From the NCBI GenBank assembly GCA_947456055.1, contig CANGSR010000005.1, forward strand, positions 1-41,891: DNA of 41,891 bases, given 5' to 3'. The DNA comes from Chitinophagaceae bacterium (lineage in GTDB: Bacteria > Bacteroidota > Bacteroidia > Chitinophagales > Chitinophagaceae). Made by a program: the position numbers and the translations under genes. This document shows positions 1 through 41,891 of this stretch, one piece after another (within the stretch, counting starts at the first letter, position 1; each line of letters begins with the position of its first letter). Under the pieces are notes generated by a model. That model did not search any database, was not told where the DNA came from, and was given only the letters and a program-made list of their open reading frames with translations.

Positions 1-56
1 ATATAGGCTTTGCGGTACTTGCCAGCCTCGAATGCAGGTGAACCCATATATACCTC
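1..56 (-). pseudogene. Duplicated fragment of the lpxD 3' region, cut by the window edge
   Basis: Bases 1-56 are identical to 362-417 inside lpxD. On the minus strand they encode the lpxD stretch beginning [14 protein letters not shown]. The copy lies downstream of the intact lpxD stop and has no upstream part of the gene. At its right end identity stops abruptly at base 57; its left extent is outside the window. It is a recent partial duplication or an assembly join. I cannot tell which from this sequence. Confidence 0.75.
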
Positions 57-65
57 TCCACTAGT

Positions 66-268
66 CCAAGCTTTATGCTTGGTCTGGTTTCCAGCAAGCG
101 TCTCGCTTGCGAAACAAAACACATATAAAAACTCGGTTGGGCGTTAGTCTTCAGACTACGTCCCGGTGGCAGTCAGTCTCCCGACTGACGTAAACGCATT
201 AGGTATTATACTTCGCAATTCGGGAGAATTGCATCCTCCACGACGTAGTCGGAGACTTACGCCGAACC
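66..268. repeat. Cluster of six short hairpins, partly enclosed by an outer inverted repeat
   Basis: Six separate short palindromes lie between the lpxD stop and its duplicated fragment. Arms are 66-71/77-82, 94-100/104-110, 145-149/154-158, 172-178/183-189, 215-221/226-232 and 244-250/254-261, with loops of 3-5 nt. All are perfect except the last, which has one bulge. An outer imperfect inverted repeat (135-143 with 260-268, one mismatch) encloses the last four hairpins, giving a branched, cloverleaf-like fold. No open reading frame is present. It resembles REP/BIME or MITE-like palindromic elements; the mobilising enzyme, if any, is not in the window. Confidence 0.7.
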
Positions 269-294
269 AAACTTTATGAAATAATTAAGCTTCC

Positions 295-1320
295 TTACCC
301 CTTATTCCCCTTTTCCAGTTTATCCACCCTTTGCACAAGGGCATCAAGATTGCGGAAATGGATATAGGCTTTGCGGTACTTGCCAGCCTCGAATGCAGGT
401 GAACCCATATATACCTCACCCTTTTTGGTGATGCTTTTTGATATTCCCGACTGTGCGGTAATGATGGTATTATCAGCTATCTGCAAATGACCTACTATGC
501 CCACTTGTCCGCTAAACATGCAGTTCTTGCCTATTTTGGTGCTGCCGGCTACCACATTGCATGCTGCCAGGTAGCTGTTTTCGCCTATTTCCACATTATG
601 GGCTATATGTACCAGGTTGTCGAATTTCACACCCTTACGCAATATAGTGCTGCCCAGAGTGGCCCTGTCGATAGCGCAATTAGCACCAATCTCCACATCG
701 TCTTCTATTATTACATTGCCTATCTGGGGTATTTTACGGTTGCCTTCCTCGTTTTCAGGTGCAAATCGAAAACCATCACTCCCTATCACCGTTCCCGAAT
801 GGATGATGCAATTCTTCCCAATTATGGTATCTGAATAAAGCTTAACTCCTGCAAACAGGGTGGTATTATCGCCTACTATTACGTTTTCTCCCACATAAAC
901 CTGTGGGTATATTTTCACATTATTGCCTATTTTGGCACCATCGCTTATTACGGCAAACTCACCTGCATAGATATTCTCGCCCACCTTGGCCCCATCAGCT
1001 ATAAAGGCCATTTTAGAGATGCCCGATTTATTCAGTTTCACCTGGTTATACATTTCCAACAGTTTGGCAAATGCATTTCCGGGGCTATCCACCCTTATCA
1101 GGGTAGTGCTAACCGGGCCGGTGAGTACATAGTCCTTGGCTATAATCACCAGGGTAGCTTTGGTAGTATAGAGGTAGTGGGTGTATAATGGATTGGCCAG
1201 GAAAGATATGGAGCCAGGCTCGCCTTCTTCAATCTTAGATAGTTTAGATATTTTAGCTTCGGTATCTCCTTCTATTTGTCCGTTCAAAATTCCGGCTATC
1301 TGCCTGGCAGAAAATTCCAT
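295..1320 (-). CDS. lpxD: UDP-3-O-(3-hydroxyacyl)glucosamine N-acyltransferase LpxD
   Basis: Third step of lipid A synthesis: transfers a 3-hydroxyacyl chain from acyl carrier protein to the 2-amino group of UDP-3-O-acyl-glucosamine in the cytoplasm. The 341-residue length is normal for the family. Residues 1-100 form the uridine-binding N-terminal domain ([12 protein letters not shown] start, then an SISFLANP segment). Residues about 105-310 are isoleucine/valine-rich hexapeptide repeats of a left-handed beta helix. The conserved HIAHNVEIG stretch holds the expected catalytic His241. The ATG start agrees with the family N-terminus. In Bacteroidota lpxD is usually followed directly by lpxC-fabZ. 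Here the stop is followed by a hairpin cluster and a second partial lpxD copy, so that operon may be interrupted. Confidence 0.96.
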
Positions 1321-1647
1321 GTTACGTATTTATGTCTGTTTGGGAAAATATAAAATCGCCCCAAAATAGACATAATCCGTTAAACCCGCTACTATTTAAT
1401 AGTGAATTAATTGGGGGTTGGAAATAAGAACTGTAAGTGCTCATGACTTGTATAATATCAGCTTTGCAAACCAATTTCAATATACAAGAGAAATGGAAAA
1501 ACCCGAAGGGTTGATATTATTATAGAATTGAATTTGCCACCCTTTCAGAACCCTGAAGGGGTGACATTATTTTTCGTTGTTTAATTGGATAATGCGAATT
1601 AATTGGGATTAGGTTATTAATATTCAAATACTAATCCCCACAATACC
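1321..1647. other. Gene-free spacer upstream of lpxD
   Basis: This 327-bp spacer lies between the lpxD start and the end of the beta-lactamase gene. It holds no credible open reading frame. Its only recognisable content is the 73-bp two-module repeat at 1499-1571. I could not assign a convincing TAnnTTTG promoter for lpxD or a terminator for the beta-lactamase gene. Confidence 0.6.
1499..1571 (+). repeat. Dispersed 73-bp two-module repeat, copy 1
   Basis: The left module (1499-1525, centred on ACCCGAAGGGT) and right module (1547-1571, centred on ACCCTGAAGGGGT) are identical to the modules at 34745-34771 and 34793-34817. The 21-bp interior differs in sequence but not in length. The two modules resemble each other, so the element is itself an imperfect direct repeat with a period of about 49 bp. 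Each module can form a small hairpin with a GAA or TGAA loop. I believe CCCTGAAGGG repeats are common in Bacteroidota genomes; their function is not known to me. Confidence 0.8.
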
Positions 1648-2511
1648 CTACTTCGCTGATTTCTGTATTGCCCCGTAATCTTTCAATACATCCTTCAATA
1701 ATTCTATCCTCACCTTAAACCAATCTTTGCTTGTATCTGCTACCGGCACCTCGAAATTCTGTGCAAAGAAATAAGGGTAATACCTGAAATCGCTCTTATT
1801 CATCGATTCCTTATTCTCCTTCACATGCTCAATACGCTCTGCAAAACCCACCACCCAATAGATACATTTGTCACCCGAAAAACCAGTACCTGTTTTGTAA
1901 TATAGATTATAGTCGGGGGTTTCCTCCTGCAGCATCATGGTTTTTACTATGCGCTGGCTGCGCTCACTAATTGGGAGTTCAGCAAAATACATCTTTTTCA
2001 AAAAGCCCATTTCCTCATCAGGACTTATCTGTAGGGTATTATTCAGCCAGAATTCGTCAATACGGCCTTCTATTTTCATATTGCCATACTTCATAGTATC
2101 AAGGAAATGCTGCATTTTGGCCGGGCCAATCCTGCGGGCTATTTCTTTGTAATAGGGTACGCAGCTCACCTTTAGGGCCTCACGCATACTCATATCCTTG
2201 TCCCATTCAGGCCTTCTTACCTGGCTATCCCATTTTATTACCAGTTGGTCATCAGGTGCCACAGCAGTTTCAAGCGCAACTAATGAATTAAATACTTTAA
2301 AAGTAGAAGCTGGCAGGAAACGCTTGCTACAACGGTCCAGGTTATAATAATGGATAGACTCATGGTTATTGTCACGCATTATAAAGCAGGCATCCTTAAT
2401 TCCCTTATCCTGGTAGAACTTAGCCCAATCTATATGTTCCTTAATTCGTGATTTGGCACATGAACCTAAGAGGATAATTGCCAATACGGCCAGGAGACTA
2501 TTTTTCATCAT
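1648..2511 (-). CDS. Class D (OXA-type) beta-lactamase, predicted lipoprotein
   Basis: Serine hydrolase predicted to open beta-lactam rings. All class D landmarks are visible, numbered from the start chosen here: Ser69-Thr-Phe-Lys72 nucleophile motif within PASTFKVFNSLVALE, Ser116-Cys-Val118 (the S-x-V motif), Tyr-Gly-Asn 142-144, a DEFWLNNTLQISP segment with the expected tryptophan, and Lys-Thr-Gly 206-208. The reading frame is open for 40 further codons, but I start at the tandem ATG pair because it gives a lipoprotein signal (MMKNSLLAVLAIILLGSC, Cys18 lipidated). The upstream extension also lacks signal character and crosses a palindromic repeat. At 287 residues it fits a mature OXA enzyme plus signal. 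No mobile element adjoins it, so it is probably a resident chromosomal gene. Its substrate range cannot be read from sequence. Confidence 0.9.
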   Translation of the reverse strand: MMKNSLLAVLAIILLGSCAKSRIKEHIDWAKFYQDKGIKDACFIMRDNNHESIHYYNLDRCSKRFLPASTFKVFNSLVALETAVAPDDQLVIKWDSQVRRPEWDKDMSMREALKVSCVPYYKEIARRIGPAKMQHFLDTMKYGNMKIEGRIDEFWLNNTLQISPDEEMGFLKKMYFAELPISERSQRIVKTMMLQEETPDYNLYYKTGTGFSGDKCIYWVVGFAERIEHVKENKESMNKSDFRYYPYFFAQNFEVPVADTSKDWFKVRIELLKDVLKDYGAIQKSAK

Positions 2512-2578
2512 GAAAATTTGCTGATTGAACTGCGAAGTTAGGTATTCTACCCGAAATCGGGGATTTATTGGTATAAAA

Positions 2579-2660
2579 CACAAAATCCAAAATGTGGATT
2601 TTGTGCGTGTGTTGCCGCCCTGAAGGGGCAAAATCCCCTAGCCCAGGGCATCGCCCTGGG
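2579..2660. repeat. Three-hairpin intergenic repeat upstream of the beta-lactamase gene
   Basis: Three palindromes follow one another. 2579-2588 pairs perfectly with 2596-2605 (10 bp). A small GCCC-tgaa-GGGGC hairpin lies at 2617-2629. 2642-2649 pairs perfectly with 2653-2660 (8 bp, loop atc). The second carries the same CCCTGAAGGG core as the repeats at 1547 and 34793. The block lies within the 5' region of the beta-lactamase gene and could affect its transcription, but I see no direct sign of that. Confidence 0.7.
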
Positions 2661-2734
2661 AAACGAAAGGGGAATAATCTATATTTGGAAAATACTTGGC
2701 CAACGACAAAATTGAGCCACTAAATATCACCCAC

Positions 2735-3613
2735 CTAATTCCTCTTATCTATCCCCCAATACAATTTCTGCCTCAGGGTCTTCAGGAAATTATGCTCGTC
2801 TGGCCTTACCAGCGACACCTGGAAACTTTCACGCTTCACGGCAAGCTGCACATTGTTTTTAATAATTTCGGTACGGGCATCGAGGGTACATAAAAACGAT
2901 TCACTCCGGCCCTCAATCTCAAAGGAGATAACATTATTATCAGGTACTACTATTGGTCGGGTATTCAGGTTGTGGGGAGCAACCGGGGTTATTACAAAGC
3001 TTGATGTTTGTGGAAAAACAACCGGGCCACCACAACTTAATGAATAACCCGTAGAACCTGTAGGAGTAGAAACGATCAACCCGTCGGCCCAATAAGTATT
3101 CAGGAATTCCCCATTAAGGTAGGTATGTATTTTAATCATTGATGAGGTGTCCTGCCTGTGGATAGTAAACTCATTCAATGCAAACGGTGCACCATCAAAC
3201 AATGGTACACTTGAGTCAAGATGTACCAGCGATCTTTTCTCAAGGGTATAACTACCCCTCACCAGCGATAATATTGCTCCCTCCACTTCTTCCTCGGGTA
3301 TAGCAGCCAAAAAACCCAATCTGCCCAGGTTAACACCTATCAGCGGTATATTAGAATTGCCCACGAAGCACACCGCATCCAGCATGGTTCCATCTCCACC
3401 CAGGGTGAAAAACATATCGGTATGTGGTGGCAGGTCTTTCTTACCTGTAAACACCTTTGGTGGGGTAGGGAATGCTACATAGGGGCAAAGCCGCTCATAG
3501 AATTCTTTATAAAAAACAAGGTTCAGTTTATGTTGGTCAAGTAATTTAAGAATATGCAGGATGATTGGTACATCCTGTACATCAAAAGTCCGGTTATAAA
3601 GTGCGATTAGCAT
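2735..3613 (-). CDS. nadK: NAD kinase
   Basis: Cytoplasmic enzyme that phosphorylates the 2'-hydroxyl of NAD to make NADP. The 292-residue protein has the family's GGDGT motif at 72-76 (LGGDGTMLDA), the NEF segment (ALNEFTIHR) and the TPTGSTGYSLSCGGP signature. The ATG is followed by a normal NADK N-terminus (MLIALYNR). The start codon is preceded at five bases by a 35-nt tract of exact heptanucleotide units (3618-3652), with a further such tract upstream. I see no good -7 element inside that leader. Confidence 0.96.
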   Translation of the reverse strand: MLIALYNRTFDVQDVPIILHILKLLDQHKLNLVFYKEFYERLCPYVAFPTPPKVFTGKKDLPPHTDMFFTLGGDGTMLDAVCFVGNSNIPLIGVNLGRLGFLAAIPEEEVEGAILSLVRGSYTLEKRSLVHLDSSVPLFDGAPFALNEFTIHRQDTSSMIKIHTYLNGEFLNTYWADGLIVSTPTGSTGYSLSCGGPVVFPQTSSFVITPVAPHNLNTRPIVVPDNNVISFEIEGRSESFLCTLDARTEIIKNNVQLAVKRESFQVSLVRPDEHNFLKTLRQKLYWGIDKRN

Positions 3614-3617
3614 TTTT

Positions 3618-3717
3618 TATGAAGTATAAAGTCGAAAGTATAAAGTCGAAAGACGAAGCTCAGTAAAACAGTGCTAAGTGCTTTAATAGCCAAAAGTAAA
3701 TAGTATTTGGTAGATAG
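3618..3717 (-). repeat. Heptanucleotide satellite in the nadK leader
   Basis: Read on the minus strand toward nadK, 3652-3618 is five consecutive 7-nt units of the form CTTTNNA or CTTCATA, ending five bases before the ATG. A second block at 3717-3690 is four 7-nt units (CTATCTA, CCAAATA, CTATTTA, CTTTTGG). The register is exact within each block. Related tracts lie at 6026-6053, 7237-7306 and 28349-28475. Confidence 0.8.
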
Positions 3718-3774
3718 CTATGGGTTTTAGTGGAAAGGATAAATTATTATAATAAAAATAATATTCGAACAGGG

Positions 3775-5181
3775 TTATTCACTATTGAAATGGATGAATA
3801 GCCCTGTTTGACCCAGGTCGTTTTGGGTCATTTCAAGTCGCAATTTCACGTCGTAGAAGGTAACAATGTCTATACCTGCACCATAACTATACATCAATCT
3901 GTTCCCTGTAGTAGTATGCCAGCGTGCAGGATTGTTGATATAGCCAGCATCCGCAAATACCTTTGGGTAGATATGCAATGGCATAGCCGTAAAATACTTT
4001 ATTGGGAAATGCCAGGTAGTTTTGAATATTTCCCGTTTCAAGTCCAGGCGCAAAAGACCGTAATGGTCGCCATCTGTAACATAATATTCATACCCCCTCA
4101 CGTAGTCGGTATTAGTACCGAGTCCCCCCCTGAAGAAGTAGGGGATATTGGCAGACGATAACCTACCCCTGAAAACCACTGAGCTATATAATTTATTAGT
4201 GATTTTATTAAAGATTCCAGCCTCCAATTGTTCATAAAACTGCGATTGGATACCTATTAATCCCATCCTTGCTACTGCATTGGATACTACCTTAACACCC
4301 TTTAATGAATAGCTCCAGTTATCTACCCCATTGTATTCAAACCGGTAGGATAATTCTAATAGTTGCGCATTAGTGCTTGCCTTGCTAAAGAAGTCATTAT
4401 TCAGTTTCACCACGGTATCACCCACATGGTAATCCCGATACATAGCCTGTACTATATGCCTCGACTTATAGGCTGGTCGGTACAGATAACTGATTCCGGC
4501 ATCTAATTGCCTAAAGATTACCGGACCTGTATAAACACCCACATAAACCAGTCTGTCTGAATCGGTATTGAAATAGGTTTGCCTGCTTTGGGTAATACTT
4601 GCCGACAGACCAAGCCCGCTGGTTTGGTTATTATTCACATAGGGGCGGGTATAGTTGATGCCTAGCTTCTGGGTATAGCCAGCCTCTAGAGTTACAGCCA
4701 GGGTCTCAAGGTTGCCCCTGAAATTTTTATCGGTCAATGTAAAACCAGCACTAGCCCGCCTCAGATCATGGTTTTGTTTTACCCACCATGTATTAAGGTT
4801 TCTATCGGCAAACTGAAGGATGGCAGTAGGTATATAATACCACCGCTCCTTTAGCTCTATATGCCAGATAATATCATTATCCCTGCGCTCCACATGCTGA
4901 ATAACCTCATTAAAAAGTTGAAGATTCAGTAATCGTAGTTTATTGGCCTCTTTTATAAAATCTGTTGAGTCGAAGGCTACTTTATCTCCCTCGTGTATAG
5001 TCAATTCCCTAAGTATCACACTGGTACGGGTCACTTTGTTACCCTCAATCACTATTCTTAACACATTTACCAGGGGGCTTAAATCCTGGCTTTGGTAATA
5101 CTTAGATGGCAGACGCCTGGTAGTTTGTCCCATGGCATCTGTACAACAAATAAGTAGCAATAATAAATAGAAATACCTCAT
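3775..5181 (-). CDS. BamA/TamA-like (Omp85 superfamily) outer-membrane protein
   Basis: Predicted outer-membrane beta barrel with one periplasmic POTRA domain. The start at 5181 gives a clear Sec signal (MRYFYLLLLLICCTDAMGQ) and 468 residues; the 32 upstream in-frame codons do not look like a signal and are left out. Roughly residues 35-105 form one POTRA (LRIVIEGNKVTRTSVILREL ... KLRLLNLQLFNEV ... IIWHIELKERWYY). The remainder alternates polar and aromatic residues as in a barrel. RGYEYY, beginning at residue 362, matches the (V/I)RG[FY] motif of the Omp85 plug loop. BamA itself has five POTRAs, so this is a short paralogue of unknown substrate rather than the essential insertase. It stands alone on this strand. 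Confidence 0.82.
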   Translation of the reverse strand: MRYFYLLLLLICCTDAMGQTTRRLPSKYYQSQDLSPLVNVLRIVIEGNKVTRTSVILRELTIHEGDKVAFDSTDFIKEANKLRLLNLQLFNEVIQHVERRDNDIIWHIELKERWYYIPTAILQFADRNLNTWWVKQNHDLRRASAGFTLTDKNFRGNLETLAVTLEAGYTQKLGINYTRPYVNNNQTSGLGLSASITQSRQTYFNTDSDRLVYVGVYTGPVIFRQLDAGISYLYRPAYKSRHIVQAMYRDYHVGDTVVKLNNDFFSKASTNAQLLELSYRFEYNGVDNWSYSLKGVKVVSNAVARMGLIGIQSQFYEQLEAGIFNKITNKLYSSVVFRGRLSSANIPYFFRGGLGTNTDYVRGYEYYVTDGDHYGLLRLDLKREIFKTTWHFPIKYFTAMPLHIYPKVFADAGYINNPARWHTTTGNRLMYSYGAGIDIVTFYDVKLRLEMTQNDLGQTGLFIHFNSE

Positions 5182-5308
5182 TACAATTCGGGTCACAATA
5201 TAAAGTGTTTGTGACTGAATGTACCATTCCAGTGGGGTTTTATATGGCATACTGTATACATTAACTATATTCCCCACTTCCTTTTTGCCTGGATTAAGGC
5301 TTAAAATA

Positions 5309-5368
5309 AGTAGCCCCGGCCTTTAGGCTGGAGAATATAATTAATTTTAATTTGGCTTTAGCCGAAAT
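5309..5368 (+). repeat. CCCCGGCC palindrome repeat, copy 1 (decayed)
   Basis: This 60-bp element starts agtagccccggcctttaggc and ends with GGCTTTAGCC. It matches the element at 6245-6305 at both ends. Here the first hairpin has two substitutions on its right arm, so the palindrome is imperfect. Confidence 0.75.
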
Positions 5369-5417
5369 CAACGTGATTGTGGAAATGGGGTATAGATATA
5401 TTTGATTATCCCACTGC

Positions 5418-5978
5418 TTATTTCACCCTTGCCCTCCATGGTATCTCGTCAGCCTTATTAATATGGCTAATATACCTGCACAATACAAACAGATAATCAG
5501 ACAGGCGATTTAGATAGGGTATAATTAAAGGCTGAACAAATTCCCCTGTTTCATGCATGGCTACACACAAGCGCTCGGCCCTGCGGCACACACAACGGGC
5601 CACATGGCAGGTAGAAGATGCAATATTGCCTCCCGGCAATATGAAAGACCGCATTTCGGGCAGATGTTCATTCATCTCATCTATGCGCTCTTCAAGCCAG
5701 GTAATATCGGTATCATGTAGGTCGGGCAATTTCATTTTTACATCCTTACCAGGGTCTGTAGCCAGTTCCGAACCTATGGTAAACAGCCTGTCCTGAATTT
5801 CTCGTAGTTGATTGCTTATTTCTTCATTTTTAGCCAGGTCATTCACCATGCCTATATAGGAGTTAAGCTCATCTACAGTGCCATAACTCTCAATCCTGAT
5901 ATGGTTTTTATATACCCTTAGTCCACCTATAAGGCTGGTACTACCTGTATCTCCGGTTTTTGTATATATTTTGAACAT
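5418..5978 (-). CDS. pduO: ATP:cob(I)alamin adenosyltransferase, PduO type
   Basis: Transfers the adenosyl group of ATP to cob(I)alamin, making coenzyme B12. The 186-residue protein matches the family from the N-terminal MFKIYTKTGDTGSTSLIGG ATP-binding loop, through YGTVDELNSYIG and FILPGGN, to the RCVCRRAER helix and the C-terminal LNRLSDYLFVLCRY motif. No cobalamin synthesis or B12-dependent enzyme gene adjoins it, so it probably serves salvage or a mutase encoded elsewhere. The ATG lies just downstream of an AT-rich leader containing heptanucleotide units (6026-6053). Confidence 0.94.
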   Translation of the reverse strand: MFKIYTKTGDTGSTSLIGGLRVYKNHIRIESYGTVDELNSYIGMVNDLAKNEEISNQLREIQDRLFTIGSELATDPGKDVKMKLPDLHDTDITWLEERIDEMNEHLPEMRSFILPGGNIASSTCHVARCVCRRAERLCVAMHETGEFVQPLIIPYLNRLSDYLFVLCRYISHINKADEIPWRARVK

Positions 5979-6025
5979 TTTTTAAAGTCAAAAGTTAAAA
6001 AGTAAAAGTTAAAACAGCATTTTAG

Positions 6026-6053
6026 TCGAAAGTAGAAAGTATAAAGTAGAAAG
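6026..6053 (-). repeat. Heptanucleotide satellite in the pduO leader
   Basis: Read on the minus strand it is four consecutive 7-nt units: CTTTCTA, CTTTATA, CTTTCTA, CTTTCGA. It is followed toward the gene by less regular 6-8-nt units of the same composition (CTTTTA, CTTTTTAA, CTTTTGA) that end at the pduO ATG at 5978. Confidence 0.75.
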
Positions 6054-6244
6054 ACGAAATTGGAAAATAGATAATCATGATAGATTTAGTGAAAACAATA
6101 TTCAGGTCACAAGTATTATGTAAAACAGATGCATTTGAAAATGAAAAATTGAGATAGGAGAAGTTGATAGTAAAACAGTTTTCTAAACGAATGTAAATGT
6201 ATTAGTTGTCGTAAACCAATGATTGTTTGTCAATACTTGCTATG

Positions 6245-6305
6245 AGTAGCCCCGGCCTTTAGGCCGGGGAAAAGGACTAAATTTAAATTGGCTTTAGCCA
6301 AAATT
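6245..6305 (+). repeat. CCCCGGCC palindrome repeat, copy 2 (intact)
   Basis: Contains a perfect palindrome, CCCCGGCCTTTAGGCCGGGG, at 6250-6269, followed by an AT-rich interior and a small GGC-ttta-GCC hairpin. It matches 5309-5368 in order and spacing to within one base. It sits in the 414-bp gene-free spacer 5979-6392, which otherwise holds the pduO leader satellite and no credible gene. Confidence 0.8.
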
Positions 6306-6392
6306 CTCGCACAAATGGTTCAAAATCAACACAGGCAAACGCTTAATCGATTCAAAAAAGCTCATTCCACAATACTTATCTACCTATCTTTA

Positions 6393-7100
6393 TTAATGGC
6401 TATTTGCAAGCATCGGATTTTGATTAGTATCGGTTTCCACATGTCCATCCCTTATCCTTATCACCCTGTGTGTATACCGGGCAATATCCTCTTCATGGGT
6501 CACCAAAACTACAGTATTGCCCTGCTCATGAATCTTGCCAAACAATTCCATTATTTCAATAGAGGTCTTACTGTCAAGGTTTCCGGTAGGTTCATCGGCA
6601 AGCAATAGGGATGGATTATTAATCAATGCCCTAGCCACGGCCACACGCTGGCTTTGTCCACCCGAAAGCTCATTGGGTTTGTGATGGGCACGGTCGCCAA
6701 GGCCCACTTTTTGCAGCATAGCCATGGCTCTTTCTTCCCTTTCCTTTTTGCCCGCACCTGCATATATGAGGGGTAGTGCCACATTTTCCCAGGCAGTTAA
6801 CCTTGGTAACAGATTGAATTGCTGGAAAACAAAGCCAATCTCCACATTTCTTACATCAGCAAGCTGGTCATCGGCCATATTACTTACATTCTTACCGTTA
6901 AGAACATAGGTGCCACCTGTTGGCGAGTCAAGGCAGCCCAGAATATTCATCAGGGTTGATTTTCCCGACCCTGAAGGCCCCATAAGCGCCACATATTCAT
7001 TACTGCTGATGAGCAGATTAATGCCCTTAAGAACAGGCAGTTCCTGCTTACCCAGATAATAACTTTTGCGGATGTCGTTCAGCCTGATAACTTCTTTCAT
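6393..7100 (-). CDS. ABC transporter ATP-binding protein, LolD/MacB family
   Basis: Cytoplasmic ATPase of a type VII (mechanotransmission) ABC system; relatives power lipoprotein release (LolCDE) or efflux (MacAB). With the start at 7100 it has 235 residues, normal for LolD/MacB ATPases; the 19 extra upstream codons lack homology. Visible motifs are Walker [10 protein letters not shown] at 41-49, Q-loop [12 protein letters not shown] around 90-101, signature LSGGQ at 145-149, Walker B LLLADE at 165-170 with the family-typical PTGNLDS, and the switch His202. No permease gene is adjacent, so the partner must be elsewhere and the substrate cannot be assigned. Confidence 0.9.
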
Positions 7101-7236
7101 GTTGCTGCTATGCGATTTCAAAAATACACTTAATTTCAAGTCAAAAGACAAACTCATCTAAACTTTTGAAATTGGTGAGGAATTGGAATACAAAACTCCA
7201 TGTTCCATATAAGCCTAAGCTCTATCCAAAACCTGT

Positions 7237-7306
7237 CTTTCTACTTTTGTCTTTCTACTTTCTACTAACTACTTTTGTCTTTCTACTTTCTACTAAATAC
7301 TTTCTA
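7237..7306 (+). repeat. Ten-unit heptanucleotide satellite in the ispE leader
   Basis: Ten 7-nt units in unbroken register: CTTTCTA six times, CTTTTGT twice, plus CTAACTA and CTAAATA. The tract includes a near-duplicate 28-nt block. It ends eight bases before the ispE ATG at 7315. The plus strand here is almost free of G. Confidence 0.85.
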
Positions 7307-7314
7307 CTGAAAAA

Positions 7315-8127
7315 ATGGTCTCCTTCCCCAATTGCAAAATAAATCTAGGTCTCTACATCACCCGTAAACGTAATGATGGGTATCACGACCTTGAAACCGT
7401 ATTTTATCCTGTAGGATTAAAAGATGCACTAGAGGTAGTTCCTGCCCAGGTCACAACCTTGTACATGAGCGGACTGGAAGTAGCTGGTAACCAGGCAGAT
7501 AATTTGGTACTTAAAGCATGGCAATTATTGCACGACTTGTTCCCTGCCAAAGTACCTACTCTGGATATTTACTTGCACAAGGCTATCCCTATGGGTGCGG
7601 GAATGGGTGGTGGGTCGGCAGATGGGGCATTTATGCTGCGCTTGCTCAATGAGTATTGCCAACTAGGTCTTTCTGCTAACGAATTGATTCCTTTGGCTTT
7701 AAAATTGGGTAGCGATTGCCCATTTTTCATTTTGAATGCACCCCAGTTTGCCACTGGCCGTGGCGAACAAATGTCACCGGTAGAAATCTCTTTATCAGCT
7801 TATAGTCTTCAATTGGTTTGCCCAAAAGTACATGTATCCACAGGCAAGGCATTTGGATTAATCACACCCCGCCCTGCACCCTATAATTTGAGGCAAATTC
7901 TATCCCTACCTATAGATCAATGGAAAGATACAATTTCGAATGATTTTGAGGCTCCGGTTTTCGGCCAGCATCCTGCTTTGGCAGCAATCAAATCGCAGCT
8001 TTATGCACAGGGAGCTATCTATGCATCTATGAGTGGCAGCGGTAGTACCCTTTTTGGTATTTTTCCTAAAGGAGTAATGGCTGAAATAACTTCTACACTA
8101 GAATTTGAAACCAAATATATCCGATAA
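7315..8127 (+). CDS. ispE: 4-diphosphocytidyl-2-C-methyl-D-erythritol kinase
   Basis: GHMP-family kinase that phosphorylates CDP-methylerythritol in the MEP isoprenoid pathway. The 270 residues are slightly short of the E. coli enzyme but complete. Lys8 lies in the start segment FPNCKINLGLYI, the glycine-rich ATP loop is PMGAGMGGGSADG at 93-104, and Asp134 lies in KLGSDCPFF. A C-terminal MSGSGSTLFGIF motif is also typical. The start codon follows the ten-unit heptanucleotide tract directly. It is transcribed divergently from the ABC ATPase. dxs of the same pathway lies 17 kb away. Confidence 0.96.
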   Translation: MVSFPNCKINLGLYITRKRNDGYHDLETVFYPVGLKDALEVVPAQVTTLYMSGLEVAGNQADNLVLKAWQLLHDLFPAKVPTLDIYLHKAIPMGAGMGGGSADGAFMLRLLNEYCQLGLSANELIPLALKLGSDCPFFILNAPQFATGRGEQMSPVEISLSAYSLQLVCPKVHVSTGKAFGLITPRPAPYNLRQILSLPIDQWKDTISNDFEAPVFGQHPALAAIKSQLYAQGAIYASMSGSGSTLFGIFPKGVMAEITSTLEFETKYIR

Positions 8128-8179
8128 ATTAATGAGCCCAGCTTACCAATATTTCCAAAACATTACCAAATAATAATGT

Positions 8180-8207
8180 TTTGGATAAGGCAGGCTAAGT
8201 ACTTTTG
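8180..8207 (+). promoter_or_regulatory. Candidate Bacteroidota promoter for the WG-repeat gene
   Basis: The -7 element TACTTTTG (8200-8207) matches TAnnTTTG exactly. A TTTG at 8180-8183 lies 16 nt upstream, slightly short for the -33 spacing. Transcription would start near 8213, leaving a leader of about 27 nt before the ATG at 8240. Confidence 0.5.
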
Positions 8208-8239
8208 CAGGGCGAATAATAACAATCAAAAACATTTTT

Positions 8240-9094
8240 ATGAGCGATACAAGTGCACGTATTATACCTCTGGGTGGCAATCCGGAGCAATCAAATTCAA
8301 CCAATGGTGAGTTATTGATACCTTTCCGCAGGGGAGACAATTGGGGATTTTGCAAGCAAGACAAGACCATTGTAATCTCAGCAAAATATGAGAACTGCAA
8401 CCCATTTTCAGAGGGTTTGGCAGCGTTTATGCAGCACGAAAAATGCGGTTATTTAGATGCTACAGGCAAGGTTATCATCCCGGCAAAATGGGACTATTGC
8501 GGCATGTTCAAAGAAGGATATGCCGTAGTTGAAAAGAAGAATAAGTACGGTTATATAGATATAACAGGGAAAGAGGTTATAGCGATGACTTTTGATGATG
8601 CCGAAGATTTTATTGATGGTATAGCTATAGCAGCTAAAAAAGATAAGTACGGTTTTATTGATAAGACTGGCAAGATAGTAGTTCCGCTTAAATTAGACCT
8701 GGTTACACCTTTTCATAATGGCATTGCCTTTGTAGCTAAGGGTGATGAAGAGTTTTGCATAGATATGACAGGTAATGAAGTGCCTGCTCCTGAAACTGTA
8801 TACTTTGATGGTCTTGCATTGGTATTGAATGATGATGACCAATTCGGTTATGAAGACGAGAGTGGTAAACTGGTTATCCCTCACCAATTCGAATGGGCTA
8901 AAGATTTTTCAGAGGGTCTTGCTGCGGTATGTATAGATGATTTGTGGGGCTTTATTGATAAGACCGGAAAAATAGTAATACCATGCCAATACGAAGAAGA
9001 AGTTGACGACTTCGCAGGTGGCCTTGCAATGGTGGAAATAGATGGCGAACTAGGCTATATAGACAAAAACGGTACCGAGTTCTGGGATATGTAG
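8240..9094 (+). CDS. WG-repeat protein
   Basis: Seven full WG (KWG) repeats plus a partial one, each about 33-35 residues, of the pattern [W/Y]G[F/Y]IDxTGKxVIPxxF...F.[E/D]GLA.V. The units begin around residues 33, 72, 105, 139, 173, 204 and 239. No signal peptide is visible, so it is probably cytoplasmic, although WG proteins are often secreted. The repeats are thought to form a beta-propeller or solenoid for protein contact; no enzymatic motif is present. The protein is acidic. It is a single gene with its own promoter-like sequence and a strong shared terminator. Confidence 0.85.
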   Translation: MSDTSARIIPLGGNPEQSNSTNGELLIPFRRGDNWGFCKQDKTIVISAKYENCNPFSEGLAAFMQHEKCGYLDATGKVIIPAKWDYCGMFKEGYAVVEKKNKYGYIDITGKEVIAMTFDDAEDFIDGIAIAAKKDKYGFIDKTGKIVVPLKLDLVTPFHNGIAFVAKGDEEFCIDMTGNEVPAPETVYFDGLALVLNDDDQFGYEDESGKLVIPHQFEWAKDFSEGLAAVCIDDLWGFIDKTGKIVIPCQYEEEVDDFAGGLAMVEIDGELGYIDKNGTEFWDM

Positions 9095-9113
9095 TCGGAG
9101 AGATAATATACTT

Positions 9114-9151
9114 AAATGGGTTGCCTGGTTTCATAATCAGGTAACCCATTT
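9114..9151. terminator. Bidirectional terminator between convergent genes
   Basis: 9114-9127 pairs with 9138-9151 over 14 bp (one G-T pair, 10-nt loop). A T-rich run follows on the plus side and an A-rich arm base gives T residues on the minus side. It serves the WG-repeat gene, and its right arm ends directly at the stop codon of the convergent SirB1-like gene. Confidence 0.75.
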
Positions 9152-10033
9152 TTATTGTGGCTCATTAGCAACCATCAATTGCATGAGTAGCTGTATTTCA
9201 TCAGCCTTTTCCTCGTCACGTTTATATCTGTAACAAAGTGCTAACTCTTCCAGCATTTTATAGATAATGCGCTTGGAAAGAATGGGGGCATAAAATAACT
9301 CCGTTCCTTTTACATTAATCTTCTTCAGGTAGGTTTCTACATCCTTATGGGTATATATCATCCCACTTATAGGGTCGATATAAAATTTTACCTGATTTAT
9401 TCCCTCCGATTCAAGGCTGAAGAAACTATGAAGCGTATCGATATAGGCGAAGATGAATTGACGAGGCACATCAACAGCGAAAATCGGTATATCCAACACA
9501 TCGCACAGAGCCAGATATAATATACCTATACTGTAGGAGTTACCTTGCCTGCTTTCCAGCATCTGGTTTAGGCAGAAGTGTTTTGGCTCACGCTCGGTCA
9601 ATTCATGCCCGTTGAGCTTGTAATAATTATAAAGTATGCTATTGATCACATTTGCTTGCTCCAGGGGGGTAAGGTAATTATTGAGCTCCATCCAAATATT
9701 GCGGCGCATGTGCTCAAACTGGGTAAGGATATAGGCAAGGCTTAGGTCGGGATACTGGTAACGGGCTATTAATATAGCACCTTTCAATAGGTCTGGGTTT
9801 TCGGCTTTGCTCCAATTAAGGAAATCCTGTTGTAGCTCATTGAAATGTACCCTGTGTATGAGTAACTCAATGCGGCTCTGTATTGATTCATCAATCGTAT
9901 GCTCCCACAGTTGCTCCAACTTTGGGATTATTTCCTTTCCATAATCCATTAGCTTATTGGCAACAGTGTCATAGACCTCATTATCGGGGTCGTCAATTAA
10001 TCTCAACAATGCGCTTATTTCGTTATTGGACAT
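9152..10033 (-). CDS. SirB1/YchA-like transglutaminase-fold protein
   Basis: A 293-residue protein whose residues about 90-225 match the SirB1 N-terminal (Transglut_core2) domain: LNQMLESRQGNSYSIGILYLALC, then IPIFAVDVPRQFIFAY. The classic Cys of active transglutaminases is not at the usual place (SRQGNSYSIG instead of a catalytic Cys), as is usual for this family, so catalysis is doubtful. The N-terminal 80 residues look like HEAT-type helices. The role of SirB1-like proteins is unclear. A good promoter lies so close that the mRNA may be almost leaderless. Confidence 0.82.
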   Translation of the reverse strand: MSNNEISALLRLIDDPDNEVYDTVANKLMDYGKEIIPKLEQLWEHTIDESIQSRIELLIHRVHFNELQQDFLNWSKAENPDLLKGAILIARYQYPDLSLAYILTQFEHMRRNIWMELNNYLTPLEQANVINSILYNYYKLNGHELTEREPKHFCLNQMLESRQGNSYSIGILYLALCDVLDIPIFAVDVPRQFIFAYIDTLHSFFSLESEGINQVKFYIDPISGMIYTHKDVETYLKKINVKGTELFYAPILSKRIIYKMLEELALCYRYKRDEEKADEIQLLMQLMVANEPQ

Positions 10034-10041
10034 AGGATTGC

Positions 10042-10075
10042 CAAATATAAATAGTTAAACCGAAATAGCACCAAA
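10042..10075 (-). promoter_or_regulatory. Candidate promoter for the SirB1-like gene
   Basis: On the minus strand TTTG (10075-10072), a 22-nt spacer and TATATTTG (10049-10042) match the Bacteroidota consensus. Initiation 6-7 nt downstream would fall at about 10035, within a few bases of the ATG at 10033. Confidence 0.6.
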
Positions 10076-10155
10076 CCTGGCCCCCTGAAAAGTAAACACG
10101 AAATGCACACCATGGGGATAGCCTTTTATGAGATAAGAAATCACCTTATTATTTC

Positions 10156-12690
10156 TTATCTCTTTACCAATAATGCCCCTGTAAAAATATCATGTTCACC
10201 CTCTGATAGTTTTAAGGCATTCAGCTTCACCACGTAATAATAAGTGCCATCAGGCACAGACTCACCATTGCTTTGCCTTCCAAACCAGTCATTATTATAG
10301 TTGCTTTTCTGATAAAGGGAATTACCCCATTTGTCAAATACTTGCACACTATTTTTAGGGAATTTATCTATGCCTTCCACCACCCATGTATCATTTATCC
10401 CATCACCATTGGGGGTTATAGCATCATGCACTATTATACCACATGCCTCAGTCCTTACCCTGAAAGTATCAGTAGCCACGCATACAGAAAAGGTTCTTAC
10501 TACAAAGTAGGTGCCGGCATTAGTTACCGCTTGTTCATTGCCGGTGTTTCCTGTATTCCAGGTATATTGCCAGGCATTGGGCGAATGTACTTGTAGTTTT
10601 ATTTGAGTAAACTCTTCAACACAGGCCATGGTATCAGCAGGTGATATCGTAGCAACAGGAATAATTACTGATAAGCTATCCCTAAAAGTACAACCATATT
10701 GAGATGCTATAAAGGAATAGACACCTGATTGCGCCACTAAAAACGTATTGGCAGTTGAACTATCCTGCCAGATATAACTTACCCCATTATTGGGCAAGTA
10801 ATAGTAAAATGCAGCACAGGCAACAGTATCAGGTGCCAGAGAAAAATGCAGGTTCTTTGATCCATCCTTTATCTTGAAACTGTCTATATGTACCAATGCA
10901 TCACATCCCTTCCCTGATTTACACAGCACCCAGTAAATGCCGGTATCGCCTATAGGTAATACTGTATCAGTATTTGATGTATTCCAATAATAATTGGTAA
11001 AGCCGGTACTCGATTGTAATAAAAGGCTTGAATTGGTGCAAAGAAAAGAATCAGATAGCATTGATGATGAATCGGATGGAGGGTTATTAATCACCTTGAA
11101 AGTATCAGCCAGATAAATGCAAAGGCCATGGCCGACTACAATATCTGTGCCTGCATTGTGCACCATTAGGCGATCACTGGTAGCCCCTGTATTCCAAAGG
11201 TAGGTGTCGAAACCTGATGGAGCCTTAAGTAATAAACTATCTCCTAGGCAAACCACCTGATGCAGGTCCATTGTGTCAATACCCAACTTATGCCTGTATT
11301 TGGCAATAAATACATTTTCATAGGTTGGTATTAAAGAGTCGCCACAAGGCAGGTAAACCGGGGCAGCAACATCTCCACAAAGAAAAATATTCCCTTTATA
11401 ATCGCAGACCATATCGCAAAAATCATCCCCGCCGGATGCGATGCTTGTGGCCTCAATTAGATGCCCCGCCGAAGTGTAACCTATTAGAAACAGGTTGTCA
11501 GCATGTATTGAATCCATAACCAGATGGTAGCTATCCAGGAAAAGGTCGCCACTATGAAAGCCATTTACCCACACATTATTACAAGGGTCGGTGGTAATAC
11601 CAAATGCCATCACATTGCTATCGCTCATTATGTTTTTAAGCCATGCTACCTTACCACTACTATCTAATTTTAGTAAAAAGCCACCTACAAATGCACCAAT
11701 TGGGCAGTAAGCTGTATCATTACCAAAAGCCAATACACCAAGAATTCCAGATATATAGATACTCCCTGCATTATCAGCTGCGCAGTGTTGTACCGAAACA
11801 CTAAAAGATACATCACTATGCCTTACCCATATCTCATGCCCGTCCAGGTCGAAACGGGCAATAAAAGTATGTAAGTCACCCGAAGCGGCATCACTACCAT
11901 CTATCACATCCCCTCCATTAAAACTAAGGTTAGATGATTTGGTTTCACCTGTTAGGTAAATATGTTTATCTGGTGTTATCGAAAGCCCCATAGCTAAATC
12001 CTTGTCGCTACCAGAAATTCCCTGCGCCCAAATGACATTACCCAATGTGTCGAATTTGGCTAGAAAAATATCAGTGCCCCCAAGATTATTTAAATGAAAT
12101 GTACCAATAGTGGGATTGTTATTATAGTTGCAGGTTATGTATACGCTTCCCTTATTATCAATGGCCATTGCGCCAAGATTGTTATAGTATATGTAATGAC
12201 CAAAATTGGTCTGTAAAAAATCTCGTCTCATTTTTACATCGCCAACATTAGTAGCCCATAGGAAATGGCCATCGGGAGCAAACTTAGCCAGGAAATACTG
12301 AGAAAGAGTATCGGGCACCCCTGTATTTTCCAGTAGGGTATCACCGATTCCAACAGCGTAGTTATCATTCAATGCCAGGATATACACATTGCCCCATGGG
12401 TCTGTGGCAATACTTATGGGGGCAGCGGTACTAGCTCCAGTACCCCATAAATAATTGCCTAGCGAGTCGTATTTAATCAGAAACATTTCAGCAAGCAGAG
12501 TATCCATGCCAAATACCATGGTGTCATTGGCAAACGTATACCCTGCCCCGTAAACATTGCCCCATTTATCTGTTGCCGCACATAGCCCCTCACTAATACC
12601 ATGTCTATCACTTCGCCCCCATTCCCATCCCTGAGCAAGGGTAGGTAACACAATAAAAATAGTTATGATGATAAATAGTACTTTTTTCAT
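10156..12690 (-). CDS. Secreted propeller protein with gliding-motility-type C-terminal domain
   Basis: An 844-residue exported protein. It has an N-terminal Sec signal (MKKVLFIIITIFIVLPTLAQ). Residues about 20-470 carry repeated SBBP-like propeller blades of the form 'DKWGNVYGAGYT..., FLIKYDSLGNYLWG', i.e. motifs naming a local segment followed by an FxAKFD/LGNxxWA strand. Residues about 480-750 are several Ig-like/PKD-type strands, each with LWNTGAT- or YYWNTSNT-like motifs. The last 90 residues match the gliding-motility-associated C-terminal domain (CHU_C): AITPNGDGINDTWVVEG, VQVFDKWGNSLYQ, PDGTYYYVVKL. That domain directs export by the type IX system and surface attachment. The biological target is unknown. 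Confidence 0.88.
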   Translation of the reverse strand: MKKVLFIIITIFIVLPTLAQGWEWGRSDRHGISEGLCAATDKWGNVYGAGYTFANDTMVFGMDTLLAEMFLIKYDSLGNYLWGTGASTAAPISIATDPWGNVYILALNDNYAVGIGDTLLENTGVPDTLSQYFLAKFAPDGHFLWATNVGDVKMRRDFLQTNFGHYIYYNNLGAMAIDNKGSVYITCNYNNNPTIGTFHLNNLGGTDIFLAKFDTLGNVIWAQGISGSDKDLAMGLSITPDKHIYLTGETKSSNLSFNGGDVIDGSDAASGDLHTFIARFDLDGHEIWVRHSDVSFSVSVQHCAADNAGSIYISGILGVLAFGNDTAYCPIGAFVGGFLLKLDSSGKVAWLKNIMSDSNVMAFGITTDPCNNVWVNGFHSGDLFLDSYHLVMDSIHADNLFLIGYTSAGHLIEATSIASGGDDFCDMVCDYKGNIFLCGDVAAPVYLPCGDSLIPTYENVFIAKYRHKLGIDTMDLHQVVCLGDSLLLKAPSGFDTYLWNTGATSDRLMVHNAGTDIVVGHGLCIYLADTFKVINNPPSDSSSMLSDSFLCTNSSLLLQSSTGFTNYYWNTSNTDTVLPIGDTGIYWVLCKSGKGCDALVHIDSFKIKDGSKNLHFSLAPDTVACAAFYYYLPNNGVSYIWQDSSTANTFLVAQSGVYSFIASQYGCTFRDSLSVIIPVATISPADTMACVEEFTQIKLQVHSPNAWQYTWNTGNTGNEQAVTNAGTYFVVRTFSVCVATDTFRVRTEACGIIVHDAITPNGDGINDTWVVEGIDKFPKNSVQVFDKWGNSLYQKSNYNNDWFGRQSNGESVPDGTYYYVVKLNALKLSEGEHDIFTGALLVKR

Positions 12691-13052
12691 AGGCTTTTTA
12701 AAGGAACGACATCAATAGTATAGACGTAAATTTTAGGGATAAGCTTGGGTTTTAGTGATAAATTAAAATTCAATGTTAGCAAAAGATAATTAGCCTAAAA
12801 TCATTTCACTATCACATGTTTATTAATTGTAGAAATGAGGAACCCACATAAAATTTGGATTTCATAGAATTGCTTCTAAATGGATTTTACAAGCCTATAT
12901 AGGTTTTGTTATTCATCGTCCATGGTATCCCGAAGGACTAAAATGTGAATAGAACCTGGTTTCACCGCAGGGCTATTTCAAACTTATTAAAATAGCAACC
13001 CCTATTATTATTTTGCAAAATGCATTGCATGTTTGGGTACTTGATTATTAAA
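12691..13052. other. Gene-free spacer of 362 bp
   Basis: No credible open reading frame. It contains several short perfect palindromes (CCTATATAGG near 12896, TTTTGCAAAA near 13012) and a minus-strand TAAGTTTG near 12977 without a proper -33 box. I see no clear terminator for the cytochrome gene or promoter for the secreted propeller protein. Confidence 0.55.
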
Positions 13053-15011
13053 CTAATTCCCCAAATCCATTATCATAGCCCTTGCCTTTTGGTTTTCTGG
13101 GTGTTTTTGTAGCAAGTGGGCAAGGCTGCTGCGGGCTTTGTCAGGTTGGTTGCTATTGTGGTAGTACACAGCAAGGTTGATGAGGTTTTGCTCATAATCG
13201 GGGTCAAGGTTTTCGGCTTTTTTCAGATAGTCGTAAGCCATGGTGGCATTGCCTTGCTGCATATAAATATAGCCCAGGTTGGTATTGGCACTGGTATGGT
13301 TGGGGTTTTCGCTGATTACGAATTCAAACACTTTTTTGGCTTCGTCCAATTTATTCAGGGCCAACATGCATATGCCATACTTGTTTTCAAAGTCCATAGA
13401 GTATTTCCATATTTCGGTGGCACGCTGATACCAGGCAAGTGCACTATCAGCATGTTGCAATTGGAAGTATGCCTCGCCTATGCGGTAAGCAGTCCATGCG
13501 TCTTTTATGGCTGCGGGTTTTAATGGGGCTGCATAACTGATTACCTTCTCGTAATCGTGTAGCAGGAAGTAAACCCTTATATAGTCACGGTTCTGCTTTT
13601 TGGTGGCTTCAATATTTGCCGCCCTACCCAGGTACAATAAGGTAGAATCCAGCAAGCCTTTGGACTGGGCATAACGCTCATAAAATTCCATAAACCCTCT
13701 GGCAGTGGTAATATCGTCAGGCTGGGGATTATTATAGCATTTCATACCCAGGAAGGCGGTGATTTTTTTGGTTAGGGTATCATTTTGGGGTTGGCGGCGG
13801 ATATAGTGGTCGGTAACTGCCACATGGGGTATGTCGATACTGCTGTTGTGCGGCATATGGCAGGTTACGCAGTCGTTGTTTATCAGGGCTCGGTTTTTGG
13901 ATGTTTCGCTACACTGTTTTTGGGGTGGGGTACTATGGCAGTTTTGGCAGGCATTGAGGTATTGGCTCCTTGGGGTGAATTTCACGCTTATGTGCGGGTT
14001 GTGGCAGGTGATGCAGCTCATCTTTCCCGACTTCATAAAGCAATTGCTTTTTTTCATCCGCTCCACATGCGATGCCATTATCATTTTGTCCTGGGCACCC
14101 TCATATTCGGGCATAAACACATTGGCCACCTGCGATAGTTTCATTCCCGGCCTGAAATCGAAGAAGGTTTTGCCATCATTAAGCACAGCTATACCTTGCA
14201 GGTGGCACCTTTGGCACACATTATTCTGCAATTCCACAGGGAGCCTGCGGGGGTTTACTATAGAATAATCAGGCCCCTTGCTGGTATCCACCGGAACGGA
14301 ATTCTGCCTTTCCTGCACATGGAGGCTGCCCGGCCCGTGGCAGCGCTCGCAGTCAATGCCCATCTTAAGCGAGGTGAATTTATTTTCACTATTGCGCACA
14401 AATTCGGGATAGCCATTGTGGCAACTCATGCACTCTATCTGTATCAGCCTTGAAAACCGGGTGCTACTGCCTTTTTCAAAACCGGGTGCCATATCCCATT
14501 TTTGCTTTTGGGTATAAAAGGTGATAGGTGCTTGAAATAAATAGCCATTGGTACTAAACAGGTGCGAATTGGTATGCTGCCCCGAACCCACTATAAAGTC
14601 TACTTTCTGAATGCGCTTATGTACGGTATCACCCGCCTCCAGCCTGAACTCCATGATGTAGTAGGCATTGTTTTCCCAATAGGGCTTGTAGTAATAATCA
14701 AGAGCCGAGTCGTAAACAAGTGCATGCTCGGGTGTGAAATCGGCGGCTGATTTCTCCTTGGTAGCCACTCCGAATGACTTACCCATACCTGTTTGCATAT
14801 AGGTGTCGTACACGCCCTGATGGCAACCCCTGCATGTTTCCATGCCTACATAGTGAGCAGAGGTGTCGTAAACATTGCGCCAAAGCGATGGTTCGTGGGC
14901 TTCTTCCTCATCATCCTGTTTTGCTGCAGGGGTATTACAAAAAAATGCAGGCACAGTAAGTGCAAACAAAGCTATAGTGAGCAATATGTTTCGTAAAAGG
15001 CGGGCTTGCAT
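13053..15011 (-). CDS. Seven-heme cytochrome c with C-terminal TPR domain
   Basis: Exported multiheme protein of 652 residues. The N-terminal hydrophobic segment ends in PAFFC, so it is probably lipidated at Cys25 or cleaved close by. Seven CxxCH heme sites lie at residues 60, 194, 221, 266, 333, 355 and 381. Further HNP/HMPH histidines near the last sites could be distal ligands. Residues about 480-645 are TPRs (AWTAYRIGEAYFQLQHADSA, SANTNLGYIYMQQGNATMA). Heme-rich proteins of this layout resemble cytochrome c554-like electron carriers in anaerobic or nitrogen-oxide metabolism, but no reductase or maturation gene adjoins, so the acceptor is unknown. A -7 box lies close to the start. Confidence 0.88.
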   Translation of the reverse strand: MQARLLRNILLTIALFALTVPAFFCNTPAAKQDDEEEAHEPSLWRNVYDTSAHYVGMETCRGCHQGVYDTYMQTGMGKSFGVATKEKSAADFTPEHALVYDSALDYYYKPYWENNAYYIMEFRLEAGDTVHKRIQKVDFIVGSGQHTNSHLFSTNGYLFQAPITFYTQKQKWDMAPGFEKGSSTRFSRLIQIECMSCHNGYPEFVRNSENKFTSLKMGIDCERCHGPGSLHVQERQNSVPVDTSKGPDYSIVNPRRLPVELQNNVCQRCHLQGIAVLNDGKTFFDFRPGMKLSQVANVFMPEYEGAQDKMIMASHVERMKKSNCFMKSGKMSCITCHNPHISVKFTPRSQYLNACQNCHSTPPQKQCSETSKNRALINNDCVTCHMPHNSSIDIPHVAVTDHYIRRQPQNDTLTKKITAFLGMKCYNNPQPDDITTARGFMEFYERYAQSKGLLDSTLLYLGRAANIEATKKQNRDYIRVYFLLHDYEKVISYAAPLKPAAIKDAWTAYRIGEAYFQLQHADSALAWYQRATEIWKYSMDFENKYGICMLALNKLDEAKKVFEFVISENPNHTSANTNLGYIYMQQGNATMAYDYLKKAENLDPDYEQNLINLAVYYHNSNQPDKARSSLAHLLQKHPENQKARAMIMDLGN

Positions 15012-15019
15012 TTGAGGTA

Positions 15020-15027
15020 CAAAAATA
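15020..15027 (-). promoter_or_regulatory. Candidate -7 element of the cytochrome gene
   Basis: Minus-strand TATTTTTG matches TAnnTTTG. Transcription would begin about at 15013, two bases from the ATG at 15011. No good -33 TTTG is visible. Confidence 0.4.
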
Positions 15028-15118
15028 GGGGTATTGGCGAATAGGTGTATTATTAGGGTATAATTATAAATGAATCTAAAAATTCAAATGTGGTAAGGAT
15101 GGGGGAAGTAGGCTGGAA

Positions 15119-15343
15119 TTAGGAATGCAATAATTCGTGAAGAATTTCAGGTGTTAAACCATTTGATGCTGCTTCAAATCCTATCTCGTCCAGCATCTTT
15201 TGGTAATCCTTATTTTCTGCATCATTTATTGCTTTTTTAAGAAACTCTCCAATGATGGTATTGAATTTTTGCCTGGTTGCAGAATTGAAGTTTTTATATG
15301 CTTTGCCGGTTGAGTCATCAACCTCCAGTACAATCCTTTCCAT
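15119..15343 (-). CDS. Small antitoxin-like protein without an adjacent toxin
   Basis: A 74-residue acidic protein. The N-terminal beta strand (MERIVLEVDDSTGKAYKNF) followed by helices and the tail DEIGFEAASNGLTPEILHELL resembles small antitoxins that precede PIN-domain toxin genes in Bacteroidota and cyanobacteria, where the tail wraps the toxin. The 107 bp downstream (15012-15118) have no room for a PIN gene, so the toxin is missing. It lies 54 bp downstream of the TPR gene on the same strand and may share its transcript. The family call is by resemblance only. Confidence 0.65.
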   Translation of the reverse strand: MERIVLEVDDSTGKAYKNFNSATRQKFNTIIGEFLKKAINDAENKDYQKMLDEIGFEAASNGLTPEILHELLHS

Positions 15344-15397
15344 AATATTCTTTTAAATGATTATAAAGCTACGAAATTGTTTGGTAATCGTAAACCA

Positions 15398-17752
15398 CTA
15401 AAACATCCCCTTCACCTTCTTTACTAAATTATTCAACCATTTAAACAATCCGGGCATGGGTTTCTCCAACAGTTCACCCAGGCGTAGTTGAAGCTCAGAA
15501 TTCTGAGGGTCATTTTTTTTGATGATTTCAAACTGTTCTTCGGCTTCGGGATACCTGCCACAGTAAAAAAGAGCCTCACAAAATTTGGTTCTTATCTCGT
15601 TATTGTCAGGCTTTAGTGCAAGATATCTTTCATAATAGGGTATGGCTACGTCATGTTTTTTATAATAATCCACTAAAAGTTCAGCAAGGTTTTCTAATGA
15701 AATATCATAGTTAGGGTCGTAATGTAAAGCTAGGTCATAATATTTTTTTGCTTGGAAATGTTCATTATTGAAGGAGCAAATTAGTGCCAAATCGTGGTAG
15801 GCAACCGGGCTTTTGGGGTCAATTTCAATAGCCCTTAAAAAGTGGGCTTTTGCCTTTTCGTATTCATTATAATGTCCGTCAAGCAAAAATCCCATTGATA
15901 TATGCGCTAAGTAATTATCGGGCTCTACTGCTAATATTATTTCATATTGTTTTTTAGCCTCGTCATTCCTGTCTACATTTTCAAGGGCATCACCCATATC
16001 CCGTCGTGTATCACTATCATCAGGTGCTAGCTCCAGGTATTTTTCAAACCAAACAATAGCTGTAGGATAATCCTTGTAATGCTCTTTTGATAAATAGGCA
16101 AGGTTGGATATAACGTTTTCGTATTCAGGGTCAAGCCTGTATGCGTCCTCGTAGTTTTTTCTCGCTTCATCATATTCTCCCAGGTTTTTGTGCAGGTAAC
16201 CAAGGTAGAAATATGCCTTGGCATTTTCAGGCTCCAAAACGATGGCTCTGTGGTAGTATGATTTAGCTGTGTCCTTATCAGGGAAATGGTCATCAATAAG
16301 ATCACCTAGACCTATCAATGCAGTTACATTATCAGGCTCCAATTCCAGTATTTTTTCATACTGCAATCTGGCTTCATTGTTTTGGCTGCATTTTTTTTGA
16401 ATGGGGATAATGTATCTTAAAATTTCATTGGTAGCAGGATTTAAAGCCAAGGCTTTATGGCAATAGTCTTTTGATAAATCAAAATCTTCCATTTGCCATG
16501 CCAACATACTTGCCAAATTGCAGTATGCGTCAATGTATTCAGGGTCTTTTTCAATAGTTAACAAATACTGGATTTTGGCTTCTTCATATTTGCCTGTTCG
16601 TTTAAGATGCAGGCCGTAGTTGAAATTTGTTGACGGATTTGCATCGTCAACTTCAAGGGCTTTTTGGTAAAGGGTAGCTGCGGTTTCTTTATCCGGAAAT
16701 TCATCATCAATAAGGTTTGCCAGACCTACTAAGGCATCAATATAATTGGGGTCAATTTCCAATACCTTATTAAATAAATCCCTAGATTCATTATAGGCTT
16801 CCTGGTTTTCATAAACTTCTGCCATGTCACACATTATCTCCGTATCATCCGGTGCATGTTCCAATGCCAACCTAAAGTATTTTAGTGAAAGCTCCGGTTC
16901 ATTTAAATGATAGCTCAATAGGTTGGCAAGTGCGCATAATGCATTTACATAGTTGGGTTTTAATCTAATTGCCTCTTCTTGGTTTTTCCTTGCTTCCTCA
17001 AAATTCTCCAATCTCTTGTTGAGTATACCTAGATTAAAATGAATCATAGGTTCGGTAGGGCAAATCTCTAATGCCTTTTGATAATGTGCCAGTGCTCCAT
17101 CCTGGTCAGCAAAGTGGTCATCAAGCAGGTTTGCCAGGTTCATATGTGTTACGTCATCAGTAGGGTCGATTCCGATTGCTTTCTCATACATTTCTCTGGC
17201 TGCTTGGTAGTCTTCAAATGCATCATCAAGCACCATAGCACATTGAAACAATGTTTCAGGATCATCAGGATTAATATCCAGAGCCGTTTCTAATAAATTC
17301 CTGGCTTTAGTGCTATCTGATAAATGTACCCTACATAGCCGGCCATAATTGGTATATGCATTTGTGAAAAACGGGTCGGAATCGATCGCCTTTTCATAAT
17401 GCCCTTTGGCCAATTCATACTCTTTGAAATGTTCCTCCAGTAGTTTACCCAGGTTATTATTCACTCTTGAATCTGCAGGGTCTATAATCAATGCAGTTTC
17501 ATAAAGTTCCCTAGCCTTATCATAATTCGAAAACTTGTTTTGGTACAGCAGGCCAAGGTGGTTTAGGGCCTCTTCTTCGTATGGGTCTATTTCAAGGGCC
17601 TGTTCAAAACGTTGCCTGGCACCCTCATAATCTGCAAAATGGTCTTCAAGCAGGTTGGCCAGATCCACTAAGGCTTCCGTGTCATTGGGATTGACCACGA
17701 GTGCACTTAGTAGTGCATCACGCTCCAGTATATGTTCCCAATTATTGTCCAT
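15398..17752 (-). CDS. Large TPR-repeat protein with 35/34-residue alternation
   Basis: 784 residues, almost entirely tetratricopeptide repeats. I count 21 full units from residue 22 to 748. Units 1-6 are each 35 residues. From unit 7 on, lengths alternate strictly 34, 35, 34, 35 through unit 21. The extra residue lies in the turn between helices A and B, in a DHFADY-like segment (for example LLEDHFADYEGA). The last 36 residues hold an amphipathic basic helix (FKWLNNLVKKVKGMF). There is no signal peptide, so a cytoplasmic scaffold is likely; the strongly acidic helices suggest protein binding. The partner is unknown. The start is supported by a -7 box 20 bp upstream. Confidence 0.88.
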   Translation of the reverse strand: MDNNWEHILERDALLSALVVNPNDTEALVDLANLLEDHFADYEGARQRFEQALEIDPYEEEALNHLGLLYQNKFSNYDKARELYETALIIDPADSRVNNNLGKLLEEHFKEYELAKGHYEKAIDSDPFFTNAYTNYGRLCRVHLSDSTKARNLLETALDINPDDPETLFQCAMVLDDAFEDYQAAREMYEKAIGIDPTDDVTHMNLANLLDDHFADQDGALAHYQKALEICPTEPMIHFNLGILNKRLENFEEARKNQEEAIRLKPNYVNALCALANLLSYHLNEPELSLKYFRLALEHAPDDTEIMCDMAEVYENQEAYNESRDLFNKVLEIDPNYIDALVGLANLIDDEFPDKETAATLYQKALEVDDANPSTNFNYGLHLKRTGKYEEAKIQYLLTIEKDPEYIDAYCNLASMLAWQMEDFDLSKDYCHKALALNPATNEILRYIIPIQKKCSQNNEARLQYEKILELEPDNVTALIGLGDLIDDHFPDKDTAKSYYHRAIVLEPENAKAYFYLGYLHKNLGEYDEARKNYEDAYRLDPEYENVISNLAYLSKEHYKDYPTAIVWFEKYLELAPDDSDTRRDMGDALENVDRNDEAKKQYEIILAVEPDNYLAHISMGFLLDGHYNEYEKAKAHFLRAIEIDPKSPVAYHDLALICSFNNEHFQAKKYYDLALHYDPNYDISLENLAELLVDYYKKHDVAIPYYERYLALKPDNNEIRTKFCEALFYCGRYPEAEEQFEIIKKNDPQNSELQLRLGELLEKPMPGLFKWLNNLVKKVKGMF

Positions 17753-17771
17753 TAATTTTAGGTTCCTCAGG

Positions 17772-17779
17772 CAAAGTTA
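17772..17779 (-). promoter_or_regulatory. Candidate -7 element of the TPR gene
   Basis: Minus-strand TAACTTTG fits TAnnTTTG exactly, about 20 bp before the ATG. The -33 box is not convincing. Confidence 0.4.
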
Positions 17780-17922
17780 AGAACAAATAGAGGTTGTTCC
17801 CTTTTGCGGATTTATTAAGGATGGATACTTAGTTCAGATAAATATTGGTGTTTGGGAGATATTTTCCCTGGTTTCTTATTTTTTGCTGCAATTAGTTATA
17901 TGCCAAGGAAGTAAAAATATTG

Positions 17923-17977
17923 TATTTATTAATTTGAATTGTGAACGCAGTGCGTTCACAATTCAAATTAATAAATA
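17923..17977 (-). terminator. 55-bp perfect palindrome directly after the yhcG-like stop
   Basis: 17923-17949 is an exact inverted copy of 17951-17977 (27-bp arms, one central base). It begins two bases after the stop codon of the yhcG-like gene and is followed on the minus strand by an AT-rich run with five Ts. It could terminate transcription. The central 29 bp (17935-17963) are identical to 18713-18741 inside the gene. Confidence 0.7.
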
Positions 17978-17978
17978 T

Positions 17979-19010
17979 TTATATATTTTCTGGTGATAAT
18001 TCTTCGGTGTCCTCAGTATCCAATTTTTCAATTTCTTTTTTCATCTGCTCAATCAATTGGCTTTCTGATGGCAGGTATAACTGGTATTTACTTGCCACAA
18101 TAGTTTTATTATCTTTTGGCAAGGAAATTTTAACCATTGTCTCATTTTTATCAGTGCACAATAAGATTTCTATGGTTGGATTTTCAAATTCCTGTTTCTC
18201 GAAACGGTCGAAATAGTTCACATGCATTTGCAATTGCCCGATATCCTGATGGGTAAGTTTTCTTATTACAATTTCAAAGAGAACAAAACACTGCAATAGA
18301 CGATTATAAAACACAAGGTCAACAAAAAAATCATCACCCTCAATATTGATACGTTTTTGTCTGGAAACAAAAGAAAATCCATTTCCTAATTCCAGAAGAA
18401 ATTCCTGTAAATGTGAAATTATAGCTCCTTCCAAATCTTTCTCATAGTAAGATGCCTCTTTCTTTAATCCCAAAAACTCTAATACCATTGGGTCTTTAAT
18501 AATATCCTTGGCATCAGATGGGAGCTTCTCTTTTCTTGCTACTGCCAATACACTTTTTACATCACTGCTTAGCAATAACCGTTCAAAAAGTTGACTATTA
18601 ATTTGCCTTTCAAGTTGCCTCCCGGTCCAGTGGTTTTTTTCAGCTTCCGCAATATAAAAATCTCTTTTGTCTTGATTTTCAATGCGAATAAACATTCTAA
18701 AATGTGTCCAACTGAATTGTGAACGCAGTGCGTTCACAATTGGGAAGGTTCTATAAAATTGCCTGAAAAGATGCAATTGCCTTTCTGAAAAACTACTGCC
18801 AAACTGAGGTTCAAGGTTCTCGGCAAGTGAGCGGATAATATAGGTTCCATATTCGGCACGCTCTTCACCATTTAACTCTTCTTCATAAATTTTCTTGCCA
18901 ATTGTCCAATACATCAATACCCGTTCATTGTCTACTGAACGGATTGCCTTTTCAGTTGCACTGTCTATTATGGCCTTAATTTCATTTATCAGAGTTTTCC
19001 TTACTTCCAT
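17979..19010 (-). CDS. YhcG-like (DUF1016) PD-(D/E)xK nuclease, catalytic lysine absent
   Basis: 343 residues. The N-terminal half is the DUF1016 N-domain (SFSERQLHLFRQFYRTFP, FSWTHFRMFIRIEN); the C-terminal half is the PD-(D/E)xK nuclease domain (DFFVDLVFYNRL, then KLTHQDIGQLQMHVNYFDR). Relatives read (D/E)-L-K-x-G-KLTHQD where this one reads E-I-V-I-R-KLTHQD. The expected catalytic Lys is Val and the next Gly is Arg, so the nuclease may be inactive. A 27-bp palindrome lies within the codons for IVNALRSQF. It is 11 bp downstream of tyrS on the same strand. The family is often linked to restriction systems, but none is seen here. Confidence 0.88.
   Translation of the reverse strand: MEVRKTLINEIKAIIDSATEKAIRSVDNERVLMYWTIGKKIYEEELNGEERAEYGTYIIRSLAENLEPQFGSSFSERQLHLFRQFYRTFPIVNALRSQFSWTHFRMFIRIENQDKRDFYIAEAEKNHWTGRQLERQINSQLFERLLLSSDVKSVLAVARKEKLPSDAKDIIKDPMVLEFLGLKKEASYYEKDLEGAIISHLQEFLLELGNGFSFVSRQKRINIEGDDFFVDLVFYNRLLQCFVLFEIVIRKLTHQDIGQLQMHVNYFDRFEKQEFENPTIEILLCTDKNETMVKISLPKDNKTIVASKYQLYLPSESQLIEQMKKEIEKLDTEDTEELSPENI
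18713..18741. repeat. Coding-embedded copy of the yhcG palindrome
   Basis: 29 bp identical to 17935-17963, including a 27-bp palindrome with 13-bp arms (18715-18727 and 18729-18741). It lies in frame inside the DUF1016 N-domain and encodes NALRSQ. Outside the 29 bp the two flanks diverge at once. Confidence 0.85.
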
Positions 19011-19021
19011 AACATATATTA

Positions 19022-20299
19022 TTACCCAAATATCGCCAAAGTAAATTCCTTTTTGCCCTTTTGAAGCAATATGTACTTATCATTCAGCAGGTGCGTTTCA
19101 TTCAGCTTAAAATCAAGGGCAGTTACTTTTGCCTTATTGATACTCACACCACCACCTTGTAGCATTTTCTTAGCTTCGCCTTTTGATGCAAATAAGCCTG
19201 TTTCTACCAGATAGCTTAATAAGTCAATACCTTCAGTCAATGCGCTTCTATTGCCATTTACCTGGTTCACGCCACTCATAGCAGCAAGCAATTCCTGTTC
19301 ATCCAGCGACTTGAGTGCGGCTACGGGGTCTTTACCAAACAGCTTTTCGGTAGCCTGCTTTGCAAAATCCAGGTCGGCCTGACCATGCACTAGTAGGGTA
19401 AGTTCATCAGCAAGCATTTTTTGTAGTTTGCGCTCTTGTGGGGCATGTGCATGCTCTTCTGTTACTGCCAGGATTTCAGCTACTGGCTTGAATGAGAATA
19501 CCAGAGCCATTTTTGCTGCATCTGCATCGGGCATATTTATCCAGAACTGGTAAAACTCATACGGGGTTGTTTTATTCCTGTCGAGCCATACATTACCACT
19601 TTCAGACTTGCCGAATTTCGAACCATCGCTTTTGGTAATTAGTTTGCAGGTAAATGCAAAAGCATCTCCCCCACCCTTTCTGCGTATTAGTTCTGTACCC
19701 GTGGTAATATTACCCCACTGGTCGGCACCACCCATTTGCAGCTTCACATTATGGGCCTTATTGAGGTGCATAAAGTCGTAACCCTGAATGAGCTGGTAGC
19801 TGAATTCGGTAAATGACATACCTGTTTCCAGCCTGTTTTTTACCGAATCTTTGGCCATCATATAGTTTACCGATATGTGCTTGCCAATATCCCTTATGAA
19901 CTCCAGAAACGAAAATTCTTTAAACCAGTCGTAGTTATTGACCATTACGGCTGCGTTTGGTGCATCACTATGAAAATCAATGAATCGCTCCAATTGCTTG
20001 CGTTGACAGTCAATATTATATTGTATAGTAGCTAGGTCAAGCAGATTTCTTTCAGCTGATTTACCCGATGGGTCACCAATCATACCTGTGGCACCACCTA
20101 CCAGGGCATAGGGCTTATGGCCAGCCCTCTGCAGGCGCATGAGCATGGTAATAGGTACCAGGTTGCCCACATGCAGGCTATCGGCAGTAGGGTCGAAACC
20201 CACATAGCCAGAGGTCATTTCCTTTAATAGTTGTTCTTCGGTGCCAGGCATTATATCCTGTATCAGGTTTCTCTCTAGTAGTTCGGCGACTAAATTCAT
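19022..20299 (-). CDS. tyrS: Tyrosyl-tRNA synthetase
   Basis: Class I synthetase that charges tRNA-Tyr. The 425-residue bacterial TyrS carries GFDPTADSLHVGN (HIGH-type motif HVGN at 43-46), GGADQWGNITTG, and the KMSKS-type loop SKFGKSESGN. Residues about 360-425 form the S4-like RNA-binding domain (AKKMLQGGGVSINKAKV). The ATG start is conventional, with a -7 element about 25 bp upstream. It is probably cotranscribed with the yhcG-like gene downstream. Confidence 0.97.
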   Translation of the reverse strand: MNLVAELLERNLIQDIMPGTEEQLLKEMTSGYVGFDPTADSLHVGNLVPITMLMRLQRAGHKPYALVGGATGMIGDPSGKSAERNLLDLATIQYNIDCQRKQLERFIDFHSDAPNAAVMVNNYDWFKEFSFLEFIRDIGKHISVNYMMAKDSVKNRLETGMSFTEFSYQLIQGYDFMHLNKAHNVKLQMGGADQWGNITTGTELIRRKGGGDAFAFTCKLITKSDGSKFGKSESGNVWLDRNKTTPYEFYQFWINMPDADAAKMALVFSFKPVAEILAVTEEHAHAPQERKLQKMLADELTLLVHGQADLDFAKQATEKLFGKDPVAALKSLDEQELLAAMSGVNQVNGNRSALTEGIDLLSYLVETGLFASKGEAKKMLQGGGVSINKAKVTALDFKLNETHLLNDKYILLQKGKKEFTLAIFG

Positions 20300-20322
20300 T
20301 ATCGTAATTTTGAAATCTGTGG

Positions 20323-20330
20323 CAAAAATA
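20323..20330 (-). promoter_or_regulatory. Candidate -7 element of tyrS
   Basis: Minus-strand TATTTTTG matches the consensus. A TTTTG lies about 15 nt further upstream, a little close for the -33 box. The leader would be about 18 nt. Confidence 0.4.
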
Positions 20331-20427
20331 AGGATTACATTTTGCCAAAAGGTATATTGTTAATGGGTAAATTAAGGGTCAGCAGATTTATTTTTACGCT
20401 CAGGATATAAGTTTGTTTGTTTATTTG

Positions 20428-20459
20428 TTTGATTATTCCGAAATTTGTATTTACCTTTC
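20428..20459 (+). promoter_or_regulatory. Candidate promoter of the DUF6089-like gene
   Basis: TTTG (20428-20431), a 20-nt spacer and TACCTTTC (20452-20459; seven of eight consensus positions). The start would fall near 20466, leaving a leader of about 22 nt before the TTG start. The -33 box is the last unit of a run of GTTT-like tetramers (20411-20431). Confidence 0.5.
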
Positions 20460-20487
20460 GGGTAACTACCTTGTAAAATTTTAAGCA

Positions 20488-21345
20488 TTGAAAAAAAGTT
20501 TACTTGCAATAGCACTTATTTTGCCGTTCTGCCTACAGGCCCAGCAGCATCACGAAATTGGAGTCACCGTAGGTGTCTCTAATTATTACGGCGACCTACA
20601 GCCCAAATTCTTTGCCCAATATGGCTACCAGGCCATGGGTGGTATTACTTATAAATACTTTATGAGTCCACACGTAGGCCTTAGAGTAGGAGCTAGTTAT
20701 ACCAATTTGTCGGCAGCTGATAGCTTGAGTAATATACCTGTGAACAGGGCTAGAAACCTGAGTTTCGCCACCCACCTATTCGAAATGCATGGCGCTATGG
20801 AAGTTAACTTCCTGCCTATTGAGGTATTCCGCAGGAAAGTTACTCCTTACATATTTGGTGGTGTGGCAGCATTTTATTTTAATCCAGCAGCAATAGATAA
20901 TGCAGGTAATAAGGTATATCTCAGGCCATTAAGTACTGAAGGGCAAGGATTACCAATGTACCCTGACCGCAAACAATACAGCCTGGTAAACGTTGCATTC
21001 CCATTTGGTGGTGGTATGAAGTTCTTTATTGGTAAGGCTATAATGCTCACCGGTGAAATCGGCTTCAGGTATACCAATACCGACTATATTGATGATGTGA
21101 GCAAGTCTTATGTAAATCTGGATACCGTAAGGAAATATAAAGGTTTAGTAGCTAAGAGCTTGTCTTACAGGGGCAATACTGTAACAGGCTGGAAAGGTGA
21201 CAACCCAAATTATGGCTACCAACGTGGCGATCCAAAAGGAAATGACTGGTATTGGTATACCAATATTACAGCCACCATTTACTTCCATGCATTTGGTAAT
21301 CCTAAGGAATACCTCAAAACAAAATGCCCTGGTTTCTTCCGTTAA
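20488..21345 (+). CDS. Outer-membrane beta-barrel protein, DUF6089-like
   Basis: 285 residues with a Sec signal (MKKSLLAIALILPFCLQAQ). The body resembles the DUF6089 family of Bacteroidota: an EIGVTVGVSNYYGDLQP opening, KYFMSPHVGLRVG strands, and a conserved PYIFGGVAAFYFNP segment. The last strand, TNITATIYFHAF, suits a small outer-membrane barrel. The start is TTG, placed by the signal peptide because no ATG precedes it in frame close by. It has its own promoter and a strong terminator. The function of the family is unknown to me. Confidence 0.82.
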   Translation: MKKSLLAIALILPFCLQAQQHHEIGVTVGVSNYYGDLQPKFFAQYGYQAMGGITYKYFMSPHVGLRVGASYTNLSAADSLSNIPVNRARNLSFATHLFEMHGAMEVNFLPIEVFRRKVTPYIFGGVAAFYFNPAAIDNAGNKVYLRPLSTEGQGLPMYPDRKQYSLVNVAFPFGGGMKFFIGKAIMLTGEIGFRYTNTDYIDDVSKSYVNLDTVRKYKGLVAKSLSYRGNTVTGWKGDNPNYGYQRGDPKGNDWYWYTNITATIYFHAFGNPKEYLKTKCPGFFR

Positions 21346-21374
21346 TCATCTTTTACAAAACATAGCTTAAAGCA

Positions 21375-21410
21375 ATAAACCCACTCCATAAGAGTGGGTT
21401 TATTCTTTTT
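21375..21410 (+). terminator. Intrinsic terminator of the DUF6089-like gene
   Basis: A perfect 12-bp stem (21375-21386 with 21392-21403), loop cataa, followed by TCTTTTT. Confidence 0.85.
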
Positions 21411-21495
21411 GGGGAATCATGATAACCATATTATCTCTGGAAAATCCGTTAACAAATTTTTGTCAGGGATTTTCAAAAAAAATCTAAAAATAATT

Positions 21496-21524
21496 TTTGT
21501 AGTTCAGAAAAGGTTGTATATTTG
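21496..21524 (+). promoter_or_regulatory. Strong promoter of the candidate small RNA
   Basis: TTTG (21496-21499), a 17-nt spacer and TATATTTG (21517-21524), a full match to the Bacteroidota consensus. No open reading frame follows; instead there is a terminator hairpin 27 bp downstream. Confidence 0.6.
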
Positions 21525-21529
21525 TGGTG

Positions 21530-21592
21530 GGTATATTTTTCATAAGGTGTAAGTAAGGCTTCAGCATCCCTGCTGAGGTCTTGCTTTTTTTA
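21530..21592 (+). ncRNA. Candidate small RNA of about 60 nt
   Basis: A consensus promoter is followed, with no start codon leading to a usable frame, by a 16-bp stem (21551-21566 with 21571-21586, three G-T pairs, loop tccc) and a run of seven Ts (21585-21591). The predicted transcript is about 60 nt: a 20-nt single-stranded head and the terminator hairpin. It belongs to no family I recognise. It lies 45 bp from the left end of the insertion sequence, outside the element. It could instead be the attenuated leader of a gene that has since been lost. Confidence 0.5.
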
Positions 21593-21628
21593 GGGAAGTC
21601 TGTAATTCCAGTAGCATACATTTGTCTC

Positions 21629-21636
21629 ACTTTTTC
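21629..21636. repeat. Left target-site duplication ACTTTTTC
   Basis: The 8-bp ACTTTTTC next to the left inverted repeat is repeated exactly at 23061-23068 next to the right one. Eight bases is the duplication expected of ISL3-family elements. Confidence 0.85.
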
Positions 21637-21669
21637 GGATCAAGTTGAATAGTTGGGGGATGAAAAATA

Positions 21670-22653
21670 TTAAGCATAAATATTAGCAAGTCTGAAGAGG
21701 AAAAAATTGATGTCCCTGACGCCACGCGAGGTAGCCCTAAATGCTTTAATTTTAGCATTAAATGATTCTGCCGACGCATTTGTACTACGATTGGTAAAGA
21801 AGTTGGTAATATTTAGATAATGAGTCTGTAATGATCTTGAAACGGTTCTAAACGATTCTATACCAGCTGCCTCAACTTCATTGTACCAATGAGCCAATTT
21901 TACTAATGCAACTTCTTTTGTTTTTACATTCTTGAATATGTCACCTAGCTTGATCGAAAGGTTGTAAGCGTCTTTGACCTCAGGGTACTTTTGAAACAGC
22001 ATTTCGGCTCTTTGCTTCTGAGCTGCAGTCCACTTGCTATGATGTTTGAACAATAAGTACCGACTGCGTACGAGTAACTGTTTATGAGTATCTCCATTGG
22101 TTAATACTTCTGGGGTGTAAGGTTTATCACTTCCTTTAGCAAGAGCATAATAGCTACTTTCCTGTTCTATTACCAGCCACCGGTATTTGATTCTTATCTC
22201 CTGAACAGCATCGTAGGCCAGCTTTTGCACATGGAACCTGTCTATTACCTGGTTAGCGTTTTTAAAGCAGCGCCGAACGGCAGATATCATACTAGGTGCC
22301 ATATCCATTGTAACCTCCTCGACCTTGTTGCGTAATCGCTCCGGTATCTTTTCAAGCACCTCAGTTATCTGGTTAGCTTGCGTGCCTTGTATCATAGCTA
22401 CGAGGGCCTTTTTGCGCCCCTTAGCTGCCTTGTTGGTGACTATCGTATAAAGTTCTCCATTTGAAAGTGCTGTTTCATCAATACTCAGCCTAACACCTGT
22501 GTTGTCTGGGAAAACCATCCATTGTGAGGCATGTTCCCGTTGTTCCCAACTTTTGTAGTCGCTGATATGTTCTTTGTATTGTTGTTGCAGTAGTTTGCCG
22601 TCAACCTGAAAATACTCGCCCAGATGATAGCAACTAACAGGGTATTTATCCAA
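21670..22653 (-). CDS. ISAon1-type transposase, catalytic part
   Basis: A 327-residue DDE transposase of the ISL3 family. The acidic residues of the RNase-H-like fold are plausible at Asp59 (RLSIDETALS), Asp117 (TMDMAPSM) and Glu296 (NASAESFNAKIKAF), with the ISL3-typical VIDRFHVQKLA segment at 136-145. The frame opens with TTG at 22651-22653, overlapping the stop of the upstream frame. A purine-rich AAAGGA five bases before the TTG could allow coupled reinitiation. A +1 shift in the upstream AAAA run would also join the frames. The stop is inside the left inverted repeat. Confidence 0.9.
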   Translation of the reverse strand: MDKYPVSCYHLGEYFQVDGKLLQQQYKEHISDYKSWEQREHASQWMVFPDNTGVRLSIDETALSNGELYTIVTNKAAKGRKKALVAMIQGTQANQITEVLEKIPERLRNKVEEVTMDMAPSMISAVRRCFKNANQVIDRFHVQKLAYDAVQEIRIKYRWLVIEQESSYYALAKGSDKPYTPEVLTNGDTHKQLLVRSRYLLFKHHSKWTAAQKQRAEMLFQKYPEVKDAYNLSIKLGDIFKNVKTKEVALVKLAHWYNEVEAAGIESFRTVSRSLQTHYLNITNFFTNRSTNASAESFNAKIKAFRATSRGVRDINFFLFRLANIYA

Positions 22654-23044
22654 ATATTCCTTTTAAAAAAGCCGCAAACTCTTTAGTCATGCGGGTTCCT
22701 GTTTGAACTAATTTCCAATCTCTGCTTACAATCGTTTTATCGGTTTTAACCTCCCATCTACGACGCCGGATACATAAATAGGCCTTTCGTCCCCGAATTG
22801 GAAAGTCCTGAACTCGTATCTCAGCAAAAAAGCCCTTTGACTCCAGGTCTTCGGTCTTATAGCCTTCAGGTGGAATATTCTTTTCGTCAAGATAGATGCT
22901 CAATCCATTTTTATCACTAACTGTATTAATAACATCAAAATATTCTAAAATCCCTTCTGGAAGTAGCAACGATATCAATGTCTGGTAATTGTCGTTCAAC
23001 GTTTTTTTATTTGCAAAACAACAATAATATTTTTCATCCCCCAA
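22646..23044 (-). CDS. ISAon1-type transposase, N-terminal region protein
   Basis: 132 residues encoded upstream of the catalytic frame and starting inside the right inverted repeat. It matches the N-region protein of ISAon1-type elements, with an ISLLLPEGILEYFDV opening segment and a basic patch (CIRRRRWEVKTDKTIVSRDWKLV) that may bind the element ends. It ends LKGIFG, overlapping the next frame by eight bases. Confidence 0.85.
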   Translation of the reverse strand: MGDEKYYCCFANKKTLNDNYQTLISLLLPEGILEYFDVINTVSDKNGLSIYLDEKNIPPEGYKTEDLESKGFFAEIRVQDFPIRGRKAYLCIRRRRWEVKTDKTIVSRDWKLVQTGTRMTKEFAAFLKGIFG

Positions 23045-23060
23045 CTATTCAACTTGATCC

Positions 23061-23068
23061 ACTTTTTC
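23061..23068. repeat. Right target-site duplication ACTTTTTC
   Basis: Second copy of the 8-bp duplication, directly outside the right inverted repeat. Confidence 0.85.
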
Positions 23069-23105
23069 TTGTTTGTCAATATGGTTTTGGTTCTATTTTT
23101 TGCAC

Positions 23106-23138
23106 AAAAAAAAGTCCCGGAACTCATGCTCCAGGACT
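23106..23138 (-). terminator. Terminator of the DUF349 gene
   Basis: 23113-23121 pairs with 23130-23138 over 9 bp. The one mismatch on the plus strand is a U-G pair in minus-strand RNA, which fixes the orientation. Eight Ts follow on the minus strand. Confidence 0.8.
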
Positions 23139-23165
23139 AAAACAATATCTTTATAAAATCACCTC

Positions 23166-24758
23166 TTACTTCCCTTCCTCACTAGCACCAGCTGCCGCTT
23201 CTTCCTTTTCTTTCTGCTCCACTAGTTTCAGGTCTTCATTAGCTTGTACCAGTTTTTCCTGCCAGCGTTTTATGTTGCGCTCACCATCTTCTATCAGTTT
23301 GGTGAGGTGGGCTTTTAGTTGTTCGGCTTTTTTGCCGGGGGTAATATTTCCCAGCCCTTCTTTGAAGTCGGTTATTTTCTCCAGCTCTTCCTTAATATCT
23401 TCATTCAGCTTTTTTACCAGGTCACGTGCCTGGTCCATACGTGCTATTTTCTGGTTTTCGGCATATTTTTTACGTTCCTCACGGCTGGCATCCTTACGGT
23501 TAAAGAAGAATTTACGTGCTGCATTGAAATCTTCCCACATCTTATCGCCATACGAGCGGGGTATTGGGCCTATTTTCTTCCATTCTTCAAGCAGGCTACT
23601 CATTAATGCTGTTGTCTCGCTCCAATGGTTAGAGTACTTAAGTTGTTCGGCCTTCTCGTATATTGCCTTTTTAAGGTTGTAATTGTTTTCCTGCACACTT
23701 CTTATGCCGTCATTATGGGCTCTTTTAGCTTCAAAGAAATACTCTTGTGCATCGATAAATTGTTTCCACATTTCATCGCCCTTAGCCTGTGGCACTCTTC
23801 CGCTTTTTTTCCACTCATCCATGAGGGTAGCAAAAGCCACGGTAGTAGCATTCCAATCGGTGCTGGTTTTCAGTGCCTCGGCACGGTCTATTATCACCTG
23901 CTTGATGAGCATATTACCTTCCTGCTCCTGCTGCACCATATTGCTATGTTCACGCTTCTTATCAAAGAATATGCTTTTGGCAGCCAGAAACCTTTGCCAA
24001 AGCTCTTCATTCTTCTTATTCATGGTATGACCAATGGTTTTCCACTCATCAGTGAGGCGGTGGAATTCTTCTGTGGTTTTCTTCCAGTCCTTTGAGCTTG
24101 CAATAGCCTCGGCCTGTTCTACCAATTCTATTTTAAGGTCCAGGTTCAGCAACATGTCTTTCTCTTCATTATCCTGGTGGTTGCGTTTCCTATCGTGGAA
24201 GGTTTTGCGGGCAGCCTCAAGACGGTTGAATAATTTGTCATTACGAGATTTGTCTACATGCCCTGCCTGCTTCCATTTGTCAGATAAGTCACGGAATGCC
24301 TGGGTTGTTTCCTTCCAGTTGGTGCTTTCTGCCATGCTTTCGGCAAGTTCAGTCAGCTTCACTTTTGCTAGGTAGTTCTCTTCGCCCAATTGGTAAAGGG
24401 TATGCTCCCATGTATGAATTAGGGCACCAAGCTTTGCAAAATCACCTGCCGCATTTATTTTATTGATATAGTCCTTTGTGAATGCTACTTTTTCGGCCAG
24501 TTTTTGTTTGTCTTCAGCAGCTATCCATTCAGTTTCCAGTTCTCTTACTTTAGTTTCAAGTCCTGCAAATTTGTCAATCAGATTTTTCATTACTATCTGA
24601 CAATTTTCAATGGCTAAATTAGCTATTACACGTTCTTTGATATTACTTCCAGGGCGTAGGGATAGGGTGCCCGCTTCATCAAGGTCAAATAGTTCTTTAC
24701 CAACAAAAGATTGTTCATTCCACCATGATGCAAGGTCGTTGTTCTGTTCCAGGGACAT
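23166..24758 (-). CDS. DUF349 repeat protein
   Basis: 530 residues, mostly charged helices. Four clear DUF349 repeats of about 75 residues span roughly 150-440, each with the core WKxxGxxPxxxGDxMWxxFxAAxxxFFxxK (for example WKKIGPIPRSYGDKMWEDF). A degenerate first copy lies near 95-130. The C-terminal 90 residues are a coiled coil rich in Glu, Lys and Ala. No signal or membrane segment is present, so it is cytoplasmic. The function of DUF349 is not established; such proteins are common in Bacteroidota and some Actinobacteria. It is a single-gene unit with its own terminator and a TAATTTTG box at 24785-24778. Confidence 0.88.
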   Translation of the reverse strand: MSLEQNNDLASWWNEQSFVGKELFDLDEAGTLSLRPGSNIKERVIANLAIENCQIVMKNLIDKFAGLETKVRELETEWIAAEDKQKLAEKVAFTKDYINKINAAGDFAKLGALIHTWEHTLYQLGEENYLAKVKLTELAESMAESTNWKETTQAFRDLSDKWKQAGHVDKSRNDKLFNRLEAARKTFHDRKRNHQDNEEKDMLLNLDLKIELVEQAEAIASSKDWKKTTEEFHRLTDEWKTIGHTMNKKNEELWQRFLAAKSIFFDKKREHSNMVQQEQEGNMLIKQVIIDRAEALKTSTDWNATTVAFATLMDEWKKSGRVPQAKGDEMWKQFIDAQEYFFEAKRAHNDGIRSVQENNYNLKKAIYEKAEQLKYSNHWSETTALMSSLLEEWKKIGPIPRSYGDKMWEDFNAARKFFFNRKDASREERKKYAENQKIARMDQARDLVKKLNEDIKEELEKITDFKEGLGNITPGKKAEQLKAHLTKLIEDGERNIKRWQEKLVQANEDLKLVEQKEKEEAAAGASEEGK

Positions 24759-25064
24759 AAATTATAATTGTTTAATCAAAATTATCAAAAGCGATACTCA
24801 GAGTAAGTCGCAAGATAAAACTAATTATTTATTTTGTACTTCCCAACTACAAAATAATACAATGAAATAATGGTGGCCTTTTTAGGTCTAAAATACTTTT
24901 CGTGATAAAATATGCTATTTATTAGTGTTTGATAATAAGTATATTAATACACTATAAGCCTATAAGGACTGATGATAATAATTATTAGCCGATTAGAAAA
25001 TCGAGCAACAATTCTTCATTTCACTAAAAGCTAGCCTTTTATTGCCCCTATATGACAAAACAAA
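24759..25064. other. Gene-free AT-rich spacer
   Basis: It holds no credible open reading frame between the DUF349 start and the dxs terminator. It contains the -7 box TAATTTTG for DUF349 (24785-24778, minus strand). The rest is AT-rich with no structure I can recognise. Confidence 0.55.
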
Positions 25065-25097
25065 GAACCCGGCAACCTTTAGGAAGTTGCCGGGTTC
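25065..25097 (-). terminator. Terminator of dxs
   Basis: A perfect 12-bp GC-rich stem (25065-25076 with 25086-25097) with a 9-nt loop, followed on the minus strand by TTTGTTTTG. Confidence 0.85.
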
Positions 25098-25130
25098 GGT
25101 ATCTATCTCTAGAAAATTGATTAATTACTT

Positions 25131-27059
25131 TTAAGCCAAATCCTCAACCATCGCTTTAATACCAGCCATTTCTCTTACTGCTTCTGCAATGCCTTGTGCA
25201 TCATAGCCGCATTCACGATGTAGTTCTTCGGGTTTGCCATGCTCCACAATCCTATCGGGTATACCCAGCATTTTCACCTCGGGGGTGTAGCCGTGGGCAG
25301 CCATAAACTCTAGTACCGCACTGCCAAAACCACCTACTACCGTGCCATCTTCTACCGTAATAATCTTAGAATAATGCTGGGCCACTTCGTGAAGCATTTC
25401 CTCGTCTATTGGCTTTACAAACCTCATATCGTAATGGGCGGGGTAAAGGTCTTCGGTAGCCAGTATTTTGCAAGCGCTTACTGCAAAATTGCCTGGATGC
25501 CCTATAGTCAATATGGCTATTTCATTGCCATCGCATATTTTACGGCCTGTACCTACTTCAATCTTTTCGAATGGGGTTTTCCATTGTGGCATTACACCCT
25601 GCCCACGTGGATAGCGGATAACATAGGGCGATGTATTTTCGGGCAACTGTGCCGTATACATCATATTCCTTAGTTCAGATTCATTCATAGGTGAGCAAAC
25701 CACCAAATAGGGGATGCAACGCATAAATGCAATATCATAAGCACCATGATGGGTAGGTCCATCATCGCCTACCAGGCCGGCACGGTCGAGACAGAATATA
25801 ACCGGTAGTTTCTGGATAGCTACATCATGCACTACCATATCGTAGGCCCTTTGCATAAAGCTACTGTAGATATTGCAGAACACTCTCATACCCTGTGTAG
25901 CCAAGCCTGCACTTAGCGTCACCGCATGCTGCTCGGCTATGCCCACATCTATAGCCCTGTCGGGCATGGCATCCATCATGAATTTCATTGACGAACCCGA
26001 TGGCATAGCAGGGGTAATACCCATAATAAGGGGGTTTTTCTCTGCTAGTTCCACCAATGTATGACCAAACACATCCTGGTACTTAGGAGGCTCTGGTATT
26101 GATGATACTTTTTTATTGATTTTACCTGTTATCTTATCAAAGGTGCCAGGGGCATGCCACAAGGTCTGGTCTTTTTCGGCCAGTCCGAAGCCCTTGCCCT
26201 TTACAGTTTTGATATGGAGCAATTTTGGCCCGGGTATTCCCTGCAGGCTCTTTAGAGTCTCGGTGAGTTTTAGCACATTGTGCCCATCAATAGGGCCAAA
26301 GTACCTCAATCCTAATGCTTCAAATAAGTTACTACTCTTAGATACCACCCCTTTCAGGCCGGCTTCTATTTTAGATGCCAGTTTCTGGAAATCCTTGGTA
26401 GGCAGCATACCCAACATTTTCCATACGTCATCCCTGAACTTATTATAGGTATGAGAGGTGGTAATGTCGGTAAGATATTCTTTTAGAGCGCCAACATTGG
26501 GGTCAATAGACATATTATTGTCATTGAGGATAATGAGCACATTGGCACCACTTACCCCAGCATGATTCAATGCTTCAAATGGCAGACCCGCAGTCATAGC
26601 CCCATCGCCTATTACAGCAATATGTCGCCTGAAATCTTCGCCCTTGTATTTTGAGGCTATAGCCATACCCAGTGCAGCAGATATTGATGTGCTGGAGTGG
26701 CCCACGCCAAAGGTATCATAGATACTTTCGCTACGCTTTGGGAAACCACTGATGCCCCCATATTTACGATTGGTATGGAATACCTTGCGCCTGCCGGTGA
26801 GTATTTTGTGGCCATAAGCCTGGTGGCCTACATCCCATACCAGCTGATCATCGGGTGTATTATACACATAGTGGAGGGCTACAGTTAGCTCCACCACTCC
26901 CAGACTAGCCCCAAAGTGGCCGCCATGCACACTTACACAATCAATGATGAACTGGCGTAGTTCATTGCATACTTCCTGAAGCTGGCCTTTGCCCAGTTTT
27001 TTCAAGTCATCAGGAGTATTAATTTGGCTTAGTAACGGCCCTGCAACAATTTCTTCCAT
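25131..27059 (-). CDS. dxs: 1-deoxy-D-xylulose-5-phosphate synthase
   Basis: Thiamine-diphosphate enzyme that condenses pyruvate and glyceraldehyde 3-phosphate, the first step of the MEP pathway. The 642 residues are normal. It shows VELTVALHYVYNTPDDQLVWDVGHQ, the ThDP/Mg motif GDGAMTAG ending in NDNNMSI, DGHN, the transketolase pyrimidine-domain segment DVGIAEQHAVTLSAGLA and DRAGLVGDDGPTHHG. A -7 box TAATTTTG lies at 27089-27082. It is divergent from the CPBP protease gene. Confidence 0.97.
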   Translation of the reverse strand: MEEIVAGPLLSQINTPDDLKKLGKGQLQEVCNELRQFIIDCVSVHGGHFGASLGVVELTVALHYVYNTPDDQLVWDVGHQAYGHKILTGRRKVFHTNRKYGGISGFPKRSESIYDTFGVGHSSTSISAALGMAIASKYKGEDFRRHIAVIGDGAMTAGLPFEALNHAGVSGANVLIILNDNNMSIDPNVGALKEYLTDITTSHTYNKFRDDVWKMLGMLPTKDFQKLASKIEAGLKGVVSKSSNLFEALGLRYFGPIDGHNVLKLTETLKSLQGIPGPKLLHIKTVKGKGFGLAEKDQTLWHAPGTFDKITGKINKKVSSIPEPPKYQDVFGHTLVELAEKNPLIMGITPAMPSGSSMKFMMDAMPDRAIDVGIAEQHAVTLSAGLATQGMRVFCNIYSSFMQRAYDMVVHDVAIQKLPVIFCLDRAGLVGDDGPTHHGAYDIAFMRCIPYLVVCSPMNESELRNMMYTAQLPENTSPYVIRYPRGQGVMPQWKTPFEKIEVGTGRKICDGNEIAILTIGHPGNFAVSACKILATEDLYPAHYDMRFVKPIDEEMLHEVAQHYSKIITVEDGTVVGGFGSAVLEFMAAHGYTPEVKMLGIPDRIVEHGKPEELHRECGYDAQGIAEAVREMAGIKAMVEDLA

Positions 27060-27313
27060 TCCCTAATTAAGTAATAAACAACAAAATTAAATAAAATACT
27101 AACGACTTCTTAATATACCCATAAAATTGGTCATAAGGTTTCTTTATGAGTACATTGTTCCACTTGCTGCAAAAACTAAGCCACGCTGTTTATTTAGGCT
27201 TGCAGGTAGGTTAATTACTGTTAAATCGTGGGATATGTTTTTATTAGGGCGAGAGAGCACAGCACATAACCGGATTACCCTACCAATTTCCTTACCCATA
27301 TAATCCAATCCTT

Positions 27314-27321
27314 TATCTTTG
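27314..27321 (+). promoter_or_regulatory. Candidate -7 element of the CPBP protease gene
   Basis: TATCTTTG is an exact TAnnTTTG match. It overlaps a possible upstream TTG start, which makes the ATG at 27340 the likelier start. No strong -33 box is visible. Confidence 0.45.
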
Positions 27322-27339
27322 CCCCAAGTTTTACAGACT

Positions 27340-28302
27340 ATGAAGTATTTCCGTGAATATCCCTGGGGGCTCCAGCTTTTTCTATTCCTCATGATGGGGT
27401 ATACTATGATGGGGTTTGGTGAAGTAATGGCCATTGCATTTTTGCCAAAATTGGTAGGTGTTACCATGGCAGAGGTGATTTCTGTCAATCTGAATTCACC
27501 TTTAGGGCTGGTTAATATTGCGGTGCTTGTTCAGGGATTTGTAAATCTCACGTCGTTCTTTGCCCCTACGCTCATATTCGCTTACCTGGCTCATCCACGA
27601 CCGTTAAGTTATGTTGGCATGAGGGCACCGGGGAATGGGTTCCAGTTATTATTGGCAATTACTCTGATGCTGGGTGCGACACCACTATTGATGATACTGG
27701 ATAGCCTGATCAGCCAAATCAATTTCGGCCCTGAAATAAAAAAAATGCAGGCTACTAGCGAAGCCACCATGAGTGCTTTTCTTCACATCACCTCGCTATC
27801 AGGTTTTTTTAAGGTGTTTTGTATGATGGCTATTTTTCCGGCATTGGGAGAGGAGGTCTTTTTCAGAGGCGTTTTTATGCGGTTCTTAAAAAAGAGAAAT
27901 AGTAGCATGGTTATCCCCATCCTGGGGTCGGCATTTTTCTTCTCTATTATGCACTTTAATGTTTATGGTTTTATCTCCATTTTTATGGCAGGAATATTAT
28001 TGGCTGTCATTTACAACCTTACAGGTTCTATCTGGTGCAGTATTGCAGCACACATGTTTTTCAATGGTTTTCAGGTTATCTTATCCTACTTGGGCAATAC
28101 CAATAATTCGGTAAAGGCATTTGTAAATGATAATTCAGTACCCTATGGACTGCTAATAGGTGGCATGGCAGTATCTGCATTTGCTTTTTATCTCCTATTA
28201 AAATACAAAACCCCCTTGCCTGCCAATTGGACCGACGATTTTGAAGGCAAAAACAAATACCCTGATTTTGATTTTGGTAGAACCCCAAGGGAGGAGGAGT
28301 AA
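27340..28302 (+). CDS. CPBP-family intramembrane glutamic protease (CAAX/Abi type)
   Basis: 320-residue polytopic membrane protein with about eight hydrophobic segments. The active-site motifs of the family are present in order: Glu171-Glu172 with Arg176 (GEEVFFRG), His205 (FFFSIMHF), and His238 with Asn242 (AAHMFFNGF). The start is set at ATG 27340, since the preceding seven codons from a TTG overlap the promoter. Members process prenylated or other membrane substrates, or protect against bacteriocins; no neighbour points to either. The C-terminal tail is hydrophilic and probably cytoplasmic. Confidence 0.9.
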   Translation: MKYFREYPWGLQLFLFLMMGYTMMGFGEVMAIAFLPKLVGVTMAEVISVNLNSPLGLVNIAVLVQGFVNLTSFFAPTLIFAYLAHPRPLSYVGMRAPGNGFQLLLAITLMLGATPLLMILDSLISQINFGPEIKKMQATSEATMSAFLHITSLSGFFKVFCMMAIFPALGEEVFFRGVFMRFLKKRNSSMVIPILGSAFFFSIMHFNVYGFISIFMAGILLAVIYNLTGSIWCSIAAHMFFNGFQVILSYLGNTNNSVKAFVNDNSVPYGLLIGGMAVSAFAFYLLLKYKTPLPANWTDDFEGKNKYPDFDFGRTPREEE

Positions 28303-28348
28303 TTGCTATAACAGAATAATGAGACCTTACTCCAAAATCAGGCCAAAA

Positions 28349-28475
28349 CTATTTACTATCTAATAAGTACTAAATCCAAAATCCGTCTAACTACTATTTA
28401 CTATCTACAAAGTACTAAATCCCCAAATCTGTCTTTCTACTTTATACTCTCTACTTTCTACTGATTAACTTTCTA
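28349..28475 (+). repeat. Heptanucleotide satellite between convergent genes
   Basis: Two near-copies of a 28-nt block (28349-28376 and 28394-28421), each four 7-nt units (CTATTTA, CTATCTA, nnAAGTA, CTAAATC), are followed by CTTTCTA-type units at 28433-28460 and 28469-28475. The last unit contains the stop codon of the L,D-transpeptidase gene. The same heptamers occur at 3618-3717 and 7237-7306. Confidence 0.8.
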
Positions 28476-29213
28476 CTTGCGAATAAAAACCCTCGTGCCC
28501 ACACCTATCAGTGTATATAAATCATCTACGTCCTTGTTTTTGATGGCTACACAACCATCTGTCCAGTTTACGCCCATATCAATCATATCATCACCACCTT
28601 TCCATATACCGTGAATACCCACATCGCCGCCCATTTGGGCAGTTTTAGGAATTTTACCCGTTTCTTTCAGTTTGTTGAACCGGGCAATAGATGAATCATT
28701 AGGATAATTTAGCAGCATGAACTTGTTGTACTTTGAGGATGGATTCTTAGTTTTTATGGTAAACCATCCTTCGGGGGTACACCGGTCGCCGGCTACACAC
28801 TTATTCTCCTGCGGTTTTGGCCCGAAAACAGCCTTATAGGAGCGGATAATTTTACGTCGGTAATAAACCTCAAGCCTAAATTGCGATTTGTTGACCATAA
28901 CCAATACCGAATCCTTATTCATAGTATCGGGGTTAATGGGTACCCTGATACTCACATTACCCGGCATTTTTTGTATTTCAGTTACTTTTTTGCCATTCAG
29001 GGTATATTGTATTGTGCGTATTAGATTTCCATTCTTGTCCTTGGTCTCACTTATTACTTTTACGTTTTGGGGTACTGGGGTAGGTGCGATATCCTTATAG
29101 GTCTTTTGTAGAACTCTTGATTGCCCCCAACTATTAACAACTGATATTATCATACACAACAACATAAAGTACCTGAGTAGTGCAGATAATGTATACCTAT
29201 GGTGTTTTGTCAT
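28473..29213 (-). CDS. L,D-transpeptidase (YkuD domain)
   Basis: Periplasmic enzyme that forms 3-3 cross-links in peptidoglycan or attaches proteins to it. The 246 residues begin with a signal segment (about residues 8-30, ending NSWGQS). The YkuD domain spans roughly 105-246. It includes VMVNKSQFRLEVYYRRK, the HG of the catalytic loop (IHGIWKGG, His201) and the nucleophile Cys221 in NWTDGCVAIKN. The stop codon overlaps a heptanucleotide unit. dapD, which supplies the diaminopimelate precursor, is in the same window. Confidence 0.94.
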   Translation of the reverse strand: MTKHHRYTLSALLRYFMLLCMIISVVNSWGQSRVLQKTYKDIAPTPVPQNVKVISETKDKNGNLIRTIQYTLNGKKVTEIQKMPGNVSIRVPINPDTMNKDSVLVMVNKSQFRLEVYYRRKIIRSYKAVFGPKPQENKCVAGDRCTPEGWFTIKTKNPSSKYNKFMLLNYPNDSSIARFNKLKETGKIPKTAQMGGDVGIHGIWKGGDDMIDMGVNWTDGCVAIKNKDVDDLYTLIGVGTRVFIRK

Positions 29214-29295
29214 TTGCTAATCGTCAATTAAAGGCCTAAATTATCTAAAAATCAATTGTGGTGTATATTCTGTCATTTGGTGGTTCACTTAGGCA

Positions 29296-30540
29296 TTAAA
29301 ACCCAATAAGAAACCAGTGCTTCGAATCCCTGTATTGGTAACGGATAGAATTCCCAGCTACATCACCTATTTGTTTCACAATTGACAGCCCTAGACCATT
29401 ACCATCGTCCTTGTTTCCTGCCCGGTAAAACCGTTTGAATATTTTATCCTTATCCAGTTCTGGGTATGGGGAGGTGTTAGTAATCGTTAGGGTGCCAGGC
29501 TCAAGGATTATTTCAATAGTCCCTTCCTTTTGGTTATACCTAATGGCATTATTAAGGAGGTTGCCACATACAATCTCTGCCAGGTGCGGGTGCATCACAA
29601 TTCTTACAGGTTGCAGATTCAAGACTGTAACTATTTGCATTGTTTCTATCAATTCCTGGTATTCATCAATTTTTTCGTTGATTATTTGGTCCAACCTAAT
29701 TTCTTCGGTAGCCATAAACTGCCTGTTCTCAATTTTGGTGAGTAATAATAGTGATTGATGCAACCTGGATAGACGGTGTATGGCCTTCTCAATATCGCCT
29801 ATATGCTTTTCATTTTGTGCTACCACCGATTCATTTTGCATCATCATTTCCAGTTTAGACCTGATGATGGCCAGTGGGGTCTGCATCTCATGAGCTGCCT
29901 GGCCGGTAAAATCCTTGAGTGAGGTATAGTCTTTTTGTATTCGTTCTGTAAGCTCATTGATGCTTTTATTCAGTAGGGCAAACTCATCAATGGCCACATT
30001 ATCCAGCTTGAGGGTGTTGAGGTCGGTGATGCTGTAGATTTTAATTTGCTCAATAGATTGGTAAAAGGGCTGCCAAAGCTTGCGTATCATAGTGCGGTTT
30101 ATCCAATAGCCAATGAGGAGTATTAGCCCTATCATGGCAATGGTTACGCCTATTATCACCTGTAGCAGGGATTCCGTTTGCTCAAGCGGCTTAGCTACCT
30201 TGAATAGGTAGTAGTTGCTCCCAGCCTCAATAGTAAACTCTATTTCCCTTAGTTTTTCCTCGCCCTTGCCTGATGTATTGGTTACGGTGTGGAAAGTGGT
30301 TTTTGTTTTGCCTTTGGCAGTCTCATAACTGGTAAACTGGTCCCGAGTCTTGATGATTTCGGGAAGGGTATTGTGGGTGGCTACATAGGCCGCAATTTCC
30401 TGCTGTTCGGTTTGAAGGGTTTCATCAAGCTGGTTGATGAGGATAAAGTAGAGCAGGAAGTAAAAAGTGCAGCTACCCAGCACAAAGGTGAGTATGGTGG
30501 CAGTGATGTTCAGCCTGTTATATTTGTCGAATAGCTTCAA
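29296..30540 (-). CDS. Sensor histidine kinase
   Basis: 414 residues. Two membrane helices (about 12-35 and 127-147) bracket a roughly 90-residue periplasmic sensor region with no recognisable domain. A HAMP-like linker and the HisKA domain follow, with phosphoacceptor His217 in FTGQAAHEMQTPLAIIRS. The ATPase domain has an N-box, CGNLLNNAIRYN, and a G-box, GNGLGLSIVKQI, and ends abruptly after WFLIGF. The start overlaps the regulator's stop by four bases, so the two are translationally coupled. Confidence 0.95.
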   Translation of the reverse strand: MKLFDKYNRLNITATILTFVLGSCTFYFLLYFILINQLDETLQTEQQEIAAYVATHNTLPEIIKTRDQFTSYETAKGKTKTTFHTVTNTSGKGEEKLREIEFTIEAGSNYYLFKVAKPLEQTESLLQVIIGVTIAMIGLILLIGYWINRTMIRKLWQPFYQSIEQIKIYSITDLNTLKLDNVAIDEFALLNKSINELTERIQKDYTSLKDFTGQAAHEMQTPLAIIRSKLEMMMQNESVVAQNEKHIGDIEKAIHRLSRLHQSLLLLTKIENRQFMATEEIRLDQIINEKIDEYQELIETMQIVTVLNLQPVRIVMHPHLAEIVCGNLLNNAIRYNQKEGTIEIILEPGTLTITNTSPYPELDKDKIFKRFYRAGNKDDGNGLGLSIVKQIGDVAGNSIRYQYRDSKHWFLIGF

Positions 30541-31214
30541 TGGCTGGTGAATTTATACCCCATTCCATAAACAGATTGAATATAGTCGCCTGCTCCGGCA
30601 GCTAGCAATTTTTTGCGTAGGTTTTTGATATGGGCATAGATAAAGTCGTAATTATCAGCCATGTCCATATCATCACCCCACATATGCTCGGCAATGGTGT
30701 TTTTAGAGAGCACTCTGTTTTTATTGATTACTAGATATACAAGCAATTCATACTCCTTGCGAGTAAGGATCAGGTCGGTTTTGTTAACACTCACACTTCG
30801 GGCAGGCACATCAATTATTATTTCCTCAAACTCCAGCAAATTAGACCCTGCCTGATTTTTCCTTCTGATAATGGCAGCTATCCGCACACTCAATTCCGAT
30901 AGGTGAAAGGGCTTGGTGAGGTAATCATCAGCCCCCAGGTTCAGCCCAAGCAATTTATCTTCCAGCTCGTTTTTAGCTGATAAGATGATTACTCCATCAT
31001 TTTTACCTGCTGCCTTTAGTTCTTTAAGTATTTGCAACCCATTGCCATCAGGCAACATTATATCCAGCACTATACAATCATACTGGTACAATGCTGTTTT
31101 GTCAAGTGCATCATGGTAGCTACCTACTGTTTCGCACAGGTATTGCTGCGACGACAGGTAGTCCACCATACTTTTATTTAGTGTAGGCTCATCCTCTATG
31201 ATTAGGATTTTCAT
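30537..31214 (-). CDS. OmpR-family response regulator
   Basis: 225 residues. Receiver domain with Glu7-Asp8 acidic pocket, phosphoacceptor Asp51 (CIVLDIMLPDGNG) and Lys101 (YLTKPFH), followed by a C-terminal winged helix (DLILTRKEYELLVYLV, then IYAHIKNLRKKL). Its start overlaps the YncE stop by one base and its stop overlaps the kinase start by four. Its target promoters are not evident. Confidence 0.96.
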   Translation of the reverse strand: MKILIIEDEPTLNKSMVDYLSSQQYLCETVGSYHDALDKTALYQYDCIVLDIMLPDGNGLQILKELKAAGKNDGVIILSAKNELEDKLLGLNLGADDYLTKPFHLSELSVRIAAIIRRKNQAGSNLLEFEEIIIDVPARSVSVNKTDLILTRKEYELLVYLVINKNRVLSKNTIAEHMWGDDMDMADNYDFIYAHIKNLRKKLLAAGAGDYIQSVYGMGYKFTSH

Positions 31215-32233
31215 TACTTACCCATTACCAAAACCTGGAAACTACCCGGAACAGGACTATGGCGGCCATGTTTGTCTTTATCACTATTGGCATTAAAGTC
31301 GGCTGTAGGTAGGTATACCTTATGTGTTTTTTCATCAAGGGCAATTGTTCTGGCACCTTTTTTTGTACTTACAGATTCTAATGCTGTAAATTCAGAGGGC
31401 GAATTTTCCTTAATAATAGACAAAGTGCCATCACCACATGATGCAAAGGCCATCCTAGACAAAGGGTCAAAAACCACGCCGTCACAACCCTTGCCAATAG
31501 GCAATTCTTTCATTATATGCCCGTTTTCAGCATTAATTACCACCATCACCCCATTGCCGCAACCTACAAAAAGCCTGTTTGTTCTTTTATCAATTGCTAA
31601 TCCGGTTGGCTCCTTTCCGCTGCCCAATCTCCATCTGTGCTCAACGAAATAGGTATTCGCATTGATACTGATTACTTCATTCTTGTCTTCCAGGTTCAGA
31701 AAGAGTAGCCCATCGTCGTTAGATACAATCATTTCAGGTTTGCCGTCTACATCCAAAGTCTGTTCAACATGGTTGTTTGCCGGGTTGATTATTGTGAGAT
31801 CATGGCTTTTACCATTACCAACATACACTCTTTTAGAAAAATGATCATATATAATTGCATCAGGCTTTTTACCGCCGGGTATAGTTGCCGTTATGGTATT
31901 GGTTGCTGTATTAAATACACTAATAGTATTAGAACCACCATTGCTAATAAATCCCTTTCCAAATTGAGACGCCAGAGCAATGCCATGCACCCCTTCAAGG
32001 CTACCAATTGTTGCAATATCGGCCCCGGTGGTTTTACTGATGATATTTACCTGATTACCATGAGATAAATACAATTTATCAGTTACCTGGCTTACGGTTA
32101 CATAATCCCATCCGCCATCACCCGATGCCTTAAAGGTATTGAGCAAATGATAGCCCGAACTCTGGGCATTAGCAGTAGTGCACATTGCCATTGTAGCAAC
32201 AGCGGTAATCAATGATTTGAAAATCACCTTCAT
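31214..32233 (-). CDS. Secreted YncE-like beta-propeller protein
   Basis: 339 residues with a Sec signal (MKVIFKSLITAVATMAMCTTANAQ). The mature part has seven YVTN-type blades, for example NTISVFNTATNTITATIPGGKKPDAIIYD and RVYVGNGKSHDLTIINPANN. YncE-like propellers bind peptides, DNA or metal ligands in different systems; the ligand here is unknown. One-base overlap with the response regulator indicates a single transcript, so the propeller may act with the two-component system as a periplasmic accessory. That is inference. Confidence 0.9.
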   Translation of the reverse strand: MKVIFKSLITAVATMAMCTTANAQSSGYHLLNTFKASGDGGWDYVTVSQVTDKLYLSHGNQVNIISKTTGADIATIGSLEGVHGIALASQFGKGFISNGGSNTISVFNTATNTITATIPGGKKPDAIIYDHFSKRVYVGNGKSHDLTIINPANNHVEQTLDVDGKPEMIVSNDDGLLFLNLEDKNEVISINANTYFVEHRWRLGSGKEPTGLAIDKRTNRLFVGCGNGVMVVINAENGHIMKELPIGKGCDGVVFDPLSRMAFASCGDGTLSIIKENSPSEFTALESVSTKKGARTIALDEKTHKVYLPTADFNANSDKDKHGRHSPVPGSFQVLVMGK

Positions 32234-32293
32234 AAAAAAGATTTTGATAAATAAGCAAATATCAGCCTGGATTTGGCCGGCTAGAAAAGGGGC

Positions 32294-32326
32294 AATGTTA
32301 CCCAGTAAATTTGGCTGGGTAACATT
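32294..32326 (-). terminator. Terminator between the PepSY-like gene and yncE-like gene
   Basis: A perfect 12-bp stem (32294-32305 with 32315-32326) with a 9-nt loop, followed on the minus strand by CCCCTTTT. It would end or attenuate transcription of the PepSY-like gene before yncE. Confidence 0.65.
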
Positions 32327-32342
32327 AATTTATTGATACCAA

Positions 32343-32774
32343 TTAGTCTTTTTTGCAAATAGCCTTTATGAATTTGCCATTGGCATCAAACATCAGGTCC
32401 ATGCATTTCACTTCTGCCTCATACATGGTTTCACCATTTGGCATAGTTAATTTTGCAGCTTCCTTTATTTTGTGGCCATCGTAATTATTCTTTACATACA
32501 TTACAATCTTTGCAGGCAGCATCCTTGGGTCAAGATGGGTTTCTGTTTCCAGCCATTTGCCATTCTCATCAAATATGGCAGACTGGTTTTGACCGTCTTT
32601 TTCGAAATTGGCCTCGTATTTTCCATGTTCCATTTCCCATTTGGCTTCTTTTACCTCAGGGAAATTTTTATAAAAAGTGTACTTAACAGGTTCAGGAACT
32701 TTAGAAATATTAATATTCCTTGCAAAACAAGTAATACCCGACAGCATAAGCACTGCTACAATAAGTTTTTTCAT
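32343..32774 (-). CDS. Secreted PepSY-like protein
   Basis: 143 residues from the start at 32774, which gives a proper signal peptide (MKKLIVAVLMLSGITCFA); the 12 upstream codons have none. The mature protein resembles PepSY-like (PF11396) domains: VPEPVKYTFYKNFPEVKEAKWEMEHGKYEANFEKDG followed by a second half-repeat. Such proteins often sit next to two-component systems in Bacteroidota. The -7 box TACATTTG lies at 32815-32808. It is separated from the yncE-RR-HK set by a terminator-like hairpin but runs in the same direction. Confidence 0.83.
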   Translation of the reverse strand: MKKLIVAVLMLSGITCFARNINISKVPEPVKYTFYKNFPEVKEAKWEMEHGKYEANFEKDGQNQSAIFDENGKWLETETHLDPRMLPAKIVMYVKNNYDGHKIKEAAKLTMPNGETMYEAEVKCMDLMFDANGKFIKAICKKD

Positions 32775-32807
32775 AAAAATATTTTTTGCTTTTGATAAAT
32801 TAGAAGA

Positions 32808-32815
32808 CAAATGTA
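32808..32815 (-). promoter_or_regulatory. Candidate -7 element of the PepSY-like gene
   Basis: Minus-strand TACATTTG matches the consensus, with a predicted leader of about 27 nt. It supports the start at 32774, because the upstream in-frame ATG overlaps this box. Confidence 0.45.
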
Positions 32816-32976
32816 ATAAGGAAATCTGTAGGCAGTTTGAAGCTTAGGAAATTTCTTACATGAATTTGTTTTTCGGTGTAATAATGCCCCCCAATTCACT
32901 AATCAAATGGTAATCTATCCAATACCCTCCAAAATACTTTACAATAAGTATCTTTGCTTCGTTACCCCGATAAAAT

Positions 32977-33582
32977 ATGATTGTATACGGCGCCAGCGGA
33001 CATGGTAAAGTAATTATAGAGATTCTGGAAAATATCCTCACCCCCCATATTGAGATATGGGACGATGCGGTAAAACCTCCGGTATGGGAATATGAAGTGA
33101 AACAACCATTGCCGCCGCCCCAGCCCATCGATGATGAAATGATTATCAGCATAGGGGTAAATGCCACCCGCAAAAAAGTTGCTGACCGCTTTTGTGAAAG
33201 GGTGACTTTTGGCAAGGCAATACATTCCACCGCATTTATATCTAAGCGAGCCACTATTGGAGAAGGCACGGTAGTAATGGCTAGTGCCACAGTAAATGCC
33301 GATGTAAAAGTAGGCCGCCATTGTATACTCAATACTAGTTGTAGCATAGACCACGATTGTGTTTTGGGCGATTTCGTACATATTAGCCCCGGTGCTGCCC
33401 TTAGTGGTGATGTACATGTAGGCGAGGGTACGCATATAGGTACAGGGGCATCAACTATCCAGGGTGTGAGGATTGGCAAGTGGTGCAATATAGGGGTAGG
33501 TGCAGTGGTAGTAAGGGATATTCCTGATTACGCAACAGCAGTGGGTAACCCAGCAAGAGTGATAAAAATAAAACAACCATAA
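32977..33582 (+). CDS. Sugar O/N-acetyltransferase, PglD/NeuD family
   Basis: 201 residues. The N-terminal Rossmann-like part binds the UDP-sugar (MIVYGASGHGKVIIEIL); the C-terminal left-handed beta helix binds acetyl-CoA (ATIGEGTVVMASATVNADVKVG ... NTSCSIDHDCVLGDFVHISPGA, with the catalytic-type His of SIDHDC). An in-frame stop lies just upstream, so the ATG is firm. It is two bases upstream of the aminotransferase gene. Together they would make an N-acetylated amino sugar of the bacillosamine type for surface glycans. Confidence 0.9.
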   Translation: MIVYGASGHGKVIIEILENILTPHIEIWDDAVKPPVWEYEVKQPLPPPQPIDDEMIISIGVNATRKKVADRFCERVTFGKAIHSTAFISKRATIGEGTVVMASATVNADVKVGRHCILNTSCSIDHDCVLGDFVHISPGAALSGDVHVGEGTHIGTGASTIQGVRIGKWCNIGVGAVVVRDIPDYATAVGNPARVIKIKQP

Positions 33583-33584
33583 TC

Positions 33585-34715
33585 ATGAATAATAAAATAT
33601 GGATGTCTTCGCCACATATGGGTGGTACTGAAGAGCAGTTTGTAAAAGAAGCATTTACCACTAATTGGATAGCACCATTGGGACCAAACGTAAACGGTTT
33701 TGAACAAGACCTTGAGTTGTTTTTGGGTAATGGCAGCCATGCCGCCGCCCTTAGTTCGGGTACTGCAGGCCTGCATTTGGGCTTAGTATTGCTGGGTGTA
33801 AAAGCCGGTGATGAGGTGATATGCCAAACCATGACTTTTTCTGCAACAGCCAACCCAATAAATTATATGGGTGCTACACCTGTATTTGTGGATAGCGAAA
33901 GCGAGACATGGAATATGTCGCCCGCCTTGCTTGAAAAGGCTATTGAGGACAGGATAGCCATTGGTAAAAAGCCTAAAGCAATAATACCTGTGCACCTCTA
34001 TGGTATGCCTGCAAAAATGGACAGCATTATGGCTATTGCCCGCCATTACCAGATACCCGTGCTTGAAGATGCAGCCGAGGCTATTGGCTCATCAATCCAT
34101 GGACAGAAATGTGGGACATTTGGAGAGATAGGGGTTCTTTCTTTCAATGGCAATAAAATCATTACCACATCGGGTGGTGGTGCATTGGTTTCGCAGAGTA
34201 GCAGGATAGTAAAGGATGCACGGTTCCTGGCCACACAGGCACGTGACGAGGCTCCCCATTACCAGCATTCGCAGATAGGCTATAACTACCGCATGAGCAA
34301 TTTATGTGCAGGTGTAGGGCGTGGGCAAATGGAAGTTTTGGCCAAAAGAATAGAGCAGCGTAGGGATATTTACAATCAATACCACAGCCATCTGGCTGGT
34401 AAAAAAGGTATCAGTTTCCATGAAGAATTGCCGGGATATTTTAGTAATCGTTGGCTTACCACAATTTTAATTGACCCTAAGGAGGCTGGTTTCACCCGTG
34501 AGGATTTAAGATTGGCCTTCGAAAAAGACAATATTGAATCACGTCCATTATGGAAGCCAATGCATATGCAGCCGGTATTCGATGGTTGTCCGTTTTATGG
34601 TGATGGTACGTCTGAGCATTTGTTCGAAATCGGATTATGTTTGCCATCTGGTTCGAATTTAACCAAAGATGACATGAAGCGCATTTTTGGTGTGATTGAT
34701 ACGCTGGTGAAATAA
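33585..34715 (+). CDS. DegT/DnrJ/EryC1-type sugar aminotransferase (PglE-like)
   Basis: 376 residues. PLP enzyme that transfers an amino group to a UDP-keto-sugar. Lys191 in SFNGNKIITTSGGGA is the expected Schiff-base lysine; EDAAEAIGS (Asp162) and SSGTAGLHLGL form the cofactor site. The start is two bases after the acetyltransferase stop, so the two are coupled. PglE/PglD pairs make bacillosamine derivatives. The dehydratase and the glycosyltransferase of such a pathway are not in this window. Confidence 0.92.
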   Translation: MNNKIWMSSPHMGGTEEQFVKEAFTTNWIAPLGPNVNGFEQDLELFLGNGSHAAALSSGTAGLHLGLVLLGVKAGDEVICQTMTFSATANPINYMGATPVFVDSESETWNMSPALLEKAIEDRIAIGKKPKAIIPVHLYGMPAKMDSIMAIARHYQIPVLEDAAEAIGSSIHGQKCGTFGEIGVLSFNGNKIITTSGGGALVSQSSRIVKDARFLATQARDEAPHYQHSQIGYNYRMSNLCAGVGRGQMEVLAKRIEQRRDIYNQYHSHLAGKKGISFHEELPGYFSNRWLTTILIDPKEAGFTREDLRLAFEKDNIESRPLWKPMHMQPVFDGCPFYGDGTSEHLFEIGLCLPSGSNLTKDDMKRIFGVIDTLVK

Positions 34716-34744
34716 GGGGGTGGGAGTATAATTAAGAAAGTATT

Positions 34745-34817
34745 AAACCCGAAGGGTTGATATTATTATAGCATTGGTTCAATTTATGATGTAGAACCCT
34801 GAAGGGGTGACATTATT
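34745..34817 (+). repeat. Dispersed 73-bp two-module repeat, copy 2
   Basis: Same two modules as copy 1 (1499-1571), same total length and a different 21-bp interior. It lies in the 154-bp gap between the aminotransferase and acyltransferase genes, so it may separate their transcripts. Confidence 0.8.
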
Positions 34818-34869
34818 GGTCGTTTAATAAATGATGTTGGGTGAATAATTTTCGCATAAACACGCACAA

Positions 34870-36060
34870 ATGGCAATTACAAATAAACAGGAACGTTTCC
34901 ATTTCTTAGATGGGCTGAGGGGGATTGCATCTACAATGATTGTGATTCACCATGCTTTTTCATCCAATATTGCCCTCTTTTTTATTCACCATAACTTACC
35001 GCTTATTGGTATGTTCCTCAGGCTATTTACCCAATCGGGGGTTGATTTGTTTTTTGTACTAAGCGGGGTGGTACTACTACGCCCCTACCTACGCAAACAA
35101 CGTACTTCCAATGTACCCGACTATTTTTGGCGCAGGCTGAAACGTATATACCCTCCCTATTTCTTTGCATTATTGATCGGTGCCGCCATTGTGTATTTCA
35201 ATAATACCTTCCCTACATGGTATAATGTGCGGGGTTTCCATATGGGTTTCTCCTGGCTCGAAATGTTTAAGGAAGCATTTATCATCAATTTCGATGGTAA
35301 TTTCTTCAACCTTGCATGGTGGAGCCTGGGAATAGAAATCCTTTTTTACATGATAGTGCCCCTTATCATCTTCACCTTCCCATCTCAAGAAAAAATCACT
35401 GGAAATAGAATTGTACTTACCATTGCAGGTACCTTGCTTACTACGCTCGCCCTGCAAATTGGCATATCGCATACTATCCCTTACCTCTATTCCTTAACTA
35501 CCTATGTATCTACCATAGGCCGGTTTGTGGAGTATCCGGTTTGCTTCCTGATGGGGGTATTTTTGGCAACTAAGGATTTTGATACCAAACATGGGTTCTA
35601 CTTTATCCTTTCAGGTATTGTATTCATCCTTTTAGGGTTTATCCTTACCAATACGGGCATTACAGCTCATTTTCCTTCCGATTTTGGCCAACCCTTCCTT
35701 TATTATTCTATATTCCATTCTGGCTATGGGATGCTTTATGCAGGCATCATTATTCTGTCTTTCAATATTCAGGCAATGAAGCAATTCCTGAATAAAAATA
35801 TAATGGTATGGCTGGGTGAGCGTTCCTACTCCTTGTTTTTAATACACTTTTCAATTTTCTATTTTACCGATAATCTGGTCTCCCACTTTACTGCCAACAG
35901 GAATGCCTATTATGGCATACTTACCAGGGGGATAGGTATCCCATTTGCCTTTTTTATGGCTATGCTGCTATTCTGGTTTGTGGAACGCAAACAAGCACGT
36001 GGTCTACTAACCGGTAAGGTATTTTGGCCATGGCATGCTGGTAAAATTGAAAGAGAATAA
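34870..36060 (+). CDS. Acyltransferase-3 family membrane protein
   Basis: 396 residues with about ten membrane helices. Family signature FHFLDGLRGIASTMIVIHHA near the N-terminus (with the Arg-Gly and the catalytic-type His of IVIHHA), GVDLFFVLSGVVLLRPYLRK, and a C-terminal SYSLFLIHFSIFYF motif. Such enzymes O-acetylate or otherwise acylate surface polysaccharides or lipids. Its place next to the amino-sugar pair suggests glycan decoration; this is inference. The ATG follows a TAATTTTC box at 34846-34853. Confidence 0.9.
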   Translation: MAITNKQERFHFLDGLRGIASTMIVIHHAFSSNIALFFIHHNLPLIGMFLRLFTQSGVDLFFVLSGVVLLRPYLRKQRTSNVPDYFWRRLKRIYPPYFFALLIGAAIVYFNNTFPTWYNVRGFHMGFSWLEMFKEAFIINFDGNFFNLAWWSLGIEILFYMIVPLIIFTFPSQEKITGNRIVLTIAGTLLTTLALQIGISHTIPYLYSLTTYVSTIGRFVEYPVCFLMGVFLATKDFDTKHGFYFILSGIVFILLGFILTNTGITAHFPSDFGQPFLYYSIFHSGYGMLYAGIIILSFNIQAMKQFLNKNIMVWLGERSYSLFLIHFSIFYFTDNLVSHFTANRNAYYGILTRGIGIPFAFFMAMLLFWFVERKQARGLLTGKVFWPWHAGKIERE

Positions 36061-36234
36061 TTCAAAAAAGGAAACTCCAAACCTTAAGAATTCGAATCTT
36101 TATACCCCTAAACATTGCTAATCTCTGAAAATATCGGACTTTTGAATTAATTAAAGACTCAACGTGAATCTAAAGTCAAACTTAAAAATTGCTGGCTTTT
36201 GAATTTTGAATTTTAACTTTTGAATTTATCAAAA

Positions 36235-37053
36235 ATGACTGAAAACTGGAAATCGGCAATCGAAATAGCCTGGAACAATAGGGAATTGCTAAAGGAAGAT
36301 ACTTATAAGGAGGCCATAAGGGCTGTAATAGAAGAGGTAGACAAGGGTCGATTGCGTGTAGCTTCACCTGGAGTAGACGGGTGGGATATACATGAGTGGG
36401 TGAAAAAAGCGATACTCATGTATTTTGCTATACAGCCTATGCAAACATGGGATGTAGCCCCCTTTGAGTTCTACGACAAAATGCTGCTTAAGAAAGACTA
36501 TGCATCACAAGGCGTAAGGGCTGTACCCCATGCTGTGGCCCGCTATGGTGCATTTTTGGCTCGTAATGTGGTGCTCATGCCATCTTATGTAAATATTGGG
36601 GCCTATGTAGATGAAGGCACAATGGTCGATACTTGGGCTACAGTAGGTAGTTGCGCGCAGATAGGCAAGGGTGTTCACCTGAGTGGTGGTGTAGGTATAG
36701 GTGGTGTGCTTGAACCACTACAGGCTTCGCCGGTAATTATCGAGGATGGATGCTTTATTGGCTCCAGATGCATAGTAGTAGAAGGGGTTATTGTAGAAAA
36801 GGAAGCGGTATTGGGTGCCAATGTAGTGCTTACCCAATCTACCAAAATAATAGATGTTAGTGGCCCTGAGCCTATAACCTATAAGGGCAGGGTACCTGCA
36901 AGAAGTGTGGTAATCCCAGGAAGCTATACCAAGAGTTTCCCTGCCGGTGATTACCAGGTAAGTTGCGCACTAATAATCGGCACCAGAAAACCATCTACCG
37001 ACCTCAAGACCAGCCTTAATGATGCGTTGAGGGAATTTAATGTGGCGGTATAG
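36235..37053 (+). CDS. dapD: Tetrahydrodipicolinate N-succinyltransferase
   Basis: Fourth step of the succinylase branch of lysine/diaminopimelate synthesis. From the ATG at 36235 it has 272 residues, the usual length; a TTG five codons earlier is unlikely. The left-handed helix part shows VRAVPHAVARYGAFLARNVVLMPSYVNIGAYVDEGTMVDTWATVGSCAQIG, and the C-terminus has GRVPARSVVIPGSYTKSF. The leader (36180-36234) contains AT-rich units resembling degenerate heptamers. A terminator follows. Confidence 0.96.
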   Translation: MTENWKSAIEIAWNNRELLKEDTYKEAIRAVIEEVDKGRLRVASPGVDGWDIHEWVKKAILMYFAIQPMQTWDVAPFEFYDKMLLKKDYASQGVRAVPHAVARYGAFLARNVVLMPSYVNIGAYVDEGTMVDTWATVGSCAQIGKGVHLSGGVGIGGVLEPLQASPVIIEDGCFIGSRCIVVEGVIVEKEAVLGANVVLTQSTKIIDVSGPEPITYKGRVPARSVVIPGSYTKSFPAGDYQVSCALIIGTRKPSTDLKTSLNDALREFNVAV

Positions 37054-37113
37054 GTGTTTCTTTATTTAATTATCAACACTAATCTTTTGAATATTTAAGA
37101 GTTTTTTATAGAT

Positions 37114-37146
37114 AACCCCGGGCCTTAATCACTAAAGTCCGGGGTT
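37114..37146 (+). terminator. Terminator of dapD
   Basis: 37114-37123 pairs with 37137-37146 over 10 bp (one G-T pair), 13-nt loop, followed by TTGCTTATT. The T-run is weak. Confidence 0.6.
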
Positions 37147-37152
37147 GCTTAT

Positions 37153-37160
37153 TAACTTTG
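37153..37160 (+). promoter_or_regulatory. Candidate -7 element of the MscS-like gene
   Basis: TAACTTTG matches TAnnTTTG. It lies just after the dapD terminator and about 45 bp before the ATG at 37207. No good -33 box is visible. Confidence 0.4.
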
Positions 37161-37206
37161 CTACCTAAAGGCTATTCAAGCAATAGCCCCCTCTTACACT
37201 ACTAAC

Positions 37207-38328
37207 ATGAACGCCAACTTCCTAAATATTGATTGGGCCTTTTTCGACAAGGAATTCCTTGACGAAAAGGTATATAATTATATTTGGTTTGCAGGGATTT
37301 TGTTAGGTTCTATCCTACTTAAAAAGCCATTGGCAAGGTTAGTGGCCCGCCTCAGTAGTGGTATGACCTCCAAGCTGAGCTATATACAACACCGCACTAC
37401 TATTCAGGATGTATTATTCAGGCCAATAGAACACTTACTTCAGATAGTGCTGTTTTATGTAGCCATTCATAAGCTTGATGGACTGATGGACCACTTTGAC
37501 CTCAAGCATTTTTTTGGTAAAAAGTTCCATTATGGCATTGCCGACATTATTGACTATCTGCTTTTGTTTCTGTTTATCATCCTATTTACCCAGGTTGCAA
37601 GTCGCTTTATAGATTTTATCTACTACCTGCGTATGAGCAATGCGCAGAACGAAAAGAATCTTTCCCGCATCCAGTTATTGCCTCTGGTAAAGGAAATGAG
37701 TAAACTCATACTATGGGTGTTGAGTACTTTCTGGCTATTGGGTAGTGTTTTCCATGTAAATATCCCGGCTCTTATTACTGGTTTGGGAATTGGTGGTGTG
37801 GCTATTGCGCTTGCTGGTAAGGCCACTGTAGAGAATATCTTTGCGGCCCTAACCATCTTGTCCGACAAGCCTTTCCAGACCGGGGAATACATAAAGTTAG
37901 GCGAAATTGAGGGTACTGTGGAGCGCATAGGGTTCCGAAGTACAAGACTTCGTAATTTAGATGGGTCAGCACATATTATACCTAACCAAAACCTGGTAAG
38001 TAATAACCTCATTAATCTCTCTGCCCGTGAAACCAGGGGAATGAAGGTTTATGTGAATATTAAATACGGTATTACCCACGATCAATTGCAAACCCTAATC
38101 ACTACGCTTAAAACGGAGCTGATTAAAACCCCACCTATCACCGAACCAATTACAATTGTAATAGAAACCTTCGATAAGGAGACTTTTCTATTAATGGTGA
38201 ATTATTTTATTCCACACCCACTCCCGGCTGATATGAAATTGTTGGCTGTAAAAAGCCAAATTAACCTGAAAATATTTGAGTTGGTGTCAAATGTTGCCCA
38301 GATAGGTACTCCTGTAGGCACCAGCTAG
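37207..38328 (+). CDS. MscS-family mechanosensitive channel
   Basis: 373 residues. Membrane helices occur around 25-45, 75-95, 115-140 and the pore helix region. The pore-lining TM3 is recognisable as ITGLGIGGVAIALAGKATVENIFAALTI, followed by the MscS beta domain (DKPFQTGEYIKLGEIEGTVERIGFRSTRLRNLDGSAHIIPNQ). It opens when the membrane is stretched and protects against osmotic down-shock. It ends 19 bp before the convergent lipoprotein gene, with no clear terminator in between. Confidence 0.92.
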   Translation: MNANFLNIDWAFFDKEFLDEKVYNYIWFAGILLGSILLKKPLARLVARLSSGMTSKLSYIQHRTTIQDVLFRPIEHLLQIVLFYVAIHKLDGLMDHFDLKHFFGKKFHYGIADIIDYLLLFLFIILFTQVASRFIDFIYYLRMSNAQNEKNLSRIQLLPLVKEMSKLILWVLSTFWLLGSVFHVNIPALITGLGIGGVAIALAGKATVENIFAALTILSDKPFQTGEYIKLGEIEGTVERIGFRSTRLRNLDGSAHIIPNQNLVSNNLINLSARETRGMKVYVNIKYGITHDQLQTLITTLKTELIKTPPITEPITIVIETFDKETFLLMVNYFIPHPLPADMKLLAVKSQINLKIFELVSNVAQIGTPVGTS

Positions 38329-38347
38329 CATCACCTTTATAAGTAAT

Positions 38348-38764
38348 TTATTCAGCCTTAGCATCTAGTATTTGGAAGGTAACGTCATTCGCACCCTTCA
38401 CATGGCTGGTCTTTATCTTAAAGTCGTCACTGCTGCCAGGTTTTATTTCATCGTCAATGGTGTGCTTTTGCTTTTCTATCGTTGAGCCTTCTTTATCTAT
38501 AAATGTCACCTGAATCTGAATACTTTTATAGGTTATCAGGGTAGCCTTATTCACAATCTCCCCTTCAATTACAGTTTGATTCACGAGATTATTACGATTA
38601 GAACCTGATATTTTCAAGAACCTGGCAGGGCTATCTCGTTCCATATCTGCTAACGAGGTTTTCTTTTCTTCATAGGCCGCTGTAGGTTTGGGGTTACTGC
38701 CCGAACCACATGAGCCTAAAAATAGTGCCACAAAAAGAATACCTAACAGATGTTTCATACCCAT
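38348..38764 (-). CDS. Small predicted lipoprotein
   Basis: 138 residues with lipobox ALFLGSC (Cys19). The mature part after the acidic linker has one beta-rich domain (NQTVIEGEIVNKATLITYKSIQIQVTFIDKEG), similar in outline to FxLYD-like domains. The start could be the first ATG or the one two codons later. It has a well-spaced promoter. Function unknown. Confidence 0.78.
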   Translation of the reverse strand: MGMKHLLGILFVALFLGSCGSGSNPKPTAAYEEKKTSLADMERDSPARFLKISGSNRNNLVNQTVIEGEIVNKATLITYKSIQIQVTFIDKEGSTIEKQKHTIDDEIKPGSSDDFKIKTSHVKGANDVTFQILDAKAE

Positions 38765-38775
38765 GAATTATTTGC

Positions 38776-38807
38776 CAAACTTAGAATAATCTAAGAAAAG
38801 TAACCAA
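38776..38807 (-). promoter_or_regulatory. Candidate promoter of the small lipoprotein gene
   Basis: On the minus strand TTG (38807-38805), a 21-nt spacer and TAAGTTTG (38783-38776), an exact -7 match. The start would lie near 38770, giving a leader of about six bases. Confidence 0.5.
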
Positions 38808-38950
38808 TATTTTTTAAAAATTGGCTCGTTTTATCAGTACCTAAACAATGTAATTGGCTGATATGAAAATGATGTGTATGCATGTATAATAATATCAAAT
38901 AATTCCAGACTAAGAAGTACTTGATTATTTTAGCAATGCCCATAAACAAG

Positions 38951-38972
38951 TAATAGCCACGAATGGCTATTA
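38951..38972 (-). terminator. Hairpin after the EGF-domain lipoprotein gene
   Basis: A perfect 9-bp stem (38951-38959 with 38964-38972), loop cgaa, 33 bp past the stop. The trailing sequence on the minus strand (CTTGTTTATG) is only moderately T-rich. Confidence 0.55.
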
Positions 38973-39005
38973 CAAAACTTGAATGAAAATACTTTTGCAA
39001 GTAAC

Positions 39006-39614
39006 TTACTTCGCCATTTTTAGCGATACAGAATCTATCTGCCAGTTGTTGGTCTTATTCTTGAACCTGATAGCCATTCTGGCAACAATGTAATTCTGGG
39101 CATTGTTAATATAGCCTTCACCCCATAAGATATGGTAGTGGTCATAGTTCATTTCGAAATTAGAAAGCGTATCAATATTGAAATTACTGCTGTTGGTGCT
39201 GTCCAGCATGCAGATGATTTTGTTGTAATAAGGGTCGTTGAAGAAATTATTAATCAAGAAAGTAGTTGGTGTACCTGACGCTACCAATGAAAGATAATAG
39301 TTACTTACTTGCTTTACATAACCAGGTGAATCACTATAGAAAATAGTTTGTTCAGTATTCCATGTGCCATAAAATTTCACCCTCGATTCAGCACCACAAT
39401 CAGTACCTTCCCAGCCGGTAGGGCAATGGCAAACTGGTCCGGTTTTCTTGCTTGGAGATAATGTATCAACATGACAAACGCCTCCATTCTGGCATACCAC
39501 ACCTTCACAACCTATAAATCCATCAGTGCGCTTGCACGACATTGTAACTACTGCCAAAAAACATAAAAAGGCAACAAGGGTTGTAAATAAATTAGTTTTT
39601 CTATTGCTTACCAT
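39006..39614 (-). CDS. Lipoprotein with one EGF-like domain
   Basis: 202 residues; signal with lipobox ending TMSC (Cys27). Residues 36-73 form an EGF-like module with six cysteines at 36, 41, 47, 62, 64 and 73 and the typical NGGVC and CPTGWEGTDC motifs. The remaining 130 residues are a beta-rich domain I do not recognise (KFYGTWNTEQTIFYSD onward), resembling lipocalin-like secreted domains in composition. It is presumably displayed on the cell surface. No partner gene is adjacent. The -7 box TAAATTTG lies at 39645-39638. Confidence 0.82.
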   Translation of the reverse strand: MVSNRKTNLFTTLVAFLCFLAVVTMSCKRTDGFIGCEGVVCQNGGVCHVDTLSPSKKTGPVCHCPTGWEGTDCGAESRVKFYGTWNTEQTIFYSDSPGYVKQVSNYYLSLVASGTPTTFLINNFFNDPYYNKIICMLDSTNSSNFNIDTLSNFEMNYDHYHILWGEGYINNAQNYIVARMAIRFKNKTNNWQIDSVSLKMAK

Positions 39615-39740
39615 GGGATAAATTTAGGTAAAAATTCCAAATTTATAATACTCTGCACTTTTTTTTCTTAAAGCAGTGAGCCAGAATACTTAATTGATTT
39701 ACTTTTTGGTTAAAATTTAATCAGTTTATCAAAATAAAAG

Positions 39741-39768
39741 GCCGCCTGAAGTACATTAATCAGGCGGC
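39741..39768 (-). terminator. Terminator of the pnt operon
   Basis: A perfect 9-bp stem GCCGCCTGA/TCAGGCGGC (39741-39749 with 39760-39768), 10-nt loop, followed on the minus strand by CTTTTATTTT. It lies 23 bp past the pntB stop. Confidence 0.85.
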
Positions 39769-39790
39769 TCTTAAATAATTATAATGAAAA

Positions 39791-41224
39791 TTATACAGTC
39801 TTAAGTTCGGCAATAAGTGCTTGCAATACTTTTTTGGCATCACCAAAAAGCATAGAAGATTTAGGCCTGAAGAACAATTCATTTTCAATACCAGCATAAC
39901 CAGGCTTCATACTACGCTTGTTCACAATCACATGGTCTGCTTTCTCCACTTCAAGTATTGGCATACCATAAATAGGACTATTTGGATCTTCCTTAGCAGC
40001 CGGATTTACAACGTCGTTTGCTCCAAGTATCATTACTACATTGGTAGTACCCATTTGGTCATTGGCATCTTCCATTTCCAGTAGTTTCTCATAAGGTACA
40101 TCAGCCTCGGCTAATAATACGTTCATATGACCAGGCATACGACCTGCCACAGGATGGATACCATAAACTACTTCAACACCTTTCTCATTCAATACTTTTT
40201 CCAACTCGTGGCAAGTATGCTGTGCTTGTGCTACTGCAAGACCATAACCAGGTATGATCATTACTTTCTGGGCATAAGCCAATAAAACTGCTGTATCGTT
40301 GAGGGATATTTCCTTATAGTTACCCTGGTCTTTAGCACCAGCAGCACCGCCGGTTTTGGCAGCACCAAATGAGCCTATCAATACATTCTTCAATGAACGG
40401 TTCATAGCCTTACACATCAATATGGTAAGGATAGTACCTGCCGAACCCACCAGGATACCACCTGTAAGCATTACAGGGTTGTCGTAAAGAAACCCACCAA
40501 AAGCAGCAGCCACACCGGTAAAGGAGTTAAGCAGGGAGATTACCACTGGCATATCAGCACCACCTATCGGCATTACAAACAGAATACCATACATAGCGGC
40601 TAAAGCGGTAATACCATAGAATAACATATGAGCCATGTCAGGACTAACAAAACCACCTACTACCATTATAGCCAAACCAATGATACCACCAAAAAGCAGG
40701 AAGTTAATCATTTGACCGCCGGGTATAGTTTTGTCTTTAATGCTGCCATTTAATTTGCCCCAAGCTATAATACTACCTGCGAATGAAACGGTACCAATAA
40801 TCATACCTAAAACAATAATCAGCAATTTGCCAGTTGAAGGTGTTGCATCATTATGGTATTCAATCATGGAGATAAGCATGGCACATGCACCACCCATACC
40901 ATTGAAAAGGCTCACCATTTCGGGCATAGCAGTCATTTGCACTTTTTTAGCTGCCATAGTACCTACTACAGTACCAATTACTAATGCAGCAAATATCCAG
41001 GCATAATTACCAAGGCCACTGCCATGATGCTTGTACAAGAATATGGTGCCGAAAATAGAAATAATCATACCGCCGGCGGCTATAAGGTTACCCTTACGTG
41101 CAGTTTCGGGGTGCGACAACATTTTTAGGCCAAGGATGAAGGTAACCGAACCTATCAGGTAGGCAAAAAGCAGAAAGGAATTGGTACTTAAAAATTCTGT
41201 ATACTGTATTATAATTTGTTCCAT
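39791..41224 (-). CDS. pntB: Proton-translocating NAD(P) transhydrogenase, beta subunit
   Basis: 477 residues. About nine membrane helices are followed by the NADP-binding domain dIII (about residues 300-477): MIIPGYGLAVAQAQHTCHELEKVL, HPVAGRMPGHMNVLLAEADVPYE, GANDVVNPAAKEDPNSPIYGMPILEV and NKRSMKPGYAGIENELF are all family signatures. With the alpha subunits it couples proton entry to hydride transfer from NADH to NADP. It is last in the operon and ends at a terminator. Confidence 0.97.
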   Translation of the reverse strand: MEQIIIQYTEFLSTNSFLLFAYLIGSVTFILGLKMLSHPETARKGNLIAAGGMIISIFGTIFLYKHHGSGLGNYAWIFAALVIGTVVGTMAAKKVQMTAMPEMVSLFNGMGGACAMLISMIEYHNDATPSTGKLLIIVLGMIIGTVSFAGSIIAWGKLNGSIKDKTIPGGQMINFLLFGGIIGLAIMVVGGFVSPDMAHMLFYGITALAAMYGILFVMPIGGADMPVVISLLNSFTGVAAAFGGFLYDNPVMLTGGILVGSAGTILTILMCKAMNRSLKNVLIGSFGAAKTGGAAGAKDQGNYKEISLNDTAVLLAYAQKVMIIPGYGLAVAQAQHTCHELEKVLNEKGVEVVYGIHPVAGRMPGHMNVLLAEADVPYEKLLEMEDANDQMGTTNVVMILGANDVVNPAAKEDPNSPIYGMPILEVEKADHVIVNKRSMKPGYAGIENELFFRPKSSMLFGDAKKVLQALIAELKTV

Positions 41225-41267
41225 TATTTATCTGTTGTAAACGGGAAATAATTAATTTTTTGGGTTT

Positions 41268-41582
41268 TTATTTTTTCTTTTTCTTGCCGAACATCTCCAG
41301 CATCCTGTCGGTAACTACAAAACCACCCACCACATTAAGGGTGCCTAGTACCACCGCCAGAAAACCAAGTATAAGGGAAAAGAAATCGCCATCTTTGGCC
41401 TCACCCATTACTATTATTGCGCCAATAATTACTACACCATGAATGGCATTGGCACCACTCATCAATGGGGTATGCAATACTGCAGGCACCCTGGATATTA
41501 CTTCAATTCCTAAAAAAACAGAAAGTATAACAATGGTAATCAAATGATAATTACCATTAAAAAAACTGGTTAACTGGTCCAT
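41268..41582 (-). CDS. pntAB: NAD(P) transhydrogenase alpha subunit, membrane part
   Basis: 104 residues with about three membrane helices (LITIVILSVFLGIEVI, VVIIGAIIVMG, LILGFLAVVLGTLNVVGGF) and the conserved PLMSGANAIHGV segment. It ends in a lysine run. It lies 43 bp upstream of pntB and 32 bp downstream of pntAA, so alpha is split into two proteins as in many bacteria. Confidence 0.94.
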   Translation of the reverse strand: MDQLTSFFNGNYHLITIVILSVFLGIEVISRVPAVLHTPLMSGANAIHGVVIIGAIIVMGEAKDGDFFSLILGFLAVVLGTLNVVGGFVVTDRMLEMFGKKKKK

Positions 41583-41614
41583 GTACTATTCAAGTTTTTA
41601 TTGTTGTTTATTAA

Positions 41615-41891
41615 TTATTTTATCAGCGCAGCTACCCTTTCGTTTACAATCTTGCCTTCGCTGGCAATTGCAGTGCCTTTTACAATATCATCGGCATAGT
41701 TAAGGTTTAAGCCACCTTCCTTATTAATGATGAGTTTCGAAAAGTTGAGTACATTCTTGCTGTAGAGCTTGCTGGCATCTGATGATGCAGTCGCTGCCAG
41801 GGCCGAATTACCTATGATAGTAACCCCGTTGTGCATAATGGTTTTATCATTTTCAGTAAGGTCGGTATTGCCGCCGGTAACACTGGCAAGG
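41615..41891 (-). CDS. pntAA: NAD(P) transhydrogenase alpha subunit, soluble part (C-terminal fragment)
   Basis: Open to the window edge: about 92 codons of the C-terminus of the NAD-binding subunit (LTENDKTIMHNGVTIIGNSALAATASSDASKLYSKNVLNF). The start and catalytic domains are outside the window. The TIMHNGVTIIG and ASSDASKLYSKN motifs are typical of the PntAA tail. Confidence 0.9.
   Translation of the reverse strand, partial: LASVTGGNTDLTENDKTIMHNGVTIIGNSALAATASSDASKLYSKNVLNFSKLIINKEGGLNLNYADDIVKGTAIASEGKIVNERVAALIK

What the first reader, a model, noticed from the sequence alone, without database searches (positions are those of the whole stretch)
3618..7306. Exact 7-nt-register satellites directly before start codons
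Tracts of CTTTCTA-like heptamers lie in the leaders of nadK (3618-3652, 3690-3717), pduO (6026-6053) and ispE (7237-7306, ten units with no register slip), and a sister tract lies between convergent genes at 28349-28475. In all three leaders the pyrimidine-rich strand is the sense strand and the tract is within a few bases of the ATG (at pduO via less regular units). The shared heptamers across distant sites suggest one spreading repeat family. A G-poor unstructured leader could stand in for a Shine-Dalgarno site, and slippage of 7-nt units would change leader length. The tract at 28349 does not precede a start codon, so a purely neutral satellite is also possible.
Basis: partly seen in the sequence, partly recalled or inferred. 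Interest (0 to 1): 0.65.

Follow-up and report, generated by a model that had tools for sequence, protein, structure and literature searches.

The report
Heptamer repeats that face gene edges
Short blocks of a seven-base repeat sit against the edges of genes in this bacterium, nearly always turned the same way relative to the gene whether they touch its start or its end, so they are not simply start-of-gene signals; a similar, still unexplained pattern was published for two unrelated groups of bacteria.

Summary
The tracts are real: 57 reach 24 bits in 842 kb of this genome, against 3 in reversed sequence and 0, 1, 0 in shuffled intergenic DNA. The CTTT strand reads 5'->3' into the flanking gene at starts and equally at stops: within 20 nt of a gene edge 30 of 30 (12 starts, 18 stops; 26 of 26 without this window). 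Over nine same-genus sets, eight not unselected: 53 of 53 at starts, 50 of 54 at stops. The 28433 "exception" obeys, facing a stop codon. Lengths peak at 30-31 nt, about four units. Of 15 tract-bearing regions shared with a sister species, 14 keep one there. G129 and G430 show the polarity with other units; G133 barely. Rehm et al. 2015 (PMC4692102) reported this placement and four-unit preference for G-rich heptamers in Xanthomonas and Nostoc, with quadruplexes in mind. Units here lack G-runs, so quadruplexes cannot be the shared cause. I judge it a new variant of a known, unexplained repeat class, shaped at DNA level by a directional process stopped by selection at ORF edges. A Shine-Dalgarno substitute is not supported.

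The parts
3622..3657 (-). heptamer tract facing nadK start (8 nt before ATG at 3613)
   Evidence: in sister species G023 a different unit type stands at the same place and orientation
3690..3717 (-). degenerate tract-like stretch upstream of nadK, below threshold
   Evidence: not among tracts of 20 bits or more
5984..6014 (-). TTTTAAC/TTTTGAC-type tract, 5 nt before pduO ATG (5978)
   Evidence: TRF; 23.4 bits over 5984-6000
6024..6073 (-). CTTTCTA-type tract, distal of the former in the pduO leader
   Evidence: conserved in G023
7237..7308 (+). 72-nt tract facing ispE start (6 nt before ATG at 7315)
   Evidence: one substitution in 72 nt and no unit change in G023
28349..28408 (+). ACTATNN-type units and 'TCCAAAATC' spacers distal of the next tract
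   Evidence: period 45; 21.2 bits at 28387-28408
28433..28462 (+). 30-nt tract facing the stop codon of the L,D-transpeptidase gene (28473-29213, -), antisense to that gene
36196..36227 (+).
   Evidence: Pfam
2735..3613 (-). nadK
   Evidence: Pfam NAD_kinase
5418..5978 (-). pduO-type cobalamin adenosyltransferase
   Evidence: Pfam Cob_adeno_trans
7315..8127 (+). ispE-like GHMP kinase
   Evidence: Pfam GHMP_kinases

Best explanation
These tracts belong to a broad class of bacterial heptamer-repeat blocks that sit at ORF edges with a preferred polarity: the pyrimidine-rich strand's 3' end (equally, the purine-rich strand's 5' end) faces the ORF, at the start or at the stop. Shown: the units, the 7-nt register, the position, the polarity at both edges, the 30-31 nt length mode in this genome and its sister, inverted pairs within one intergenic region, and persistence in a sister species. 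Inferred: because the same rule holds at starts and stops, with different units and in different families, and the same gene edge (nadK) carries different unit types in different species, the cause acts at the DNA level and is directional. Blocks arise, are replaced or extend toward one side, and come to rest at the ORF edge because going further would damage the gene. They are tolerated in leaders because translation in this phylum does not use Shine-Dalgarno sites. The enzyme or process that makes the direction is not identified.
For: Polarity 30 of 30 within 20 nt of an ORF edge in the 842-kb sample (12 starts, 18 stops; 51 of 56 at any distance), 28 of 28 in the sister G023. Leading end within 11 nt of an ORF in 30 of 56 tracts, trailing end never closer than 31 nt; 29 of 56 within 10 nt vs 11.7 expected for random placement in the same gaps. 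Without any motif: 12 leading vs 0 trailing arrays within 20 nt in the sample. In 80 ispE loci across Bacteroidota, not chosen for tracts, 5 leading (4 starts, 1 stop) vs 0 trailing within 20 nt, 3 further off, 3 without strand bias, 1 coding (one of the five is the ispE tract of a close relative). Other families with other units, stretches chosen for hits: G129 13 leading, 0 trailing; G430 16 leading, 0 trailing. The flanked window genes are of unrelated function. nadK leader: 10 of 30 same-genus loci (own and G023 included) have a scoring tract, units differ, the one next to the ATG always sense. Two ORFs end inside a block in L325. Tract-free ORF edges show no matching strand skew. Published same preference in Xanthomonas and Nostoc.
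Against: No agent or step of a directional process was observed. Units at the leading end are not more regular than at the trailing end, so no gradient of unit age supports growth at one end. Presence is highly conserved between sisters (14 of 15) and aligned tract columns are more alike (0.864) than the rest of the same intergenic regions (0.783), which could also mean function, although low-complexity alignment inflates it. Five of 56 tracts in the main sample point away from the nearer ORF; within 20 nt of stops 4 of 54 do, in G001, G007 and G017 (two of four in G017). G133 gives 3 leading vs 2 trailing. The motif-free version in relatives also has trailing cases: G001 8 leading, 2 trailing; G017 2 and 2 (G023 19 and 0, G007 5 and 0, G009 3 and 0). 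Some blocks fill a short gap so that both ends touch a gene (L313, L317, L325, L329, L331). The 30-31 nt mode is not seen in G129, G133 or G430.
Confidence: 0.45

Rival explanations
1. Transcription-boundary element: RNA that enters an ORF from outside (sense at the start, antisense at the stop) carries a G-poor, C-containing, unstructured pyrimidine stretch with regular YC spacing, which could load Rho and cut off read-through or antisense transcription.
For: Explains why start and stop edges are mirror images. Leaders are unstructured. In G000, edges that face a neighbour's transcription are occupied more often: tandem starts 16 of 345 vs divergent starts 2 of 190 (Fisher p 0.04), convergent stops 11 of 152 vs tandem stops 8 of 345 (p 0.02). 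The resemblance to rut sites is recalled, not tested.
Against: In G430, 11 of the 16 edge blocks are at tandem stops, where no neighbour transcribes inward. It gives no reason to lie within 10 nt of the ORF, and a block in a gene's own leader would also be on that gene's own mRNA. Low counts in divergent gaps may only reflect promoters.
Confidence: 0.25
2. RNA hairpin: the purine block after one ORF pairs with the pyrimidine block before the next, closing the intergenic RNA into a stem.
For: Blocks at both edges of one intergenic region are commoner than chance: 7 vs 0.66 expected (20-bit cut; 5 at the 24-bit cut). Predicted folds pair the two arms in 5 of 6 regions that hold both orientations (fraction 0.48-0.77; 0 in L046).
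Against: Most blocks have no partner at the other edge (22 left, 20 right, 7 both). A hairpin needs complementarity but not a fixed polarity, so it does not explain the main rule.
Confidence: 0.1
3. Translation leader that stands in for a Shine-Dalgarno site.
For: Sense at every start within 20 nt (53 of 53 over nine sets); 5-8 nt gap at the window genes; A-rich run before the ATG in tract genes (A at -1 to -3 0.92, n = 12, vs 0.28-0.38 in all genes).
Against: As many blocks at stops in mirror orientation; SD-like motifs almost absent genome-wide anyway (12 of 596); an A-run after the leading end is also enriched, more weakly, at blocks away from ORFs (about 0.6 at the first four positions, 56 blocks, vs about 0.33 in intergenic DNA), though not clearly at stop-edge blocks (0.60, 0.40, 0.34, 0.54; 35 blocks); only 18 of 535 start edges have a block.
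Confidence: 0.06
4. Unoriented neutral microsatellite produced by slippage.
For: 7-nt indels, unit replacement at nadK, no functional theme among the few genes identified.
Against: Polarity and edge position, length mode.
Confidence: 0.04
5. Break-end tailing: purine heptamers are added outward at broken ends next to genes, telomere-fashion, and the ends are rejoined; selection keeps only breaks outside the ORF.
For: Would predict mirror polarity at both ORF edges, inverted pairs, nibbled C-termini (L325) and stacking of blocks.
Against: The Ku version fails: no Ku match in tract-rich G000, G023, G017, G009, while G001 and G007 have Ku (G000 and G023 are 83% and 78% complete, G017 and G009 96% and 99%). 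Inverted pairs have other sequence between them. No telomerase-like enzyme was looked for.
Confidence: 0.07

Closest known systems
GGGAATC / GGGGA(C/T)T heptamer repeats of two Xanthomonas genomes and one Nostoc (Rehm et al. 2015, PMC4692102; abstract, found passages and sections 10, 13, 14, 15, 16 seen)
   Same: Seven-base unit; preference for four units; purine-rich strand preferentially upstream of ORFs on the antisense strand or downstream on the sense strand within 50 bp, including overlaps with stop codons; nearer to the 5' neighbour ORF whatever its direction (mean 28 vs 160 nt, Xanthomonas); inverted pairs in Xanthomonas (70 and 75 cases; only a few in Nostoc); few between divergent ORFs; [quoted passage not shown] no functional theme.
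   Different: Their units are G-rich and fold into G-quadruplexes in vitro; the units of this genome (AAAGTNN, AAATTNN and so on in the purine strand) have no G-runs. Other phyla. They report a preference in distance classes, not the near-total polarity seen here.
TAACTGA direct repeats of Beggiatoaceae, Cyanobacteria and five Bacteroidetes (MacGregor 2015, PMC4679880; abstract and sections 3, 7, 10, 23 seen)
   Same: Seven-base unit, 2-6 copies in BOGUAY, close to start codons in forward orientation (147 of 170 sets toward a start, 12 toward a stop; Table 1); proposed translational role.
   Different: Other unit; start-biased, whereas here stops are used as much as starts.
Heptanucleotide long simple sequence repeats (Mrazek and co-workers; seen only as cited in the two papers above)
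   Same: Heptanucleotides are the commonest 5-11 nt category in most genomes of that study, as cited.
   Different: No orientation rule from that work is mentioned in the passages I saw.
STRR sequences of heterocystous cyanobacteria (recalled; only listed papers that mention the name)
   Same: Tandem heptamers (recalled).
   Different: Not compared here.

Membership tests
ORF-edge heptamer repeats as in Xanthomonas/Nostoc (Rehm 2015) | tandem units of 7 nt, dispersed, intergenic | tested here: met
   lag 7 stands out; 57 tracts in 842 kb, 1 of them counted as coding
ORF-edge heptamer repeats as in Xanthomonas/Nostoc (Rehm 2015) | purine strand reads away from the ORF at both starts and stops, near the edge | tested here: met
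   30 of 30 within 20 nt; leading vs trailing distances
ORF-edge heptamer repeats as in Xanthomonas/Nostoc (Rehm 2015) | preference for four units | tested here: met
   30-31 nt: 20 of 57 (G000), 5 of 18 (more G000), 26 of 52 (G023); not seen in G129, G133, G430
ORF-edge heptamer repeats as in Xanthomonas/Nostoc (Rehm 2015) | inverted pairs within one intergenic region (Xanthomonas) | tested here: met
   7 vs 0.66 expected; 5 at the stricter cut
ORF-edge heptamer repeats as in Xanthomonas/Nostoc (Rehm 2015) | rare between divergent ORFs | tested here: met
   2 of 190 divergent start edges vs 16 of 345 tandem start edges
ORF-edge heptamer repeats as in Xanthomonas/Nostoc (Rehm 2015) | G-runs able to form a G-quadruplex | tested here: not met
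   none of the 25 commonest of 41 unit types in this genome's sample has a run of three C or G; so not a member of the quadruplex-forming family in the strict sense. One other Bacteroidota genome, G290, does have ACTTCCC = GGGAAGT units
TAACTGA repeats (MacGregor 2015) | unit TAACTGA | tested here: not met
   consensus A[C/A]TTT[T/C][T/G]; unit census
TAACTGA repeats (MacGregor 2015) | mostly forward to a start codon | tested here: not met
   12 starts and 18 stops within 20 nt
known structured RNA at these sites | Rfam match | tested here: not met
   0 matches at gathering score in the whole window
Shine-Dalgarno-like leader element | purine-rich complement of the anti-SD before the start | tested here: not met
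   leaders are pyrimidine-rich in sense; SD-like motifs 12 of 596 vs 31 of 596 at a control position
STRR of cyanobacteria | unit sequences and placement | not tested
   not compared

The most novel reading that the evidence does not exclude
One directional DNA process, shared by distant phyla, lays down heptamer blocks, typically of four units, at gene edges with the pyrimidine strand aimed into the ORF. The unit sequence drifts freely by lineage (ACTTTNN, ACTTACG, ACTATNN here; ACTTCNN in G430; CCC-rich complements in Xanthomonas and Nostoc), so what is conserved is the 7-nt period, the block size and the polarity, not the letters. ORF edges would be recognised, directly or through selection, as symmetric 'ends'.
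Probability: 0.25. Interest if true: 0.85.

Novelty: new variant of a known kind. Interest (0 to 1): 0.6.

Why it matters
The Xanthomonas/Nostoc repeats were linked to G-quadruplexes because they are G-rich and come in fours. Here the same edge position, polarity, block size and inverted pairs occur with units that cannot form quadruplexes, so that explanation cannot be general. This turns an old puzzle (why seven bases, why four units, why aimed at genes from both ends) into one testable in culturable Bacteroidota and with public strain collections. It also warns against reading such tracts as translation signals when only the start side has been examined.

Tried and rejected
Rejected: (1) Start-codon function as the general cause: stops are used as much. 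(2) G-quadruplex: no G-runs in the units of this genome. (3) Ku-dependent end joining: no Ku match in several tract-rich genomes. (4) 'Units youngest at the leading end': mean bits per unit are flat (8.33, 8.36, 7.58, 8.54 for the first four units from the leading end). (5) Background strand skew at ORF edges as the source of polarity: tract-free edges show none of comparable size. (6) Known structured RNA: none by Rfam in the window. (7) The tract supplying the stop codon as the general reason for stop-side polarity: fits L325, but CTTCCAA-type blocks at G430 stops (L324, L327) contain no stop codon in the purine strand (my reading of the unit), and it says nothing about starts. (8) Exposure to the neighbour's transcription: trend in G000 but not in G430. 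(9) A promoter-like TAnnTTTG reading of the TTTTGAC units (recalled motif) was considered and not tested.

Led nowhere: literature searches for heptamer repeats in Flavobacterium or Bacteroidota (no papers). Judged by their listings alone, searches added to the two papers used only PMC4060949 (a survey of DNA-structure features in prokaryotes, not opened) and some papers that mention STRR. The protein look-up in named genomes was used for names of relatives and for an 80-locus sample.

Dropped before counts: tracts at contig ends without two flanking genes (4 of 191) and tracts called coding (3 of 191). Correction found on re-checking: one search's counts each include one array made of masked N; without it lag 7 has 10 arrays, lag 14 has 5 and the other lags from 4 to 16 have 0-1.


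Full report
What is there. The window is contig C5 of a 4.97-Mb, 518-contig draft genome. The nearest named relatives of its IspE are uncultured Bacteroidetes and Chitinophagales such as Taibaiella and Flavipsychrobacter, so it is a Bacteroidota genome, probably Chitinophagales (inference). Reading in the pyrimidine-rich strand, the tracts have units A[C/A]TTT[T/C][T/G] (census of 203 units of 41 types: ACTTTTG 37, ACTTTCT 28, ACTTTTA 23, AATTTTT 15 and so on).

Chance. I took the first 20 kb of contigs C1-C4 and C6-C40 and a second 20 kb of C1 (40 stretches), which with the window (C5) makes 841,891 bases. Without any motif, lag 7 gives 13 arrays (at least 23 of 28 matches); lag 3 gives 3, lags 4-13 other than 7 give 0-1 each; lags 14, 21 and 28 give 6, 3 and 4, as multiples of 7. 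A periodic profile finds 57 tracts at 24 bits or more against 3 in reversed sequence and 0, 1, 0 in three shuffles of the intergenic DNA. Loci around ispE from 80 records, nearly all Bacteroidota and not chosen for tracts (504 kb), give 10 lag-7 arrays, 5 at lag 14, and 0-1 at the other lags from 4 to 16 (which removes a masked-N artefact); two of the ten are in a close relative (L186).

The rule. With my own simple gene caller (665 genes, 84% coding; retrained on more sequence) I asked which way each tract points. Call the 3' end of the pyrimidine strand the leading end. Within 20 nt of an ORF edge all 30 tracts lead into the ORF, 12 at starts and 18 at stops; four of these 30 lie in the window, so 26 of 26 elsewhere. 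At any distance 51 of 56 intergenic tracts lead into the nearer ORF. The leading end is within 11 nt of an ORF in 30 of 56; the trailing end is never nearer than 31 nt. In 29 of 56 the nearer ORF is within 10 nt, against a mean of 11.7 (maximum 21 in 2,000 trials) if tracts were placed at random in their gaps. A version with no motif at all, using only lag 7 and pyrimidine content, gives 12 leading and 0 trailing arrays within 20 nt, 8 and 4 further out, 4 without strand bias and 2 coding.

Same genus. In nine sets (two of G000, seven relatives) 184 intergenic tracts gave within 20 nt: starts 53 toward, 0 away; stops 50 toward, 4 away; at any distance starts 96 toward, 4 away, stops 65 toward, 19 away (summed by me). 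All sets but the first were chosen for pattern hits, except that two G023 contigs (C101, C771) were chosen for synteny. The four near-stop exceptions are in G001, G007 and G017 (two). Related loci in G000 and G023 are not independent. The motif-free version in relatives: G023 19 leading, 0 trailing; G001 8 and 2; G007 5 and 0; G009 3 and 0; G017 2 and 2.

Other families. In the 80 ispE loci, which were not chosen for tracts, 5 arrays lead into an ORF within 20 nt (L186, L214, L219, L228 at starts, L243 at a stop), 0 trail, 3 are further off, 3 have no strand bias and 1 is coding. In stretches fetched around hits of ACTTYNN-type repeats, G129 had 13 leading, 0 trailing, 6 in the middle, 1 at a contig edge, 1 coding; G430 16 leading, 0 trailing, 1 in the middle, 2 coding; G133 3 leading, 2 trailing, 3 in the middle. 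'Trailing' means that the trailing end is the nearer one; a few blocks fill the whole gap. In G129 12 of the 13 and in G430 13 of the 16 are at stops, and in several gaps the block begins at the stop codon or the ORF ends inside it (L301, L303, L313, L315, L325, L329). A phylum survey found the four-unit ACTTY pattern in 100 of 392 genomes; the reversed pattern, meant as control, is itself abundant in some genomes, so other heptamers exist there. G290 has GGG-containing units (ACTTCCC).

Block size and stacking. Lengths peak at 30-31 nt: 20 of 57, 5 of 18 and 26 of 52 in G000, further G000 and G023; no such mode in G129, G133, G430. Within blocks of 28-35 nt identity is 0.82 at lag 7, 0.86 at lag 14, 0.89 at lag 21 and 0.44-0.47 off register (G000). 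Two recurrent kinds are CTTTCTA-type and TTTTAAC/TTTTGAC-type; they can stand in series with spacers, for example in the pduO leader and L035, L120, L169, where the TTTT-type is next to the ORF. L121 shows the reverse order. Blocks at both edges of one intergenic region occur 7 times against 0.66 expected (5 times at the stricter cut); both ends of one gene 3 against 0.66.

Evolution. Of 51 syntenic intergenic regions between G000 and its closest relative G023, 14 have tracts in both, 36 in neither, 1 only in G000, 0 only in G023 (the G023 contigs were mostly chosen for hits). The ispE tract differs by one substitution in 72 nt. The nadK tract is CTTTCGA/CTTTATA-type in one and TTTTGAC/TTTTAAC-type in the other, same place, same direction. 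Some changes are indels of 7 nt. Aligned identity: tract 791 of 916, other positions of the same regions 2464 of 3145, tract-free regions 5625 of 6922, gene ends 937 of 1043. Low complexity inflates the tract value. nadK was found in 33 of 35 same-genus genomes; in the 30 loci read, 10 (own and G023 included) score 20 bits or more just upstream of the ATG, with several unit types; at least three more (L356, L360, L362) look similar by eye but fall below the cut-off; the rest lack a clear tract. L219, a Sphingobacteriia record with 51% IspE identity, has its own heptamer tract running up to its ispE start.

What it is not. Leaders are unstructured, but no more than shuffles. SD-like motifs occur at 12 of 596 starts. 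No Rfam family matches in the window. Ku does not track tract abundance.

Known work. Rehm et al. 2015 describe, for G-rich heptamers in two Xanthomonas genomes and one Nostoc, the same edge position, the same preferred polarity at starts and stops, a preference for four units and scarcity between divergent ORFs, with many inverted pairs in Xanthomonas but few in Nostoc, and leave the function open with quadruplexes in mind. MacGregor 2015 describes start-facing TAACTGA repeats, including in five Bacteroidetes. I found no paper that states the two-edge rule for Bacteroidota or for G-poor units in searches of the held library; that library lacks most subscription journals, and only two papers were opened. 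A post hoc lead: purine-strand units here and in Xanthomonas/Nostoc mostly fit RRANT plus two bases (AAAGT, AAATT, GAAGT, GGANT, GGAYT), but ACTATNN and TAACTGA do not.

Mechanism. Shown: letters, register, position, polarity, block size, pairing within gaps, persistence. Inferred: a DNA-level directional process limited by selection at ORF edges. The nearest rival is a transcription-boundary element; the G000 edge rates favour it slightly and the G430 pattern does not.

Noticed in passing
window 5311-5363 and 6247-6299: Two copies of a REP-like pair of palindromes (TAGCCCCGGCCTTTAGGC... and GGCTTTAGCC). CCCCGGCC occurs 19 times in the 842-kb sample vs about 2.2 expected from base composition.
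   Followed up: partly
L053 10789-11029 and 17656-17813: Two dispersed non-tract repeats of about 240 and 160 bp with many copies (roughly 71-88% identity) in G023.
   Followed up: no
L046 about 10940-11030 (query 2940-3030): Another dispersed repeat of about 80 bp with many copies in G023, some as nearby copies on opposite strands.
   Followed up: no
window 7100-7360: The ABC-transporter/ispE intergenic region and the adjoining gene ends look far more alike in G023 (about ten differences by eye) than the longer matches around (85-86%); recent recombination or constraint.
   Followed up: no
genome G228: The reversed pattern (a YTTCA heptamer) hits 156 times on one strand and 0 on the other in a 4.8-Mb genome; possibly one or few long arrays.
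   Followed up: no
L308 5566-5960: Four heptamer blocks in G129 within a higher-order repeat of roughly 130 bp in one intergenic region.
   Followed up: no
L325 5238-7007: Three genes in one 10-kb stretch of G430 are each followed at once by a long block with a different unit (TTAGAAG, TAAGCAG, TTAGCAG); two of the ORFs end inside the block.
   Followed up: partly
sequence after the leading end of blocks in G000 and G023: An A-rich run (AAAAA or GAAAA) follows many blocks, also blocks more than 25 nt from an ORF (A about 0.6 at the first four positions, 56 blocks), less clearly at stop-edge blocks, so it may belong to the block.
   Followed up: partly
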